Positions 1-64,000 of a stretch of 64,000 nt of DNA are shown here, piece by piece. The notes beneath the pieces were generated by a model that had not been told where the DNA came from, did not search any database, and saw only the letters and a list, made by a program, of their open reading frames with translations. The stretch comes from Isosphaera sp. Its GTDB lineage: Bacteria > Planctomycetota > Planctomycetia > Gemmatales > Gemmataceae. Position numbers and translations under genes: made by a program. Every line of letters begins with the position of its first letter. Positions within the stretch are counted from its first letter, which is position 1. The stretch covers positions 1-64,000 of the forward strand of contig PNKH01000017.1 in the NCBI GenBank assembly GCA_013822345.1, in the 5' to 3' direction.

Positions 1-235
1 CCGACAGTTCTTTGCCGGTGTGTGCCGTGTGGGCGGCGAGTTGGTCGTCCACACGACGGCCAACCCGCGCCGCGAGTTGGTAGCCGACGGACGGCGGCAG
101 GTGGGCCGCGACCCACGCCTCGACGGCCTCCTTGGCCTCGCCCAAGCCGACCCCGGCGGACGCCCGGTAGGCCACGATCGCCGCGACCGTGCGCCACCCC
201 CGGGCCAGTTCCGTCCACTGCTCGTCGGCATTCAT
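1..235 (-). CDS. Small L7/L12-tail-like protein, 3' end outside window
   Basis: The first 78 codons are visible from an ATG, with no stop before the window edge. The stretch AGVGLGEAKEAVEAW resembles the helix of the ribosomal protein L7/L12 C-terminal fold (pattern GLGLKEAKDLVE), which planctomycetes reuse in small proteins of unknown role. It starts 4 bases after the stop of the upstream oxidoreductase, so the two are probably co-transcribed. It is too short and incomplete to assign a function. Confidence 0.5.
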   Translation of the reverse strand, partial: MNADEQWTELARGWRTVAAIVAYRASAGVGLGEAKEAVEAWVAAHLPPSVGYQLAARVGRRVDDQLAAHTAHTGKELS

Positions 236-239
236 CTGC

Positions 240-1388
240 TCACCCCTTCGCCACATTTACCCACTTCTGGCTCTTGGCGGAATCCAGGATCGCGTCCAGC
301 ACGGACTGCGTCTCCAGCGCGTCGCGGAACGTCGGCCCCTCCGGCTTCCCGGTCTCAAGACCCTTGATGAAGTCCGCCACCTGGTGCGTGAAGCTCGCGT
401 CGTACCCGATCGACAGCCCCGGCACCCACCAGTTCCCCATGTACGGGTGGTCGCCGTCGGTCACGTGCACCGACTTCCACCCCCGCCCCCTCGCGTCCGG
501 GTCCTTGTAGTCGAAGATCTGCAGCCGGTGCAGGTCGTGCAGGTCCCAGAACAGCGACATGTCCTCCCCGTTGATCTCGAACGTGTACAGCGCCTTGTGC
601 CCACGCGCGTACCGCGTGCTCTCGAAGTTCGCCAGCGACCCGTTCTCGTAGCGGCCGATGAACGTGCAGGCGTCGTCGATCCCGACCTTCTCCACCTTCC
701 CGGTCAGGTTGTGCATCCGCTCCTTCACGAACGTCTCGGTCATCGCGCACACGCTCTCCAGCCGGCCGTTCAGCCAGATCGAGGTGTCGATGCAGTGGGC
801 CAAGAGGTCGCCGCTCACCCCGCTCCCGGCCGCCGCCACGTCCAGCCGCCACAGCCCCTGCCCGCCCTGCGGCAGCTCCGCCTTGATCGTCCAGTCCTGG
901 AGGAACTTCGCCCGGTAGTGGAACACCTTCCCGAGCCGGCCCTCGTCGACGATCCGCTTCGCCAGCGTCACCGCCGGGATGCGGCGGTAGTTGTACCACA
1001 CCATGTTCGGCACCCCGGCCTTCTCGACCGCCGCGACCATCTCCCGCCCCTCGGCCGCGTTCATGGCCAGCGGCTTCTCGCACAGGATCGCCTTCCCGTT
1101 CGCCGCCGCCGCCAGCGCGATCTCCTTGTGCAGGTTGTTCGGGGTGCAGATGTCGACGGCGTCGATGTCCGGCCGCTCGACCAGCTTCCGCCAGTCGGTC
1201 TCGACCGACTCGTACCCCCACTGGTCGGCGAACGCCCTGGCCTTGTCCGGGTCCCGGGCGCACGCCGCCTTCAGCACCACCTGGTGGTCGGACGGGAAGA
1301 ACTGGCCGACCTGCCGGTACGCGTTCGAGTGCGCCCGGCCCATGAACCCGTACCCGATCATGCCGACCCGGAGCTGCTTCTTGGCCAT
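240..1388 (-). CDS. Gfo/Idh/MocA-family oxidoreductase, cytoplasmic
   Basis: The 382-residue protein opens with a Rossmann nucleotide-binding loop (G12-Y-G14-F-M-G17) and carries the family EKP motif at residues 104-106, where the lysine is expected to act in NAD(P)-dependent sugar or cyclitol oxidation. I start at MAKKQ because the Rossmann strand follows at once and the upstream in-frame residues look like translated spacer. There is no signal peptide, unlike the two Tat-type members at 13.6 and 50.7 kb. The substrate cannot be read from sequence. It probably shares a transcript with the small downstream gene. Confidence 0.92.
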
Positions 1389-1508
1389 GGAGGTGACCCG
1401 TGAGGGGAGGTTGCTCCGGACACGATACCGGGGGCGAACGGCCCCGGCCACGACCCGCTACAATGACCCCGCCCCGCCCCCGCCCCGACCCCCGGTGCCG
1501 CCCCCGCG

Positions 1509-2783
1509 ATGACCGCCACCCGCCTCGCCGCGGCCGCCCTGCTGCTCGCCGCCCTCCCGGCGGCCGCCGCGGCCCAGCCGGAGAACGACACCTGCCCGGT
1601 CATCCCGGGGGAGAAGGCCCTGCCCGAGTTCCGGGCCGAGTACGGAGGGCGGGCGGTCTACTTCTGCTGCGCCGCCTGCGTCCGCGAGTTCCAGGCCAAC
1701 CCCGGGGCGTACCTGAAGGACTTGCCCCAGCCCCCGGCCGGCCGCCCGGCGCCGGGCGACGGCGACCGGACCGGGTCGTGGTGGGCCGGGGCGGTGCTCG
1801 CCGTCGCCGGGTTCTGCGACCGCCACCCGGTCGCGGTCGTCGGGGCGGTCGCCGCCCTCCTCCTGACCGCCACCGCCGCCGCGTTCCACCACCGCCTCAC
1901 CCGCCGCCGCACCCCGGGTCGGGTCGCCCGGGCGCTCGGGCTGGTGGCCCGGCCGAGCACCTTCCTGCTGCTGGTCGCGGCGGCGGCGGGAGCCGACCTG
2001 TGGGCGGCGAAGGACCGGGCGGAGGCGGAGGTCGCCCGACTGCAAGCCGCCCCGGCCGCGGCGGCGGCGGACCCCGGGGCGGCCGGGTATCGGCACCTGG
2101 AGAAGGTGCTCCACTACGCGTGGCCGCACGGGCTCCACGCCCTGCCGCGCGGCACCTCGAACACGTGGTATCGGGGGAACGACGAGCGGTCCGACGCCCT
2201 GTTCAACGGCGGGAACTACCGGACCGCCACCTACCACCTGTCGCTCCGGGCGGCCGACGGGCGGGAGGTGGCGGCCGGGGACGCGGCCGGGGACCAGGCC
2301 CTGGCGGTCCGGTTCCGGATCGTCCGGGCCCCGAACACGTCCCCGCAGCTGTTCGCCAAGGGGCAGATGTCGAAGGTGTTCTTCTCCCGCCCGGACCCGG
2401 CCCAGGGGACGGCCCGGCTGACCACCGTCCGCCCGGACTGGGAGTGGACGGTCGACCTCCCGGTCGGGTCGGCCCCGGGGAATGGGGTGCAGGAACTCCG
2501 CGGGCTGTGGCTCCTGTTCCAGGGGGAGGCGGGCGACCCGCCGCCGCTGGACGGGGCCGTCTGCCACCACTACGTCCAGTACGTCCTCCACTTCCGGGAC
2601 GGCCGGCTCGACGACCGGTCGGTGGTGTGGATGATGTCGGTGTTCCCGAGCCCGAAGCTGCTCGGGGCGGACGCCGACCCGGAGTGGTTCAGCGACCGGC
2701 CGATCCCGGAGATCCCGGACGGGAAGGCGGCCACCGACCCGAAGCTGGTCGGGGTCGACCCGCCGGCCGGGGGGAAGAAATAG
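1509..2783 (+). CDS. Secreted or membrane YHS-domain protein
   Basis: The 424-residue protein has a signal peptide (about 1-22) and then a YHS-type metal-binding module: C29-P-V, followed by Y-F-C53-C54-A-A-C57 and F-x-x-N-P-x-x-Y. One or two hydrophobic segments follow (about 96-130 and 145-165). The remaining 250 residues form a soluble domain I do not recognise. YHS modules occur in heavy-metal handling proteins; a metal role here is inference. Its 3' end faces the serine hydrolase gene across a long palindrome. Confidence 0.75.
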   Translation: MTATRLAAAALLLAALPAAAAAQPENDTCPVIPGEKALPEFRAEYGGRAVYFCCAACVREFQANPGAYLKDLPQPPAGRPAPGDGDRTGSWWAGAVLAVAGFCDRHPVAVVGAVAALLLTATAAAFHHRLTRRRTPGRVARALGLVARPSTFLLLVAAAAGADLWAAKDRAEAEVARLQAAPAAAAADPGAAGYRHLEKVLHYAWPHGLHALPRGTSNTWYRGNDERSDALFNGGNYRTATYHLSLRAADGREVAAGDAAGDQALAVRFRIVRAPNTSPQLFAKGQMSKVFFSRPDPAQGTARLTTVRPDWEWTVDLPVGSAPGNGVQELRGLWLLFQGEAGDPPPLDGAVCHHYVQYVLHFRDGRLDDRSVVWMMSVFPSPKLLGADADPEWFSDRPIPEIPDGKAATDPKLVGVDPPAGGKK

Positions 2784-2824
2784 GGCGGGTTTCAGGACCG
2801 TGTCGCGGGTCGGGGGTGCGGATG

Positions 2825-2893
2825 CCGGGCCGCCACGGAGGGCGGCCCCTACCGAAGGGGACCCGGTAGGGGCCGCCCTCCGTGGCGGCCCGG
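2825..2893. repeat. 29-bp perfect inverted repeat at convergent junction
   Basis: Arms 2825-2853 and 2865-2893 are exact reverse complements around an 11-base loop. The hairpin lies between the stops of the YHS gene (+) and the serine hydrolase gene (-). It could terminate both transcripts. It is far longer than a normal intrinsic terminator and belongs to the palindromic repeats described in the findings. Confidence 0.9.
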
Positions 2894-2945
2894 CGACGCT
2901 GTTCCAACCCGCGACACCTACCCGAGAGGCGCTCCGGGGCCAAGT

Positions 2946-3812
2946 CTACTTCTTGTCCGGCGCCCCGCCGAAGTGCTCGACCACCTCCTTGGCCACGTTC
3001 GCCAGCAGCAGCTCGGCGGCGTTGTCCTTCGCCCAGCGCTTGTCCTCGTTCTGGGTGGTCAGGACGCACAGGGCGACCGGGCCGGCCTTCGTGTACGCGA
3101 TCCCGGCTTCCGTGCGGGCATCACTGACCGCCCCGGTCTTGTGGGCGAGCGCCACCCCCGCCGGCAGAAACCGGGCGAACATCTCCTTGTCGTCGCACGC
3201 CCTCAGGTGCCGCAGCATCTCCTTGCACGCGTCCGCCGACACCACCTTCCCCGCCTCGATCAGCTCCAGCAGCTGCACCGTCTCCCGGGCGGTGGTCGAG
3301 CCGAGGCCGTACGTCTTCGACCGCTCCGGGTCGACCGTCGTCTTCGACCCCTTGAACACCTGGGCGTTGACCCGCGTCTCGGCCATCCCGAGCGTCTTCA
3401 TCCGCTCGTTCGTGGACGGGATGGCGATCTGGTCGAGGACCAGGTTCGTGGCCGTGTTGTCGGAGAAGACGATCATCAGCCGGACGGCGTCCTTCAGCGG
3501 GAACGTCGCCCCGTCGGAGAAGTGCGGGGTGAGGATGCCGCTGCCGGGGACCTTGTCGTCCTTCTTGAGGGTCAGGGTGGTGTCGAACTTGACCTTCCCC
3601 TCCTCGGCCTGCCAGAACGCCTCGACCATGACCGGGAGCTTGATCAGGCTGGCGGTCGGCATCACCTCGTCGGCGGCCAGGTAGAACTCCTCGCCGGTCT
3701 TGAGGTTCTTGACCGCGACCGCCACCTTCCCCTTGTGGGCCTTGGCGAGCGGGGCGATCCGGGCCTCGAGGGTCGGGGCCGGGGCGAGGAGGAGCACGGC
3801 GAGCGCGAGCAT
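2946..3812 (-). CDS. Class A beta-lactamase-like serine hydrolase
   Basis: The 288-residue secreted protein keeps the penicillin-recognising signatures in order: S55-L-I-K58 (nucleophile and general base), S117-D-N119 and K225-T-G227. I see no clear ExxLN omega-loop motif (Glu166 in class A enzymes), so it may be a DD-peptidase-like or divergent hydrolase rather than a working beta-lactamase. The ATG is chosen because it has a GGGGA ribosome site and leads straight into a signal peptide; a GTG eight codons upstream (3836) is the alternative. It lies downstream of the amidotransferase gene. Confidence 0.85.
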   Translation of the reverse strand: MLALAVLLLAPAPTLEARIAPLAKAHKGKVAVAVKNLKTGEEFYLAADEVMPTASLIKLPVMVEAFWQAEEGKVKFDTTLTLKKDDKVPGSGILTPHFSDGATFPLKDAVRLMIVFSDNTATNLVLDQIAIPSTNERMKTLGMAETRVNAQVFKGSKTTVDPERSKTYGLGSTTARETVQLLELIEAGKVVSADACKEMLRHLRACDDKEMFARFLPAGVALAHKTGAVSDARTEAGIAYTKAGPVALCVLTTQNEDKRWAKDNAAELLLANVAKEVVEHFGGAPDKK

Positions 3813-3872
3813 AAGCGTCCCCGAAGCACGAGGCACCGGCAGGTGCGCCGGTGCCGAAGACGGAACGGTTAG

Positions 3873-3891
3873 CGACGCTTCGCAGAAGCGT
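3873..3891. terminator. Hairpin downstream of the amidotransferase gene
   Basis: GACGCTT (3873-3879) pairs with AAGCGTC (3885-3891) across a 5-base loop, just past the stop of the amidotransferase gene on the minus strand. The flanking GGTTAGCGACGC is repeated at another gene end near 14846. There is no T-tract, so this is a probable 3'-end hairpin rather than a classical terminator. Confidence 0.45.
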
Positions 3892-3898
3892 CACCGAC

Positions 3899-4639
3899 TC
3901 ACGCGGCGGCGGCCGCGAACGCGGTGAACAGCCGGGCCATCCCGGGGCTGGTGTCCGTCAACTCCTCGGGGTGCCACTGGACGGCGACCAGGAACTGGTC
4001 CCCGGTCCCCTCGACCGCCTCGACGATCCCGTCCGGGGCGTGGGCGGTGGCGGCCAGGGACGGGGCGAGGTCCTTGACCGCCTGGTGGTGCATGCTGTTC
4101 ACCGGCACCACCGCCTCGCCGAGGATCCTGCCGAGCCGCGACCCGGGCTTCACCGCCACGTCGTGGGCGAGATACTTCCGGCTCGGCTGGGCGGGGGTCG
4201 GGAAGTAGTCGTGCTTCAGCGCGGCCGGCACCTGGGCGGCGACGTCCTGGTACAGCGTCCCGCCGCAGGCGACGTTCAGGATCTGGAGCCCGCGGCAGAC
4301 GGCGAGGACCGGCAGCCCGCGGTCGAGGGCGTGCTTGAGCAGGGCGATCTCGACCGCGTCGCGGTCGGCGTCGGTGGTGCCGCACAGCGGGGTCTTCGGC
4401 TCGCCGTACCGGGCCGGGTCGACGTCCACCCCGCCGGTGATGAACACGGCGTCGAGGCGGTCGAAGATGGCGGCGAGGGTGTCGGGGTCGTGGGGGACGA
4501 GCGGGATGAGCCACGGGACGCCGCCGACCTTGCGGAGCTCCTCGACGTAGCTGTGGCCCATGAGCCAGCACGCCTGCCGCTCGCCGGGGACGGCGGGGAG
4601 GGTCTGGGTGGCGATCCCGATGACGGGGCGGCGGGGCAT
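3899..4639 (-). CDS. Class I glutamine amidotransferase, PuuD-like
   Basis: The 246-residue protein matches gamma-glutamyl-gamma-aminobutyrate hydrolase-type amidotransferases. C115 sits in the nucleophile elbow LAVCRGLQ and the remaining dyad is H223/E225 in VQWHPEE. An ITGGVDVDP segment precedes the elbow, as in the PuuD group. The expected reaction is hydrolysis of a gamma-glutamyl amide in the cytoplasm. The chosen ATG begins MPRRPVIGIA, the usual family N-terminus, although the frame stays open upstream. It is followed by the serine hydrolase gene on the same strand. Confidence 0.9.
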   Translation of the reverse strand: MPRRPVIGIATQTLPAVPGERQACWLMGHSYVEELRKVGGVPWLIPLVPHDPDTLAAIFDRLDAVFITGGVDVDPARYGEPKTPLCGTTDADRDAVEIALLKHALDRGLPVLAVCRGLQILNVACGGTLYQDVAAQVPAALKHDYFPTPAQPSRKYLAHDVAVKPGSRLGRILGEAVVPVNSMHHQAVKDLAPSLAATAHAPDGIVEAVEGTGDQFLVAVQWHPEELTDTSPGMARLFTAFAAAAA

Positions 4640-4899
4640 GCGGCGGGTTCTCCCGGCACGACGGCTCGGCGGGGCGCGCACCGGCCCCGGGTGGAGAGGT
4701 GCAACTACGATACCACGCCGGCCGGGCGGGTGTCCACCGTGATGCCGGGTCGGGTGTTGCGTCGGCCGCCGGGACCGCGTACGCTGACCCTTGACTTCCC
4801 GGCCTCGTCCAGCTCGCTGCCTTGCAGCAGGGTGATGTTGCGTCACCCGAGAGCTTGCCCGACGACGCCGCGCGGGGACGGCTGTTCCAGCACCGCGGT

Positions 4900-4984
4900 C
4901 GCGAAGCTTCCTCATGGCTGAGGAGCGGGCTGGGACAACCTCGCGGGCCGCGGTTCCGCTCCTCAGCCATGAGGAAGCTTCGCG
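4900..4984. repeat. 29-bp perfect inverted repeat
   Basis: Arms 4900-4928 and 4956-4984 are exact reverse complements around a 27-base loop. They lie in the 474-bp non-coding gap between two minus-strand genes (4640-5113). The rest of this gap holds a second palindrome and about 250 bases with no gene, presumably including the promoter of the amidotransferase gene. Confidence 0.9.
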
Positions 4985-5044
4985 GCGGTGCCGTGAGCCG
5001 TCCGCGCCACAGGTCTCGAAGTGGGCGGGGCCGGGAAGTCTCTT

Positions 5045-5111
5045 CCGGCGAGCCGGGAGCGTGAGCGACCGGAGGACGTTCCTCCGGTCGCTCACGCTCC
5101 CGGCTCGCCGG
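5045..5111. repeat. 32-bp inverted repeat with 3-base loop
   Basis: Arms 5045-5076 and 5080-5111 pair fully around CGT. The structure ends two bases before the stop codon of the ATP-grasp gene, so it is the 3' hairpin of that transcript. The arm core is AGCCGGGAGCGTGAGCGACC. It differs in sequence from the palindrome 60 bases away. Confidence 0.9.
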
Positions 5112-5113
5112 CG

Positions 5114-6307
5114 CTAGTGGCTCACCTTGTCCGCCGCCGGCAGCACCGCGTGGAAGTCGCGGGCGATCCGCTCGGTGTAATCGGTCAGCAGTTGCTCGAT
5201 CCGCTCCGGGGTGTCGGCGGCGAGGACGAACCCGACGTGGTGCTCCTTGTCGAGCCGGTCCACGACCTCCGGGTCGGCGAACCCGCTCGTGTCCGGGTGC
5301 TGCTGCCGGGCGAGCGAGATCACCACCCCGCCGTACCGCTGCTTGAGTGGCGGGAGGCGGTAGTCGGCGGTCCCGCGGGCGGCCTCCAGCCTGGCCCACT
5401 CGGCCCACAGGTTCACCCCGGTCGCGTGCTCCACCATCTCCGCGGTGTTCGCCCCGCCGACCCGGGCGCTGGTCTCGATGAAGTAGAACCGGCCGTCCGC
5501 GTGGGCCCGCATGAACTCGGTGTGCGACGCCCCCCACCCGAGGCCGAACCCGGCGAGCAGGTCGGCGTTGACCCGCCGCAGCTCGGCGACCTCCGGCCGG
5601 TCGCGCGGGACGGTGCGGGTGGCGTAGATGCCGCCGCCCTGGTACACGTCCAGCAGCGGCTTGCGGTACGCGTTCGCCTCGGCGAACACCACCTCCCCGT
5701 CGGCGGACAGCGAGTCGACGTGGTACAGGTCGCCGGGGACCATCTGCTCGACCAGGTGGAACGACCGGTCGTCGCCGAGCTCGTGGACCCGCCGCCACAC
5801 GTCGTCCGGGGTGTGGGCCTTGCGGATCCCGGCCGCCGACGCCTCGCTCCGCGGCTTCACCAGCCACGGGCCGGGCACCCGGGCCAGGAACTCGGACAAC
5901 TCGGCGTCGTTGAAGAGCGGGGCGAACTCGGGCTGGAGGACGCCGAGTTCGCGGGCCGCGACCCGCATCGCCAGCTTGTCCCGGAACAGCCGGGCGTCCG
6001 AGTCGCCGGGGCCGGTGTCGGTCATCCGGAGGTGCTCGCGGAGGCCGGCGGCGACCTCCACGTCGAAGTCGTCGAGGGCGACGACCCGGTCGACCCGGCG
6101 GGACCGGGTCAGGTACGAGACGGCGTTCACCAGCCCGCGGCGGTCGTGGAAGTTGTCGACCGCGAGCACGTCGGCGCAGGCGTGCCGGGCCCACGGCTCG
6201 CGGAGGGCCTGCTCGATCGTCAGCAGGTACACCGCGTGCCCGTCCGCGTGCAACTGCTCGAGGAACCGGTTCCCCTTGAAGTAGCTCGCCAGGCAGAGGA
6301 AGTTCAT
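5114..6307 (-). CDS. ATP-grasp enzyme
   Basis: The 397-residue protein has the layout of carboxylate-amine ligases of the ATP-grasp fold. The central part contains PWLVKPRSEASAAGIRK (ATP-binding lysine and flexible loop), then a glutamate-rich VEQMVPGDLYHVDS strand. The metal-binding end FIETSARVGG follows. The N-terminal Rossmann-like domain begins at MNFLCLASYFKG, which sets the start. Such enzymes join a carboxylate to an amine or other nucleophile. The substrate cannot be told. The gene lies between repeats and upstream of the amidotransferase, which might use its product (inference). Confidence 0.85.
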   Translation of the reverse strand: MNFLCLASYFKGNRFLEQLHADGHAVYLLTIEQALREPWARHACADVLAVDNFHDRRGLVNAVSYLTRSRRVDRVVALDDFDVEVAAGLREHLRMTDTGPGDSDARLFRDKLAMRVAARELGVLQPEFAPLFNDAELSEFLARVPGPWLVKPRSEASAAGIRKAHTPDDVWRRVHELGDDRSFHLVEQMVPGDLYHVDSLSADGEVVFAEANAYRKPLLDVYQGGGIYATRTVPRDRPEVAELRRVNADLLAGFGLGWGASHTEFMRAHADGRFYFIETSARVGGANTAEMVEHATGVNLWAEWARLEAARGTADYRLPPLKQRYGGVVISLARQQHPDTSGFADPEVVDRLDKEHHVGFVLAADTPERIEQLLTDYTERIARDFHAVLPAADKVSH

Positions 6308-6314
6308 GATCGAG

Positions 6315-6395
6315 AGTGATGAGTGATGAGTGATGAGTGATGAGTATACAGCCGGCCGGACCGGACTCATCACTCATTACTCACCACTCATCACT
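6315..6395. repeat. Heptamer tandem repeats in opposing orientation
   Basis: AGTGATG is repeated 4.4 times at 6315-6345. A degenerate reverse-complement array (ACTCATC, ACTCATT, ACTCACC, ACTCATC) occupies 6365-6395. The left array is the leader of the ATP-grasp gene. The right array overlaps the end of the membrane-protein gene and encodes its last residues and stop. Confidence 0.9.
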
Positions 6396-7972
6396 TTTTG
6401 GAACAGCACCGCCCGGCGGCCGCGGGCGAACACCCGCCACTCGTCCGGGCGGGACAGCAGGTACCGCTCGACCGGCGGCGCCTCCTTCGGGTGTGTCATC
6501 ACCAGCGCCCAGTCGAACCGGTACCGGGCGTGCCACCCCTCGAACACCGGCCCGAGCTCGCCCGGCGGCCGGCCGATCGCGTCGGCGTAGTCCTCGATCC
6601 ACCGGTCCCCGTACAGCTCGCACCGGTCGTCCATGAACACCTTCAGCCGCGGGGCGTGGTAGATCAGGTAGCCGCCGAGGTTCGCGTCGTTGAACACCCG
6701 GGCGCCGGGCCGGTCGACGAACGTGGCGACGTACGGGGTGAGGTCGGTCGGGACGAAGTCCGGGTCGAGCCGGGCCCACCCGTGGCCGACGACCGGGACC
6801 GGGACGCGGGTCGCCTGGAGCCCGAGCGCCAGCAGGACGGCGGCCGCCGGCACGGCGGCCCACCGCACCCCGGGCCGCGGCGGCGGGTCGTCGCGGGCCA
6901 GCGACCCGTCGCCGTACCGGACCAGCAGCCGGTGCCAGACGGTGTGCCGCCACAGGTCGGCGGCGGCGACCGCGGCCGTGACCGCGAACAGCGGCCCCTG
7001 CCGGATGCCCTTGAAGCTCAGCGCGAGCCACACGAGCGGGATCAGCCAGGTGACGCGGAGCTTCGGGAGGGCGCCGGCGAGGAGCACGAGGTACGCCGCC
7101 CCGGACGCGACCACCGCGAGGCCGACCGGGGTGGCCGGGTCGAGCGGCATGTGCTCGTGGATCACCCGCGGGAGCACCTCCGAGGCGACGATCCGCCGCC
7201 AGATGCGGAGCATCTCCAGCCCGTGCGGGTTGACGAACGGCGTCAGCAGGCAGGCGACGACGATGCCGCCGAGGAGGAATGCGGTCCGCCAGTCGCGGAT
7301 CGGCGAACCGCGACCGTCAGGGAGCGGGTGTCCGTCGCGTCGCCCGCCGACACCCGCTCCCTGACGGTCGCGGTTCGCCAGGAAGAGGACGCCCCACCCG
7401 GCGACGGCGAGGCCGAGGGTCATCGTTCCGCCGAGCACCCCGCCGTGCAGGTTCGTCCACAGCACGAACAGCGGGACGAGGCCGAGGAGCCGCCAGGCGG
7501 AGCGCCGGCCGGCCTCGTAGTCGACGACGCACATCATCGTCCACCCGAGGAGGGCGACGGTGAACATGTGCGGGCGGACGAAGTAGTGGAACGCCCCGAC
7601 GAACAGGGCCCCGCCGACGACGAGGGCGGCGAGGACCGGCCCCATCCCGCCCTCGACGCACCGGCGGAAGATCAGGGTGTAGAGGGCGGCGAGGCCGGCG
7701 GCGAAGGCGAGGAGGAGGGTGTCGAGTCCGCCGGCGCGGTGGGCGAGGGCCATGAGCACCTCCGCCCCCCACTGCTGCGGCACCCACCGGACGCCCTCGA
7801 ACGTGTAGCTGAACGGGTCGGTCTGCGGCATCCCGGTGGTCAGGATGATCTCGCCGACGGTGACGTGCCAGAGCGACCCGGGGTCGTAGAACCCGCGCTC
7901 CCGGAAGGCGACGAGGAGCAGCAGCCAGGCGGCGAGGAAGAACGCCGTCTCGGCGCGGAACGGGCGGGACAC
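6377..7972 (-). CDS. Polytopic membrane protein with palindrome-encoded insert
   Basis: The 531-residue protein has about nine or ten hydrophobic helices in its first 400 residues, then a soluble tail with NDANLGGYLIYH and MDDRCELYGDRW. This resembles planctomycete membrane proteins near the PMT/GT-C fold; I cannot name an activity. Around residue 200 it contains a 26-residue polar insert (including DRQGAGV and PLPDGRGS) encoded entirely by a perfect DNA palindrome. The last residues before the stop are encoded by the heptamer array. Its neighbour downstream is the ATP-grasp gene. Confidence 0.8.
   Translation of the reverse strand: MSRPFRAETAFFLAAWLLLLVAFRERGFYDPGSLWHVTVGEIILTTGMPQTDPFSYTFEGVRWVPQQWGAEVLMALAHRAGGLDTLLLAFAAGLAALYTLIFRRCVEGGMGPVLAALVVGGALFVGAFHYFVRPHMFTVALLGWTMMCVVDYEAGRRSAWRLLGLVPLFVLWTNLHGGVLGGTMTLGLAVAGWGVLFLANRDRQGAGVGGRRDGHPLPDGRGSPIRDWRTAFLLGGIVVACLLTPFVNPHGLEMLRIWRRIVASEVLPRVIHEHMPLDPATPVGLAVVASGAAYLVLLAGALPKLRVTWLIPLVWLALSFKGIRQGPLFAVTAAVAAADLWRHTVWHRLLVRYGDGSLARDDPPPRPGVRWAAVPAAAVLLALGLQATRVPVPVVGHGWARLDPDFVPTDLTPYVATFVDRPGARVFNDANLGGYLIYHAPRLKVFMDDRCELYGDRWIEDYADAIGRPPGELGPVFEGWHARYRFDWALVMTHPKEAPPVERYLLSRPDEWRVFARGRRAVLFQKVMSGE
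7302..7379. repeat. 31-bp perfect palindrome inserted in frame in a gene
   Basis: Arms 7302-7332 and 7349-7379 are exact reverse complements around a 16-base loop. The 78-bp element is a multiple of three and lies inside the membrane-protein gene without breaking the frame. It encodes a hydrophilic loop between two predicted helices. Confidence 0.92.
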
Positions 7973-8032
7973 GGCGGGCTCTCCGGCGGCCGGGCGACGG
8001 CTGCCGGAAGCGTAGAACGGGATTCGGGCGGG

Positions 8033-8413
8033 TCAGCGGGTCAGGACGAGGGGGTGCTCCTGCGGCTCCCGGGTGACGGCGACGGTCAGCTCGGACCGGG
8101 CCGGGTCGGCGTACCGGGCCGGGAGTTCGACGTACTTCCCTCCGGCCTTCGCCCGCCCCGCCTCGTCCACCTCGGGCGCGGTGACCACCAGCACCTTGCA
8201 CGGGCCGAGCGGGGGGGCCTCGACCGCGTACCTCCCGTCGACGACCTCGCCGTTCCTCGCCCGGCCGTCGGCCCCGACCAGGGTGACGGCCCCCGACCGG
8301 AGCGGCCGGCCGTCGAAGGTGACGGTCCCGGACACGGTCCCCCCCCACTCCTCCGCGGTCCCGCACCCGGCCGCGGCGACCAGGGCGGCGGCGAGAACCA
8401 GTCTCGGGGTCAT
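8033..8413 (-). CDS. Small lipoprotein, carboxypeptidase-regulatory-like fold
   Basis: The 126-residue precursor has a short hydrophobic leader ending in the lipobox-like AAAGC17, so Cys17 is the likely lipidation site. The body, starting VSGTVTFDGRPLRSG, matches the beta-sandwich repeat that planctomycetes often encode next to DUF1559 proteins. It lies 21 bases downstream of the DUF1559 stop on the same strand, so the two are probably one operon and both act in the periplasm or envelope. The specific role is unknown. Confidence 0.75.
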   Translation of the reverse strand: MTPRLVLAAALVAAAGCGTAEEWGGTVSGTVTFDGRPLRSGAVTLVGADGRARNGEVVDGRYAVEAPPLGPCKVLVVTAPEVDEAGRAKAGGKYVELPARYADPARSELTVAVTREPQEHPLVLTR

Positions 8414-8434
8414 GTCGCCCTCCGGGGCCGGGGG

Positions 8435-9325
8435 TCACCAGTCGGCGGCGAGGATGTCCCCGGCGGCCGGGGTGAGGCTAGACCACCAGGTGCTGCCGGT
8501 CACCGACGGGGACACCAGCCGGGCCGACCCGTCGGCCAGGGCGACCTGGATGCCGCCCCCGCCCCACGGCCCCTGGGCCAGGGCCGGGTTGCAGGCGGCC
8601 AGCTCCGGCTTGGGCTGGAACCTCGCCCCGGGGCCGACCGCCGCCGCCCCGCTCCGCCCGGTGTTCGCGAACGACGGGTGGGAGACGCCGATGCTCCGCT
8701 CCCCCCACGCGTGCCGCCCGGACCCGCACGTCATGTAGCTCTCGGCGAACATCACCGTGCTCGAGCTGCCGTCCAGGACCTCCCGCAGCTTCCGGTAGTA
8801 CTGGGCGTTCACCAGCCCGCCGGTCGCGTTCGTCTGGGCGAAGAACTGGGCGCTGGCCGGGTAGCTGGTGCCGGCGTAGAAGTTCGTCGCGCTGAAGCTC
8901 AGGGCGATCCCGTTCATGGTGTTCCCCGGGTCCCCGGGGTTGACGTACACCTTCAGCACCACCCGGTGCGGCCCCTGGTTCGATTGGTTCTCCCGCCCCG
9001 CCCGCCAGAACCCCCGGTCCCACACCTCCTGCTGCTCGATGCCCGGCAGGAGGTGGTAGTGGACCGCCCCGGACCCGGTCCCCTCCCCGCCCCGGGTGAA
9101 GTCCAGGCCGAGCAGCGGCGGGAAGTTCCCGAACCGGTCGTGGTACCCCTGGGCCGCCAGGGCGAGTTGCTTCAGGTTGTTCTGGCTCTGGGTCCGGGCG
9201 GACGCCTCCCGGACCTTCTGGACGGCCGGCAGCAGCAGCCCGACCAGGACGGCGATGATGGCGACCACCACCAGCAGCTCGATCAGCGTGAACCCGCCCC
9301 GGCCGGGGCGCTCGACCCGTGACAT
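8435..9325 (-). CDS. DUF1559 pilin-like secreted protein
   Basis: The 296-residue protein starts with a type IV prepilin-like segment: basic leader, G11-F-T-L-I-E16, then a 20-residue hydrophobic helix. This predicts prepilin-peptidase processing and export. The body ends with the family's C-terminal segment, but the usual H-x9-DG motif reads W-x-GGG-x-QVALADG, so the histidine is replaced. DUF1559 proteins are greatly expanded in planctomycetes and of unknown function. A lipoprotein gene follows in the same operon. Confidence 0.9.
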
Positions 9326-9366
9326 GACACGACTCCTGGATGAAATGGAATCCGGAACCCGGCCCG

Positions 9367-10281
9367 TCACCTCCGCAGCCCGACCACCCGGCCGTCGAGC
9401 TTCCACTCCGCCCGCGCCGGCACCCCCAGGTGGGCGAGGGCGGTGGCGGCCACGTCGACGTTGAACGTCTTCCCGGGGATCGGCCCCTTCTGCACCGACG
9501 GCCCGTGCAGGATCAGGAACCCGGTCCGGATCTCCGGCTCGTCGTCCCCCGGGGCGTGCCCGCGCCCCTTCCCGCCGTGGTCCGTGCAGACCACCACCAG
9601 CCAGTCCTCGGCGGGGAACGTCTTCCGCCCGCGGACCGCGTCCAGCAGCGGGCCGACGTGGGCGTCCACCGCCTCGATCGCGTTCGTGTACTTCGGCGAC
9701 CGCGGGTGGAACCCGTACCCGTGCCCGGCGCTGTCCGGGTTGCCGAAGTAGGCGAACACCGCGTCCGGGTCGGCGTCGGCCAGGGCCTTCCGGGCGGCCG
9801 CCCCGACCACCCGGTCCCCGGTCTCGTACCCGAGCTTGTCCCCGTCGCACACCAGCCGGCACCCGTCCAGCCCGGCGAACACGTGGTCCCGGAACGGGAC
9901 CCAGGTGACGAACGCCTCGACCCGGGCGGCCGGCCGGGCCTCCTTCAGCCGGGCGAGGAAGGTCGGGTGCTCGCGGAGGCGGTGCTTTCTGAACGCGTTG
10001 TCGACCACCCCGTGCCGGTCGGCCCACACCCCGGTCAGGGCGGAACTCCAGCCCGGCCCGGTGGCCGTGACCGCCCCGGTCTTGCGGTCCCCGAGCACGT
10101 CGCACTCCGGCGAGTACGCCCCGTCCGCGATCAGCCCCTTCAGGGCCTTCGCCTGGGAGAACTCGAGGGCGTCCGGGCGGCACCCGTCGATCCCGATCAG
10201 GAGCACCTTCTTGGCCTTGTCGGCCGCCCCGGCCGGGGCGGCCGCGGCCAGGGCGAGCGCGGCGAGGGCGAGGCGGGTCAC
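9367..10281 (-). CDS. Secreted alkaline phosphatase-superfamily hydrolase
   Basis: The 304-residue protein has a signal peptide (about 1-19). It then shows the phosphodiesterase/pyrophosphatase landmarks: [11 protein letters not shown] (first metal aspartate), a TATGPGWSS segment carrying the probable nucleophile, [10 protein letters not shown] and [11 protein letters not shown] (metal ligands). I choose the GTG start at 10281 because GAGGAAG precedes it at good spacing and the signal peptide follows. The substrate is unknown. The gene is divergent from the hydrolase/SMP-30 fusion across a 200-bp AT-richer promoter region. Confidence 0.88.
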
Positions 10282-10481
10282 GGCTGCTTCCTCGGGCGGG
10301 GGGAGGTGTGCCGCCACCCTACACCCCGGGCCGCCACGCCCGCAAGTGGTCACGACAGTTTTTCCTAAATCTTCAAAAAACAGAACGCATGTGCAGTACA
10401 GCGTGCGCAGGCCAGGTTCCCGGTTGCCTCCGGCCCCGCCGCCCGCGACACTGGCCCCACGCCCCTCCCCGCCGGTGACCC

Positions 10482-13400
10482 ATGTCCCGACTCGCACCCC
10501 TCGCCGTCCTCCTCCTCGCCGCCCCCGCCCCCGCCGCGGACGAGGTGCCGCCGGACAAACAGTACCTCGAGTTCGTCCGCAAGCAGGCCGCGGAGCTGCG
10601 GAAGAACGACAAGCCGCCCGCCACCGCCGACGAGTGGGCGAAGCAGGCGGCTGAACTCCGCAGGAACCTGTTCCGGGCGTGGGGCGGCGAGGCGTGCTTC
10701 CTCCCGAAGCCGTGCCCGCTCGACCCCCAACAACACGGCGACCCGCTCAAGCGCGACGGGTACACGGTCGAGAAGGTCACCTTCCAGACCCGGCCCGGCG
10801 TCCGCATGACCGCCAACCTGTACGTCCCGGACGCGGCGCGGAAGAAGCCGGCCCCGGCGATCCTGCAGGTCCACGGGCACTGGCGCGGGGCGAAGCAGGA
10901 CCCGGTGGTGCAGGCGCGCTGCATCGGGGCGGCGAAGCTCGGCTTCGTCGTCCTGTGCGTCGACGCCTTCGGGGCCGGCGAGCGCGGCGTCGGCACGGCC
11001 CTCGGCGAGTACCACGGGGACATGACCGCCGCCACGCTGCTGCCCGTCGGGCTGCCGCTGTCCGGGCTGCAGGTGTACGAGAACACGCGGGCGGTCGATT
11101 ACCTCGAAACCCGGCCGGAGGTGGACAAGACCCGGATCGGGATCACCGGGGCGAGCGGCGGGGGGAACCAGACGATGTACGCCGGGGCGTGGGACGAGCG
11201 GTTCAAGTGCGTCGTGCCGGTGTGCTCGGTCGGCACCTACCAGGCGTACCTCCAAGTGGCGTGCTGCATGTGCGAGGTGGTGCCGGGGGCGCTGGCGTTC
11301 ACCGAGGAGTGGGCGGTGCTCGGGCTGGTCGCCCCGCGGCCGCTGATGGTGGTCAACGCGACGAAGGACGGCGTCCAGTTCTCGGTCGGCGAGGCGAAGA
11401 AGTCGCTGGCGCTGACCGGGCCGGTGTACAAGTTGCTCGGCAAGCCGGACCACCTGCGGCACGCCATCTTCGAGGGGCCGCACGACTACAGCAAGGCGAT
11501 GCGGGAGGCGATGTACGGGTTCATGACGCTCCACCTGAAGGGCGAGGGGACCGGCGACCCGATCCCGGAGCCGAAGTTCGACACCGAGAAGCCGGAAGAC
11601 CTGCGGTGCTACCCCGGCGACACGCGGCCGAAGGACTTCATGACGATCCCGAAGTTCGCGGCGGCCGAGGGGAAGCGGGCGTCTCGCGTCGAACCTGTCC
11701 CGGCCGGGCCGGCGATGTGGTCGCTCCGCGCGTCCACCGCGATCGATCGACTCCGCGCGACCCTCCGGGTGCCGGAGCAGGACCCGGCGTGGCCCCGGGC
11801 GACGGCTGTACCGACCCCGGGTGGGCGAACCATCACCTTCACCCCGGAACCCGGGGTCACCCTGACCGCTCAGGTGGAACCTGGGAAGGGACCCGGACCG
11901 TTGGTCATCGTGTTGAAACTGGACGGTGCGGAAGCCACACGGAAAGGTGAGGTGTACGCCGGGCTGAAGAAGACAGCGGCGACCGTGGTCACCTTCGACC
12001 TCCGGGCGACTGGTCGGCTCGCGGTCAGTGGAGAGCGGGTCGGTCGGGCTCCCGACCACAACTCGGCGGAATGGGGGCTGTGGCTCGGGCGACCGCTGTT
12101 GGGGCAGTGGGCGTTCGACGTGATCCGCCTCCTCGACGCCCTCGGGGAGGTCGAGCCGGTCGTACCGAAGGATGTCATTCTGGTCGGCGAGGGGCCCGCG
12201 GGTGTGGTCGCGCTCGTGGCCACCGGGCTGGACACGTTCCGCATCAAGGGCGTGGCGGCGGTGAACACGCTGGCCAGTTTCGCGTCCGACTCTTCGTACA
12301 CCGGACAGCGCCTCGGCATCATCGCTCCCGGTTTCCTCCGCGAGGTGGGAGACGTCGGGACTCTTGCGGCTCAGTGCCTCCACCACCGGGTGGTCATCGC
12401 CGGCAGCGTCTCAGCGGCGGGCAAGAGCCTCAGCGCCGACGAGTTGGCCGCCGCCACCCGATTCGCTGGCGATGTCGCGAAGTTCCGTGGGAAGGACACG
12501 CCGCTGGTCGTCACTACAAGCCCGGCGGACGTGGTCAAGGCACTGGGGCTGACGCCGGCGGAAGGGAAGGAGGACGAGCCGATCTTCGAGCCGGGGGCGA
12601 AGCTCACGACCCTCGCCGGCGACGGCGCCGCCGGCGAAGGACCTGCGTGGGACCCGAAGCTCGGCGTCCTGACCAGCGGCGCGAAGGGGATCCACCAACT
12701 CACGCCCGACGGCACCACGAAGGTGTTCCGCGAGAAGGCCGGCACCAACGGGCTGCTGTTCGACCGCGCCGGCCACCTGGTCTGCTGCGAACCGGTAGCC
12801 CGCGTCGTCAGCCGCATCGACCGCGACGGCAAGCGGACCGTCCTCACCGACGCGTTCGGCGGCAAGAAGTACAACCAGCCCAACGACCTCACCATCGACT
12901 CCAAGGACCGCGTTTACTTCTCCGACCCGCGCTACGGCCCGCGCACCGACATGCAGCAGGTGGACGAAAAGGGGAACACCATCGAGGGCGTCTACCGCAT
13001 CGACACCGACGGGAAGGTTCACCGCGTCATCGGCCGGGAGGTGGAGCGGGCGAACGGCGTGTTGGTGTCCGCCGACGACAAGTTCCTGTTCGTCGCCGAC
13101 AACAACAACGACCAGGCCGGCGGGGCGCGGAAGCTGTACCGCTTCGACCTCAAGGCCGACGGCTCCGTCGACCCGAAGAGCCGGAAGTTGCTGTACGACT
13201 GGGGCAAGGGCCGCGGACCGGACGGCGTGAAGCAGGACGCGAAGGGCCGCTTGTACGTGGCGGGCGGGCTGAACAAGCCGAACCCGCCGGCCGAGCCGGA
13301 CGGGACGGTGAAGGGCGGGGTCTACGTGATCGACCCCGAGACCGGGAAGTTGCTCGCGTTCGTCGGCGTCCCGACCGACGAGGTGACGAACTGCGCGTTC

Positions 13401-13496
13401 GGCGGCGTCGACCTGAAGACGCTGTACGTCACCGGCGGCGGGACGCTGTACAGCATCCGCACCACGACGCCGGGCCGGGTGGTGTGGCCGAAGTAG
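10482..13496 (+). CDS. Exported alpha/beta-hydrolase fused to SMP-30/gluconolactonase
   Basis: The 1004-residue protein has a signal peptide (1-18). An acetylxylan-esterase-like alpha/beta-hydrolase follows (HGHWRG oxyanion region; nucleophile S225 in TGASGGGNQ). A second, weaker hydrolase-like half spans about 400-690. A six-blade SMP-30 domain spans about 700-1004 (KYNQPNDLTID, ERANGVLVSADD, GPDGVKQD). The first two parts mirror the separate esterase at 41356-43455, so this looks like that protein with an added lactonase domain. Deacetylation followed by lactone opening of a sugar derivative is a plausible but unproven role. Confidence 0.88.
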   Translation: MSRLAPLAVLLLAAPAPAADEVPPDKQYLEFVRKQAAELRKNDKPPATADEWAKQAAELRRNLFRAWGGEACFLPKPCPLDPQQHGDPLKRDGYTVEKVTFQTRPGVRMTANLYVPDAARKKPAPAILQVHGHWRGAKQDPVVQARCIGAAKLGFVVLCVDAFGAGERGVGTALGEYHGDMTAATLLPVGLPLSGLQVYENTRAVDYLETRPEVDKTRIGITGASGGGNQTMYAGAWDERFKCVVPVCSVGTYQAYLQVACCMCEVVPGALAFTEEWAVLGLVAPRPLMVVNATKDGVQFSVGEAKKSLALTGPVYKLLGKPDHLRHAIFEGPHDYSKAMREAMYGFMTLHLKGEGTGDPIPEPKFDTEKPEDLRCYPGDTRPKDFMTIPKFAAAEGKRASRVEPVPAGPAMWSLRASTAIDRLRATLRVPEQDPAWPRATAVPTPGGRTITFTPEPGVTLTAQVEPGKGPGPLVIVLKLDGAEATRKGEVYAGLKKTAATVVTFDLRATGRLAVSGERVGRAPDHNSAEWGLWLGRPLLGQWAFDVIRLLDALGEVEPVVPKDVILVGEGPAGVVALVATGLDTFRIKGVAAVNTLASFASDSSYTGQRLGIIAPGFLREVGDVGTLAAQCLHHRVVIAGSVSAAGKSLSADELAAATRFAGDVAKFRGKDTPLVVTTSPADVVKALGLTPAEGKEDEPIFEPGAKLTTLAGDGAAGEGPAWDPKLGVLTSGAKGIHQLTPDGTTKVFREKAGTNGLLFDRAGHLVCCEPVARVVSRIDRDGKRTVLTDAFGGKKYNQPNDLTIDSKDRVYFSDPRYGPRTDMQQVDEKGNTIEGVYRIDTDGKVHRVIGREVERANGVLVSADDKFLFVADNNNDQAGGARKLYRFDLKADGSVDPKSRKLLYDWGKGRGPDGVKQDAKGRLYVAGGLNKPNPPAEPDGTVKGGVYVIDPETGKLLAFVGVPTDEVTNCAFGGVDLKTLYVTGGGTLYSIRTTTPGRVVWPK

Positions 13497-13573
13497 GGTG
13501 GGCCGAGCCGGCGCCTCGCCGGCGAGTCCCACCTCCCCGCGCCCGGTGGGACTCGCCGGCTCGGCCCACCCTA
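13494..13573. repeat. Inverted repeat overlapping a stop codon
   Basis: The right arm (13545-13573) pairs with a left arm (13494-13533) that carries an extra 11 bases duplicating its own CCGGCG region. The left arm begins with the TAG stop of the hydrolase/SMP-30 gene. The structure fills the junction with the convergent Gfo/Idh gene and may terminate both. Confidence 0.85.
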
Positions 13574-13577
13574 CCGG

Positions 13578-14834
13578 TCACACGAACTTGGTCACCCCCG
13601 GGACGGCGGCCGGGGCCTCCGGCAGCTTCGCGTCCCAGTCCCACTTCGGCGGGGTCAGGTCCTCCTTCGAGTTCATCGCCATCTGCCAGGTCACCTGCTG
13701 CCCGGTGTACGCCGCCATCCGGCCCATGATCGCGAGGAGCGAGCTCTTCGCCATGTACTCGCCGTTGTTCACCGGCTTCCCGGCCCGGATGCTGGCGAAC
13801 AGCTCGTCGTGCTCCTGCTGGTACAGATTCGGGTTCGGCCCGTCGAAGGTCCAGTCCTTGTCCGCCTTGATCCACATCCCGCCGGCCTTCTCCGACAGGA
13901 GCGACCGGCCCTTGCTCCCGAGCGCAACGGCGCTCATGTCGGCCTTCGTCCCCGGGTGCTGCCGGGTGTTGCTCACCAGCCGGGCGCCGTTCTCGTACTC
14001 GTAGACCACCGAGAAGTGGTCGTAGACGTTCCCGTACTCCGTCCCGGCCAGCACCCCGCGGCCGCCCATCCCCATCGCCCGCACCGGGTACTTGTCCCCC
14101 ACCACCCAGGCGCACACGTCGAGGAAGTGGACGTGCTGCTCGACGTTGAAGTCGCCCGACAGCCAGGTGAAGTTGTACCAGTTCCGCATCTGGTACGTCA
14201 TGTCCGACCAGTCCGGCTGCCGCGGCTTCGCCCACCGCCCGCCGCGGTAGTCGTTCGCGAACACCGTCACCACGTCGCCGATCGCCCCGCCGTGGATCCG
14301 CCGGACGCACTCGCGGAAGCTGGCGTCGTACCGCAGGCACAGCCCGGACACGACCGACAGGTTCTTTTTCTTGGCGGCCTCGCACGACTCCAGCACCGAC
14401 CGCACCCCGGGGGCGTCGACGGCGCACGGCTTCTCGGCGAAGACGTGCCTCCCGGCCTCGACCGCCGCCTTCAGGTGGAGCGGGCGGAACTGCGGCGGGG
14501 TGGTGAGCAAGACCACGTCGGCCCGCCCGATCACCTCCTTGTAGGCGTCGAACCCGACGAACCGGGCGTCCGGCTTGACATCCACCTTGTCGGCGACGGC
14601 CTTCTTGGCGAGGAGGTTCTTGAGGCTGGCCTCCAGCCGGTCGGGGAAGGCGTCGGCCATCGCGACGAGCTTGACGTTCTTGTCTGCCTGGAGCGCGTTG
14701 ACGGCGGCCCCGGTGCCGCGGTCGCCGCACCCGATCAGCCCGACCCGGATGAGGTCGCCGCCGGCGGCGAACGCGCCCGGGGCGGTGGCGGCGGCGGCCG
14801 CGGACGCGGCGAGGAACTGGCGGCGGGTGGTCAC
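13578..14834 (-). CDS. Tat-exported Gfo/Idh/MocA-family oxidoreductase
   Basis: The 418-residue protein begins with a twin-arginine leader (TTRRQFLAASAAAA). A Rossmann motif follows (VGLIGCGDRGTG), then FAEKPCAVD with the family's catalytic lysine. Many planctomycete members carry such leaders and are thought to act outside the cytoplasm with bound NAD(P). It is the last gene of a minus-strand cluster of four (AhpD-like, DUF1080, FAD oxidoreductase, this one), 43 bases after the FAD gene. The setting suggests oxidation of a sugar or its 3-keto derivative (inference). Confidence 0.92.
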   Translation of the reverse strand: MTTRRQFLAASAAAAATAPGAFAAGGDLIRVGLIGCGDRGTGAAVNALQADKNVKLVAMADAFPDRLEASLKNLLAKKAVADKVDVKPDARFVGFDAYKEVIGRADVVLLTTPPQFRPLHLKAAVEAGRHVFAEKPCAVDAPGVRSVLESCEAAKKKNLSVVSGLCLRYDASFRECVRRIHGGAIGDVVTVFANDYRGGRWAKPRQPDWSDMTYQMRNWYNFTWLSGDFNVEQHVHFLDVCAWVVGDKYPVRAMGMGGRGVLAGTEYGNVYDHFSVVYEYENGARLVSNTRQHPGTKADMSAVALGSKGRSLLSEKAGGMWIKADKDWTFDGPNPNLYQQEHDELFASIRAGKPVNNGEYMAKSSLLAIMGRMAAYTGQQVTWQMAMNSKEDLTPPKWDWDAKLPEAPAAVPGVTKFV

Positions 14835-14851
14835 GCGGTCTCCCGGTTAGC

Positions 14852-14870
14852 GACGCGTCGAAGACGCGTC
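14852..14870. terminator. Hairpin between operon genes
   Basis: GACGCGTC at 14852-14859 and again at 14863-14870 pair across GAA, directly after the stop of the FAD oxidoreductase. The flank GGTTAGCGACGC is the same as at 3867-3878, so the two hairpins are related. It may process or attenuate the operon transcript; there is no T-tract. Confidence 0.4.
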
Positions 14871-14877
14871 CGCAATC

Positions 14878-15939
14878 CTACCCCGGTGGCCGGGGATTCG
14901 CCAGATGCCGCCGCACGTCCACGGCGGGTTCGACCCCGCCCTCCCCGGTGAGGGCCGCGGCGAGTTGGTCGGCGAAGAACGGGGCCAGCATCGCCCCCTT
15001 CGACCCCAGCCCGTTGAAGTACGCGAGTTGTGGGCAATCGGGGTGGCGGCCGAGAACGGGGAACCCGGCGTCGACGACCGGGCGGACCGCGGCGTCGTGC
15101 CCGACCACCTCGAACGGCAGCCGCAGGAACGCCCGCAGGCGGTCCTCGATCTCGGCCCGCCCGGCGGCCGTCGGCTCGGCGTCGAGCGGGTCCCAGGTGT
15201 ACGTCGCCCCGCAGCGGAAGAGGTCGCCGCCGGCCGGGGCGAGCCACACCCCGCGGTGAACGACGCGGCCCTCGGATAGGCCCGGGACGCAGACGGTCAG
15301 GACTTCGCCCTTCGCCGCGTGGAACCGGACGCCGCCGAACCACGGGTCGGCCCCGGTGGCGAACCCGCGGCAGAACACCAGGCCGCCGGCCTCGACCCCG
15401 AGCCGCGGCAGTCGCACCCCGTCCGGTGTCAGCGCGATGTCACTCGACGGGGCTACGTCGGCAGCGAGGTACGCGGCGTGCCGGCGGAAGTGGTCGCGGG
15501 AGGCGGCGAGGTAGCGGGGCACGTCGAGGCGGGCGGCGTCCATCCCGAACCCGCCGTGCGGGGCCGCGAACGCCGGCGGAATGTCGGCCGCCGGCCGGAC
15601 GAGGTCGCCCAGCGCGCCGGCGCGGCGGCCGAACGCGTCGCGCTCCGCCGGGTCCGCGAACAGCCGCAGGGCCGGCCGCCGGTGGAAGAACGCAGCGTCC
15701 GTCTCCGCCTCGACCGCCTGGTAGAACGCGACGGCCGCGGGGAAGAGTTCGTCCCACCGCCACGACCGTGCGAGCCGCTTCCCGGTGACGGGGGTGACGA
15801 GGCCGGCCGCGACCCGCGACGCCGACGGGCCGGCCTCGCGCTCGAGCACCAGCACCGACCGCCCGCGGCGGCGGAGCTGCCAGGCCAGGGTCGTGCCGGC
15901 CAACCCCTGTCCGACCACGACGACATCGACTCGGGTCAT
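14878..15939 (-). CDS. FAD-dependent oxidoreductase, DAO/GlpD-like
   Basis: The 353-residue protein opens with a dinucleotide-binding motif (VDVVVVGQGLAGTTLAWQL). LEREAG (end of beta2) follows, and the C-terminal FAD-contact region is NGLGSKGAMLAP, as in D-amino-acid oxidase/glycine oxidase-type flavoproteins. It probably oxidises an amine or hydroxyl in the cytoplasm. Its start overlaps the stop of the DUF1080 gene by four bases (ATGA), which points to translational coupling. The substrate is unknown. Confidence 0.9.
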   Translation of the reverse strand: MTRVDVVVVGQGLAGTTLAWQLRRRGRSVLVLEREAGPSASRVAAGLVTPVTGKRLARSWRWDELFPAAVAFYQAVEAETDAAFFHRRPALRLFADPAERDAFGRRAGALGDLVRPAADIPPAFAAPHGGFGMDAARLDVPRYLAASRDHFRRHAAYLAADVAPSSDIALTPDGVRLPRLGVEAGGLVFCRGFATGADPWFGGVRFHAAKGEVLTVCVPGLSEGRVVHRGVWLAPAGGDLFRCGATYTWDPLDAEPTAAGRAEIEDRLRAFLRLPFEVVGHDAAVRPVVDAGFPVLGRHPDCPQLAYFNGLGSKGAMLAPFFADQLAAALTGEGGVEPAVDVRRHLANPRPPG

Positions 15940-16571
15940 TTCTTCGCCGGCAGCTCCTCGATCGTGACGCTCTTGTAGTACACCTTGGCCTTCGCCCCGC
16001 CGTGGACCTGCAGGCCGATCACGCCGGTGCGGTCGATCGCGTCGTCCGCCTCCGTGTAGTCAACGGTCAGGGTGCCGTTGAGCCACAGCCGGACCCGCGG
16101 CCCCTCGCAGCGGATGGTGTACTCGTTCCAGTCGCCGTGCTTCACCGCCTTCTCCAGCACCTTCGGGTCGGGTTTGGCGAGCACCTTTTTCCGCCGGCTC
16201 TCGTCGTACAGGGCGCCCCAGTAGTCCTGGCCCATGTCGGCCTGGTACCCGATCACCTCGTGGTGCTTCGGGATCCGCTTCGTGCGGAACTGGACCCCGG
16301 CGTTCATCTTGTCCTTGTCCCCGGTCAGCTTGAACACCACCTTCAGCTCGAAGTCGCCGTAGGTCTTGGTGGTGCACAGGAACTCGTTCCGCGGGACGAC
16401 GGCGTCGAGCGACCCGCCGACGATGACGCCGTCCTCGATCCGCCACGTCTTGTCGGTGTCGCCCTCCCACCCGGCGAACGTCTTGCCGTCGAAGAGCGGG
16501 ACCGGCTTCGGGTCGGCGGCGAGGGCCGGGGCGGCGAGGAGGAACGCGAGCACGGAAGGGGCGCGGGACAC
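15936..16571 (-). CDS. DUF1080 (3-keto-disaccharide hydrolase-type) secreted protein
   Basis: The 211-residue protein has a signal peptide (about 1-18) and then the family opening PVPLFDGKTFAGWEGD. The concanavalin-like body contains NAGVQFRTKRIP, RLWLNGTLTVDY and the closing IGLQVHGG. Members have been linked to hydrolysis of 3-keto-glycosides. That fits a cluster with an oxidoreductase that could make the 3-keto group. It lies 7 bases after the AhpD-like gene and overlaps the FAD gene. Confidence 0.9.
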   Translation of the reverse strand: MSRAPSVLAFLLAAPALAADPKPVPLFDGKTFAGWEGDTDKTWRIEDGVIVGGSLDAVVPRNEFLCTTKTYGDFELKVVFKLTGDKDKMNAGVQFRTKRIPKHHEVIGYQADMGQDYWGALYDESRRKKVLAKPDPKVLEKAVKHGDWNEYTIRCEGPRVRLWLNGTLTVDYTEADDAIDRTGVIGLQVHGGAKAKVYYKSVTIEELPAKK

Positions 16572-16578
16572 GGGTGCC

Positions 16579-17007
16579 TCACTGGGGTGGGAGGATGTCG
16601 GGCTCGACCTGGTAGCCGTCGGCGAGGGCGTTGGTGGTGTTGAACAGCCCGACCACGGCCAGCACCTCGCCCAGCGTCTCGATGTCCAAGCCGAGCTTCC
16701 GCAGGGCGGCGGTGTGCGAGTTCACGCAGTACGCGCAGCCGTTGGTGGCGCTGACCGCCAGGGCGATCACCTCGCGGGTGAGCGGGTCGAGCTTCGACGC
16801 CCGCCCGGCCGCCTCCGGGTGCATGACCGCCTTCAGCCGCGACCACACCAGCTCCAGGTGGTCCGGGTTGGTGGCGAGCACCCGCCACAGGTTCGGGACG
16901 AAGTCGATCCCCTTCGTCGCCTTGATGTCGGCGTAGACGGCGGCGACCTTCCCGGTCGCGGCCTCCTCGGGCACCGGGGCGACGGTGGCGGTCCGGCCGG
17001 CGGGCAT
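16579..17007 (-). CDS. AhpD-like carboxymuconolactone decarboxylase-family protein
   Basis: The 142-residue protein carries the peroxidase-type motif E79 ... C91-A-Y-C94-x3-H98, matching the ExxxxCxxCxxxH active site of AhpD-like proteins, which reduce peroxides through a Cys pair. It is the first gene of the four-gene cluster and could detoxify peroxide made by the FAD oxidase two genes downstream (inference). It has no signal peptide. Confidence 0.9.
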   Translation of the reverse strand: MPAGRTATVAPVPEEAATGKVAAVYADIKATKGIDFVPNLWRVLATNPDHLELVWSRLKAVMHPEAAGRASKLDPLTREVIALAVSATNGCAYCVNSHTAALRKLGLDIETLGEVLAVVGLFNTTNALADGYQVEPDILPPQ

Positions 17008-17185
17008 GGCGGGCTCCTCGGGGCGGGGTTATGGTACGCACCCCGGCCAGCCCGCCCAAGCTGGCCCCGCGCCCCAGACTAACAACCCGAGATTCGGAGG
17101 GTTTCATCGCCGTCGTGCCGATACACTCGGGGAGCGGGTCACGGCCGGCCCGCACCCCGGTCACCCGGGTCCACCACTCACCCGG

Positions 17186-18100
17186 ATGCCGACGTTGCAA
17201 ACCGTACCCCTCGCCGCGGTCCCGGCCGCCCCCGCCCGGCCGGCCTGGCGCCGCGCCACCCGCATCGCCGTGTCGCTGTCCCCGCTGCTCGCCGTCCACC
17301 TCGCCCTGCTCGCGGCCCCGTGGGTCGAGTTCACCTGGTGGTCGGTGCTGGCGGTGTTCGCCGTCACCCGGGTCTCCGGGCTGGGGGTGACGGTCGGGCT
17401 GCACCGGTACTTCTCGCACCACGCGTTCAAGACGACGCGGTGGTTCCAGTTCGTACTCGGGGTGATGGGCTGCACGGCCCTGCAGAAGGGTCCGCTGTGG
17501 TGGGCGGCGCACCACCGGCTGCACCACCGCCACTCGGACCGGGAGCACGACCCGCACTCGCCGGTGCTCGGCGGGTTCCTGCACGGCCACATGGGGTGGC
17601 TGTTCTCGCAGGACCTGATGCACCCGGACCCGGCCCTGACCCGCGACCTGGCGAAGTACCCGGAGCTGGTGTGGCTGGACCGGCTGTGGATGGTGCCGGG
17701 GCTGCTCCTGGCGGCGGCGTGCTACGCGGCGCTGGGGGTGGAGGGGCTGGTGTACGGGTACTGCCTGGGAGTGGTGCTGATCTTCCAGATCACGTTCGCG
17801 GTGAACTCGGTCGGCCACCTGTGGGGCCCGCGGCGGTTCGAGACGGGGGAGGGGAGCCGGAACAACCCGGTGCTGGGGTACCTGGCGATGGGGGACGGGT
17901 GGCACAACAACCACCACCGGGCGCCGAGCTCGGCCCGGCACGGGTTCGCGTGGTACGAGCTGGACACGAGCTACCGGTTCATCTGCCTGCTGCGGATGGT
18001 CGGGCTGGCGTGGGGGGTGAAGCAGCCGCCGGCGTCGGTCCTGGGCGGCGGGGTCGAGCCGCCGGCCGCGACGGTCCCGGTCCCCGGTCACTCGGGGTAG
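17186..18100 (+). CDS. Acyl-CoA/acyl-lipid delta-9-type desaturase
   Basis: The 304-residue integral membrane protein has the three histidine boxes of the membrane desaturases: HRYFSHH (73-79), HHRLHHRH (109-116) and HNNHH (240-244). These hold a di-iron centre. Hydrophobic pairs lie at about 29-70 and 170-205. The expected reaction is O2-dependent insertion of a cis double bond into a fatty acyl chain. The ATG beginning MPTLQ is chosen; the in-frame sequence upstream is Pro/Gly-rich spacer. It is divergent from the AhpD-like gene. Confidence 0.93.
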   Translation: MPTLQTVPLAAVPAAPARPAWRRATRIAVSLSPLLAVHLALLAAPWVEFTWWSVLAVFAVTRVSGLGVTVGLHRYFSHHAFKTTRWFQFVLGVMGCTALQKGPLWWAAHHRLHHRHSDREHDPHSPVLGGFLHGHMGWLFSQDLMHPDPALTRDLAKYPELVWLDRLWMVPGLLLAAACYAALGVEGLVYGYCLGVVLIFQITFAVNSVGHLWGPRRFETGEGSRNNPVLGYLAMGDGWHNNHHRAPSSARHGFAWYELDTSYRFICLLRMVGLAWGVKQPPASVLGGGVEPPAATVPVPGHSG

Positions 18101-18127
18101 TCGGCCCACCAGTCCCCGAACACCGTC

Positions 18128-18197
18128 CCAGGCGGCCGCGGTAGGCGTACTTCTCCACCTCCAACATCCACACGTCCGCCCTACCGCGGCCGCCTGG
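18128..18197. repeat. 18-bp perfect inverted repeat at convergent junction
   Basis: Arms 18128-18145 and 18180-18197 pair exactly around a 34-base loop, between the desaturase (+) and kinase (-) stops. The GC-rich core GGCGGCCGCGGTAGG resembles the palindrome at 2825-2893 only loosely. Confidence 0.85.
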
Positions 18198-18214
18198 CGT
18201 GGCCCTCCCGGCGG

Positions 18215-19975
18215 TCACCTGGAGGTGAACAGACTGAACAGCCACCAGGCCGCGATGGCGGCCACGACGCCGGCGTAGGCGGCGATGAACAGTGCGAGTC
18301 GCAGGCCCCTGCCGCGGACCCGCCCGGCCGGTCGCCCTTGGGACCGCCGCTCCAGCTCGGCCCGCCGCCGCTCCTCCTGCTCGGCGGTCCTGTGGGCGTC
18401 CCACGCGGCCCGCTCGGCCTCGACCACCTCCTCCACGGCGGCCCGGTCCAGGGGCCAGAACTCGGAGTCCCGGAGGTGAACGAGGAGCTGCTCCCGGTCG
18501 GCCGGGGTGATGTCGCCGTTCCGCTCGGCGACCCAGACGCGGGGTTGGCCGGACGCCTTCCACCGGACGAGGTTATCGCCCCTGACGCGAGCCGACTGGG
18601 CCTGCTCGCGCTCACTGCGGATGCGCTCGATGCGTTCTCGCTCGAGACGTTCGTTATCGGCTTGACGACACCACTCAGTTTCCAGTTTCGTGGCGCCCCG
18701 AGTCCCCTCGGGGAGTGTCGACGCGGGGCCGTCCCCGCTCTGGTCCGTCAGTGTCAGGGCGACGGGCCAGGACGGCACGAGCACTCCCGCCAGCACATCC
18801 CCGTCGGCTGGCCGCTCGTCGGGTTCATCATCCCAACACCGCCCGAGTAACCGCACGTCACCCTCACTCACCCCCAGCTTGGCAAGGGCCTGCTTCCAGC
18901 CTTCGCCACCGGGACGTTCCAGGGTCAAGTCTCCGCGGAGGAGTTGGTACCACAACACGCCCAGCGCGTACACGTCGTCGCGCCGGTCGGCCGGGCGGAA
19001 CTTCTTCTGCTGCGGGGAGGCGTACAGGGCGGTGTAGGCGCGGATGGTCGCCGTCCCCGAGTTCGCCGGGGTCGGCAGCCCGCCCAACTCCGCGGGCACG
19101 ATCTTGCTGATGCCGAAGTCCCCGATCACCAGCGATCCGTCGAGGCGCAGCAGCACGTTGCTCGGCTTCAGGTCGCGGTGGACGACGCCGAGGTGGTGGA
19201 AGTGTCCGGCGGTCGCGGCGAGGGTGCGGATCACGTCCCGCACACGGCCCACCCGCTCCCGGTCCGGCAGCCCCTTCCACCGCTCCGGCAGCGCCGACAG
19301 GTCGCCGCCGGCGACGTACTCGAACTGCAGCCACGGCGGGTCCTGCTCCGGCTCCGCCGCGAGCAGCTTCACCACCCCGTCGGTCGGGGCCTTGCCGTGG
19401 ATCTCCGCCAGCGCCGCCGCCTCCGCCCGGGTGAACCGCTTCCGGGCCGTCGGGTCGAGGAAGAACTTGAACGCGGCCACCCCGGAGTACGGGTTCTCGG
19501 CCTTCCACACCTCCCCGAACCCGCCCGACCCCAGCGGCTCGACCAACTTCCACGACGGCAGGCCCGGGACGGAGTCGCCGACCGTGAACCGCGGCGGCTT
19601 CTGCGGCAGGAACGCCGCCAACTGCTGCGGGTCGTCCACCCCGACGGTCGCCGGTACGGTCGTCGCCGACGGGTCGCCGAGCGCCCGGGCCGCCTGCCGG
19701 GCCGACGCCTGCACCTGCGACAGGTACGCCTCCACCTGCCCGTGCACGCCGGCCGACACCTTCAGCCGCAGTTCGCCCATCGCGTCGGCGAGCTCCTCTC
19801 GGAACCGGCCGAACCCGAGCCGCAGGAGGTCTTCGAGTTCCGCCCGGAGTTGCTCCTTCTCGCGGTGCTTGCCGTAGGCGTCGAGGAGCTGCCCGGCGAC
19901 GCCGGACGGGTCGAACTTCGCTGCCGCGTTCCCGACCACGAGGCCGAGCCGGACGAGCAGGTTGCGCACGGCCAT
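18215..19975 (-). CDS. Hanks-type Ser/Thr protein kinase with C-terminal anchor
   Basis: The 586-residue protein has a helical N-terminal region (1-130) and then a complete kinase domain. It shows the P-loop GSGGFGEV (149-156), K170, HRDLKPSN (266-273), DFG (286-288) and an ASPQ version of the APE motif. A charged coiled region (about 450-555) and one transmembrane helix (about 560-582) follow, with only a few residues beyond. The kinase therefore faces the cytoplasm, anchored at its tail. The start MAVRN is chosen because the frame upstream is low-complexity. Substrates are unknown. Confidence 0.92.
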   Translation of the reverse strand: MAVRNLLVRLGLVVGNAAAKFDPSGVAGQLLDAYGKHREKEQLRAELEDLLRLGFGRFREELADAMGELRLKVSAGVHGQVEAYLSQVQASARQAARALGDPSATTVPATVGVDDPQQLAAFLPQKPPRFTVGDSVPGLPSWKLVEPLGSGGFGEVWKAENPYSGVAAFKFFLDPTARKRFTRAEAAALAEIHGKAPTDGVVKLLAAEPEQDPPWLQFEYVAGGDLSALPERWKGLPDRERVGRVRDVIRTLAATAGHFHHLGVVHRDLKPSNVLLRLDGSLVIGDFGISKIVPAELGGLPTPANSGTATIRAYTALYASPQQKKFRPADRRDDVYALGVLWYQLLRGDLTLERPGGEGWKQALAKLGVSEGDVRLLGRCWDDEPDERPADGDVLAGVLVPSWPVALTLTDQSGDGPASTLPEGTRGATKLETEWCRQADNERLERERIERIRSEREQAQSARVRGDNLVRWKASGQPRVWVAERNGDITPADREQLLVHLRDSEFWPLDRAAVEEVVEAERAAWDAHRTAEQEERRRAELERRSQGRPAGRVRGRGLRLALFIAAYAGVVAAIAAWWLFSLFTSR

Positions 19976-20045
19976 CGGGCGGCTCCGACGGGGCGGGCGG
20001 GTCGCGTTGCCGGGTGATTCGTCGGCGGGGCGGCGACATTCGGCG

Positions 20046-20083
20046 GAAAAACAGAAAACCCCGCCGGGTGCGACCGGCGGGGT
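20046..20083 (-). terminator. Rho-independent terminator
   Basis: On the minus strand a 10-bp GC stem (20074-20083 with 20058-20067, loop of 6) is followed by a T-rich run across 20057-20046. It ends transcription of the antitoxin/toxin-remnant unit before the kinase gene. Confidence 0.75.
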
Positions 20084-20093
20084 GCGCATCATG

Positions 20094-20276
20094 CTTCAGC
20101 CCGAAGGGCTGGGACAGCGTAGCCCGGGGCAACGCCCCGGGTCGGCGGCACCGACCACCGCCCAGCCTGAAGGGCTGGGACACGCCTTGTCGCAGCCCTT
20201 CAGGCTGCACACCCCACCGTCACCTGAACCCGGGGCGTTGCCCCGGGCTACGCTGTCCCAGCCCTTCGGGCTGAAG
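20094..20276. repeat. 49-bp perfect inverted repeat with inner hairpin
   Basis: Arms 20094-20142 and 20228-20276 are exact reverse complements. The 85-base centre holds a further hairpin (around 20163-20208) built on the same CAGCC-x-GAAGGGCTG theme. Each outer arm also contains two small palindromes of its own (CAGCCCGAAGGGCTG and CCCGGGGCAACGCCCCGGG). The element interrupts a PIN-type toxin gene. No transposase is present. Confidence 0.92.
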
Positions 20277-20333
20277 ACCAGGCACACCGGTCCGCAGCCA
20301 CGGGACGACCACGCTGGTATCGACGAGGATCAC
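20220..20333 (-). pseudogene. Truncated PIN-domain (VapC-like) toxin
   Basis: A GTG start overlaps the antitoxin stop (GTGA) and is followed by ILVDTSVVVPWLR, the classic PIN-domain beginning with its first catalytic Asp. After 18 codons the reading frame enters the arm of the 49-bp palindrome and stops at codon 38. All later acidic residues of the PIN active site are missing and I do not find the rest of the gene nearby. The toxin must be inactive. The palindrome probably replaced or displaced the remainder. Confidence 0.75.
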
Positions 20334-20548
20334 GGCCGGTGGTCGTTGGCGTGCTTCAGGTCGTACTCCCGCTGCTCACGCCAGGCGTCGAAGTCGTAGT
20401 CTTCGAGTTCCAGCAGCGCCTTCTGAACCGCGTCCCAATCGACCGGCCCCCGGCGGGCGGCCGGGGGCGCCGGGCGGGTGAGTTCGGCGACCTTCTGTTC
20501 CAGCGCCTCGACCCGGGCGGCCAGGGCTTCCAGCGTCAGTTCCGGCAT
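20330..20548 (-). CDS. Small antitoxin-like protein (VapB-like partner)
   Basis: The 72-residue protein has an N-terminal coiled-coil heptad stretch (EALAARVEALEQKVAEL) and an acidic C-terminal region ending DFDAWREQREYDL. This matches antitoxin-like proteins encoded next to PIN toxins in planctomycetes. Its stop overlaps the start of the toxin remnant by four bases. With the toxin broken, the gene may be an orphan antitoxin. The assignment rests mainly on this overlap. Confidence 0.65.
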   Translation of the reverse strand: MPELTLEALAARVEALEQKVAELTRPAPPAARRGPVDWDAVQKALLELEDYDFDAWREQREYDLKHANDHRP

Positions 20549-20570
20549 GGCGGCGGCTCCGCGGGCGGGG

Positions 20571-23177
<2,607 letters not shown>

Positions 23178-23279
23178 GACGGGTTCCTCCGTGTGGTGCG
23201 GCGACCGCGCGGGGCGGGCGTTCCGCCGTTAGAGGGTGTCCGGGGCAGAACGGTTCGTCTGCGCCGGCGTCCGGGGTGG

Positions 23280-23285
23280 TATACT
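23280..23285 (+). promoter_or_regulatory. Possible -10 box of the tandem membrane-protein genes
   Basis: TATACT lies 31 bases before the ATG at 23316 in otherwise GC-rich DNA. No convincing -35 hexamer is seen at 16-18 bases upstream, so this is only a candidate. Confidence 0.3.
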
Positions 23286-23315
23286 CTCCGCACCATCGGT
23301 CACTGAGGGCGCCCC

Positions 23316-24038
23316 ATGGCCACGAACCGCAGCCGCCGGCCGCGCGACGAGGACGACGAGGACGAGGACGACCGGCCCCGCCGCCGGCGCCGGGACGAGG
23401 ACGGCGAGGACGAGGGCGAGCGGCCGCGCGGCCGCCGCCGGGACGACGAGGACGAGGACCGGCCGCGGCGCCGGCGGCGCGACGAGGACGAGGAGGACGA
23501 CCGGCCCCGGCGGCGGCCGAAGCGGAAGAGCCGCGGCGGGCCCAGCACCGGGCTGATCCTCGGGCTGGTGTTCGGCGGGCTGGCGGTCGTCGGGGTGATC
23601 GTGGCGGTGGTGCTGCTCGTCGGGCGGCTCGGCGGCGCGAACATTTCCTACGCCAAGTTCAAGGCGATCGGGGCGGGGGCGACGATCGAGAGCCTGGAGA
23701 AGGACTTCGGGAAGGCGAAGAAGCTGGAGAAGTCGGAGTGGGCGTCGGTCCGGTACACGGACGACCCCGACGCGGCCGTCGGGGGGTTCCGGCGGGGCGA
23801 ACCCGTGGTGCGGGACGCGACCCTGGCGAGTGTCGCCCAGGCCTACGGGATCGACGACTGGTACCACTGGCACGGCGGGTCGGAGGACATCTACGTCGGC
23901 ACCGGGACCGACCACACCGGCCGCCGCGGCCCGCTCATCAAAGTGTACACCAACTCGAACGCGACGCGGGAGAACGCCCGGGCCGGGGGCGACTTCAACA
24001 AGATGGTCCCGAGCTACCTGGTGGAGGCGGTGAGGTGA
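23316..24038 (+). CDS. Membrane protein with Asp/Glu/Arg-rich tail (copy 1)
   Basis: The 240-residue protein has a highly charged low-complexity N-terminus (1-72, alternating D/E and R runs). One transmembrane helix follows (about 76-101), then an outside domain with YAKFKAIGAGATIESLEKDFG, DDWYHWHGGSEDIYVGT and a C-terminal alpha/beta portion. The pattern of a phi-x-x-I-x-x-G-x-T-x-x-x-L-x-x-x-x-G helix recalls BamE/SmpA-type folds, which is only a hint. A paralogue follows 57 bases downstream. The charged tail would face the cytoplasm. Function unknown. Confidence 0.75.
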   Translation: MATNRSRRPRDEDDEDEDDRPRRRRRDEDGEDEGERPRGRRRDDEDEDRPRRRRRDEDEEDDRPRRRPKRKSRGGPSTGLILGLVFGGLAVVGVIVAVVLLVGRLGGANISYAKFKAIGAGATIESLEKDFGKAKKLEKSEWASVRYTDDPDAAVGGFRRGEPVVRDATLASVAQAYGIDDWYHWHGGSEDIYVGTGTDHTGRRGPLIKVYTNSNATRENARAGGDFNKMVPSYLVEAVR

Positions 24039-24095
24039 GCGGCCGGGGACCGGCCGACACCGCACTCCTCCAGAACCCGTTCGTCGAGGCGCCCG

Positions 24096-24785
24096 ATGGC
24101 CACGAACCGCACCCGCCGGCGCGACGAGGAAGAGGACGAGGACGACCGGCCGCGCCGCCGGCGCCGGGCCGAGGACGACGAGGACGACCGCCCGCGCGGC
24201 CGGCGCCGGCGGGACGACGAGGCCGAGGACCGGCCGCGGCGGAGGCGGCGGGACGCCGATGACGAGGAGGACGCTCGACCCCGCCGTCGGCCGAAGCGGA
24301 AGGGCCGCGGGGGGCCGGGCGCCGGGTTGATCGTCGGCCTGGTGCTCGGCGGGCTGGCGGTGGTCGGGGGGGTGGTGCTGCTGGTGTTGGTCGGCGGGTC
24401 GGGCATTTCGTACGCGAAGTTCAAGGAGATCAGCTCGGCCGACACGATCCCGAGCCTGGAGAAGCGGCTCGGGAAGGCGAAGAAGCTGGAGAAGTCGGCG
24501 TGGGCGACGACCCGGTTCGGGGACGGCGGGCCGGACGGCGGGGGCCGGCCGGACTGGACCGGCGGCGGGAACTTGGCGGCCCTCTCCCAGGCCTACCTGA
24601 TCGACAACTGGTACCACTGGCACAGCGGGTCGGAGGACGTCTACGTCGGCACCGACCGCCACGGTCTGAGCTGGAAGGTGTACAACAACACGGACGCGGC
24701 GAACGCGAACGCCCGGGCCGGCGGCGACCCGAACAAGTTGGTGCCGGCCTACGAACTCAAGCCGGTGACGCCGTGGCCGGACTGA
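24096..24785 (+). CDS. Membrane protein with Asp/Glu/Arg-rich tail (copy 2)
   Basis: The 229-residue protein has the same plan as its upstream neighbour: charged N-terminus (1-70), single helix (about 75-95) and an outside domain with YAKFKEISSADTIPSLEKRLG and DNWYHWHSGSEDVYVGT. The two differ mainly in the charged tail and in a Gly-rich loop. This is a tandem duplication, probably one transcript. A hairpin 26 bases after its stop may end that transcript. Confidence 0.75.
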   Translation: MATNRTRRRDEEEDEDDRPRRRRRAEDDEDDRPRGRRRRDDEAEDRPRRRRRDADDEEDARPRRRPKRKGRGGPGAGLIVGLVLGGLAVVGGVVLLVLVGGSGISYAKFKEISSADTIPSLEKRLGKAKKLEKSAWATTRFGDGGPDGGGRPDWTGGGNLAALSQAYLIDNWYHWHSGSEDVYVGTDRHGLSWKVYNNTDAANANARAGGDPNKLVPAYELKPVTPWPD

Positions 24786-24810
24786 CCGGCGGTCACCCGT
24801 CTGACTTCCC

Positions 24811-24845
24811 GACCCCGTTGCCTGAAAGAGTGAACGGGCGGGGTC
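24811..24845 (+). terminator. Hairpin after the tandem membrane-protein genes
   Basis: GACCCCG (24811-24817) pairs with CGGGGTC (24839-24845), with partial further pairing inside, followed by CGCATTTCC. It is a plausible but weak terminator. Confidence 0.5.
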
Positions 24846-24954
24846 GCATTTCCAGCATTCTTGTGGCCCCCGTTCCGCTGAAGGGGTAATTTTACACCGG
24901 CGTCGCAGAGGTCAACCCGTTCATGCGGCCGCACGGTCGGCCGGGAGTAGGCTC

Positions 24955-25572
24955 GTGACTCGCCCCTGGAAGTCCCTGTTCGCCGCGGCGGTGTGCCTGG
25001 CCCTCAGCCAGGGCGGGACGGCGTCCGCCGCCCTGATCACCCTGAACTTCGACACGCGCCTGGACAACGGCGCACCGATCCCCGTCAACACTCTGGTGAA
25101 CGCCGCCTACCCGGGCGTCGGGGCCACGTTCTCGGCCAACGCGACCATCGTAGCGGGCGGCCCTGGGGGGATCCCGACCCTGCCGAACTTCGCGGCTGGC
25201 CTGCCGCTGTTCAGTGGGGTCATCACGGTCACGTTCGACACCCCGACGGACTTCGTCTCGGCACAGAACGTCACCGCCTCCGGGTTCACCCTGACCGCCT
25301 TCCGGGCGGACGACTCGGTGGTCGGGGTGTCGGTCGCCCCGTTCAATTCGACCCCGACCGGGGGTCCGTTCTTCACCGCGATGGTCACGGACCCGACGGC
25401 CAGCATCGCGCGGGTGACCTTCACCCCGGTCGGCGGCCAGTACGGCTTCGACAACTTCACCTTCAACCAGACCGCGGTCGTCCCCGAGCCGTCCAGCATG
25501 GTGTTGTTGGGCCTCGGGGCGGCCGGCCTGGTCGGCTACGCCCGGAAGCGGCGGACCACGCCGGCGGCGTGA
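24955..25572 (+). CDS. PEP-CTERM-sorted secreted protein
   Basis: The 205-residue protein has a signal peptide (about 1-25) and a beta-rich middle. It ends in a PEP-CTERM signal: VPEPSSM, a hydrophobic helix (VLLGLGAAGLVGYA) and a basic RKRR tail. This predicts export and sorting by an exosortase system, often for surface or matrix proteins. The GTG start is the only one giving a full signal peptide. The middle domain is not recognised. Confidence 0.88.
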   Translation: MTRPWKSLFAAAVCLALSQGGTASAALITLNFDTRLDNGAPIPVNTLVNAAYPGVGATFSANATIVAGGPGGIPTLPNFAAGLPLFSGVITVTFDTPTDFVSAQNVTASGFTLTAFRADDSVVGVSVAPFNSTPTGGPFFTAMVTDPTASIARVTFTPVGGQYGFDNFTFNQTAVVPEPSSMVLLGLGAAGLVGYARKRRTTPAA

Positions 25573-25596
25573 CCCGGCCCGCGGCCAGAGACGCGC

Positions 25597-25626
25597 GAAG
25601 CCCCGGGGTTGTCGCCCCGGGGCTTC
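25597..25626. terminator. Strong hairpin at convergent junction
   Basis: A 12-bp perfect stem (25597-25608 with 25615-25626, loop TTGTCG) is followed on the plus strand by CGCTTTTC. It follows the PEP-CTERM gene and faces the HD-protein gene. Confidence 0.75.
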
Positions 25627-25649
25627 CGCTTTTCGTGGCGCGTTCGCCC

Positions 25650-26303
25650 TCACCCACCCAACTCCTTCAACTCGGCCGCGAGGTTCGCCTTGGCCCGCGC
25701 CTCGCCCTCCTCGAACACCACCTGGTGCGCGAACAGCCGCGGCCGGGCCAGGAACCGCTCCAGCACCGCCCGCCGCCCGGCCCGGTAGTCGGCGTCCGGC
25801 AGGAACGCGTACTCCCGCCGGATGTCCGCCGCGTACCGCCGGTACCGGTCCTCCGCCGCCCCCAGGATCGCCAGGTCGGCGTCCAGCAGGGCGGCCGTGT
25901 CCCGGTCCCCGGGCGGCTCGGCCGTACTCAGGTGGGCCGTCGCCCGAACGAGCCGGACCACCCGCACGAGCACCGACGCCGGCACCCCGACCGGGCCGAG
26001 CAGGTCGACCGCCAGCTCCCCGCTCCGGGCCTCGTTGTCCCGCGCCCGCGGGTCGTACACCGCGTCGTGGAACCACGCGGCCAGCTGCAGCGCCGGCGGG
26101 TCGGCCACCCCCGGGGCCAGCCGCCCGAGCACCCGGAACACGTCCGTCAGGTGCTCCAGGTTGTGGTAGTACCGGTCCGGGGCCGAGTACGCGGCGGCCA
26201 GCACGTCGAACGCCGGGTACGCGTCGGCCGCGGACACATTGTACCGCTCCAGCAGCCGGACCCAGTCCTTCTGCATCGACTCCAGGCGCTCCGGTGAAAT
26301 CAT
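25650..26303 (-). CDS. HD-superfamily metal-dependent phosphohydrolase
   Basis: The 217-residue protein carries the histidine/aspartate signature of the HD fold: YYHNLEHL, then AAWFHDAVYDP (the HD pair), and a later DADLAILG aspartate. This matches the predicted metal-dependent phosphohydrolases of the COG4339 type. The start MISPERLES is chosen because the frame upstream is spacer. Substrate unknown; cytoplasmic. Confidence 0.85.
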   Translation of the reverse strand: MISPERLESMQKDWVRLLERYNVSAADAYPAFDVLAAAYSAPDRYYHNLEHLTDVFRVLGRLAPGVADPPALQLAAWFHDAVYDPRARDNEARSGELAVDLLGPVGVPASVLVRVVRLVRATAHLSTAEPPGDRDTAALLDADLAILGAAEDRYRRYAADIRREYAFLPDADYRAGRRAVLERFLARPRLFAHQVVFEEGEARAKANLAAELKELGG

Positions 26304-26417
26304 GAATCGCTCGCGGGGGTCGGTCGGGTTGGCGGTCCGGGGCGGACCCAACTATCGGTCACAAATCCGGGTCTTGCGCGCGGGGGCGCGGGAAATGTCC
26401 GGCGGCGGGCCTTCCTC

Positions 26418-26480
26418 GTAGCACAAGCGTCCTCGCTTGTGCCCAGCTCGGTGCGGCACAAGCGAGGACGCTTGTGCTAC
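26418..26480. repeat. 26-bp perfect inverted repeat with nested hairpins
   Basis: Arms 26418-26443 and 26455-26480 pair exactly around 11 bases. Each arm is itself a hairpin (CACAAGCG and CGCTTGTG around TCCT). It lies in the 319-bp gap (26304-26622) between the divergent HD-protein and giant membrane-protein genes. The rest of the gap holds no gene. Confidence 0.9.
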
Positions 26481-26622
26481 GGCAAAGCACACCCGCGGAC
26501 GGTCATGCCCCGGGAAGACGGGCGACACCCGGCGACGTGAGCACTTGCCCCCCGGGTCCCGCGGCGGGTACAGTTTACTCCAGCGGCCGCCGGGCGTCCG
26601 GCCGCCCCGCGGCGGAGCGCGC

Positions 26623-29600
26623 ATGTCCCAAGCCACCCCCCACGCCGTCGGCCGGGCCGCCGGCCCCGACCCGTCCGCCCGGGGGCGGCGGGTGCGGGCG
26701 GCCCGCGGGGCGTGCTGGGTCATCGCCGCCGGGCTGGCCGGGGCCGGCGCGGTCATCCTCCTCGACTTCGCCCTCGGGCTCCCGCCGTGGGCCCGGGCCG
26801 TCGGCCTCGCCGGGTGGGTGACCGCGGTCGGGGTGCTGGTCTGGCGGCTCGTCCTCCGCCCGCTGTCCGACGGCGGGCCGGCCCCGCCGGCCGGCCGCGA
26901 CGCCCCCGGGAACGCCCGGGCCGCCGCCGCCGCCAGCCTCGCGCTGCTCGCCTGCCTGGCCGCCGGGGCGCTGCTCCCGGGGGCCGTCGGCCACTTCCGC
27001 CGGGTCGCCCTCCCGTGGCAGAAGGCCGCCCCCGCCCCGTACCGGGTGGTCGTCACCTCCGGGGAGCCGGTCGCCCGCCGCCACGGCCCGGTCACCCTCA
27101 CCGCCTACGCCGAGTCCGGCGACCCGAACGCCCCCGCCGCCCGCGCCACCCTCGTCGTCCGCGACGGCCCCGGCGCCCCCGAGCGGCGCCTCAAGATGAC
27201 CGCCGCCGCCGGCGGGACGTTCCACGCCACCCCGGCCGCCGTCCCGGCCGACTTCGAGTACCGGATCGAGATCGGCGGGGCGACGAGCGACTGGTTCCCG
27301 GTCGCCGTCCTCGACCCGGTCGAGCTCGCCGCCGGCACCGCCACCGAGGTCCTGGCCCCGGGGTACGCCCCGGCCGCCCCGAAGGTCACCCGCCCCGGGT
27401 TCGTCCCGCCCGACGGGATCCGGCACGGGACGGCCGAGTTCCGGTTCCGGTTCACCCGCCCGGCCGCCGACGCCTACCTGGAGTTCCGCCCGGACGCCGG
27501 CGGGCCGCCCGAACTGACCCGCGTCCCGCTCGCCGCCGACCGGCTGTCCGGGGCGGCCGCCGTCCGGCTGCAGCGGGACGGGGCGCTGAAGCTCGTCGCC
27601 GTCGCGGACCGGGACGGGAAGAAGCTGCGGACGGAGGCGGCCGTCCCGCTCCGGGTGCGGGCGGACGCCCCGCCACGGTTCGAGCTGGTCTCCGGGGTGT
27701 CGCCGCGGCCGGTGGCGGTCCGCCCCGGGGTGCCGCTGCGGATCGGGTTCGCCGCCGCCGACGACCTCGGGGTTGGGTCGGCAGTGCTCGAGTGGGCCTC
27801 GGGCGACCTCCGGCCGGCCCAGGAGGAGGTCGAGTTGATCGGGGCCGGCACCCCCCGGGCGACCGGCCGGGTCACCTTCGACCCGTCGTCCAAGGTCCGG
27901 GTCGGGGAGACGGTCCGGGTCCGCCTCCGCGTCCTCGACACCCGCAAGCTCGCCGACGCCGCCCAGGGCCCGCAGGACGCGACCTACCCGGAGGCCGGGT
28001 GGGCGACCGTCCGGGTCGACCCCGACGCCCCGCCCCCGGAGGCCCAGGAGGTGACCGGCCGGCGGGACGCGGTGCGGGACGCCCTGACCGCGGTCGGCGG
28101 GGAGTTGGTGAACGTGGCCGACGGGGTCGGGCAGGTTCGGGACGAGTCCGACGGGAGGCCGGACCTGGAGGAGAAGCACGTCTCGCTCCTGAACAACGCC
28201 CGGGACGGCCTCGGGAAGGCGAACGAGTGGCTGGGCGGGGCGGTCCGCGAGGCCGGGCTGAACCCGGAACTCCGGCCGGTCGCCGCCGGGCTGCGCGGCG
28301 CCGAGGGGTATCTGAAGGCGGCCGACGAGGCGATCCGGCGGGCCGCCCCCGCCCCGGCCGCCGCCCGGGCGGTCGAGCTGGCGGTGGCGGCCAAGCTGCT
28401 GTCCGACGCGGCCGACCGGATCGGGGACATGGCCGCCCGGAACGACCGCGTCGCCCGGGACCGGCTCGACGCGTGGTCGCTGGCCGCCCTGGCGTCCGAC
28501 CTCGCCGCCGCCGACCCGGCCCGGAAGGCGGAGTTCCCCGACCGGCTCCGGGCGCTGGTCGCCGAGAGCGAGCCCCTGCGGACCGCGGCCGGCGCGGACG
28601 CCCGGCTCGAGTTCGACCGGCTGGCGGCGGCCGCGTCGGACGTGGCCGGGGCGGTCCGGCTGTTGAACGAGGCGGCGGGTCAGCTCCGGGCGGCGGCGCG
28701 GGCCGGGCTGACGGAGGCGGTGACGACCGGCGGGGCGGTCCTGGCCGCCGACGCGGCCGTCCTGCTCGCCCGGGTCGAGACGGCGGCCCGGCTGGCCGGC
28801 GTCACCCTCCCGCCCCCGGGCGGGTTCCGGCGGGCGGCGGAGCTGATCGCGGCCGGGGACACGTTCGCCGCCCTGACCGAGCTGGAGGGCCTGGCCCAGA
28901 GCCTGGACGCGGCCGCGGCGGCGTTCGGGAAGTGGGCCGCCGGCCGGGCCGACCCGAAGGTCGCGGCCCGGCACCTCGCCCTGTGGCAGGCCGACATCCT
29001 GACCCGGTTCCGCAAAGAGACGGGGGGGAACGCGGCCCGGTTCGCCACCCTCCCGGCGGAGGCGCGGGACGCCGTCCGGGCCGAGGCGGCGGCCGTCCGG
29101 GAGGCGGTCGCCGGGCTTCGGTTACCGCCCGGGACGGACACGGTCCGCGCCCGGGTGCTCGACCACGTCACCGCGACCGGTCGATATCTCGCCGCCGGCG
29201 GGCCGAGCGCCGACGCGGCGATGCAGGCGTCGGCCGACGCCCTGAACCGCCTCGCCGAGACGCTGTCGCCGGTCCCGGACCGGCTGGCGAAGACCCGGGC
29301 CGGGTTCGACGCGCTGGTCCGGGAGCAGGAGTCGATCCGGGCGGGGACCGAGCAGGCGTTCCGCGGCGGCGGCGGCCTGGCCCTCGATCAGAAGTTGGTG
29401 GTGCTCGCGGACCGGCAGCGGAAGCAGGCGACGGCGGTCGCCGACCTCGACCTGCCGGGCCTGGACGCCCGCCGGGTCAGGCTCGGTGCGGCCCTGCTCG
29501 CCGCGGCCGCCGACCTCCGGGACGGGCTCCCCCAGGACGCGGCCGCGGCGCAGGCGTGGGCCCGGCGGGAGTTCGACCGGCTGCGCGGGCTCCTGTTCGA

Positions 29601-31173
29601 CAACGCCACCCCGCCGGACGACAAGGCGGAGGAGTTGGCCCGGCGGATGGAGGCGGTGGTGGCCGCGGTCGCGGCGCTCGGCCCGGCCGCGGCGCCGGAC
29701 CAGTTCAAGCTGAACGAGTTGGAGGTGAAGGAGGTCGCCCGCCAACTCGGCCAGGTGCCGCGGCCGGCCGAGGCCGCCGGCCTCCTCGCCGACGCCGTGG
29801 AGGCGGTGCAGGCGGCCGAGGCGGCGCTGCGGAACGGGGCCGGGCCGGGGTTGTCGGCGAAGCTCCGGGCCGCGGCCGCGGCGCTCGGCACCCTCGCCAC
29901 CCGCCTGTCCGGGGCCGAGTCCGACCTGGACCGCCTCCGCCGGCTGGCCGCGAACCGCCGGGCGGCGGCGCTGGCCGCCCCGAGGCAGGTGAACCGGCCG
30001 GTCGACCCGGACGCGGCCCGGCGGCTCGGGTGGGAGGCGGAGGAACTCGCCCTGACCCGGGTCGGGCCGTCCGGTCAGGTCCACAAGAAGCGGGTGGCCG
30101 AGCAGTACGCCCGGCTCCGCGACAACCCGGCTCCCGACCGCCAGGCCGGGGCGCACGCGGCGCTGGCCGAGGCGCTCGAGGAGCTGGCCGCGCTGACCGC
30201 CGACCTGCCGCACCTCGCCGCCGGGCTCGACACCCGCCCGCCGGCGCCCGACCCACCGGCCGCGGCCGACGCGTACCTCCCGTCGCGCCGGCTGGCGGAC
30301 GACCTGGGCGACCTCGCCGGCCGGCTCCGGGCGGCCCGCGGCCCGCTCCGCGACCTCCCCGGGGAGGTTCGGCGGGTGACCCGCCCGGCGGCGGTCAACC
30401 CGGTCGGCCCGGTCGAGGCGCGGCAGCGGCTGCTCGCGGCCGAGGCGGCGCGGCTGGCCGACTCCCTCGCCCCGCACGCGGCCGCCCTGCCGGCCGACCC
30501 GGCGCAGGCCGCCGCGGCAGCCGCCCTCGCCGCCGACCTCCTCCGCGACGGGGCCGTGTCGCCGGCGGCCGACGCCGCCGACCACGCCGCCGGGTTGCTG
30601 CTGGTGCTGGCGGCGGACCGGCGGGCGCGGGCGGCTGCGGACCTGGCCGCCCGGCAGGCGGCGGCGGCGCGGGAGGCGGGTCGGCTGCGGCACGCCTACG
30701 CCGGGGCGGCGGCGCAGCAGCAGGCGCGGTCGGGCGAACTGGAGCGGCGGGCGGCCGGGCTGGCGGCGGCGCTGGAGGCGGCGGCGCGGGACGCCGGGCG
30801 GGACGGGCCGGACGGGAAGACGTTGGGCGAGGCGGCGGCGGAGGTGCGGGCGGGGGTGAAGCTGTTGGCCGAGGCCGGCCGGGCGGCGGCCGACGGGGAC
30901 GCGGACGCGGCGGCCGGGCTACGGTCCGACGCCGAGACCCGGTTCCGGGAGGCGGCGGCGAAGGCGGCCGGGGCCGGGCCGGACTTCACCACCCTCCCGG
31001 ACCTCGACCCGGACACGGCCGCGACCGGGGCGGCGCTGCGGCGGGCGGGGCGGGCGCTGGCCCGGGCCGCCGGGGAGCGGGACGCGGCCGCGGTGGCGAA
31101 GTTGTTGCGGGAGGCCGGGGAGGAGTGCGGCCGGGCCGCCGGGGTGATCCGCACCCGCCTCGCCCCGCCATGA
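26623..31173 (+). CDS. Giant Ala-rich helical membrane protein, DUF4175-like
   Basis: The 1516-residue protein has three hydrophobic segments in its first 120 residues. A beta-sandwich-like region extends to about residue 460. More than 1000 residues of Ala/Leu/Arg-rich helix, probably extended coiled coil, follow. This order resembles DUF4175-type proteins found in planctomycete MoxR/DUF58 clusters, but no MoxR or DUF58 gene is near. The ATG beginning MSQATP is chosen because the N-terminal helix follows and the upstream frame crosses a palindrome. A structural envelope role is a guess. Confidence 0.75.
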   Translation: MSQATPHAVGRAAGPDPSARGRRVRAARGACWVIAAGLAGAGAVILLDFALGLPPWARAVGLAGWVTAVGVLVWRLVLRPLSDGGPAPPAGRDAPGNARAAAAASLALLACLAAGALLPGAVGHFRRVALPWQKAAPAPYRVVVTSGEPVARRHGPVTLTAYAESGDPNAPAARATLVVRDGPGAPERRLKMTAAAGGTFHATPAAVPADFEYRIEIGGATSDWFPVAVLDPVELAAGTATEVLAPGYAPAAPKVTRPGFVPPDGIRHGTAEFRFRFTRPAADAYLEFRPDAGGPPELTRVPLAADRLSGAAAVRLQRDGALKLVAVADRDGKKLRTEAAVPLRVRADAPPRFELVSGVSPRPVAVRPGVPLRIGFAAADDLGVGSAVLEWASGDLRPAQEEVELIGAGTPRATGRVTFDPSSKVRVGETVRVRLRVLDTRKLADAAQGPQDATYPEAGWATVRVDPDAPPPEAQEVTGRRDAVRDALTAVGGELVNVADGVGQVRDESDGRPDLEEKHVSLLNNARDGLGKANEWLGGAVREAGLNPELRPVAAGLRGAEGYLKAADEAIRRAAPAPAAARAVELAVAAKLLSDAADRIGDMAARNDRVARDRLDAWSLAALASDLAAADPARKAEFPDRLRALVAESEPLRTAAGADARLEFDRLAAAASDVAGAVRLLNEAAGQLRAAARAGLTEAVTTGGAVLAADAAVLLARVETAARLAGVTLPPPGGFRRAAELIAAGDTFAALTELEGLAQSLDAAAAAFGKWAAGRADPKVAARHLALWQADILTRFRKETGGNAARFATLPAEARDAVRAEAAAVREAVAGLRLPPGTDTVRARVLDHVTATGRYLAAGGPSADAAMQASADALNRLAETLSPVPDRLAKTRAGFDALVREQESIRAGTEQAFRGGGGLALDQKLVVLADRQRKQATAVADLDLPGLDARRVRLGAALLAAAADLRDGLPQDAAAAQAWARREFDRLRGLLFDNATPPDDKAEELARRMEAVVAAVAALGPAAAPDQFKLNELEVKEVARQLGQVPRPAEAAGLLADAVEAVQAAEAALRNGAGPGLSAKLRAAAAALGTLATRLSGAESDLDRLRRLAANRRAAALAAPRQVNRPVDPDAARRLGWEAEELALTRVGPSGQVHKKRVAEQYARLRDNPAPDRQAGAHAALAEALEELAALTADLPHLAAGLDTRPPAPDPPAAADAYLPSRRLADDLGDLAGRLRAARGPLRDLPGEVRRVTRPAAVNPVGPVEARQRLLAAEAARLADSLAPHAAALPADPAQAAAAAALAADLLRDGAVSPAADAADHAAGLLLVLAADRRARAAADLAARQAAAAREAGRLRHAYAGAAAQQQARSGELERRAAGLAAALEAAARDAGRDGPDGKTLGEAAAEVRAGVKLLAEAGRAAADGDADAAAGLRSDAETRFREAAAKAAGAGPDFTTLPDLDPDTAATGAALRRAGRALARAAGERDAAAVAKLLREAGEECGRAAGVIRTRLAPP

Positions 31174-31474
31174 ACGTCCACGACCAGGCGAGCCGGTTCG
31201 CGGCGCGGCTCGACCCGCCGGGGTTCTTCGGGCGGCTGCTCGGGCTGCCGGCCGGGGTGTTCGTGTTCCGCGGGTGGCTCGACACCCGCTCGGTCCCGTT
31301 CCCCGGCGGGACGGGCCGGACCGGGGACACGGTCGCCAGGGTAGACGACCCGGCCGGGGGCGGTTCGGGCCCCCGGCGGCGGTCGGGGCGGTGGCGGACC
31401 GGGACCGGCTGGAGCGGATGGCCGAGCGGATCCTCGACGCGGCCGGATGGGACGACCTCCTCGCCACCCCCTGA
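31170..31474 (+). pseudogene. Remnant of a planctomycete Rpn/transposase-like family gene
   Basis: An ATG overlapping the previous stop begins a recognisable N-terminus (FAARLDPPGFFGRLLG, then FRGWLDTRSVPFPG and DTVARVDDPA). This is typical of a multicopy planctomycete family near the Rpn/PD-(D/E)XK nucleases. Around 31370 the reading switches frame to a typical C-terminal end (LERMAERILDAAGWDDLL), ending at 31474. The roughly 200-residue middle is missing. The gene is therefore decayed by internal deletion and frameshift. Confidence 0.55.
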
Positions 31475-31532
31475 ACCCGGCCGGCCGGCAGCGTGTCGGG
31501 TGTTCGCCCGTCACCCCCCGCCGGAGCCCGCC

Positions 31533-32012
31533 GTGATCCGACCGACCACGCCCGACGACACCGCCGCGATCCTCGCCCTCGCCGTCGCCACCGGGCTCGC
31601 CCCGCCGGACGCCACCGACGAACTGCGCGACGTGCTCGCGAGCCACTTCGCCGGCACCCTCGGCCGCGACCACACCTGGGTGACGGACGACGACGGCGGG
31701 CCGGTCGGGGTGGCGTACTTCGCGCCGGAACGGCTGACCGAGGGGACGTGGAACCTGTACATGATCGCCGTCCGGCCCGACCTCCAGGGGCGGGGCCGCG
31801 GCGCGGCCCTCCTCCGCCACGCCGAGGAGACGCTGGCGGCGCGGGGCGAGCGGCTGCTGCTGGTCGACACGTCGGGGCTGCCGGAGTTCGAGCGGACCCG
31901 GGCGTTCTACCGGAAGTGCGGGTACGACGAGGAGGCCCGGGTCCGCGAGTTCTGGAAGGCCGGCGACGACAAGGTGGTGTTCCGCAAGGCGCTGGCCGCC
32001 CCGGGGCGGTGA
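31533..32012 (+). CDS. GNAT-family N-acetyltransferase
   Basis: The 159-residue protein shows the GNAT acetyl-CoA site VRPDLQGRGRGAALLRHAE (motif A, R/QxxGxG/A) and the closing FYRKCGY. It transfers an acetyl group from acetyl-CoA to an unknown amine in the cytoplasm. The start is GTG (VIRPTTPDD, the common family beginning). It follows a decayed gene and converges on a small secreted-protein gene with only 11 bases between stops. Confidence 0.9.
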   Translation: MIRPTTPDDTAAILALAVATGLAPPDATDELRDVLASHFAGTLGRDHTWVTDDDGGPVGVAYFAPERLTEGTWNLYMIAVRPDLQGRGRGAALLRHAEETLAARGERLLLVDTSGLPEFERTRAFYRKCGYDEEARVREFWKAGDDKVVFRKALAAPGR

Positions 32013-32023
32013 CCCGGGCCGCG

Positions 32024-32470
32024 TCAGTCCTTCTTCTTCCCGGCGGTGCACGGCTTCGCCATCACCGCCACGATCAGCACCTTCCCGTCCTTCGTCCGGT
32101 GCGGGGTCACCACCGGGAAGAACTTGTCGCACACGCACCCGTAGGTCACGTTCTCCAGCCCCGGCGGCTTGATCGTCAGGCTCACCCGCCCGTCCGCGTC
32201 CTTCGCCCGGGCCACCGTCACCTTCAGCTCCTGCTTCTCCACCAGCGCGAACGTGTGCGACCCCCCGACCGCCACCGACTTCGCCTCGGTCGCGTGGATC
32301 ACGAACCCGGTCAGCTTGTCGTCCCGCTTCTGCACCTGCCGCGCCAGGTCGACCAGCTTCGGGTCCACCTTGGCGTCCGCGTCGGTCGCCAGGACGACCA
32401 CCACCGTCACCCGGACCGGGTCGTCGGTCGGGCACAGCACCAGCAGGATCGGGGCCAGCGCGCCGGACAT
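32024..32470 (-). CDS. Small exported protein of the sigma/anti-sigma operon
   Basis: The 148-residue protein starts with a short hydrophobic leader (GALAPILLVLC). It ends with a Cys-containing region (YGCVCDKFF, AKPCTAGKKKD). The segment between resembles thiol or stress proteins only vaguely, and I do not recognise the family. It begins 3 bases after the anti-sigma stop, so it is the third gene of that operon and may be a regulated output or a sensor. Confidence 0.65.
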   Translation of the reverse strand: MSGALAPILLVLCPTDDPVRVTVVVVLATDADAKVDPKLVDLARQVQKRDDKLTGFVIHATEAKSVAVGGSHTFALVEKQELKVTVARAKDADGRVSLTIKPPGLENVTYGCVCDKFFPVVTPHRTKDGKVLIVAVMAKPCTAGKKKD

Positions 32471-32473
32471 GGG

Positions 32474-33142
32474 TCACCTGGGCTTGGCGGCGAAGATCAT
32501 CGGGGCGTCCCCGGGGGCGGCGGTCAGCTTCGGCCCGCCGGCCGGCCACGCCGGGCTCGGGTCCGCGTCCTCCACCTCCAGCTCCTCGGCCGCGACCAGC
32601 GCCAGCGCCCCGTCCAGCGGGTGCCGGCCGACCGGCAGCCACCCGGCCCGGGTGTCCGGGACGCGGTCCAGGGTCACGTCGTCGTCCCCGGCCATCGGCA
32701 GCACGGCGAACCCGGTGAGCGGGTCCTCGGACGGCGCCGGTACCGGGGCGGGCACGACTGCGATGTCCCGGGCCTCCGGCGGCGCGACCGGGGCCAGCGC
32801 CAGCCACGCCGCGGACGCGGCCACCGCCGCCGCGGCCAGGCCGCCGGCCACCCACCCGACCGCCCGGCCCCGGTATCGAATCGGACCGTCCAGCCGATCC
32901 CCGATCCCGCCGCGGACCGCCGCCCACGCCGCCGGCGGCGGCTCCGGCGGCTCGGCCGACTCCCACAGCGGGCCGTTCGCCGGCGAGAACGCGCGCTGGG
33001 CGTCCAGCTCGGCGCGGGCCTCCGGGTGGTCGGCCAGCCACCGCTCGACCGCGGCCCGGGTGTCGGCGTCCAGTTCGCCGTCGGCGTAGGCCGCCAGCAA
33101 CTCGGGCGGGAAGTCGTCGGGGGGAAGGTCGGGCGTGGGCAT
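32474..33142 (-). CDS. Anti-sigma factor with one membrane helix
   Basis: The 222-residue protein has an N-terminal anti-sigma-type helical segment (FPPELLAAYADGELD, VERWLADHPEARAELD) without the HxxxCxxC zinc motif. A transmembrane helix follows at about 107-128 and an outside domain after it. It should hold the adjacent sigma factor at the membrane until a signal arrives. It starts 26 bases after the sigma gene stop, in the same operon. Confidence 0.85.
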   Translation of the reverse strand: MPTPDLPPDDFPPELLAAYADGELDADTRAAVERWLADHPEARAELDAQRAFSPANGPLWESAEPPEPPPAAWAAVRGGIGDRLDGPIRYRGRAVGWVAGGLAAAAVAASAAWLALAPVAPPEARDIAVVPAPVPAPSEDPLTGFAVLPMAGDDDVTLDRVPDTRAGWLPVGRHPLDGALALVAAEELEVEDADPSPAWPAGGPKLTAAPGDAPMIFAAKPR

Positions 33143-33168
33143 GACTGGCGAACCTCGTACCGCCCGCG

Positions 33169-33768
33169 TCACGGGCGGACCTGGTCGGCGAGCAGCGTCT
33201 TGAGCCGCTGCCGGGCGTAGAACAGCCGGCTCATCACCGTCCCGATCGAGATGCCGAGGGCCTCGGCCGCCTCCCGGTACGACAGCCCGCCGTCGACGTG
33301 TAGGACGAACGTCTGCCGCTGCGGGCCGGGGAGCTGGGCCAGGGCGGCGTCGATCTTCCCCCGCAGGTCGGCCCGGGTCAACCCCGCGTCCGGCGGCGGC
33401 AACTCGCCCGGCCCGTACCGGTCCGGCGGGTCGCCGGGCGGGGCCTGCGGCACCCGCGCCCCGCGCCGCCGGTGCCGCCCGACGTCCAGGGCGGCGTTGC
33501 ACACCACCCGCAACAGCCACGTCTTGAACGAGCTCCGGCCGCGGAACCGGTCCAGGCTCGTCAGCACCTTGACGAACGCGTCCTGGACCGCGTCGAGGGC
33601 GTCGGCCTCCCGCCCGAGGAGCCGGTACGCGACCCGGTACGCCACCCCGCGGTGGCGGCGGAACAGGTCGTCCAGCGCCGCCCGGTCCCCGGCCGCGAAC
33701 CGCTCCAGCAGGGCGGCGTCGGTCGGGGCGGGGGCCGCGGGCTTCGGTTCGGCCGAGACGGCGGGCAT
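33169..33768 (-). CDS. ECF-type RNA polymerase sigma factor
   Basis: The 199-residue protein contains sigma region 2 (LFRRHRGVAYRVAYRLLG, AVQDAFVKVL, FKTWLLRVVCNAALD). It then has a Pro-rich linker and region 4 (LPGPQRQTFVLHVDGGLSYREAAEALG, GTVMSRLFYARQRL). It directs RNA polymerase to a small stress or envelope regulon, and usually to its own operon. The next two genes encode its anti-sigma factor and an exported protein. It is divergent from corA. Confidence 0.93.
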   Translation of the reverse strand: MPAVSAEPKPAAPAPTDAALLERFAAGDRAALDDLFRRHRGVAYRVAYRLLGREADALDAVQDAFVKVLTSLDRFRGRSSFKTWLLRVVCNAALDVGRHRRRGARVPQAPPGDPPDRYGPGELPPPDAGLTRADLRGKIDAALAQLPGPQRQTFVLHVDGGLSYREAAEALGISIGTVMSRLFYARQRLKTLLADQVRP

Positions 33769-33910
33769 GGGGTGGGTTACACTCCGTACTTCGGCGGCCG
33801 TCTCCGTCCGACGGCGGGGCGCCCGGCGCCCCGTATTCTAACCCCCCGGGTGGGTAGACGCACCGGCCCCCGCGCGAATTCGACCCCGATCCCCCGACAC
33901 GGGCCCGCCC

Positions 33911-34972
33911 ATGATCACCGTCCTCCACTGGGACGCGGCCGCCCGCACCTGCTGCGGCCGGTCGCACGACGAGTTGCCGCCGACCGCCGCCGCCGCCGAC
34001 GACGACGACGTGTGGTGGGTCGACCTGTCCGACCCCACCCCGGCCGAGGAGGAGAAGGTGTTCCGCACCTTCCTCCCGGTCCACTCCCTCACCTTCGGCG
34101 ACATCACCAAGGAGCGGCGGACGCCGAGCGAGGGGACGCACCTGCCGAAGGTGGAGGAGTTCCCGGACTACCTGTTCGCGGTCGTCAACCCGCTCCCGCC
34201 GGGGCTGGCGGAGTCGCTCGGGCCGGCGAAGAAGGGGGCCCCGCGGCCGAGCCTGAGGGAGCTGCGGGAGCGGCGGAAGCACCGCCCGCAGCTCAGCGCG
34301 GTGATGACCCGGAACGTGCTCGTCACCCACCACTACCGGCCGCTGGCGTGCGTGGACGCGGCCCGCGGGTTCGCCGAGCGGCACGCGGACGCCGCCCGCC
34401 GCGGCCCGGACTTCCTGTTCCACCACGTCCTGGACGCGATGGTCGACGAGTACTCCCCGGTGGTGGACGCGGTCGGCGCCCGCCTCGACGCCCTGGAGAC
34501 GCGAGTCTTCCGCGACCCGTCCCCGCAGCTGCTGGCCCGGCTGCTGCGGCTGAAGCGGGTGGTGACCGGGCTGCGGAAGACGCTGATCCTGGAGCGGGAG
34601 GTGCTGGCCCGGCTGACCCGCGGGGAGTTCGACCTCGTCGACGAGCGGGAGATCGTCTACTACCGGAACGTGTACGACCACCTGGTGCGGTACACGGAAC
34701 TGGTGGAGGCGGCCCGGGAGATGGTGAGCGACCTGATGGAGTCGCACCTGTCGGCCGTGTCGACCCGGCTGAACCAGGTGATGAAGGTGCTCACCATGAT
34801 CTCGACGGTGGTGCTGCCGATGACGCTGGTGGCCGGGGTGTACGGGATGAACTTCGAGGAGAACGTCTCGCCGTCCTTCAAGTCCGACTGGGGGTTCCCG
34901 TTCGCCCTCGGGATGATGGCCCTGCTCGGGGTCGGGTCGGTGGCGTACTTCCGCGCGCGGCGGTGGCTGTGA
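33911..34972 (+). CDS. corA: CorA-family magnesium/metal channel
   Basis: The 353-residue protein has the CorA plan: a cytoplasmic alpha/beta N-domain, long stalk helices (about 160-290), then two C-terminal transmembrane helices. The signature YGMNFE sits between them and a short basic tail (RARRWL) follows. It forms a pentameric inner-membrane channel for Mg2+ (some members take Co2+ or Ni2+). A 44-bp palindrome follows 8 bases after the stop. Confidence 0.94.
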   Translation: MITVLHWDAAARTCCGRSHDELPPTAAAADDDDVWWVDLSDPTPAEEEKVFRTFLPVHSLTFGDITKERRTPSEGTHLPKVEEFPDYLFAVVNPLPPGLAESLGPAKKGAPRPSLRELRERRKHRPQLSAVMTRNVLVTHHYRPLACVDAARGFAERHADAARRGPDFLFHHVLDAMVDEYSPVVDAVGARLDALETRVFRDPSPQLLARLLRLKRVVTGLRKTLILEREVLARLTRGEFDLVDEREIVYYRNVYDHLVRYTELVEAAREMVSDLMESHLSAVSTRLNQVMKVLTMISTVVLPMTLVAGVYGMNFEENVSPSFKSDWGFPFALGMMALLGVGSVAYFRARRWL

Positions 34973-34980
34973 GGGGATCC

Positions 34981-35078
34981 GGGGCGGTCGCGGTAGGTCG
35001 GGAGGGCGAGGCTCCTGCCGAGCCATGCGGCCCCGGCTCGGCAGGAGCCTCGCCCTCCCGACCTACCGCGACCGCCCC
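34981..35078. repeat. 44-bp perfect inverted repeat
   Basis: Arms 34981-35024 and 35035-35078 pair exactly around a 10-base loop. The arm contains GGGAGGGCGAGGCTCC followed by a GCCGAGCC end, the core shared with three other palindromes in this window. It lies between corA and a small codirectional gene. Confidence 0.93.
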
Positions 35079-35116
35079 AGAGGCGGTGAGCGTGTACCGC
35101 CCGAACCGGAGCACCG

Positions 35117-35362
35117 ATGACCCTGCTGTGCTTCGCCGCCGTCGGTCTCGCCGTGCTGGTCTGCGCCGCGTGGCTGCGCGAGCGGTCGTTCCGCGAGCGG
35201 TTCCCGCCGATCTCGGACGCCGAGTTCCTCGCCCGCTGCCGCCCGGGCGTGGACCCCGTGGTCGCGCTGAGGGTGCGGCGGATCGTCGCCGCCCACTTCG
35301 CCGTCGAGTACGAGCGCGTCTACCCGTCGACCTGTTTCGTCGAAGACATCGGTGCGGACTGA
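35117..35362 (+). CDS. Small membrane protein with acyl-carrier-like end
   Basis: The 81-residue protein starts with one hydrophobic helix (LLCFAAVGLAVLVCAAWL). It continues with VVALRVRRIVAAHFAVEYERVYPSTCFVEDIGAD. The final VEDIGAD resembles the acyl-carrier-protein motif before the phosphopantetheine serine (DLGADSLD), but the protein stops exactly before that serine. It may be a degenerate or truncated carrier-like protein, or a natural family variant. Function unknown. Confidence 0.6.
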   Translation: MTLLCFAAVGLAVLVCAAWLRERSFRERFPPISDAEFLARCRPGVDPVVALRVRRIVAAHFAVEYERVYPSTCFVEDIGAD

Positions 35363-35384
35363 CGGCCCCAAGAGACCTCGTGCC

Positions 35385-36101
35385 ATGACCAAGCCGATCG
35401 CCCTCCTCGCCGCGCTGGCGCTCACCACCCCCGCCCCGGCCGCCGACCTGACGGTCGCGGCCGTCGCCGACCCGAAGGGCGACGGCCCGGACGGGAAGGG
35501 GAACACCGCCGACGACACCTGGCAGTTCTGGTTCGAGCTGGCCGACAAGCCGGGCCACTTCCACCCGCTCGATACCCACAGCACGGCCGTCCCGAAGAAG
35601 GGCGTCCCGAAGAAGATCACCGGCCCGGTCGCGGCCCTGCTCCCGAACCCGGACGACACCGCCGGGTGGGTGTTCCACCGCGACTGGGACGGCCGGTTCG
35701 AGGGCGTCTGGGGCGACGCCAAGGGGAAGCAGGTGATCGCCTCCCCGTACGTCGAGAAGACGTTCCACGGGGCGGTCGCCGTCACCTACCGGGTCCCGGT
35801 CGACGGCCGGTACGACGTGTCCGGCGGGCTGACCGACCTGCAGGTGGCCCCGGAGGTCGCGAAGCACGACGGGGTCGAATGGCTGCTGGAGCTGGCCGAC
35901 GACGCGAGGCCGGGGAAGAAGCTCACCTCCGGCGGCCCGATCGGGGACGGGAACGGCCGGCCGGACTGCGGCACGTTCGAGGCGAAGGGGGTCGAGGCGA
36001 AGAAGGGGCAGTTGGTGCGCCTGGCGATCCGCCCGCGGGCGTGGTGGGGCACCGACCTGACCCGCATCGACGCCTTCCGGGTGGTGCCGGCCGCCAAGTA
36101 G
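35385..36101 (+). CDS. Secreted protein of unknown function
   Basis: The 238-residue protein has a clear signal peptide (about 1-20, ending TPAPAAD). A beta-rich body follows (TWQFWFELADKPGHFHPL, VFHRDWDGRFEGVWGD, a C-terminal RPRAWWGTDLTRIDAF). The layout suggests a carbohydrate-binding or jelly-roll-type secreted domain, but no family motif is certain. It starts 22 bases after the small membrane-protein gene, probably in the same transcript. Confidence 0.75.
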   Translation: MTKPIALLAALALTTPAPAADLTVAAVADPKGDGPDGKGNTADDTWQFWFELADKPGHFHPLDTHSTAVPKKGVPKKITGPVAALLPNPDDTAGWVFHRDWDGRFEGVWGDAKGKQVIASPYVEKTFHGAVAVTYRVPVDGRYDVSGGLTDLQVAPEVAKHDGVEWLLELADDARPGKKLTSGGPIGDGNGRPDCGTFEAKGVEAKKGQLVRLAIRPRAWWGTDLTRIDAFRVVPAAK

Positions 36102-36178
36102 GCCCGCCGCCTTGTCGGTCGCCCCGACGGGGGTTAGGTTAACCGCTGCGGTTTCATCGGGCCGACGGAGGCAGACAG

Positions 36179-36622
36179 ATGGCGAAGGCACGCGGCGGCC
36201 GGGCACCGTCCCGGATGGACCGGCGGCGGGAGGCGGAGGCGGCCGAGGCCCGGGAGCGGGAGGGCGCGGCCGGGGACGCGGGCGAGGAGGAGGCCGAGGA
36301 GGCCGACGCCGACGCGGAGGCGGACGCCGAGGGCGACGACGACGGCGACGGCGCCAAGAAGAAGAAGCCGGCCAAGAAGAAGGCGGCGAAGAAGCCGGCC
36401 GCCCCGAAGGCGAAGAAGCCGGCGACGAAGCGGACCCGGGCGGCCAAGGAGGTCCGGCGGAAGGCGGTGTGGCGGGTGTTCGACAACGCCAGCAAGGTGG
36501 TCGACGAGTTCCCGTTCAACCAGAAGGCCGAGGCCGAGGCCCTGTTGGCCCGGAAGATCCAGGAGAAGGAGGGGAAGGCCACCTTCTACCTGAACCTCGT
36601 CAAGGTCGAGATGGAGGCCTAG
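36179..36622 (+). CDS. Small protein with acidic and Lys-rich tails
   Basis: The 147-residue protein begins with an acidic low-complexity stretch (about 20-58), then a histone-H1-like Lys/Ala/Pro run (about 59-85, such as KKPAKKKAAKKPAAPK). It ends with a folded C-terminus (VWRVFDNASKVVDEFPF, AEALLARKIQEKEG). The basic part could bind nucleic acid (inference from composition). The C-terminal part appears conserved, but I cannot name a family. A 39-bp palindrome follows. Confidence 0.7.
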   Translation: MAKARGGRAPSRMDRRREAEAAEAREREGAAGDAGEEEAEEADADAEADAEGDDDGDGAKKKKPAKKKAAKKPAAPKAKKPATKRTRAAKEVRRKAVWRVFDNASKVVDEFPFNQKAEAEALLARKIQEKEGKATFYLNLVKVEMEA

Positions 36623-36634
36623 AGGCCCCGTCCC

Positions 36635-36720
36635 CGTTGAGCCGCGACGCGGGGTCTGCGGAGCGGAGCGCGGCACCTGGCCCGCGCTCCGCTCCGCAGA
36701 CCCCGCGTCGCGGCTCAACG
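36635..36720. repeat. 39-bp perfect inverted repeat at convergent junction
   Basis: Arms 36635-36673 and 36682-36720 pair exactly around an 8-base loop, 12 bases past the stop of the Lys-rich protein gene. The right end lies 18 bases from the stop of the convergent membrane-protein gene. It is likely to act as a two-way terminator. Confidence 0.93.
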
Positions 36721-36738
36721 TGTTCGCCCGCCCCCCGG

Positions 36739-37665
36739 TCACGGGTTGTTCACCACCGTCGCCTTCTGCCGCAGCAGGTCCTGCACCTGCTCCAGCCGCC
36801 AGCTGATGAACAGCACGTTCGGCAGCCGGATCGTCTCGGACGACGCCCCGGCCGTCTTCACCACCAGGTCGCCGGAGAAGAACCCGAGCAGCCAGTGGCG
36901 GAAGATGTCGTCCCGCTGCTTCTCGAACGCCAGCCCGGTGGTGTCGAAGTTCCGGATCGACGCCCCGATGTGCTCGCACACCTGGATCTGCCCCGGGGTG
37001 ACCCGCATGTACGTCCGCTGGTCGAAGATGAACACCGAGATGGCCCACAGGACGAACACCGCGGTGGCGATGAACAGGTACCCGGCCATGTTGATGTAGA
37101 TGTGCAGCCCGCGGACCGCGCTCAGGAGCGACTCCCACCCGCGCGGGACGATGCTGATGATCAGCACCAGGATCAGGATCAGCAAGAGCACCAGGAACGA
37201 CCACAGCCCGCGGAGCGGGACGTTGGTGACGATCACGGTCAGCAGCAGGACGACGCAGAACAGCGGCCCGAGCCACGCCTTCTGGGACACCCGGGTCGGG
37301 AACGTCGCCCCGGCGTTCGGGTTGGCCGTCGCCTCCCGGGCGGCCTCGAGGGTGTCCGACCGGGGCGGCGGCGCCCCCGCCCCCCGCTCCCGGTTGGCCC
37401 GGTCCACCGCCTCGGCCTCGGTCTCCGAGGCGTTCACCGTGTAGGTGACCAGCCCCTTGCCGCTCCCGGTCACCTGCACCTTGGTGTCGGCCGGGACGAT
37501 CGCCAGCCGGCTGTCCTCGAAGTAGGTGATCAGGGCGAACAGGAACCCGAGGGCCCAGATCGGCCACCAGTAGAACAGCATCGAGTGGCTGATCAGGGTG
37601 ATCTCCCGCCGGGCCGGGGGGCCGGGCGGGGCGGTCGCGGGCTGGGCGGTCGGTGCGGGGGTCAT
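36739..37665 (-). CDS. Four-helix membrane protein of unknown function
   Basis: The 308-residue protein has four predicted helices (about 30-48, 133-152, 158-178 and 195-218). A C-terminal cytoplasmic domain with RNFDTTGLAFEKQRDDIFRH and TIRLPNVLFISWRL follows. Part of this recalls PH-like (bacterial Pleckstrin-type) membrane domains, but the match is weak. The start MTPAPTAQ is chosen because the frame upstream is spacer. It is divergent from the PmoA-like gene. Confidence 0.7.
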   Translation of the reverse strand: MTPAPTAQPATAPPGPPARREITLISHSMLFYWWPIWALGFLFALITYFEDSRLAIVPADTKVQVTGSGKGLVTYTVNASETEAEAVDRANRERGAGAPPPRSDTLEAAREATANPNAGATFPTRVSQKAWLGPLFCVVLLLTVIVTNVPLRGLWSFLVLLLILILVLIISIVPRGWESLLSAVRGLHIYINMAGYLFIATAVFVLWAISVFIFDQRTYMRVTPGQIQVCEHIGASIRNFDTTGLAFEKQRDDIFRHWLLGFFSGDLVVKTAGASSETIRLPNVLFISWRLEQVQDLLRQKATVVNNP

Positions 37666-37915
37666 CGGTGGTCCGCTCGGGGTACGGGGGATCGGGCCGG
37701 CCGGTCGCCGGGCCGCGGTTACCGGGTAGTTCGTCGGCCCGGTCCGGTTCTTTGACGGCGGCGCGGGACTCAGGCTAGGGCGGGCGTCCCACCGTGTCAA
37801 GCGCCAACCTCCACCGGCGGGCCGGGGTGCGGGTGCGGGTCGCACCGGGTGGCCGACTCGCGGGCGGTCGGGGCGGCGGCTAGAATGACCCCGCCCCCGA
37901 CCCCGGAGACGAGCC

Positions 37916-38845
37916 GTGACCGCCCCCGCCGTCCTGCTCCTCGCCCTCACCGCGGTGCACCCCGCCTCGGCCCGCCCCGACCCGCCGGTCGCGTTCGACC
38001 GGAAGGACGGCCGGCTCCTCCTCACGGCCAACGGCAAACCAGTCGCCACCTACGCCTGGGAGGACCGGGCGGTCCGCCGCCCGTACTTCACCGACCTGCA
38101 CGCCCCGAACGGGGTGCGGGTCACCCGCACCCACCCGCCGGTCGCCGGGAAGGACGCCGTCGACCACCCGGACATGCACCCCGGGCTGTGGCTCGCGTTC
38201 GGCGACCTCGGCGGGGCCGACTTCTGGCGGAACAAGGGGACGGTCCGGCACGTCGGGTTCGTCGACCCGCCGGCGGCCGGGAAGGACGGGGTGACGTTCG
38301 CGGTCCGGAACCGCTACCTGGCGGGCGACCGGACGGTCTGCGAGGAGGTGTGCCGGGTCGCGGTCGGGGTGCGGCCGGAGGGGTACCTGATCGACTGGGC
38401 GTCGGAGTTCACCGGCCCGGCCGACTTCCACTTCGGTGACCAGGAGGAGATGGGCCTGGGGGTGCGGGTGGCGACCCCGCTGGCGGTGAAGGGCGGCGGG
38501 CGGATCGGGAACAGCGACGGCGGGAGGGACGAGAAGGGGGTGTGGGGGAAGGCGGCGGACTGGTGCGACTACCGCGGGGCGGTCGGCGGCGACGGGGCCG
38601 GGGTCGCCCTGATACCGGCCCCGGGGAACTTCCGCCGGTCGTGGTTCCACGCCCGCGACTACGGGGTGCTGGTCGCCAACCCGTTCGGCCGGCGGGCGTT
38701 CACCAAGGGGGAGGAGAGCCGGGTGGAGGTGAAGGCGGGGGAGACGTTCCGGCTCCGGTTCGCCGTCCTCGTCCACGCCGGGGACGCCGACATCGGGGCG
38801 GTGTTCGCGGGGTGGGCGAAGGCGGTCGGGGGCAAGCCGCGGTGA
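37916..38845 (+). CDS. Secreted PmoA-like (DUF6807) protein
   Basis: The 309-residue protein has a GTG start, a signal peptide (about 1-20) and the features of DUF6807/PmoA-like proteins. These are KPVATYAWED, YFTDLHAPNGVRVTR, HPGLWLAFGDLGGADFWRN and DYGVLVANPFG. These are planctomycete and Bacteroidetes secreted proteins often found with sugar-oxidising Gfo/Idh genes. The activity is not established. It ends before a palindrome facing the hydrolase gene. Confidence 0.82.
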   Translation: MTAPAVLLLALTAVHPASARPDPPVAFDRKDGRLLLTANGKPVATYAWEDRAVRRPYFTDLHAPNGVRVTRTHPPVAGKDAVDHPDMHPGLWLAFGDLGGADFWRNKGTVRHVGFVDPPAAGKDGVTFAVRNRYLAGDRTVCEEVCRVAVGVRPEGYLIDWASEFTGPADFHFGDQEEMGLGVRVATPLAVKGGGRIGNSDGGRDEKGVWGKAADWCDYRGAVGGDGAGVALIPAPGNFRRSWFHARDYGVLVANPFGRRAFTKGEESRVEVKAGETFRLRFAVLVHAGDADIGAVFAGWAKAVGGKPR

Positions 38846-38897
38846 CCGCGCGGACGCCTCGCCGCTGTCCCCGACCGGGGCACTATGCCAGGCCGCC

Positions 38898-38987
38898 GGT
38901 CGTGTCTCGGTGTGGGAGGGCGAGGCTCCGGCCGAGCCGGGGCCGAGGCTCGGCCGGAGCCTCGCCCTCCCACACCGAGACACGACC
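38898..38987. repeat. 41-bp perfect inverted repeat at convergent junction
   Basis: Arms 38898-38938 and 38947-38987 pair exactly around an 8-base loop. It carries the shared core GGGAGGGCGAGGCTCC. The 254-bp gap between genes holds nothing else recognisable. Confidence 0.93.
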
Positions 38988-39099
38988 CGTCCGAGGACCG
39001 GCCGGCGCTGTTCCGCCGGCCGCTCGCCAGGGGGCTGGCGATGCCGGCCGCGGCCGCGGTCACCTGCGGCCCGGTGTCGGCCGCAGCGGGCTGAACCGA

Positions 39100-41175
39100 C
39101 TACCGGTCCTTCGGGCGGAACACCTCCCGCGCCTCGGGCCGCCCCTCCGCCAGCCGGTCCGCGTCCTCCTTCAGCAGGTAGCCCCGCCGCCGCAGGTCGT
39201 CGCACGCCGCGACCAGCTGCTTGCGGTACGCCTCGTAGCTGCCGTACCGCTCCGCGACCGACTCGCGCGGGTCGCCGGACGCCAGCCGGTCGGCGCGGGC
39301 CGCCGGGAGGGGGATGTACGACCCCATCAGCAGCGCCAACATCCCCTCGGCCCCGGCGTCCCGGCGGCGGAGGTTCCAGCCGGTGTACGTCGCGAGCGGG
39401 ACCGCCACCTCGGGCAGGAGCAGCGTCCCCAGCTCGTTCCCGTCCGGCCCGCACTTCGGCACCAGCACCGTGTACGCCCCGCCGACCCGCGGCGGCTCGA
39501 CCGTGATCACCCCCTTCGTCGCGAAGTCGGGGCCCAAGTCGAGGGCCGCCGGCGCCTGGATCACCTCCGGGTAGCGCACCCCGGGGATCGCCGGGAACCC
39601 GGCCTTCCGGAACGGGACCAGCGTCCCCGCGTCGATCCGGGGGTAGACGCTCGGCGGCGGGGCGGTACCGTCGCGCGCCCAGGCGTCGAGCGCGTCCAGC
39701 AGCGCCCGCAGGAACGGGCGGTAGTCGGCCGGGTTGAGCAGGTTGTCGGCGACCCCGCGGCCCGGCGGGCGGGCGGCCGGGCCGTGCTGCGTCCCGCCGA
39801 ACGTGTAGACGCGCACGGCCTCCGGGACGTCGGCGTCCTTCGCCCCGAGCGGGTCGGTGTGGACGAGCGACCCGCTCCGGTGCCAGTACTCGCCGGCCCC
39901 CTGCGTGTGCATCACCTTCGGCAGCAGCTTCGGGTCCTCGGCCGCGGTGCGGCGGAGGACGCCGTCGGTCTTTTTTGTGAACGGGTCGGTCGCGTCGCCG
40001 TAGGCGAACGGGAAGCGGTCGACCGGGTAGAGGTGCTCCTCGTGCTGGCCGTTGAACCGGGTCGGCTGGGCGAACCGGTGGTTGAACGACCCCAGCCCGC
40101 CGCCGGCGACGTGCGGGACGAGGCCGTCGAACACCTTCCGGCCGGCCTCGTCGGCGTTGAACCCGAGGTACAGGTACTCGCGGAGGAACCGCCCGCTCTG
40201 CGACACCCCGAAGGCGTGCGCCCGGGCGACCGCCGGCTTGCCCGCGGCGGTGCGGAGCGGGTTCGCGGCGGTGGCGTCGTGCCGCAGGAAGGAGACGAGG
40301 TCGCGGACCGCGGCGAACCCCAGCCCCTGCACGACCGGCCCCTCGCACTCGCACACCAGCTCGTACAGGTAGCCCGGCCGGAACCCGCCGGCGAGCTTCA
40401 GCCGCACCTGCCCGAGCACGCCCGGGACGCCGCCCTTCGCCGCCGGGACCGGGACGCGCTCCAGCGACCACTGCCCGCGCGGGATCGGCACCCGCGGGTC
40501 GCCCTCCCGCATCCGCCAGGTCAGCACGCCGTCCCGCTCCCCCTTCTCGGTCGGCGGGTAACTGCCGTGGCCGTCGCGCCGCGCCAGCGGCAGCACGTCG
40601 GCCGGCTCGTCCGTAGACACCTCGTACCGCACGACGCCGCGGATCGGTCTGCCGCCGTCGGTCGCCACCGGCAGGCGGAGCAGAAGCCGGTCGTTCCCGG
40701 GGAGGAGTTCCCCGCTCCACCCGCACCAGACGACGGCGTACCCGCGGCGGAACAGGAACCCGTTGCCGGCGGACGCCTCGTCGGTCGGGCGGTTGTCGCC
40801 GGGGGCGTCGTTGAAGAACCGGAGTGCGAGCTTGTTGCCGCGGTTGTGGACGTCGAACAGCACCGCCCCGTTCCCCTTCGCCGGGTCCTTCGGGGCGAGG
40901 ACGTATACGTCCGACTCGAACTCGACCTTGCCGGCGGCGTTCCGCGGCGCGAGCGCGAGGTCCACGATGCCGAGGTTGCGGGCGTGGGCCGGGTCGACCG
41001 TGTACCGGCCGACCCCGACGATCACCTCGTACGGGCCGACCTCGCCGAACGCCTTCCCGCCGGCGTAGGGCTCGCGGCGGAGGATTTCGAGCTTGACCAG
41101 CTCGGCCCGCGCCGCGGGCGGCGGCGGGCACGCCGCGGCGAGGGCCGCGAGGGCGAATGCGATTCGTCGGTTCAT
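39100..41175 (-). CDS. Large exported alpha/beta-hydrolase-domain protein
   Basis: The 691-residue protein has a signal peptide (about 1-24). A beta-rich first half follows (YEVIVGVGRYTVDP, YAVVWCGWSGEL). A hydrolase half carries the nucleophile elbow FGVSQSGRFLRE and a late VYTFGGTQHG with the probable catalytic His. This matches the 'alpha/beta hydrolase domain' secreted family (ABhydrolase_10 type). The start MNRRIAF follows the usual basic signal-peptide form. It may cleave an ester of a plant or algal polymer. It is codirectional with the esterase upstream. Confidence 0.85.
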   Translation of the reverse strand: MNRRIAFALAALAAACPPPPAARAELVKLEILRREPYAGGKAFGEVGPYEVIVGVGRYTVDPAHARNLGIVDLALAPRNAAGKVEFESDVYVLAPKDPAKGNGAVLFDVHNRGNKLALRFFNDAPGDNRPTDEASAGNGFLFRRGYAVVWCGWSGELLPGNDRLLLRLPVATDGGRPIRGVVRYEVSTDEPADVLPLARRDGHGSYPPTEKGERDGVLTWRMREGDPRVPIPRGQWSLERVPVPAAKGGVPGVLGQVRLKLAGGFRPGYLYELVCECEGPVVQGLGFAAVRDLVSFLRHDATAANPLRTAAGKPAVARAHAFGVSQSGRFLREYLYLGFNADEAGRKVFDGLVPHVAGGGLGSFNHRFAQPTRFNGQHEEHLYPVDRFPFAYGDATDPFTKKTDGVLRRTAAEDPKLLPKVMHTQGAGEYWHRSGSLVHTDPLGAKDADVPEAVRVYTFGGTQHGPAARPPGRGVADNLLNPADYRPFLRALLDALDAWARDGTAPPPSVYPRIDAGTLVPFRKAGFPAIPGVRYPEVIQAPAALDLGPDFATKGVITVEPPRVGGAYTVLVPKCGPDGNELGTLLLPEVAVPLATYTGWNLRRRDAGAEGMLALLMGSYIPLPAARADRLASGDPRESVAERYGSYEAYRKQLVAACDDLRRRGYLLKEDADRLAEGRPEAREVFRPKDR

Positions 41176-41240
41176 GGTGGCGCTCGCGGCGATCACTTCG
41201 GGGGGTGTTACGGGCCCGCACCTTGTGAAGGTCATGCTCG

Positions 41241-41270
41241 GGTGGCACAGGTCGGGAGACCTGTGCCACC
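41241..41270. repeat. 12-bp inverted repeat in promoter gap
   Basis: GGTGGCACAGGT (41241-41252) pairs exactly with 41259-41270 across CGGGAG. It lies upstream of the hydrolase gene, in the 180-bp gap after the esterase. Confidence 0.75.
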
Positions 41271-41328
41271 AGGCCAACAGCGCGGGGTCGTCGATGAAGC
41301 CTGGCCCGGGGTGATGGTCGGTCCGGCA

Positions 41329-41351
41329 GGAGACACACCTCGTGTGCCTCC
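41329..41351 (-). terminator. Hairpin just after the esterase gene
   Basis: A stem of 4+5 bp with one mismatch around CTC (CACAC with GTGTG at its centre) lies 4 bases past the esterase stop on the minus strand. It is probably the 3'-end hairpin of that transcript. Confidence 0.4.
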
Positions 41352-41355
41352 GACC

Positions 41356-43455
41356 TTACCTCACCCGGAACTGGTCGGCCGCCTTCGCCCGCTCGTAGGC
41401 GGCGCGGACCGGCGCGTAGGTCGCCCCCACGGCATCCTTCCCGGCCGGCTTGCCCGCCGCGTCGGCCGGGGCGACGACCGTCAGCGGCCGCGGGGCGACG
41501 GCGGCGGCGAGGTCCGGCAGGTCGTACACCGCCAGCGCCCCCGGCACCGCGTTCGCCAACTGGTTGTCGCTCACCGGGGTGCGGGCGACCAGGTCCCACG
41601 ACAGCACGCCGGCCTCGACCGTGACGGCCTGGATCCGGTCGTCGAGGGCCGCCGCGTGCAGCACCACCGGGGCCGCCGCCCCGACCCCGACCACCTCGAC
41701 CCCCTCCCCGCCGACCGCCCCCACCACCGACCGCAGGTCGGACACCCGCTGGCCGAGCAGCGGGCGGTTCAGGTGCATCGCGAGGAAGAGTTCCTTGTAC
41801 TCGACCCCGAACGGGTTCGGCCGCCCGGCCGCGGCCACGCCGGGTGCCGTCTCGCCGTAGCCCCGCAGGTCGACCGCGACCACCCGCCGCCCGGCCTTCG
41901 CCAGCGCCGCGGCCGCCTCCGCCGCCGCGGCCTTGCCGCGGTCGTGGACGTACACGACCGGTCGCGCGTCCGCGCCGGGCTTCGCCGGCTGGTAGACGTG
42001 CCCCGGGAGCGGGACGCCGTCCGCGGGCGCGTACGTGACGGCGTGGACCGTGTACCCGTCGCGCGCCGCGGCCGCATGCCCGACGACCTTGGCCGGGGCC
42101 GGGTCGCCCTTCACCCCGGTCAGCCGGGCCACCTCGGCCCGCAGCTCCTCCGGCTTGAGTGCCTTCGCGGCGCGCTTCTTCGCCAGGTCGGCGGCCAGCG
42201 CCGCGTTCAGGTCGAACACCGACCTCCCCTTCAGGTCCTCGAGCACCTGCCCGGTGCGGGTGCACCACAGGTCGCGGTCCTTTTCGATCGGGAAGTCGCC
42301 CTCGGTCACCGGGTCGGTCACGTTCCGCAGCCAGCGGTTGAAGAACCGCACCACCGCCTCCCGGTGCGACCGCGGGTAGCCGTGCCCGCTGTCCGACTCC
42401 ATCAGGTCGACCCGCTCCGGGAATCCCATCATCCCGTACACCCGCTTCGCCTCCCGGAACGTCGCCCACGTCCCCTGGATGTCGAAGAAGTCGCGGGTGG
42501 CGGCGCAGATCAGGGTCGGCTTCGGGGCGCGGAGGAAGACGTAATCGGCGTGGTCGAGGCCGAACGCCACCTGCCCGGGGATGTTCTGCTCGCCGTCCTG
42601 CGGGCCGATCGTGGCGAACAGCCGCTCCAGGCTGGTGAGGTAGCACGACGGGGCGGCGGCCGCGATGCGGTCGTCCAGGGCCATCAGGTACGACGTCAGG
42701 GTGCCGCCGCCGGAGCAGCCGGTGCACCCGATCCGCTTCGCGTCCACCTCCGGCCGGGACGCCAGGTAGTCGATCGACCGGATCCCGTCCCAGACGCGGT
42801 AGCTCGCGGTGCAGCGGCCGCCGGGGAGCGCCCCGACGCCGGTCATGGTGTGCTCGGACGTGCTCCCTTTCATCGCCGGCTGACCGAGCTTGTCGAGCAG
42901 CTGCACCCGCTCGCCCTGGCCGATCGGGTCGTACACGAGGGCGACGAACCCGTTCCTGACCAGAAGGACTGCCCCGCGCTGCATGTACTCGGCGGCCTTC
43001 CCGTTCTGGCTGTGGCCGATCGGCATGACCACGCCCGGGAACGGGCCGGGGCCGTCCGGGACGTACAGGTTGGCGGTGACGTGGTGCTCCGGCCGGCTCT
43101 GGTAAACGACCTTCTCGACGCGGTAGCCCTCGCGCTTCAGGACGCCGACCACCTGCGGCTCCAGCGGCGTCTTCTCCGGGAAGCCGCCCAGGGCCGCGAC
43201 GAACTCCTTCCGCAGCCGCTCCTGCCGGGCGGCGATGTCGGCCGGGGTCTTGAGCTTCTCGACCTCGGCCTTGCGGGCGTCGAAGTGCTTCTGGCACTCG
43301 GCGAGGAGGAAGCCGTGGAGGAGTTTCCGCGGCGGCGTCTCGCCGGCCTTCGGTCGAAGGACGGTGAGGTCGTCCGCGGCGTTCGGCGGGTCGGCCGCGA
43401 CGGTCGGGATGGCCGCGAGCGCGGCGAGGGCCGCAGCGGCGAGGGGGAGGTGCAT
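41356..43455 (-). CDS. Exported acetylxylan-esterase-like hydrolase, two halves
   Basis: The 699-residue protein has a signal peptide (about 1-21). A first alpha/beta-hydrolase half follows (HVTANLYVPD, MPIGHSQNG, nucleophile elbow GCTGCSGGGT, SDSGHGYPRSH). A second degenerate hydrolase half spans about 430-699 (VYVHDRGKA, VDLRGYGE). The arrangement is the same as in the first two-thirds of the fusion protein at 10.5 kb, so the two are paralogues. The probable role is removal of acetyl groups from a polysaccharide outside the cell. Confidence 0.87.
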   Translation of the reverse strand: MHLPLAAAALAALAAIPTVAADPPNAADDLTVLRPKAGETPPRKLLHGFLLAECQKHFDARKAEVEKLKTPADIAARQERLRKEFVAALGGFPEKTPLEPQVVGVLKREGYRVEKVVYQSRPEHHVTANLYVPDGPGPFPGVVMPIGHSQNGKAAEYMQRGAVLLVRNGFVALVYDPIGQGERVQLLDKLGQPAMKGSTSEHTMTGVGALPGGRCTASYRVWDGIRSIDYLASRPEVDAKRIGCTGCSGGGTLTSYLMALDDRIAAAAPSCYLTSLERLFATIGPQDGEQNIPGQVAFGLDHADYVFLRAPKPTLICAATRDFFDIQGTWATFREAKRVYGMMGFPERVDLMESDSGHGYPRSHREAVVRFFNRWLRNVTDPVTEGDFPIEKDRDLWCTRTGQVLEDLKGRSVFDLNAALAADLAKKRAAKALKPEELRAEVARLTGVKGDPAPAKVVGHAAAARDGYTVHAVTYAPADGVPLPGHVYQPAKPGADARPVVYVHDRGKAAAAEAAAALAKAGRRVVAVDLRGYGETAPGVAAAGRPNPFGVEYKELFLAMHLNRPLLGQRVSDLRSVVGAVGGEGVEVVGVGAAAPVVLHAAALDDRIQAVTVEAGVLSWDLVARTPVSDNQLANAVPGALAVYDLPDLAAAVAPRPLTVVAPADAAGKPAGKDAVGATYAPVRAAYERAKAADQFRVR

Positions 43456-43646
43456 CGCGAACTCCGGGAGGGGTGCGGGGCCGGCGTCGGGTCTTCTTAT
43501 CCGGCGGCACGGGCGGGTTGCCGAACGGCTTCTTGCCCGCATCGTGCCCCGGCCGCCCCGCCGCCCCAAGGTTCCAACCGGGCGGCGTGCAAGAAGTGCC
43601 GGTAAATCCTACCGCCCCGCCTCCGCTCCCGGAAGCAATTACACCG

Positions 43647-43775
43647 TCAGTCGCTCCCGCCCAGGTCCACCCACAGGGCGGCCAGGTCCTGGGCGTCGGC
43701 GTCCCGCTGGGCCGGGGAAGGGCGGTCGCCGCCCGCGTCGGCCAGCAGGGAGGTCTCCGGCAGATCGCTTTGCAT
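43647..43775 (-). CDS. Possible 42-residue acidic peptide
   Basis: A short ATG-started frame encodes an acidic peptide (LPETSLLADAGGD, AQDLAALWVDLGG). It is the only plausible gene in the 492-bp gap between the esterase and the dehydratase (43456-43947). The rest shows no gene or clear signal. It may be chance; the support is only its position and a normal start. Confidence 0.3.
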   Translation of the reverse strand: MQSDLPETSLLADAGGDRPSPAQRDADAQDLAALWVDLGGSD

Positions 43776-43947
43776 GGTTCGGCCCTCGCGAGTCGGGGTT
43801 GCCGGCGTGCCCGGCCGCCCCGGTTCAGCAGCGGCCATGCCGCGCCGGGTGCGGTTCTGCGGGCCGGGAACTTGAGCGAATCCGGACGGTTTCCGGCGGA
43901 TGCCCGGGGCGGCAAACCCTATCCCTTGCAGAACACGGAGCCCCGTC

Positions 43948-44907
43948 ATGCTGCCACTCGACCTCATCTGCCAGGCCCAGCACCGGCTGCGGGGCCGCGT
44001 CCACCGCACCCCGCTGGTCCGCTCGGCCGCCCTGACCGAACGGCTCGGGGTGCCGGTCTGGCTGAAGCTCGAACTCCTGCAGAAGACCGGCTCGTTCAAG
44101 CCCCGCGGGGCGTTCAACAAGATGCTCGCGCTGACCCCGGAGGAGCGGGGCCGTGGGGTGGTCGCGGTCAGCGGCGGGAACCACGCCCAGGGGGTGGCCT
44201 ACGCCGCCCGGGAACTCGGAATCGCCGCCACGGTCGTGATGCCGGAGGGGACGCCGCGCAACTACCTGGACGCCACCCGCGGGTACGGGGCCGAGGTCGC
44301 GCTCGCACCGGACATCGGCGCCGCCTTCGCGGAGGCGGACCGCCTCCGGGCCGAGGGCCGGGTCCTCGTCCACCCGTTCGACGACCCGCTCCTCGCCGCC
44401 GGCCAGGGGACGATCGGGCTGGAGATCCTGGAGGACCTGCCGGGCGCGACGCACGTCTACGTCAGCATCGGCGGGGGCGGGCTGATCACCGGCGTCGCGT
44501 CCGCGCTGCGGGCGGTCAACCCGGAGGTGACCGTCGTCGGGGTCGAGACCCACGGGGCCGACGCGATGGCCCGGAGCCTGGCCGCCGGGCACCTGGTGGA
44601 GCTGCCGTCGATCACCTCGATCGCCCGGACGCTCGGGGCGCCGAAGGTGTCGGACTTCACCCTGGCCCACGCCCGGGAGTTGGTCCGCGAGGTGGTGGTG
44701 GTGGACGACGCGGAGGCGGTGGCCGCCCTCGTCTTCATCCTGGAGCGGACGAAGTACCTGGCCGAGCCGGCGGCGGCGTGCTGCCTGGCCGCGGCCGAGC
44801 GGCACCGCGGGCGGTTCCGGCCGGCGGACCGGGTCGTCCTGCTGCTGTGCGGCGGGAACGTCTCCCTGGAGGACGTGTGCGCCTTCCGGGCCCGGTTCCC
44901 CGGCTGA
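43948..44907 (+). CDS. Threonine/serine dehydratase-type PLP enzyme
   Basis: The 319-residue protein is a fold-type II PLP enzyme. The Schiff-base lysine is K51 in TGSFKPRGAFN. The substrate loop is SGGNHAQG and the phosphate-binding loop is IGGGGLITG. A closing LCGGNVS is present. It lacks the C-terminal ACT-like regulatory domain of biosynthetic IlvA, so it resembles the catabolic enzyme or serine racemase group. It deaminates threonine or serine to the 2-keto acid. The start MLPLDL is at the usual family length. Confidence 0.92.
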   Translation: MLPLDLICQAQHRLRGRVHRTPLVRSAALTERLGVPVWLKLELLQKTGSFKPRGAFNKMLALTPEERGRGVVAVSGGNHAQGVAYAARELGIAATVVMPEGTPRNYLDATRGYGAEVALAPDIGAAFAEADRLRAEGRVLVHPFDDPLLAAGQGTIGLEILEDLPGATHVYVSIGGGGLITGVASALRAVNPEVTVVGVETHGADAMARSLAAGHLVELPSITSIARTLGAPKVSDFTLAHARELVREVVVVDDAEAVAALVFILERTKYLAEPAAACCLAAAERHRGRFRPADRVVLLLCGGNVSLEDVCAFRARFPG

Positions 44908-44968
44908 GTAGCAGGCACACTCCGTGTGCCGTCTGCTGATTCGGCGGACGGCACACGGAGTGTGCCTG

Positions 44969-44972
<4 letters not shown>
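44908..44972. repeat. 26-bp perfect inverted repeat, supplies a stop codon
   Basis: Arms 44908-44933 and 44947-44972 pair exactly around 13 bases, and each arm is itself a hairpin (GGCACAC and GTGTGCC). The element starts directly after the dehydratase stop. The TAG stop of the convergent ceramidase-like gene lies inside its right arm. Confidence 0.92.
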
Positions 44973-46459
<1,487 letters not shown>

Positions 46460-46531
46460 GACCGCCTCACGAACTGTTTTTGGGGTGGGTGGGGACCGGG
46501 TCGCCGGGCGTCAGAGCCGTTCCGAAAGGTT

Positions 46532-46613
46532 GTGGGAGGGCGAGGCTCCCGCCGAGCCGGAGGTCGGCGGCCCGGCGAAGGTCGGCGGTTCGGCGGGAGC
46601 CTCGCCCTCCCAC
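46532..46613. repeat. 24-bp inverted repeat with core sequence
   Basis: Arms 46532-46555 and 46590-46613 pair exactly. The 34-base loop contains two copies of AGGTCGGCGG. It carries the GGGAGGGCGAGGCTCC core and lies between the DUF1080 gene and the ceramidase-like gene. Confidence 0.88.
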
Positions 46614-46634
46614 TCCGCCCCCCGGAACGGGTTC

Positions 46635-47414
46635 TCAGCCCAGTGGCGTGAGGGTGATCTTCTTGAACAGGACCTCCGACCCCTCGGACTGGAACTGGAG
46701 CTTTCCCTTCGTGACCCCCAGGTCGGTCGCCTTGCTCAGCACGACCCCGTTCAGCTTGACGGCCATCGTGTCGGCCTTCATGGTCACCACCAGGGTGTTC
46801 CACTCCCCGACTTTCTTCTCGACGTCGTCCTTGCCGCGGAACCCGATGACGTTCTCCCAGCCCGAGTCCCGGCCGAACCAGAGGAGCCGGTCGCCCGGGT
46901 TGAACTCGCGGGCGGTCCCCCCGTCCTTCCAGTAGAAGCCGGTCTTCTTGCCCCACGGCCGCTCCTCCGCCCGGGCCTTGAACCGGTACTTCTTGTTCGG
47001 CCCGGTGATCGAGATGTCGCCGGTCCCGCCCTCGATCATGTTGCACTGGACGCCCTCCAGCCAGCACTTGGCCACCGCCCCGTCGTCGCCGGTGGCGTGC
47101 AGGATCAGCCCGCAGTCGCGGGCGTTCTTCTCCCGCGGCGGCCAGACCTTGCCGCCCCACGCGTACACCACCTCGACCTCGTAGTTCGAGTACTCGGCGC
47201 GGGTGGTCAGCCCGCCCCAGTCCTGCCCGGAGATGCGGAGGACGCCGTCCTTGACGGTGAAGGTGCCGTTCGGGTCCTTGTCCTTGCCGTGGTCGCGCAG
47301 GAACGTGTACCACATGCCCGTGTCCTTGCCGTCGAACAGGGCGACCGGGTCCGCGGCACGGGCCGCGGGAAGGGTCGCGGAGCCGAGGAGCACGAGGCCG
47401 AGGGCGCGCGTCAT
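46635..47414 (-). CDS. DUF1080 (3-keto-disaccharide hydrolase-type) secreted protein
   Basis: The 259-residue protein has a signal peptide (about 1-20) and then the DUF1080 opening DPVALFDGKDTGMWYTF. It contains VKDGVLRISG, DCGLILHATG, an insert typical of longer members (TAREFNPGDRLLWFG) and the ending LQFQSEGSEVLFKKI. It is a paralogue of the copy at 15.9 kb but about 50 residues longer. It lies between the haem protein and ceramidase-like genes, each separated by a core-bearing palindrome, so shared transcription is uncertain. Confidence 0.9.
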   Translation of the reverse strand: MTRALGLVLLGSATLPAARAADPVALFDGKDTGMWYTFLRDHGKDKDPNGTFTVKDGVLRISGQDWGGLTTRAEYSNYEVEVVYAWGGKVWPPREKNARDCGLILHATGDDGAVAKCWLEGVQCNMIEGGTGDISITGPNKKYRFKARAEERPWGKKTGFYWKDGGTAREFNPGDRLLWFGRDSGWENVIGFRGKDDVEKKVGEWNTLVVTMKADTMAVKLNGVVLSKATDLGVTKGKLQFQSEGSEVLFKKITLTPLG

Positions 47415-47498
47415 GGGGGTCTCCGGGGTGGTAGGCGGGCGAGCGGGGAAGGTCAGGGACAGGATAGCGGGACTCGGCCCGGTGTGGGGACGTTGTTC

Positions 47499-47560
47499 CG
47501 GGAGGGCGAGGCTCCGGCCGAGCCGCGTCGCTCCGGCTCGGCCGGAGCCTCGCCCTCCCG
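47499..47560. repeat. 26-bp perfect inverted repeat with core sequence
   Basis: Arms 47499-47524 and 47535-47560 pair exactly around a 10-base loop. It carries GGGAGGGCGAGGCTCC and lies 22 bases from the stop of the haem protein gene. Confidence 0.92.
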
Positions 47561-47581
47561 CGCCGGCCGCGAGCGGCGGCG

Positions 47582-50542
47582 CTACTCCTTCCGCGGGGTG
47601 AGGCCGTCGAGGTAGCGCCAGTCCTTGAGAAACCGGATCAGGTCGGCCAGCTCCTGCGCGGTCATGTTCTTCTCCAGCCCGTCCGGCATCAGCGACAGGC
47701 CGGACGACCGCACCTCCGCCACGTCCGCCCGGAGGACCGCGTCGGTCTGCCCGTTCTCCCGGGCCAGGGTGATCCCGGCCGCCGACTCGGACGCGATCAG
47801 CCCGGTCAGCACCTTCTCGTCCTTCGTCCGGACGGTGTAGGCGATGTAGTTGCCGTCGACCGCGGCGTTCGGGTTGAGGATGTCCGTCAGCAGCATCTCC
47901 GGCGTCTTGGTGCGGGTGTCGCTGATGTCCGGGCCGACCCGGGTGCCGACCCCGCCGACCGCGTGGCACGCCGCGCACGCCTTGCGGAACACCTCCCGCC
48001 CGCGGGCCGCGTCGGCCGCCAGCGCCAGCGCCGGGCGGTACTTCTCCAGCACCTCCTTCCGGTCCGCCGGGAGGCTGTCCTTGAGCAGCTTCGCGGCCCG
48101 GGCGGACAGTTTCGCGTCCTTCGACGCCATCAGCCGGCGCGCCCGGGCTGGGTCCACGTCGGCCGGCTTCACCTTCCCCGCCTCCACCGCGTCGAGCAGC
48201 GCCGCCGCCCACTCCGGCCGGCGGAGCAGTGCCTCCAACACCTCGCCGCGGACGGCCGGGGTGTACGCCCGCCAGCCCTTCAGCAACAGTTCGGGAACCT
48301 CCGGGCGCGGGTGGGCCGCCAGCGCGCGGACCGCCCCGAGCCGGAGCGCGGGGGCGGTGTCGCCGCCTTCGAGTAAGCCCGTCAGCGCCGGGCCGGCGGA
48401 GTCCCACGGCGTGTGGGCGAGCAGACGGACGGCGGCGGCCCGGTCGTCCTCGGCCGCCTTCGGGTCGCCCGCCGCGGCGGTCGCCGTCGCCAGCATCTCA
48501 CCGGCGAGCCTGGCGGCGGCCTCACCCGGGAGCGCGGCGAGGAACGCCGGGAACGCCGTGCCGCGGCGGGCGACGCCCTCGGCCAGGCCGGTCAGGGCGG
48601 CGGTGCGGAACGCGGCCGTGGCCGACTTGCCGGCCGCCGCGAGGACGTCCGTGACCCGGGCGGGGTCGCGCCCCGAGCCGACGAGGTCGCACAGCTCCCG
48701 CACCAGTTGCGCCCGGTGAACGTCCGGCCGGCGGGTGAAGTCGGCGTCGGCGAGCAGGGCGGCGACCAGCTTCGCCGCCCGTGGCCCGGCCGACGCGGCG
48801 ACCGCGATTCGGGTCCACTTGTCGGCCGCGTCCCGGGCGGCGATCGCCGCGAGGGCGGGGAGGACCGCGTCGTCGTCCCACGCCCCGAGCGACAGCGCCG
48901 CCTGGAACCGGACTCGGGCGTCGGCGTCCGGCTTGAGCAGGGCCGCGGGAACCGGCCGGCCGGCGGCGCGGGTCGCCTCCAGCAGCCGGACCGCGTGCTC
49001 CCGGACGCCGGCGTGTTCGTCCCCTGCCATCCGGTCGATGAGGTCGGCCGGCACCTGGCCCTTCGCCGCCAGCAGCCACGCGGCGAGGATTCGGCCGTCC
49101 GGGGATGTCGTCTTCGCGGCGAACGCCTCGATCGCCGCAGCCGCCGCGGGGTCCTTCGCGGTGAGCAGCAGCCGCTGGGCGGTCGTGCGGTGCCAGCCGC
49201 TCGCGTGGGCCAGGTGTCCGGCGAGTTCCTTCACCCCGGCCTTGTCGAGCCGCGGCCGCGGGCCCGGCTTGTGCCCCTCCGGGACGACCCGCCAGATCCG
49301 CCCGCGGTCGCTGCCGAGCATCAGGTCCGGCCGCGCCTTCAGCTCGGCCGGCATGAACTCGGGGTGCTCGATCACCGCCCGGTACATGTCCACGACCACG
49401 AGCCCGCCGTCCGGGTCGTTGGTCGCGAACACCGGGCGGAACCACTCGTCCGGGCTGGCGAGGAACTCGACGCCCTCCTTCCACGGCCGCGACCGGAACG
49501 TCGCCCCGTCCGCCTCCAGCGCCTCGCAGTGGACGAGGTTCCCGGTCGGCTCGCAGGTGAACGCCGCGTCCCGGAACGGGGCCGGGAGCAATCCGCCCTT
49601 GTCGATGAACACCCCACATGCGGCCGTGAACCGCCCGGCGTGCAGGTTCGAGGTCGTCCAGTTCCGGCTGAGCGGGTAGACCTTGGTGCCGCTGGAGAGC
49701 GGACCGTCGGCCGCGCCGGCGGTGTCGTGGAGCAGCGGCGGGACGGCGAGGAGCGGGTTCCGACTCCCCGGGTCGGCCGGGAAGACGACGTGCCGCAGGT
49801 GGTTCCGGTTGTCGCACACGAACCGGCGGCCCCACCGGTCGAACGTGTTGCCGAACTGCCCCATGCCGGGGACCGCCTCGGCCCGGTCGGCCACCGGGTC
49901 GAACCGGAAGTCCTTCCCGCCGATCGGGACCGCCGGGGCGTCCGGCTTGCCGGCCCGCCGCACCTCGCCGCCGCGCAGCCCGTTGGCGACGTACACCCAG
50001 CCGTCCGGGCCGAGGGCCGGGTGGCTGACCCGGAGCTGCGGGTTGCCGGCCGCGAACCCCTCGTACAGCACCTCGCGCGTGTCGGCGACCCCGTCGCCGT
50101 CGGAGTCCCGGAGGAAGAGGATGTGCGGGGCGGCGGTGACGATCGCCCCGCCGGCCCACGGGAGGACGCCGTTGGCGAACAGGAGGCCGTCGGCGAACAC
50201 GCGGGCGGTCTCGTACCGCCCGTCGCCGTCGCGGTCCTCCAACACCTTGACCCGGCCCGCGGGCTTCTGGCCGGGGGCGGGGCCGTTCGGGTAGTCGCGC
50301 ATCTCGACCACCCACAGCCGCCCGGCCTCGTCGAACGCGCAGGCGACCGGGCTCTCGACCTGCGGCTCGGCGGCGACCAGGTCGACCCGCAGCCCGGGGG
50401 CGAGCCGGAACGTCTGCCGCTCCGGCTCCGGGGCGAGCGGCGACTTCGGGGCGGGGGCGGGCTTCGCGTCGTCGCCGGGGCCGTGGGTCGCCATCCCGAG
50501 CAGAACGAGGAGGGCGAGGAGGGGGGTCGTGCGGGTCGCCAT
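47582..50542 (-). CDS. PVC-type haem-binding CxxCH dehydrogenase-like protein
   Basis: The 986-residue exported protein has a signal peptide (about 1-24) and an N-terminal beta-propeller of the membrane-bound dehydrogenase type (LWVVEMRDYPNG, DGDGRYETARVFADGL). A long HEAT-like helical middle spans about 440-830. A C-terminal cytochrome-c-like domain has the haem motif CAACH (856-860). It probably oxidises a sugar or alcohol and passes electrons to its own haem. It is divergent from the Tat-type Gfo/Idh gene. Confidence 0.92.
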   Translation of the reverse strand: MATRTTPLLALLVLLGMATHGPGDDAKPAPAPKSPLAPEPERQTFRLAPGLRVDLVAAEPQVESPVACAFDEAGRLWVVEMRDYPNGPAPGQKPAGRVKVLEDRDGDGRYETARVFADGLLFANGVLPWAGGAIVTAAPHILFLRDSDGDGVADTREVLYEGFAAGNPQLRVSHPALGPDGWVYVANGLRGGEVRRAGKPDAPAVPIGGKDFRFDPVADRAEAVPGMGQFGNTFDRWGRRFVCDNRNHLRHVVFPADPGSRNPLLAVPPLLHDTAGAADGPLSSGTKVYPLSRNWTTSNLHAGRFTAACGVFIDKGGLLPAPFRDAAFTCEPTGNLVHCEALEADGATFRSRPWKEGVEFLASPDEWFRPVFATNDPDGGLVVVDMYRAVIEHPEFMPAELKARPDLMLGSDRGRIWRVVPEGHKPGPRPRLDKAGVKELAGHLAHASGWHRTTAQRLLLTAKDPAAAAAIEAFAAKTTSPDGRILAAWLLAAKGQVPADLIDRMAGDEHAGVREHAVRLLEATRAAGRPVPAALLKPDADARVRFQAALSLGAWDDDAVLPALAAIAARDAADKWTRIAVAASAGPRAAKLVAALLADADFTRRPDVHRAQLVRELCDLVGSGRDPARVTDVLAAAGKSATAAFRTAALTGLAEGVARRGTAFPAFLAALPGEAAARLAGEMLATATAAAGDPKAAEDDRAAAVRLLAHTPWDSAGPALTGLLEGGDTAPALRLGAVRALAAHPRPEVPELLLKGWRAYTPAVRGEVLEALLRRPEWAAALLDAVEAGKVKPADVDPARARRLMASKDAKLSARAAKLLKDSLPADRKEVLEKYRPALALAADAARGREVFRKACAACHAVGGVGTRVGPDISDTRTKTPEMLLTDILNPNAAVDGNYIAYTVRTKDEKVLTGLIASESAAGITLARENGQTDAVLRADVAEVRSSGLSLMPDGLEKNMTAQELADLIRFLKDWRYLDGLTPRKE

Positions 50543-50702
50543 CGGGACCTCGGCGGACGGCGGGCGGACGCGGGCTATTGTCCGCGCCGGGCCGGGCGGG
50601 GCAACGGGTCCGGCCGCGGCCCGTTGCGGGCCGGCGGGCGGGGCGGTAGTCTGACCCGGCGACGGCGAACGGCCCCGCTCACCCCACCCGGAGGTTCCGA
50701 CG

Positions 50703-52049
50703 ATGGCCCGCATCACCCGCAGGGACTTCGCCAAGACGGCCGGCGTGGCGACCGCCACGGCCCTCGGCGCCGGCCGGGTGGTCGGGGCGAACGACCGCGT
50801 CCGCGTCGGGTTCGTCGGCGTCGGCAACCGCGGCGACCAGGTGCTCGCCGCGTTCCTCGAGCACAAGGACTGCGAGGTCGCGGCGGTGTGCGACATCTAC
50901 CAGCCCTACGTCGAGTTCGCGGCGAAGCGGGTCGGCGGGAACCCGGAGCGGTTCAAGGACTACCGGGACCTGGTCGCGAAGAAGGACCTCGACGCGGTGG
51001 TGATCGCCACCCCGGACCACTGGCACGCGCTGATGTGCGTGGAGGCGTGCGCCGCGGGGAAGGACGTGTACGTCGAGAAGCCGCTGTCGCTGTGCGTGGC
51101 CGAGGGCCGGGCGATGGTGGAGGCCGCCCGGAAGCACAACCGCGTCGTCCAGTGCGGCATCCAGCGGACGTCCAGCGCGATGTGCCGGGAGGCGGCGGAG
51201 GTGGTCCGGTCCGGGGCGATCGGCAAGGTCACCGTCGTCCGGGCGTTCCACGTCCAGAACGAGTGGCCGAAGGGGATCGGCAGCCCGCCGGACGGGGAGC
51301 AGCCGCCGGAGGGGTTCGACTGGGACAAGTGGGTCGGCCCGGCCCCGCTGCGGAAGTACAACAGGAACCGCTCGTTCTACCGGTTCCGCTGGTTCTACGA
51401 CTACTCCGGCGGGCAGCTCACCAACTTCGGCGTCCACTACCTGGCGCAGATCCACGCGTCGCTCGGCGTCGACGCCCCGCTGTCGGTCGTCGCGCTCGGC
51501 GGGAAGTTCGCCACCCAGGACAACCGCGAGGTGCCGGACACGCTGGAGGTGGTGTGGCACTACCCGAACGACACGCTGGTCACGTTCTCGCAGTTCAACG
51601 CGACCGGGGCGCCGCCGGCGGCCAGGCCGTGCGAGATCGAGTTCCGCGGGACGAAGGGGACGATGTACTTCCGCACCGGCGGGTACGAGGTGGTGCCGGA
51701 GGTGGTGACCCCGAACGAGTTCCCGGCCCGCACCCCGCTCGACCGGACCGTGGAGAAGGGCTGGCGGGCCGGGGCGAAGGCGGAGGTCGAGGCGAAGCAG
51801 GTGGCCGGCAAGATCCTGGACGCGGACCACGCCCGCAACTTCCTGGACTGCGTGAAGAGCCGCAAGCCGCCGACGTGCGACGTGGAGTTCGGCCACCGGT
51901 GCACCAGCGCGGCGCTGGTCGCGAACGTGGCGCACCGGTCGAAGCTGTACCTGGAGTGGGACGCGAAGGCGGAGCGGTTCACCAACCACGCCGGGGCGAA
52001 CCAGGCGCTGACGTACACGTACCGCAAGCCGTACACGATGCCGGGCTGA
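50703..52049 (+). CDS. Tat-exported Gfo/Idh/MocA-family oxidoreductase
   Basis: The 448-residue protein has a twin-arginine leader (RITRRDFAKTAGVATA) and a Rossmann motif (VGFVGVGNRG). The motif DVYVEKPLSL carries the catalytic lysine, and a C-terminal beta-sheet domain with WFYDYSGGQLTNFGVHYL follows. It is expected to oxidise a sugar derivative with tightly bound NAD(P) outside the cytoplasm. It is the last typical chromosomal gene before the island and ends at a strong palindromic terminator. Confidence 0.93.
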   Translation: MARITRRDFAKTAGVATATALGAGRVVGANDRVRVGFVGVGNRGDQVLAAFLEHKDCEVAAVCDIYQPYVEFAAKRVGGNPERFKDYRDLVAKKDLDAVVIATPDHWHALMCVEACAAGKDVYVEKPLSLCVAEGRAMVEAARKHNRVVQCGIQRTSSAMCREAAEVVRSGAIGKVTVVRAFHVQNEWPKGIGSPPDGEQPPEGFDWDKWVGPAPLRKYNRNRSFYRFRWFYDYSGGQLTNFGVHYLAQIHASLGVDAPLSVVALGGKFATQDNREVPDTLEVVWHYPNDTLVTFSQFNATGAPPAARPCEIEFRGTKGTMYFRTGGYEVVPEVVTPNEFPARTPLDRTVEKGWRAGAKAEVEAKQVAGKILDADHARNFLDCVKSRKPPTCDVEFGHRCTSAALVANVAHRSKLYLEWDAKAERFTNHAGANQALTYTYRKPYTMPG

Positions 52050-52071
52050 CCCGCGACCAGGTGTCAACGAA

Positions 52072-52097
52072 CAACCCCCGGCCGCGGCCGGGGGTTG
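52072..52097. terminator. 26-bp perfect palindrome
   Basis: CAACCCCCGGCCG and its exact complement form a loopless 13-bp-arm hairpin 23 bases after the oxidoreductase stop. It also lies 8 bases beyond the 3' end of the tRNA fragment, and may have served as that tRNA's terminator on the minus strand. Confidence 0.8.
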
Positions 52098-52104
52098 GGT
52101 GGAG

Positions 52105-52152
52105 TATGCCCGACAGGAGTTGAACCTGTAACCTTCGGCTCCGGAGGCGGAA
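52105..52152 (-). other. 3' fragment of tRNA-Arg(CCG), probable att site
   Basis: On the minus strand the order is an anticodon loop with CCG (CTCCGGA), the 3' half of the anticodon stem (GCCGA), a variable loop AGGTT and a T-arm (ACAGG TTCAACT CCTGT). The acceptor half CGGGCAT and a discriminator base follow. The D-arm and 5' acceptor half are missing, and the 5' anticodon stem has one mismatch. This is the usual scar of an element integrated into a tRNA 3' end. An intact tRNA-Arg(CCG) is predicted at the other end, beyond the window. Confidence 0.7.
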
Positions 52153-52202
52153 GGCCCGACTCCACAACCCAAGATTCAGCCACACCTTCCTACCGCAGCC
52201 CT

Positions 52203-52340
52203 GTGCCGGGAGCAGCACCGGGAGCAGCAATCGCCGCCGACCCGGACCTGTCCGCACTCGTCGCCGCGTGGCCCGCACTCCCCGACCCGATCAAGGCCGC
52301 CGTCCGGGCGCTGATCCGGAGCGCCACCGGGTCGGCGTGA
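52203..52340 (+). pseudogene. Possible integrase C-terminal remnant
   Basis: About 45 codons ending at a TGA encode DPDLSALVAAWPALPDPIKAAVRALI. This is the kind of short tail I associate with planctomycete tyrosine recombinases. No start or catalytic residues are present. Its place beside the tRNA fragment supports a decayed integrase, but the tail alone is weak evidence. The rest of the 334-bp gap (52050-52383) holds only the terminator and the tRNA fragment. Confidence 0.35.
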
Positions 52341-52383
52341 ACGCCCGGTTACGCTCCGCTACACCCACCCGAGGTCAATCACC

Positions 52384-52950
52384 ATGAGCAGCCGTCGAAT
52401 GCCGTCCGCGCGGGCCCGGTCACACGCGGACGGGCTGACCCTCCCGCAGCAGAGCGCTGCCGACCTGCTGGCCGCCGGGAAGACCGATACCGAGGCGGCC
52501 GCGGCGCTCGGGCTGAGCCGGGTCACGGTCACCCGGTGGCGGCTGTACGATGTGGCCTTCGCTGCGGCCCTGGCGGAGCGGCGGGCCCACGTCTGGGGGT
52601 CGGCCGCGGACCGGCTCCGGGCCCTGATCCCGGCCGCCCTCGACGTTTTGGCCGACGACCTGAGCGCGGCGACCGGGGCGGAGCGGCGGGAGGTGGCCCT
52701 GGCGGTGCTGAAGCTGGCCGGCCCGCTCCCGGTCCCGCCGGCCGGGTCGACCGACTCGGAGGACTACGTCCGGGCGGCCGTCCACCGGGAGCGGGACCGG
52801 ATGCAGCAGAACCTGGATGCGGTGCGGTTCGGCCCGATGGGGCTGCCGGAGTACGCCGACCACCTGGAGCGGGTGCGGGACGACCTGGCCCGGCGGGCGG
52901 CCGCGGCCGAGGAGGCGTCGCCCCCGGGCGGCGGGTCGGGCGGGGGGTAG
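52384..52950 (+). CDS. Helix-turn-helix protein, phage terminase-small-subunit-like
   Basis: The 188-residue protein has a DNA-binding helix-turn-helix (SAADLLAAGKTDTEAAAALG, then SRVTVTRWRL). After it comes an RRAHVWGSAADRLRAL helix, as in the phBC6A51-type small proteins of phages. The C-terminus is charged and Pro/Gly-rich. It is the first gene inside the putative island. It could be a small terminase subunit or a regulator; the family does not separate these. Confidence 0.65.
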   Translation: MSSRRMPSARARSHADGLTLPQQSAADLLAAGKTDTEAAAALGLSRVTVTRWRLYDVAFAAALAERRAHVWGSAADRLRALIPAALDVLADDLSAATGAERREVALAVLKLAGPLPVPPAGSTDSEDYVRAAVHRERDRMQQNLDAVRFGPMGLPEYADHLERVRDDLARRAAAAEEASPPGGGSGGG

Positions 52951-53122
52951 CCCCCGGACCATCCGGCCCGCGGTCCGCCCCGGCCCCGAGGTCGGCCGCG
53001 CGCCGTGCCACGGTGTTGATTTCTCCGACGTACCTGGGGTGGGCCGAGAACGGTCCGGGAACCCGGCTCGGGCGCCGGGCCGCCGTTCCGGTCGGCCGCG
53101 CCCCGTGAGAAAGGGTGAGCCG

Positions 53123-53755
53123 ATGTGTCCCCGCCCGACGCCCCGGAAGCCGGAGCGGATCTCCGCCAAGCAGCAGGCGTTCGTCGGCGCGTACCTGCGG
53201 ACCCGGAACGCGACCCGGGCCGCGGTCGCCGCCGGGTACCCGGAGCGGTCCGCCCACACCCGCGGGAGCGAGCTCCTGGACGGGAAGACGTACCTGGTGG
53301 CGGCCGAGGTGCGGCGGCGGCTCGACGCGTTGGACAAGCGGGCGATGCTGGACGCTGACGCGGTGCTGTGGTACCTCCACGCGGCGATGCTGTTCTGCCC
53401 GGCCGACTACTGCCTTCCCGGCGACGGCGGGGGGCGGTGGCGGGCTGCGGCCGAGGACGTCCGGGCCTGGCCCCCGGAGGTCAAAGCCCTGGTCGAGGAG
53501 ATGGAGGTTCGGCCGGACGGGTCGGTCCGGGTGCGGTTCGTGTCGAAGGCGGCGGCGATGGCTCTGGCGGCGAAGTACCAGTTGGGCGGGAAGGCCCGGG
53601 TCGTGGTGCAGCAGATCGACTGGTCGGGGCTGCTGCGGGGCGGGCCGCCCGACCCGGACCCGGTCGAGGAGCGGATCCGGGCCATCGAGGCTCTCCCCGA
53701 CCCCGACCCGGCGGACGGCCCGGACGAACCCGCCCGGCACGGCAGCCCCGACTGA
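53123..53755 (+). CDS. Terminase small subunit-like protein
   Basis: The 210-residue protein begins with the Terminase_2 pattern: ISAKQQAFVGAYLRTRNATRAAVAAGYPE, with AQ/NAT-AA-AGY landmarks, then SELLDGKTYLVAAEVRRRL. Phage proteins of this kind bind the packaging site and regulate the large subunit. Here no large terminase, portal or capsid gene is present, so it is a satellite or remnant. It starts 170 bases after the HTH gene. Confidence 0.75.
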   Translation: MCPRPTPRKPERISAKQQAFVGAYLRTRNATRAAVAAGYPERSAHTRGSELLDGKTYLVAAEVRRRLDALDKRAMLDADAVLWYLHAAMLFCPADYCLPGDGGGRWRAAAEDVRAWPPEVKALVEEMEVRPDGSVRVRFVSKAAAMALAAKYQLGGKARVVVQQIDWSGLLRGGPPDPDPVEERIRAIEALPDPDPADGPDEPARHGSPD

Positions 53756-53886
53756 GCCGGGCCCGGCGGAATCCGCGAAGGTTCGCCCCCGGTCGCGCGT
53801 ACTCCTGGGAGGGACCCCGGGCGTGTGGTACCCTGGGGCGGTTCCGCCTCCGGCACCCCGCGTGGTCCCGGTCCCCGGGTTCGGGC

Positions 53887-56800
53887 ATGGATGAGTTACT
53901 CCGCCGCTTGCGGTCCCTCCCCGGCAACCCCGGGACGTGGGGCTACCTCCTCTGCCCGCGGCAGCGCGTCCTGGACGGAGGCGGACGCGAGTTCCGGGAC
54001 GCCCCGGCGGAGGCCGTGGAGCGGCTCGGTGGGGAGGCCGTCGAGGCGTGGGGCCTGCTGACCGGGGCCGAGTCGAAGGACGACCTCGGGTGGTGCTGCG
54101 CGGCGGCCGCCAACCGGCCGTTCGCCCACGCCGAGGCGGGCCCGCTCCGCCGCCGGGCCCTCGACCACTTCGCGGCGGCGATGGTGCTCGGCTGGCTCCG
54201 GCACGCCGCCGACCCGAACAGCCTCGCCGCCCTGGAGGCGTGGCTCGCCCACTTCGCCCACCCGGGCGAGTTCCTCCCGCCCCTGCGGCACCACCTCGGC
54301 CGGCTCCCCCCGGGTGACCTGGCGGCGCGGGTCCAGGCGGCCGCCCGCCTCCTCCCGCCGGCGGCCGCCACCCGGCTCCGCCTCGCCGCCCGCCACCAAC
54401 TCCGGCTCCCGCTCACCACGCCGAACCCACCCCGGCCGGTGCGGGTCCACTTCCCGACCTACGACGACTTCACCCACGACGGCGCGGTCTACGCCCTCGA
54501 CCTGGAACTCCTGCCGGACGGCGACCCGGGTCTGTTCCCGGACCCGGCGTGCCTCGACCTGCCGACGGCGGGCGAGTTCCGCGCGGTCGTCGAGGCGGCC
54601 CACGGGCTGCACACCTTCCCCGGCCCGGTGGTGTGGGGCGTCCGGCGGCTGACCGACCCGACGGGCACCACCCAGACGGTCCGCGGGGAGTCGCACTCGG
54701 CCGCCGCCTGCGTCGCGTTCCGGGCGCTGGCCGCGAGCCGGGAGGTGGACCCGGGCTGTGTGCTCTCGGCCCAGTTCCCCTGGACGGTTGGCGACAGGGC
54801 CCCCGAGTGGGGGCGGCCGTCGTCCGCGCTCCGGGGTGTCGGGGGGCTGCGCGACAAGTACGAGGCGGTGTGCGCCCTCAACAAACCGCGGTTCGGCCGG
54901 TTCCTCCACAACGACCCGGCGTTCGCCCCGGCCCACCGGCCGGTACCCATCGACTGCCCGGCGACGCTGGAGGACGCCTACCAGATCGCGACCGGGCTGA
55001 TCGGCGAGGTCCGCCGGTACTACGCCGCCTGCGCCGCCTTCCTCGACCGCGACCGGGCCGTCTACCTCGGCGCCCGGCGGCTGTCCGACCTGTACATCGA
55101 GCCGGACGTGCTCCGGGACGTGGTCCGGCTGGAGCGGGAGCCGGCCGGCCGCGACCCGGAGGAGGGGCCGCCCGCCCCCGACGCCGGGCCGGACAAGGGG
55201 AAGCCGCGGGCCGGGGGCGACGCCTTGCCGGAGAAGGGGAGGCCGCGGGGCGAGAGCGGCACCGAGGAGAAGGTGAAGCTGCAGGCCGACAGCGACGCCG
55301 AGGAGAAGTTCCGGGACAAGTTGGTGGAGCGGCGGGAGCGGGTGGCCTGGAAGGCCGTGTGGCCGGGCGCCCGCCGGGCGGTGATCGTCGGCGACCCGGG
55401 CGAGGGGAAGTCGGTGCTGGCGAAGCACCTGCTGCTGGAACTCGCCGGACAGGGGGTCGCCGAACTCGACGCCGGCGGGAAGGCGGTCGGGGAACTCGCC
55501 ACCCCGGTGTTCGTCCGCCTGGCCGACCTGGCCGAGTCCGCGGACCCGGACGACGCGATCCGGGCCGCCGTGCAGCGGGTGGCCCCGCCCGGGCAGCCGT
55601 TCTCGGACGCGCTCGTCACGCACGTCCTCGAGACCGTCAAGAAGTCCGGCGTCCTCATCCTGGACGGGTTCGACGAGGTACCCAGTTCGGGGCACCAGCG
55701 GCGGTTGGATCACCTCCGGGCGGTGGCGGCATGGCCGTGCCGGGTGGTGCTGACGAGCCGGCCGTACGGGTACCAGCGGGGCGGGGTGCCGTTCCCGGAG
55801 GTGCAGGAGTTCGAACTGGCCCCGCTCGCCGACGGGCCGCGGGCGGCGTTCGTCGCCGCGTGGTTTCGCACCTCGGCCCGGCCGGACTGGCAGGCCCGGG
55901 TGCAGGAACTGGCGGCCGGGGCCGGCCTGCAGCAGATGTCCCGGAACGCGTTCCTGCTCACGCTCCTGTGCGCCGAGGCGGAGGTCCGGGACCTGCCGGC
56001 GAGCGCCCGGCGGCCGACCCTGTACCGCTGGATCGTCCTCGACCTGCTCCGCGGGGCGTGGCGGCAGGACCCGCCGCCGATCGACGAGAACGACGCGACC
56101 CTGGACGTCCAGCTCCGCGTCCTCCGTCGGGCCTGCTGGCACCTGCTCGGGCCGTCCCCGGCCCGGTACGCGTTCGCCCGGGACGAGTGGTTCGACGCCC
56201 TGGAGCAGGCCGGCTACAGCACCGAGCGGGCCGGGGCGCTGCTCAACGAGTGGCAGGCCCGCGGGGTGCTCCTGCCGCTGCTCGTCCAGCGGCACGGCGA
56301 GACGTCCCGCGGGTGGGCGTTCGCCCACCGGTCGATCCTGGAGTTCCTGGCGGCCGAGCACGTGGCCCGGCTGCCCGACCCGGTGGCCGCGATCAACCGC
56401 TACCTGTGGACGCCACCGCCGGACGGCCCGGAGACCTGGGAGCCGGACGCCCAGGAGTTCCTGCCGTTCCTGGCCGGGTGCATGACCGACCCGTCGTCGC
56501 TGCTCTCCCGGATGCTGGAACTCGACGCCCAGTTGCCGGACGCGCTGTACGTGATGGCCCGGCTCGCCGGGCGGTGCCTGACCGACATCGACGCCGACCG
56601 GCTGCGCCCTCCGGGGCTGCTCGACCAGGTGCTGGACCGGGCGGAGGGGGTGTACTGGGGTCTCGGCCGGACGCCAACGCTGGCCCGTGCGCTGGCCCAC
56701 CCGGCCGGGGTGCGGCGGCTCGAGCAGCGGCTAGCGGCTGATGGGTTAGCTGGGTTTCACGACGGTCACATTCTGATCAAGCAACTCGCTCCCGCATCTG

Positions 56801-58494
56801 GGACGCCGGGAGTTCTGGCCGCCCTCTTGGCCGCACTCCGGGGCGAAGACGAGGAGGTCCGGAGTGAAGCAGTCGGTGCCCTGGGCGGGGTGACGTGGGC
56901 CGGCCCGGGGGCGGTCGCCGCCCTCGTCGCCGGCCTCCGGGACGAAGACGAGGAGGTCCGTTACGGTGCGGCCGTAGCACTGAGGTCGCTCGGGCCGTGG
57001 GCCGGCCCAGGGGTGGCCGCCGCCCTCCTTGACACCCTTCGGGACCGGGACAACAACAAGGAACTCATCCGATCGGCGGCGAGGGCCCTGGGGTCGCTCG
57101 GGGCGGGTGCCGCACTCGTCACCGCCCTCGGTGACGAAGCCGTGTGGGTTCGCTCGGCCGCGGCCGAGGCTCTGGGCCGGATGGGGGCGGGGGCCGGCCC
57201 GGCGGGAGCGGCCGCGCTCGCTGCCGCCCTCCGAGACCCGGTCGTGCAGATCCGGGCAGAAGCGGCCACTGCCCTGGGGTCGTTCGGGACGGCGGTCGGC
57301 CCGGAGGCGGCCGCACTCCTTGACGCCCTCCGAGACCCGGCCAAATGGGTCCGCTCGGCCGCGGCCCGGGCGCTAGGCCGGCTGGAAGCCGCCGCCGGCC
57401 CGGGGGCGGGAGATGCCCTTCTCGCCGCGCTCCGAGACGCTGAAGGTGAGGTCCGTTACTACGCGGCCAAGGCGCTGGGCGGACTGGGGGCAGCCGTCGG
57501 TCCGGAGGTGGAGGCCGCCCTCGTCGCCGCCCTCCGGGACGAGAACGAAACGGTCCGCGTTGGCGCGGCCAAGGCGCTGGGACGGCTTGGGGCGGCGGCG
57601 GCCCTCGTCGCCGCCCTCCGGTACGAGGATAGGACGGTCCGCTCGGCCGCGGCCGAGGCCCTGAGGTCACTCGGTCCGGCGGCCGGCCCGGCGGGGGCGG
57701 CGGCCCTCGTCGTCGCCCTCCGGGACCGAGATTGGGGCGTCCGGATGTGGGCGGCCGAGGCCCTGGGTTCGTTCGGTCCGGCGGCCGGCCCGGCCGGGGC
57801 GGCCCTCGTCGCCGCCCTTCGGGACGAGAACGAATCGGTCCGCGCGGCCGCCGCCAAAACCCTTGGATCACTCGGGCCAGCCGCCGGCCCGGCGAAGGCG
57901 GCTCTTGTCGTCGCCCTCCGGGACCAAGGCTGGAAGGTCCGCCAAGCCGCAGTCGGGGCACTGGTGTCACTCGGGGCGGCCGGCCCGGAGTTGCTCGACG
58001 ACCTTGTCGCCGCCCTCCGGGACACACACCGCCTTGTCCGCTCCACCGCGGCCCACGCCTTGGGGGTAACCGCCGGCCCGGCGGGGACGGCAGCTCTCGT
58101 CGCGGCCCTTCAGGAAAAGGACGGGGCGGTCCGCGCGTCCGCAGCCGACGGCTTGTGGTGGGTCGGGCTGGGGGTTGGCCCCGCGGGGGCGGCGGCCCTC
58201 GTTGCCGCCCTCCAAGACCAGGATGGGGCGGTCCGCGAGGCCGCGGCCCGGGCCCTCGGCTCGGTGGGTCCGGAGGCTGGCACCGGGGTGGACGGCGCCC
58301 TCCTCGCCGCCATCCGGGACCCCGGCAAGGAAGTTCGTCTGGCCGCGGCTCAAGCGCTGGGAAAAAGGGGGGTGACCAGCCCGGGGGCGGTAGCCTCCCT
58401 CCGAGTCGCACTCTCGGACGGGCACGGCGAGGTATGCGTGGCCGCGGCGAAAGCACTCGAGCGGCTTCTCAACCACCGCAATCGTGTTCCATGA
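53887..58494 (+). CDS. Lon-like Ser/Lys domain + NACHT NTPase + HEAT-repeat protein
   Basis: The 1535-residue protein has an N-terminal region with a Lon-protease-like signature: S269 in RGESHSAAACVAFRAL and K324 in VGGLRDKYEA. A linker with LSDLYIEPDV follows, then a NACHT NTPase with Walker A GDPGEGKS (502-509), Walker B VLILDGFDEV (589-598) and the sensor-like LTSRPYGY. After FAHRSILEFLAAEH come 17 HEAT repeats of about 31 residues (976-1535). I infer a STAND-type sensor: HEAT repeats recognise something, NACHT oligomerises, and the Lon-like domain cleaves proteins. It has a paralogue at 61.5 kb. Confidence 0.85.
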   Translation: MDELLRRLRSLPGNPGTWGYLLCPRQRVLDGGGREFRDAPAEAVERLGGEAVEAWGLLTGAESKDDLGWCCAAAANRPFAHAEAGPLRRRALDHFAAAMVLGWLRHAADPNSLAALEAWLAHFAHPGEFLPPLRHHLGRLPPGDLAARVQAAARLLPPAAATRLRLAARHQLRLPLTTPNPPRPVRVHFPTYDDFTHDGAVYALDLELLPDGDPGLFPDPACLDLPTAGEFRAVVEAAHGLHTFPGPVVWGVRRLTDPTGTTQTVRGESHSAAACVAFRALAASREVDPGCVLSAQFPWTVGDRAPEWGRPSSALRGVGGLRDKYEAVCALNKPRFGRFLHNDPAFAPAHRPVPIDCPATLEDAYQIATGLIGEVRRYYAACAAFLDRDRAVYLGARRLSDLYIEPDVLRDVVRLEREPAGRDPEEGPPAPDAGPDKGKPRAGGDALPEKGRPRGESGTEEKVKLQADSDAEEKFRDKLVERRERVAWKAVWPGARRAVIVGDPGEGKSVLAKHLLLELAGQGVAELDAGGKAVGELATPVFVRLADLAESADPDDAIRAAVQRVAPPGQPFSDALVTHVLETVKKSGVLILDGFDEVPSSGHQRRLDHLRAVAAWPCRVVLTSRPYGYQRGGVPFPEVQEFELAPLADGPRAAFVAAWFRTSARPDWQARVQELAAGAGLQQMSRNAFLLTLLCAEAEVRDLPASARRPTLYRWIVLDLLRGAWRQDPPPIDENDATLDVQLRVLRRACWHLLGPSPARYAFARDEWFDALEQAGYSTERAGALLNEWQARGVLLPLLVQRHGETSRGWAFAHRSILEFLAAEHVARLPDPVAAINRYLWTPPPDGPETWEPDAQEFLPFLAGCMTDPSSLLSRMLELDAQLPDALYVMARLAGRCLTDIDADRLRPPGLLDQVLDRAEGVYWGLGRTPTLARALAHPAGVRRLEQRLAADGLAGFHDGHILIKQLAPASGTPGVLAALLAALRGEDEEVRSEAVGALGGVTWAGPGAVAALVAGLRDEDEEVRYGAAVALRSLGPWAGPGVAAALLDTLRDRDNNKELIRSAARALGSLGAGAALVTALGDEAVWVRSAAAEALGRMGAGAGPAGAAALAAALRDPVVQIRAEAATALGSFGTAVGPEAAALLDALRDPAKWVRSAAARALGRLEAAAGPGAGDALLAALRDAEGEVRYYAAKALGGLGAAVGPEVEAALVAALRDENETVRVGAAKALGRLGAAAALVAALRYEDRTVRSAAAEALRSLGPAAGPAGAAALVVALRDRDWGVRMWAAEALGSFGPAAGPAGAALVAALRDENESVRAAAAKTLGSLGPAAGPAKAALVVALRDQGWKVRQAAVGALVSLGAAGPELLDDLVAALRDTHRLVRSTAAHALGVTAGPAGTAALVAALQEKDGAVRASAADGLWWVGLGVGPAGAAALVAALQDQDGAVREAAARALGSVGPEAGTGVDGALLAAIRDPGKEVRLAAAQALGKRGVTSPGAVASLRVALSDGHGEVCVAAAKALERLLNHRNRVP

Positions 58495-58511
58495 GGTCCG
58501 TCCTGCTGCAA

Positions 58512-59711
58512 TCAGGCCGGAGAGGTTGGCACACCCACACCCGGCGAGGTCAGACCATCGTCGCCGTCCCCGCGAGCGCGACAGACACGACAGTCCCGGT
58601 CGGCCGGCATCATCGGTCGCAACAAGCCGGGCAGCCCGTCCCCGGACAAGTCGCCCTGCAGCCAGACGCTGTCCGCCGACCGCCGCCGGGTCAGGAACTG
58701 CTCCACCAGCGTGAACCCCAACCCCACCGCCCAGGTGTTCAGCGACCGCAGCGACCCGAGCCGGGGGGCGACCGCCCCCGACCCGTCACCCCCGCCCACG
58801 CAGCCCGCGCACCGGCCCGGCAGCAGCCACCGCACGTCCACCCCCGCCTGACGCCCGCCCGGCCCCCGCACCACCCCGGTCCCGAGGTCGAGGACCGGCT
58901 TCAGGTACAGGGCCGCCACCCGGGCCGTCGCCACCCGCGCCGCCGGGTTGTCCGGGCAGCTCACCACCACGTCCGCCGCCTTCAGCGCGAACAGGGCGTC
59001 GAGCGACTCCACCGGGGCCGCGACCGCCGACACCCGGCCGGCCGGCGACCCCCGCCGCAGCCGCTCCGCCACGGCCTCCGCCTTCCCCCGCCCGACGCTC
59101 CCGTCCAGGCCCCCGGCCATCTCCCCGAGGTTGTGCGGCTCCACCACGTCCGGGTCGATCAGGGCCAGCCCGGCCACCCCGTACCCGGCCACGTGGTCCG
59201 CCACCAGGGACCCGGTCCGCCCGCACCCGACGACCGCGAACCGGAGCGCCCGCAGCCGGGCGAACGCGGCCTCCCCGAGCGCCCCGATGGTGCGGGAGAA
59301 CCGCTCCCGGGTCGGGCCGTCCGGCCCGCCGGCCGGCCCCGGCCGCAGGTCCAGCCGCGGCAGCCCGGGGGCGACCACCCGGACGGCCGCGAGCGGCCAC
59401 GTCTGCCCGTGCAGCCGGACCAGCCCGGCGAGGTGGCCGGCCGCGGCCCCGACCCCGACCCCGAGCACCACCCGGGCGTCGGCGGCCGCGGCCCGCACCG
59501 CCTCGCCCAGCACCTCCGGGTGGGCGGCGCGGACGGCCACCAGCCCCGGGCGGTCGGCGGGTTCGGCCTCCGACCGGCCGACCAGCCACTCCCACCGGTC
59601 GGCCAGCCGGGACAGCCCGCACGGCGCCCGCACCCGGTCGGCCCCGGCCGCGAGCCGGCGGACCAGGTCGGCGAACGGGGCCGAGGCGAGGACGAGTTCG
59701 TGCGTATCCAT
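58512..59711 (-). CDS. ThiF/E1-like adenylyltransferase with degenerate JAB region
   Basis: The 399-residue protein has a central E1-like Rossmann domain: RALRFAVVGCGRTGSL, ALIDPDVVEPHNLGEM, VVVSCPDNPAAR. Two Cys pairs (CAGC and CRVC) probably bind zinc. The N-terminal 140 residues keep the closing pattern of JAB/ThiF fusions (AAVRVVAPGLPRL), but the HTHPG metal motif is reduced to AAHPEV, so the peptidase half looks dead. It should adenylate the C-terminus of a small protein. It converges on the NACHT-HEAT gene with 17 bases between stops. Confidence 0.85.
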   Translation of the reverse strand: MDTHELVLASAPFADLVRRLAAGADRVRAPCGLSRLADRWEWLVGRSEAEPADRPGLVAVRAAHPEVLGEAVRAAAADARVVLGVGVGAAAGHLAGLVRLHGQTWPLAAVRVVAPGLPRLDLRPGPAGGPDGPTRERFSRTIGALGEAAFARLRALRFAVVGCGRTGSLVADHVAGYGVAGLALIDPDVVEPHNLGEMAGGLDGSVGRGKAEAVAERLRRGSPAGRVSAVAAPVESLDALFALKAADVVVSCPDNPAARVATARVAALYLKPVLDLGTGVVRGPGGRQAGVDVRWLLPGRCAGCVGGGDGSGAVAPRLGSLRSLNTWAVGLGFTLVEQFLTRRRSADSVWLQGDLSGDGLPGLLRPMMPADRDCRVCRARGDGDDGLTSPGVGVPTSPA

Positions 59712-59767
59712 GACGGGGGGCGGGGGGGGAGGTGGCCGGGGGCGGGCGGCCGCCCCCGGCGGGGCGG

Positions 59768-59953
59768 TCAGTCGTACTGGTACGCGGTGCGGCGGACCGG
59801 CTGCGGGGCCGGGGCCGGCGCCTCGGCCGCCGGCGGGGCGGCCGCGGCGGTCACCAGGTCGGCGAACTCCTTGGCGTACCGCGCGGGCGGGACGGCGGGT
59901 CGCGGCTCCGGTCGCGGCTTCGGGTTGGGCTTCGGCAGGACGAGCGTGTCCAC
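59768..59953 (-). CDS. 61-residue Pro-rich protein, likely ThiF partner
   Basis: A GTG start with GGGAG 8 bases before it opens a peptide with a Pro-rich N-terminus (PKPNPKPRPEPRP). A short helical stretch (ARYAKEFADLVTAAA), an Ala/Pro linker and the end RTAYQYD follow. The ThiF gene follows 56 bases downstream on the same strand, so the peptide is its likely partner or substrate. It does not look like ubiquitin or have a Gly-Gly end. Confidence 0.6.
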   Translation of the reverse strand: MDTLVLPKPNPKPRPEPRPAVPPARYAKEFADLVTAAAAPPAAEAPAPAPQPVRRTAYQYD

Positions 59954-60082
59954 GGTCGGTACTCCCGGTGGGTTGTGAGCGGGGGGATGCCCCCGACCGG
60001 GGTTACGCGGCGGGCGGGGATTTTCTTCGGCCGCCGGCGGCGGGTATGATGACCGGACGAACGCCAACCCCGGGGGACGGGC

Positions 60083-60403
60083 ATGGACCCGACGGACGAG
60101 CGGTTGCTGCACGACTTCTACGCCTGCGACGCGGCGGCGCTCGAGCGGCTGGCCGCCCGGCACGACCCGCTCCTGGCCCGGGTCGCCCACCTGATCCTGG
60201 TCGCCCGGACCGGGTCGCAGGTTCAGGCGCTCGGCGAGTGGGACATCGACGACCGGCTGAGCAACGTCTGGGCGCACGTGCTGATGACCAAGATGACCGG
60301 CCTGGCCGTCTGGCCGCACCAGCGGCTGACCGCCCTCGCCTGGCTGCTCCACCTGCTCGCCCTGGAGATGGACCGGCACCTCGGGTTCCGCCCGCCGTTC
60401 TGA
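60083..60403 (+). CDS. Sigma-region-2-only small protein
   Basis: The 106-residue protein reads like sigma-70 region 2 alone: DERLLHDFYACDAAALERL, then IDDRLSNVWAHVLMTKMTG (the EDLxQEVF-like helix), then LTALAWLLHLLALEMDRHLG. There is no region 4. It lies 68 bases before a full ECF sigma gene. It may be a split or regulatory sigma-like protein. It is divergent from the ThiF pair. Confidence 0.6.
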   Translation: MDPTDERLLHDFYACDAAALERLAARHDPLLARVAHLILVARTGSQVQALGEWDIDDRLSNVWAHVLMTKMTGLAVWPHQRLTALAWLLHLLALEMDRHLGFRPPF

Positions 60404-60471
60404 GAAAAGCGCGAAGGGATTCCCGGCCCGGCGCGTACTCCGTCCGAGGCCCCACTCCGGGAGGACCACCG

Positions 60472-61005
60472 ATGTGCACGCCGTCCGGCCCCCCGCCCAC
60501 CCCCGACTGGCTGGTGGAGCTGATCCGCCAGCACCTCGACCGGCTGTACGCCTTCTGCCGCCGGCTGGTCTGGGACGAGCACCGGGCGGAGGACCTGGCG
60601 GGCGACGTGATCGTGCTCGTCCTCCGGAAGTGGTCGAACTACGACCGCGGCCGCCCGTTCTGGCCGTGGCTCTGGCGGCTGGCCGTCCGGCGCTGGCAGA
60701 CCGAGTGCCGGCGGCATCGGGTCGGCGAGCAGCCGTTTCTGGAGGATGCCGACTCGGACCGCGAGGGCCGCGAGCCGGACGCGCTGGACGACCTCGTCCG
60801 GCGCGAGGACCGGGACCGGGTGCGGGCGGCGGTGGACGCCCTCCCCGACCACCTCCGGGGGGTGGTACTGTTGAGGTACGCCGACGGGCTGGACTGCCCG
60901 GACATCGCGGACGCGCTCGGCGTGCCGGTGGGCACCGTGTACCGCCGGCTGTACGACGCGAAGCAGCGGCTGGCCGGGGACCTCGGCCAACTGTCGGGCG
61001 GCTGA
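60472..61005 (+). CDS. ECF-type RNA polymerase sigma factor
   Basis: The 177-residue protein contains region 2 (LYAFCRRLVWDEHRAEDLAG, FWPWLWRLAVRRWQTECR) and region 4 (LPDHLRGVVLLRYADGLDC, GVPVGTVYRRLYDAKQRL). No anti-sigma gene is next to it. It is followed by a small unknown gene and the second Lon-NACHT gene on the same strand, so it may control that unit. The ATG follows a GGGAGGA site. Confidence 0.9.
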   Translation: MCTPSGPPPTPDWLVELIRQHLDRLYAFCRRLVWDEHRAEDLAGDVIVLVLRKWSNYDRGRPFWPWLWRLAVRRWQTECRRHRVGEQPFLEDADSDREGREPDALDDLVRREDRDRVRAAVDALPDHLRGVVLLRYADGLDCPDIADALGVPVGTVYRRLYDAKQRLAGDLGQLSGG

Positions 61006-61050
61006 CCGCCCGGGAATCGAGACCGGTTCGCACCCCAACCCGAGGCCGCC

Positions 61051-61509
61051 ATGAACCCCGACCCGAAGCCGCCGCTCGCCGACCTGTACCCGCTGCCCGA
61101 CGGTGTGAAGATCCGCACCCGGAAGTTCGGGGCGAGCCCGGGCACCCCGCTGAAAGACCTCCCACCGGACGGCCCCCAGGCCGACTCCGGCCCCCCCCGC
61201 CGAGAGTTCGTGTTGTCGGGCGAGTACAAGGACCTCGGCATCACCGTCCGCGTGCAGGAGGTTCCGGGGAGCGGCCGCCTCGTCGCCGACGTGTTCAGCA
61301 CCGACCCGACCCACCTGAACACCGCGGCCGTGTCCGTGGCCCTCGTCGGGACCGACGAGGACCGGATGATCCGGAAGACGATCCCGCTCGACGTGCCTGA
61401 GCAGGCCGGCGGGTACCGGTGCAGCGGGTCGGCCGACTTCGGCCCGCTTCCCGACGTCCGCGCCGAACTCGGCACCAAGCTCGGGCTAGTCGTGTTCCTG
61501 GTCGTCTGA
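61051..61509 (+). CDS. Small protein of unknown function in the sigma-NACHT unit
   Basis: The 152-residue protein has a Pro-rich N-terminal half. A beta-rich C-terminal half follows (REFVLSGEYKDLGITVRVQE, AVSVALVGTDEDRMIRKTI, ending GTKLGLVVFLVV). No domain is recognised. It lies 45 bases after the sigma factor and 21 bases before the Lon-NACHT gene, so the three are probably one transcript. It has no signal peptide, so a cytoplasmic partner of the NTPase is possible. Confidence 0.65.
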   Translation: MNPDPKPPLADLYPLPDGVKIRTRKFGASPGTPLKDLPPDGPQADSGPPRREFVLSGEYKDLGITVRVQEVPGSGRLVADVFSTDPTHLNTAAVSVALVGTDEDRMIRKTIPLDVPEQAGGYRCSGSADFGPLPDVRAELGTKLGLVVFLVV

Positions 61510-61530
61510 CGCCCGGCCCGGAGGCCGTCC

Positions 61531-64000
61531 GTGAAGAGGTTGCGCGCCCGGCTCGGGGGCACGTTCGACCGCTGGGACTCCCGCGCTTGGCCCGACCTGC
61601 TCCGGGCCGGGCCGAAGGATCCGAACGCCCTGGAGGCGGACTGCCGGGACTTCGTCGGCTGCCCGTCGGCCGAGGTGGAAGAGTTCCAGCGGCAGGCCGA
61701 GTTGGCGTGGGCGGCGTTCGGCGGCGCCGACGCCTCGGTGGTGATGGGCGCGTGCTGCGGGGACGGGCACGGCCGCGCGCCCGAGTTCCGCGGCGCGGAC
61801 CCCGCCCGGCTGCTCCGCAACGCCCGCCGGTTCTTCGCCGCCGGCATGGCCGCCGGCCACCTCCGCCACCCGCGCACCGGCGCCGACTTGGACGCCCTCG
61901 GCGCCTGGGTGGCACGGTTCGCGGGCATCCCCGTCGGGTCGGTCCGCGGCGACCTTGGCCGGCTCGGGGACGGGGCGATCGACCTGGACCGACTACTCCG
62001 GCTCCTGCCGCGGGCGGAGTGCCTCCCACTCCGGCTCCACCTCGACCACTTCCTCGGCGTCAACCGGCCCGACCCCGCCGTGACCGTCCGGTTCCCCACC
62101 TACGACGGCGGCACGAAGCAGGGGGCCGTCCGCGCCCTCGACCTGTGGCACGTCCCCGACTCCCCCGCGCTGATCGAGCACCCCGGCGGCTCCGCCGTCC
62201 CGCTCGCGCCGAACCTGCTGGCGGTGATCGGACGGGCCCACGCCCGCTGTCGGTTCGACGGGGTGGTGGTGTGGTCGCTGCGGACGGAGTACGAGGACCC
62301 GGAGCTGACGCCCCCGCAGTCGGGGCGCGTCCGCACCGTCGGGGGCGAGTCGCACACCCTGGCCGCGTGCGTCGGGTTCCGGGCGCTGGCGGAGGAGAGG
62401 CGGGTCGACGTCGGGTGCTTGATGTCGGCCCAGTTCGACCCGGGGGCGTGGGCGGACGCGAACCCGGCGCTGCGGCCCGTCGGGGCGGAGCCGCAGAAGG
62501 CCGAGGCGGCGTGCCGGTTCGGCCACCTCGACCGGTTCCTGATCGCCGCCGACTCGAAGTTCGAGGACGGCCGGCCGGAGAGCCATTCGGCCGGCGGCCG
62601 CAGCATCGCGCTCGTCCGCCCGCGGACCCTCGACGAGGCGTACGACGACGCCACAGGGCTGACCGCCGGCCTGGAGGCGTACCTGGTGCACGCGGCCGGG
62701 CTGCTCGACGCCGTCACCCCGCGGTACTTCGGCCGCCGCCGCAAGCTGTCCGACCTCTACATCGAGCCGGAGGTGTTCAAGGACGAGGTGGAACTGAAGC
62801 GGGACGAGACGCGCCCCGGCCGGGAGGACGACGCCGACCGGCCGGCCGGGAAGCCGCCGTTCGAGGTGGCGGACGCGACGGCCGAGTTGATCCGGTACTA
62901 CCGGGAGCAGCTGAAGAACACCCGCCACCGGTGGGCGGACGAGTGGCCGAGGGTGCGGCACGCGGTGGTGGTCGGGTACCCCGGGGACGGCAAGTCGGTC
63001 CTCGCCCGCAGGCTGGTCCACGACGTGGCCGGGCAGGGCCTCGCCGACCTGCGGGACGGGGCCACGCCGACCGCCCGGGTGCGGCTCCCGGTGTTCGTCC
63101 GCCTGGAGGAGGTCGGGCGGAAGAAGTCGCTCGCGGCGGCGGCACTCGATGCCCTCCCGGCCGGCACCCCGGACGTGGTGAAGGACGAGATTAAGAAAGT
63201 CCTCACCCCCGATCCGGACGCGAAGGACACGCCCGACAAAGTCCCCACCGGCGACCGGGCGTGGGTGGTGCTGGACGGGCTGGACGAGGTGACCGAGACC
63301 GACCTGCCCGCCGTCCAGAACCTGATCAAGGACCTGATGGGGCGGGAGTGCCACGTCCTGGTGACGAGCCGGCCGTACCGCTACCGGAAGGGCGACTTCA
63401 ACCTCCCGACGATCACCGAGTTCAAGCTCGCCCCGCTCGACGACCGGCAGCAGGCGACGTTCCGCAAGGAGTGGTTCGAGCGGGCAGCGAACCCGGACCG
63501 CCGGGCGGCGGTCGAGGCGCTGGCCCGGGGCAACCCGTCGGTCGCCGAGATGGGGCGGAACGCCCTGCTGCTGAGCCTGGTCTGCGCCGTGTCCGAGGAG
63601 AAGGACCTCGACCCGCAGAACACCCGCCGGCCGGACGTGTACGAGGCGATCGTCGACCAACTGTACCGCGCGGTGTGGAAGGAGACGCCGACCGAGCAGG
63701 AGGATCTGGCGACGCAGATCAGCGTCCTCCAGCACGTCTCATGGCAGTTGTTCCGGAAGAACCCGGCCGGCTGGTCGTTCCACGCGACGAAGGAGTGGGT
63801 GCCGGCGATCGAGAAGGCACGGCGCGGGAAGCTGGACATGACGGTGGCGACGTTCCGGCGCGGGTTGCGGGCCTCCGGGCTGGTGGTGGACACGGGGAAC
63901 GGCACGGAGGCGTTCCTGCACCGTACGTTCCTGGAGTACTTGGCGGCGGCCCACGTCGCCACCCTGGACGACCCGGCAGCCGAGTTCGGACCGTTCCTGT
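61531..64000 (+). CDS. Lon-like Ser/Lys domain + NACHT NTPase, 3' end outside window
   Basis: At least 823 residues are visible from a GTG start. The N-terminal region carries S274 in GGESHTLAACVGFRAL and K323 in PVGAEPQKAEAA, matching the Ser/Lys pair of the 53.9 kb protein. The shared linker KLSDLYIEPEV follows, then NACHT with Walker A GYPGDGKS (482-489), Walker B VVLDGLDEV (579-587) and VTSRPYRYR. The same FLHRTFLEYLAAAH helix appears near the window edge. Whether HEAT or other sensor repeats follow cannot be seen. Confidence 0.85.
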   Translation, partial: MKRLRARLGGTFDRWDSRAWPDLLRAGPKDPNALEADCRDFVGCPSAEVEEFQRQAELAWAAFGGADASVVMGACCGDGHGRAPEFRGADPARLLRNARRFFAAGMAAGHLRHPRTGADLDALGAWVARFAGIPVGSVRGDLGRLGDGAIDLDRLLRLLPRAECLPLRLHLDHFLGVNRPDPAVTVRFPTYDGGTKQGAVRALDLWHVPDSPALIEHPGGSAVPLAPNLLAVIGRAHARCRFDGVVVWSLRTEYEDPELTPPQSGRVRTVGGESHTLAACVGFRALAEERRVDVGCLMSAQFDPGAWADANPALRPVGAEPQKAEAACRFGHLDRFLIAADSKFEDGRPESHSAGGRSIALVRPRTLDEAYDDATGLTAGLEAYLVHAAGLLDAVTPRYFGRRRKLSDLYIEPEVFKDEVELKRDETRPGREDDADRPAGKPPFEVADATAELIRYYREQLKNTRHRWADEWPRVRHAVVVGYPGDGKSVLARRLVHDVAGQGLADLRDGATPTARVRLPVFVRLEEVGRKKSLAAAALDALPAGTPDVVKDEIKKVLTPDPDAKDTPDKVPTGDRAWVVLDGLDEVTETDLPAVQNLIKDLMGRECHVLVTSRPYRYRKGDFNLPTITEFKLAPLDDRQQATFRKEWFERAANPDRRAAVEALARGNPSVAEMGRNALLLSLVCAVSEEKDLDPQNTRRPDVYEAIVDQLYRAVWKETPTEQEDLATQISVLQHVSWQLFRKNPAGWSFHATKEWVPAIEKARRGKLDMTVATFRRGLRASGLVVDTGNGTEAFLHRTFLEYLAAAHVATLDDPAAEFGPFL

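Follow-up and report, generated by a model that had tools for sequence, protein, structure and literature searches.

Two large proteins encoded near one another in an Isosphaera sp. genome, here called A and B, raise the question of whether a bacterial NACHT switch can carry a Lon-like protease as its effector and, if so, what such a protease would act on. The window, which is the whole 64,000-nucleotide stretch of DNA that was analyzed, contains all of A but only the first part of B (Table 1). Protein B overruns the window end, and contig C17 of the same assembly gave its full length of 1435 residues. An earlier note on this DNA had described the two proteins as sharing an N-terminal region, a YIEP linker, and a NACHT NTPase, with a GES serine followed by a lysine 55 residues later in one protein and 49 residues later in the other. 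All of these features were recovered. Both open reading frames were confirmed, and their N-terminal regions share 39% identity across 391 residues (E 6e-50). The linker reads SDLYIEP at residue 400 of A and residue 407 of B. The NACHT domains match PF05729 (Pfam, E 3e-10 in both proteins) and retain intact Walker A (GEGKS in A and GDGKS in B) and Walker B (LDGFDE and LDGLDE) motifs. The candidate dyad is Ser269 in GES and Lys324 in VGGLRDK in A (spacing of 55) and Ser274 in GES and Lys323 in VGAEPQK in B (spacing of 49). What did not hold was the assignment of HEAT repeats to only one copy. This was an artifact of the window edge because the HEAT array of B starts just beyond it (HEAT_2, E 6e-72 in full-length B; the array of A has E 2.4e-76). 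A and B are the only two copies in the source genome.

Table 1. Positions in the window of the two large proteins, their neighbors, and the left end of the element that carries them.
Feature	Position	Strand	Evidence or remark
Left end of element: 44-bp perfect copy of 3' part of tRNA-Arg(CCG)	52105..52148		Right copy at contig bases 77447-77490
HTH protein, weak terminase small subunit match	52384..52950	+	Part of carrying element
Phage terminase small subunit (Terminase_2)	53123..53755	+	Part of carrying element
Protein A, 1535 aa: N-terminal helical region, Lon-like S16 domain, SDLYIEP linker, NACHT, HEAT array	53887..58494	+	ORF, Pfam, model
Lon-like (S16-fold) region of A; Ser269 codon 54691-54693, Lys324 codon 54856-54858	54433..55080	+	
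NACHT NTPase of A, residues 497-661, Walker A and B intact	55375..55869	+	Pfam, motifs
HEAT repeat array of A, about residues 960-1535, putative sensor	56764..58491	+	Pfam
ThiF/E1-like protein, 399 aa, adenylating-domain motifs kept	58512..59711	-	Pfam ThiF, E 3.9e-25
Sigma-70-family (ECF-like) factor, 177 aa	60472..61005	+	Sigma70_r2, E 8.5e-13; r4_2, E 3e-12
Small protein, 152 aa, disordered N-terminus and beta sandwich	61051..61509	+	47% identical to gene in same place in G075; model
Protein B, window part (first 823 of 1435 aa); rest to contig base 65838, with HEAT repeats	61531..64000	+	
Lon-like region of B; Ser274 codon 62350-62352, Lys323 codon 62497-62499	62074..62742	+	
NACHT NTPase of B, residues 478-651, Walker A and B intact	62962..63483	+	Pfam, motifs

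Both proteins have the layout of bacterial NLRs, which is an N-terminal effector, a NACHT domain with Walker A and B motifs, and C-terminal repeats. Neither has the AAA+ module that adjoins the protease domain in Lon; a NACHT domain is present instead, C-terminal to the protease domain. No SAVED sensor was found on A or B, and the Pfam scan returned only families of the NACHT-type NTPase and HEAT types.

Family libraries did not identify the N-terminal domain. Pfam gave no match to Lon_C in A or B at E values up to 1, and PADLOC made no Lon call on either protein. When the residues of each N-terminus were shuffled, the pattern G-x-S followed by G[G/A]xxxK at the given spacing arose in 0.2% of shuffles for A and 1.3% for B. 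Conservation in relatives, as judged from aligned sequences, is stronger evidence than this shuffle test. A single-sequence scan of the genome contigs found no relative, and a two-row profile searched across the phylum gave only weak matches of 53 to 58 residues (G264 and G474). A profile of A and B recovered one relative within the family (G075, MAG UBA4732), and a profile of these three sequences recovered G541, G053, G720, and others in the class. A later search of 198 genomes with an eight-row profile added G052 and G594. No relatives were found in the plasmid and viral scans. An oxidoreductase-like open reading frame (G494) and a histidine-kinase-like one (G490) were rejected as relatives because their profile matches look like chance.

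When eight divergent relatives were aligned, the only invariant columns were G267, S269, and K324 (A numbering). The G720 protein has GPSAG and VGGVPDKL, and when 873 residues of it were scanned against Pfam, Lon_C alone matched (E 0.036); the G053 protein also matched Lon_C in Pfam (E 0.021). E. coli Lon has catalytic residues Ser679 and Lys722, a spacing of 43, compared with 42 in G075. A profile of the eight relatives aligned with seven Lon domains from the same phylum (probability 95.4%, E 1.9e-8), serine on serine and lysine on lysine, which bears out the Lon register that the earlier note had proposed. With only A, B, and G075 in the profile, the comparison with Lon gave P 7e-6. Searches of the PDB returned Lon in 41 of 43 matches for the eight-row profile (best match LonB, E 1.4e-7), and all five chains matched by the three-row profile were Lon (best E 0.015). 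Over the 198 genomes, the eight-row profile also matched Lon genes that PF05362 detects (for example, G507:C211 and G499:C8). The placement of a catalytic serine and lysine in Lon register rests on these profile alignments and on invariance in the eight relatives, not on a side-chain distance.

Other Lon-related observations were made in these genomes. The source genome gave only one partial match to PF05362 (profile positions 130-189), and no ordinary Lon of full length was detected in it; several genomes of the same genus resemble it in this result. G487 encodes a stand-alone 474-residue protein (L033 937-2361) with a Lon-like Ser/Lys region and no Pfam Lon call. In G539, a gene near a sigma-like gene (L107 6948-9080) encodes a 710-residue protein that contains a Lon-like GRSAEVA motif and whose C-terminus is hydrophobic and membrane-like. 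Possibly it represents another sigma-linked Lon-like family.

Three genes beside A and B, encoding a ThiF/E1-like protein, a sigma factor, and a small beta protein, were not mentioned in the earlier note. The ThiF domain is E1-like, as in bacterial E1/E2/JAB conjugation systems, and the protein matches PADLOC E1-E2 models (E 2.5e-16). Among the cassette proteins scanned, none was recognized as an E2, a ubiquitin-like protein, or a JAB. The N-terminal ~120 residues of the ThiF-like protein matched no family; on visual inspection, this part might be a degenerate JAB-like domain, comparable to the JAB-E1-like open reading frame of G480. The model of the small protein (four sequences, mean pLDDT 73) has a disordered N-terminus and a seven-strand sandwich. 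Its best structural matches were SIAH and TRAF/MATH domains, with Z about 8 (8.2), a value that is borderline by the guide of the tool, and Foldseek on this model found nothing below E 0.02. From this prediction, the protein could be a TRAF-like adaptor that binds peptides, although this is unproven. A role as a classical anti-sigma factor is not supported by the model, which is unlike known anti-sigma factors and gave no anti-sigma match.

These genes recur with the Lon-like domain in other genomes. The earlier note had named a search for the same gene order in other Gemmataceae as a check. G075 has ThiF (45% identity), sigma, small (47%), and Lon-NACHT-HEAT genes arranged as in the window; of the 95 genomes of the family, 2 matched the A1 profile. 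In G075, a change of frame near 12050 interrupts the Lon-NACHT gene (L011 11980-12060), and this copy is either broken or misassembled. The full set of ThiF, sigma, small, and Lon-like NACHT/STAND genes is found in four genomes (that of the window, G075, G053, and G052). In G053 and G052, the Lon-like gene is separate and the NACHT/STAND gene ends in an FGE-like domain. Three further genomes have partial sets. G288 has ThiF, sigma, and a separate Lon-like gene with STAND genes; G720 has ThiF and two Lon-like-STAND-FGE proteins; and G541 has a sigma gene and a 2438-residue Lon-NACHT protein, with no ThiF within the 20 kb examined. The sensor ends of the relatives thus differ, being HEAT or FGE-like. 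That the Lon-like and NACHT/STAND parts are fused at some loci and encoded by adjacent genes at others (G053, G052, and G288) argues for a functional link between the protease and the switch.

An ECF sigma gene in the operon, a feature of Calp, is present in the window, and sigma-like genes are also present in G075, G053, G052, G288, and G541. The matches in G075 (E 0.0066) and G053 (E 0.049), both of the Sigma70_r4 type, are weak and less certain. Close relatives of the ThiF protein are rare. Only 10 of 392 genomes of the phylum have one at E <=1e-25, and beyond its own genome only that of G288 falls below 1e-40. Therefore, the recurrence of ThiF beside the rare Lon-like gene is unlikely to be chance, although no formal test was made. 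The ThiF profile matched only distant E1 domains among viral sequences.

It is probable that A and B are bacterial NLR-type proteins in which NACHT gates a Lon-like protease effector. Their architecture, the homology to the Lon fold, the conserved dyad, the intact NACHT, the cassette, and the carrying element were demonstrated, and the activity, gating, target, and defense role are inferred. The NTPase-gated protease effector of the earlier note is supported by sequence and by the predicted fold; proteolysis and antiviral function are still inference. The C-terminal HEAT array, as the likely sensor, would first bind a trigger or ligand. The central NACHT NTPase would be the switch, oligomerizing on ligand binding, as inferred from STAND proteins, and the oligomers would bring the N-terminal Lon-like Ser-Lys protease domains together. 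Because Lon domains function as rings and CalpL is activated by oligomerization, we infer that proximity could switch on target-specific cleavage. As in Calp and craspase, the likeliest output would be limited proteolysis, with the sigma factor released or activated as a result. Craspase is reportedly a protease linked to an ECF sigma factor. In Calp, oligomerized CalpL (Lon-SAVED) cleaves the anti-sigma factor CalpT, which frees the ECF sigma factor CalpS (PMC11417357). For the cassette, control of a sigma factor by a protease in this way is plausible, but there is no proof of it. Release of the sigma factor is the most economical specific model because the sigma gene adjoins the Lon-like gene, and we favor it by analogy, but only tentatively.

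Next after sigma release, and the main alternative to it, is general killing by a toxic protease. NACHT would unleash cleavage of essential host or phage proteins on infection, the outcome would be abortive infection, and the sigma factor would only control expression of the cassette. The effector-NACHT-sensor layout is the standard one (PMC12169576), and the dyad is conserved regardless of neighbors; no sigma gene was seen on the G720 contig, which is only 11 kb. However, a sigma gene is beside the Lon-like gene at six of the seven loci with useful flanks. Furthermore, CalpL, a defense effector with a Lon domain, has one dedicated substrate (PMC11417357). On this evidence a toxic protease is possible, but less likely than not.

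Another alternative retains the Lon-like domain without its chemistry. An AlphaFold model of A residues 1-417 was built from eight sequences; its mean pLDDT was 64.5 overall and mostly 78 to 90 in the Lon part. A fold unrelated to S16/Lon would have refuted the earlier note. Instead, residues 183-373 of the model matched Yersinia Lon in VIA-align with a Z of 18.8 (158 residues, 2.1 Å) and E. coli Lon with a Z of 18.4, and the model of A thus has the fold of the Lon proteolytic domain. The presence of an S16/Lon-fold domain in A and B is supported by sequence comparison and by this prediction. However, RadA, ComM, and BrxL have Lon folds without protease activity, so the fold alone is no proof of proteolysis. 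These proteins are also close structural matches, appearing with Lon among the Foldseek matches listed (best E 2.7e-6), and the domain of A and B could likewise be a nonproteolytic scaffold that aids oligomerization or DNA binding. The local Ser/Lys motifs are not textbook, with GES in place of the usual GPS and, in B, VGAEPQK rather than VGGxxxK. The low pLDDT of the model as a whole and the lack of Lon_C in the Pfam results for A and B also count against a protease. Yet the serine and lysine are two of the three invariant columns in the eight divergent relatives, and a scaffold need not keep them; one relative (G720) even retains the exact GPSAG and VGGVPDK. The invariant pair argues for proteolysis, an activity that is inferred from conservation without peptidase data, and we consider a scaffold unlikely.

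The earlier note had placed the two proteins in a putative defense island. The cassette is instead cargo of a 25-kb element integrated at tRNA-Arg, not part of a classical island. The tRNA-Arg(CCG) gene with the matching 3' part sits at the right end of the element. Between the att repeats are terminase small-subunit genes, the cassette, a ParB/topoisomerase-like gene, a TOTE-primase/D5 helicase gene, and a tyrosine integrase; no phage structural genes were found among the genes scanned. With an integrase, att repeats, a replication gene, and few phage structural genes, the element is integrative and satellite-like; mobilization by a helper phage was not shown. No single contiguous match to an empty integration site was found in related species. 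Two element genes downstream of B (L004 2891-3952 and 4020-4706) have no Pfam match, and the first looks GTPase-like by eye (GREHSGKT).

Phage satellites carry antiviral genes (PMC9122126). Carriage of the cassette as element cargo fits a role in anti-phage defense or in conflict between element and phage. A point against such a role is that the system is rare, and its link to phages rests on the carrying element alone. A module for planctomycete cell regulation or development rather than defense, which the sigma factor, the E1-like partners, and the many regulatory STAND proteins of planctomycetes might suggest, is improbable, as it does not sit well with the patchy distribution in the family or with integrative-element cargo, fast divergence, and paired copies, all of which are typical of conflict systems.

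The NLR-type reading with a Lon-like protease has parallels in several known systems and differs from each. Where CalpL has a cA4-binding SAVED domain, A and B have NACHT and HEAT (or, in relatives, FGE-like) domains; the cassette adds an E1-like partner, and its third protein is a predicted beta sandwich not shown to be an anti-sigma factor. A and B resemble bNACHT proteins such as bNACHT25 (PMC12169576) in having an N-terminal effector, a central NACHT, and a C-terminal sensor. However, the bNACHT effector in that study is a PD-(D/E)XK nuclease, whereas A and B have a Lon-like protease effector, a HEAT sensor, and a multigene cassette. The likeness to Lon protease (S16) lies in the fold, the positions of the Ser-Lys dyad, and the local register; in contrast to Lon, A and B lack the Lon-type AAA+ unfoldase and carry the domain at the N-terminus, linked to a NACHT switch. 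The ThiF/E1 adenylating domain is shared with type II CBASS and bacterial ubiquitin-like systems (E1-E2, Cap2-like), but the cassette has no recognized E2, ubiquitin-like protein, or JAB. The ECF-sigma-linked caspase/TRADD-N systems of multicellular bacteria (PMC8195603) also link a protease and an ECF sigma factor in gene neighborhoods, with STAND NTPases in the wider network, but their proteases are caspases or trypsins.

The word Lon does not appear in two surveys of conflict systems of multicellular bacteria (PMC8195603 and PMC7159879). No description of Lon combined with NACHT, STAND, or ThiF was found in the open literature searched, subscription papers being outside its scope. A bacterial NLR that has a Lon-like protease as its effector and belongs to a cassette with a sigma factor is absent from the papers searched and from the family libraries consulted. 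The cassette proteins offer clear residues for mutation.

In animals and plants, NLR-type sensors signal to proteases and to transcription. It is possible, although we offer it as a conjecture, that the cassette is a non-CRISPR counterpart of Calp and craspase, in which an NLR-type sensor would activate a Lon-like protease, which would free an ECF-like sigma factor and so reprogram transcription during phage infection, with the E1-like enzyme adding a modification step and satellites carrying the set between planctomycetes. If this is true, then a Lon-fold protease has been placed directly on a bacterial NACHT switch and linked to a sigma factor, and protease-to-sigma signaling would be a logic common to several unrelated bacterial immune sensors, namely those of Calp, craspase, and this cassette.
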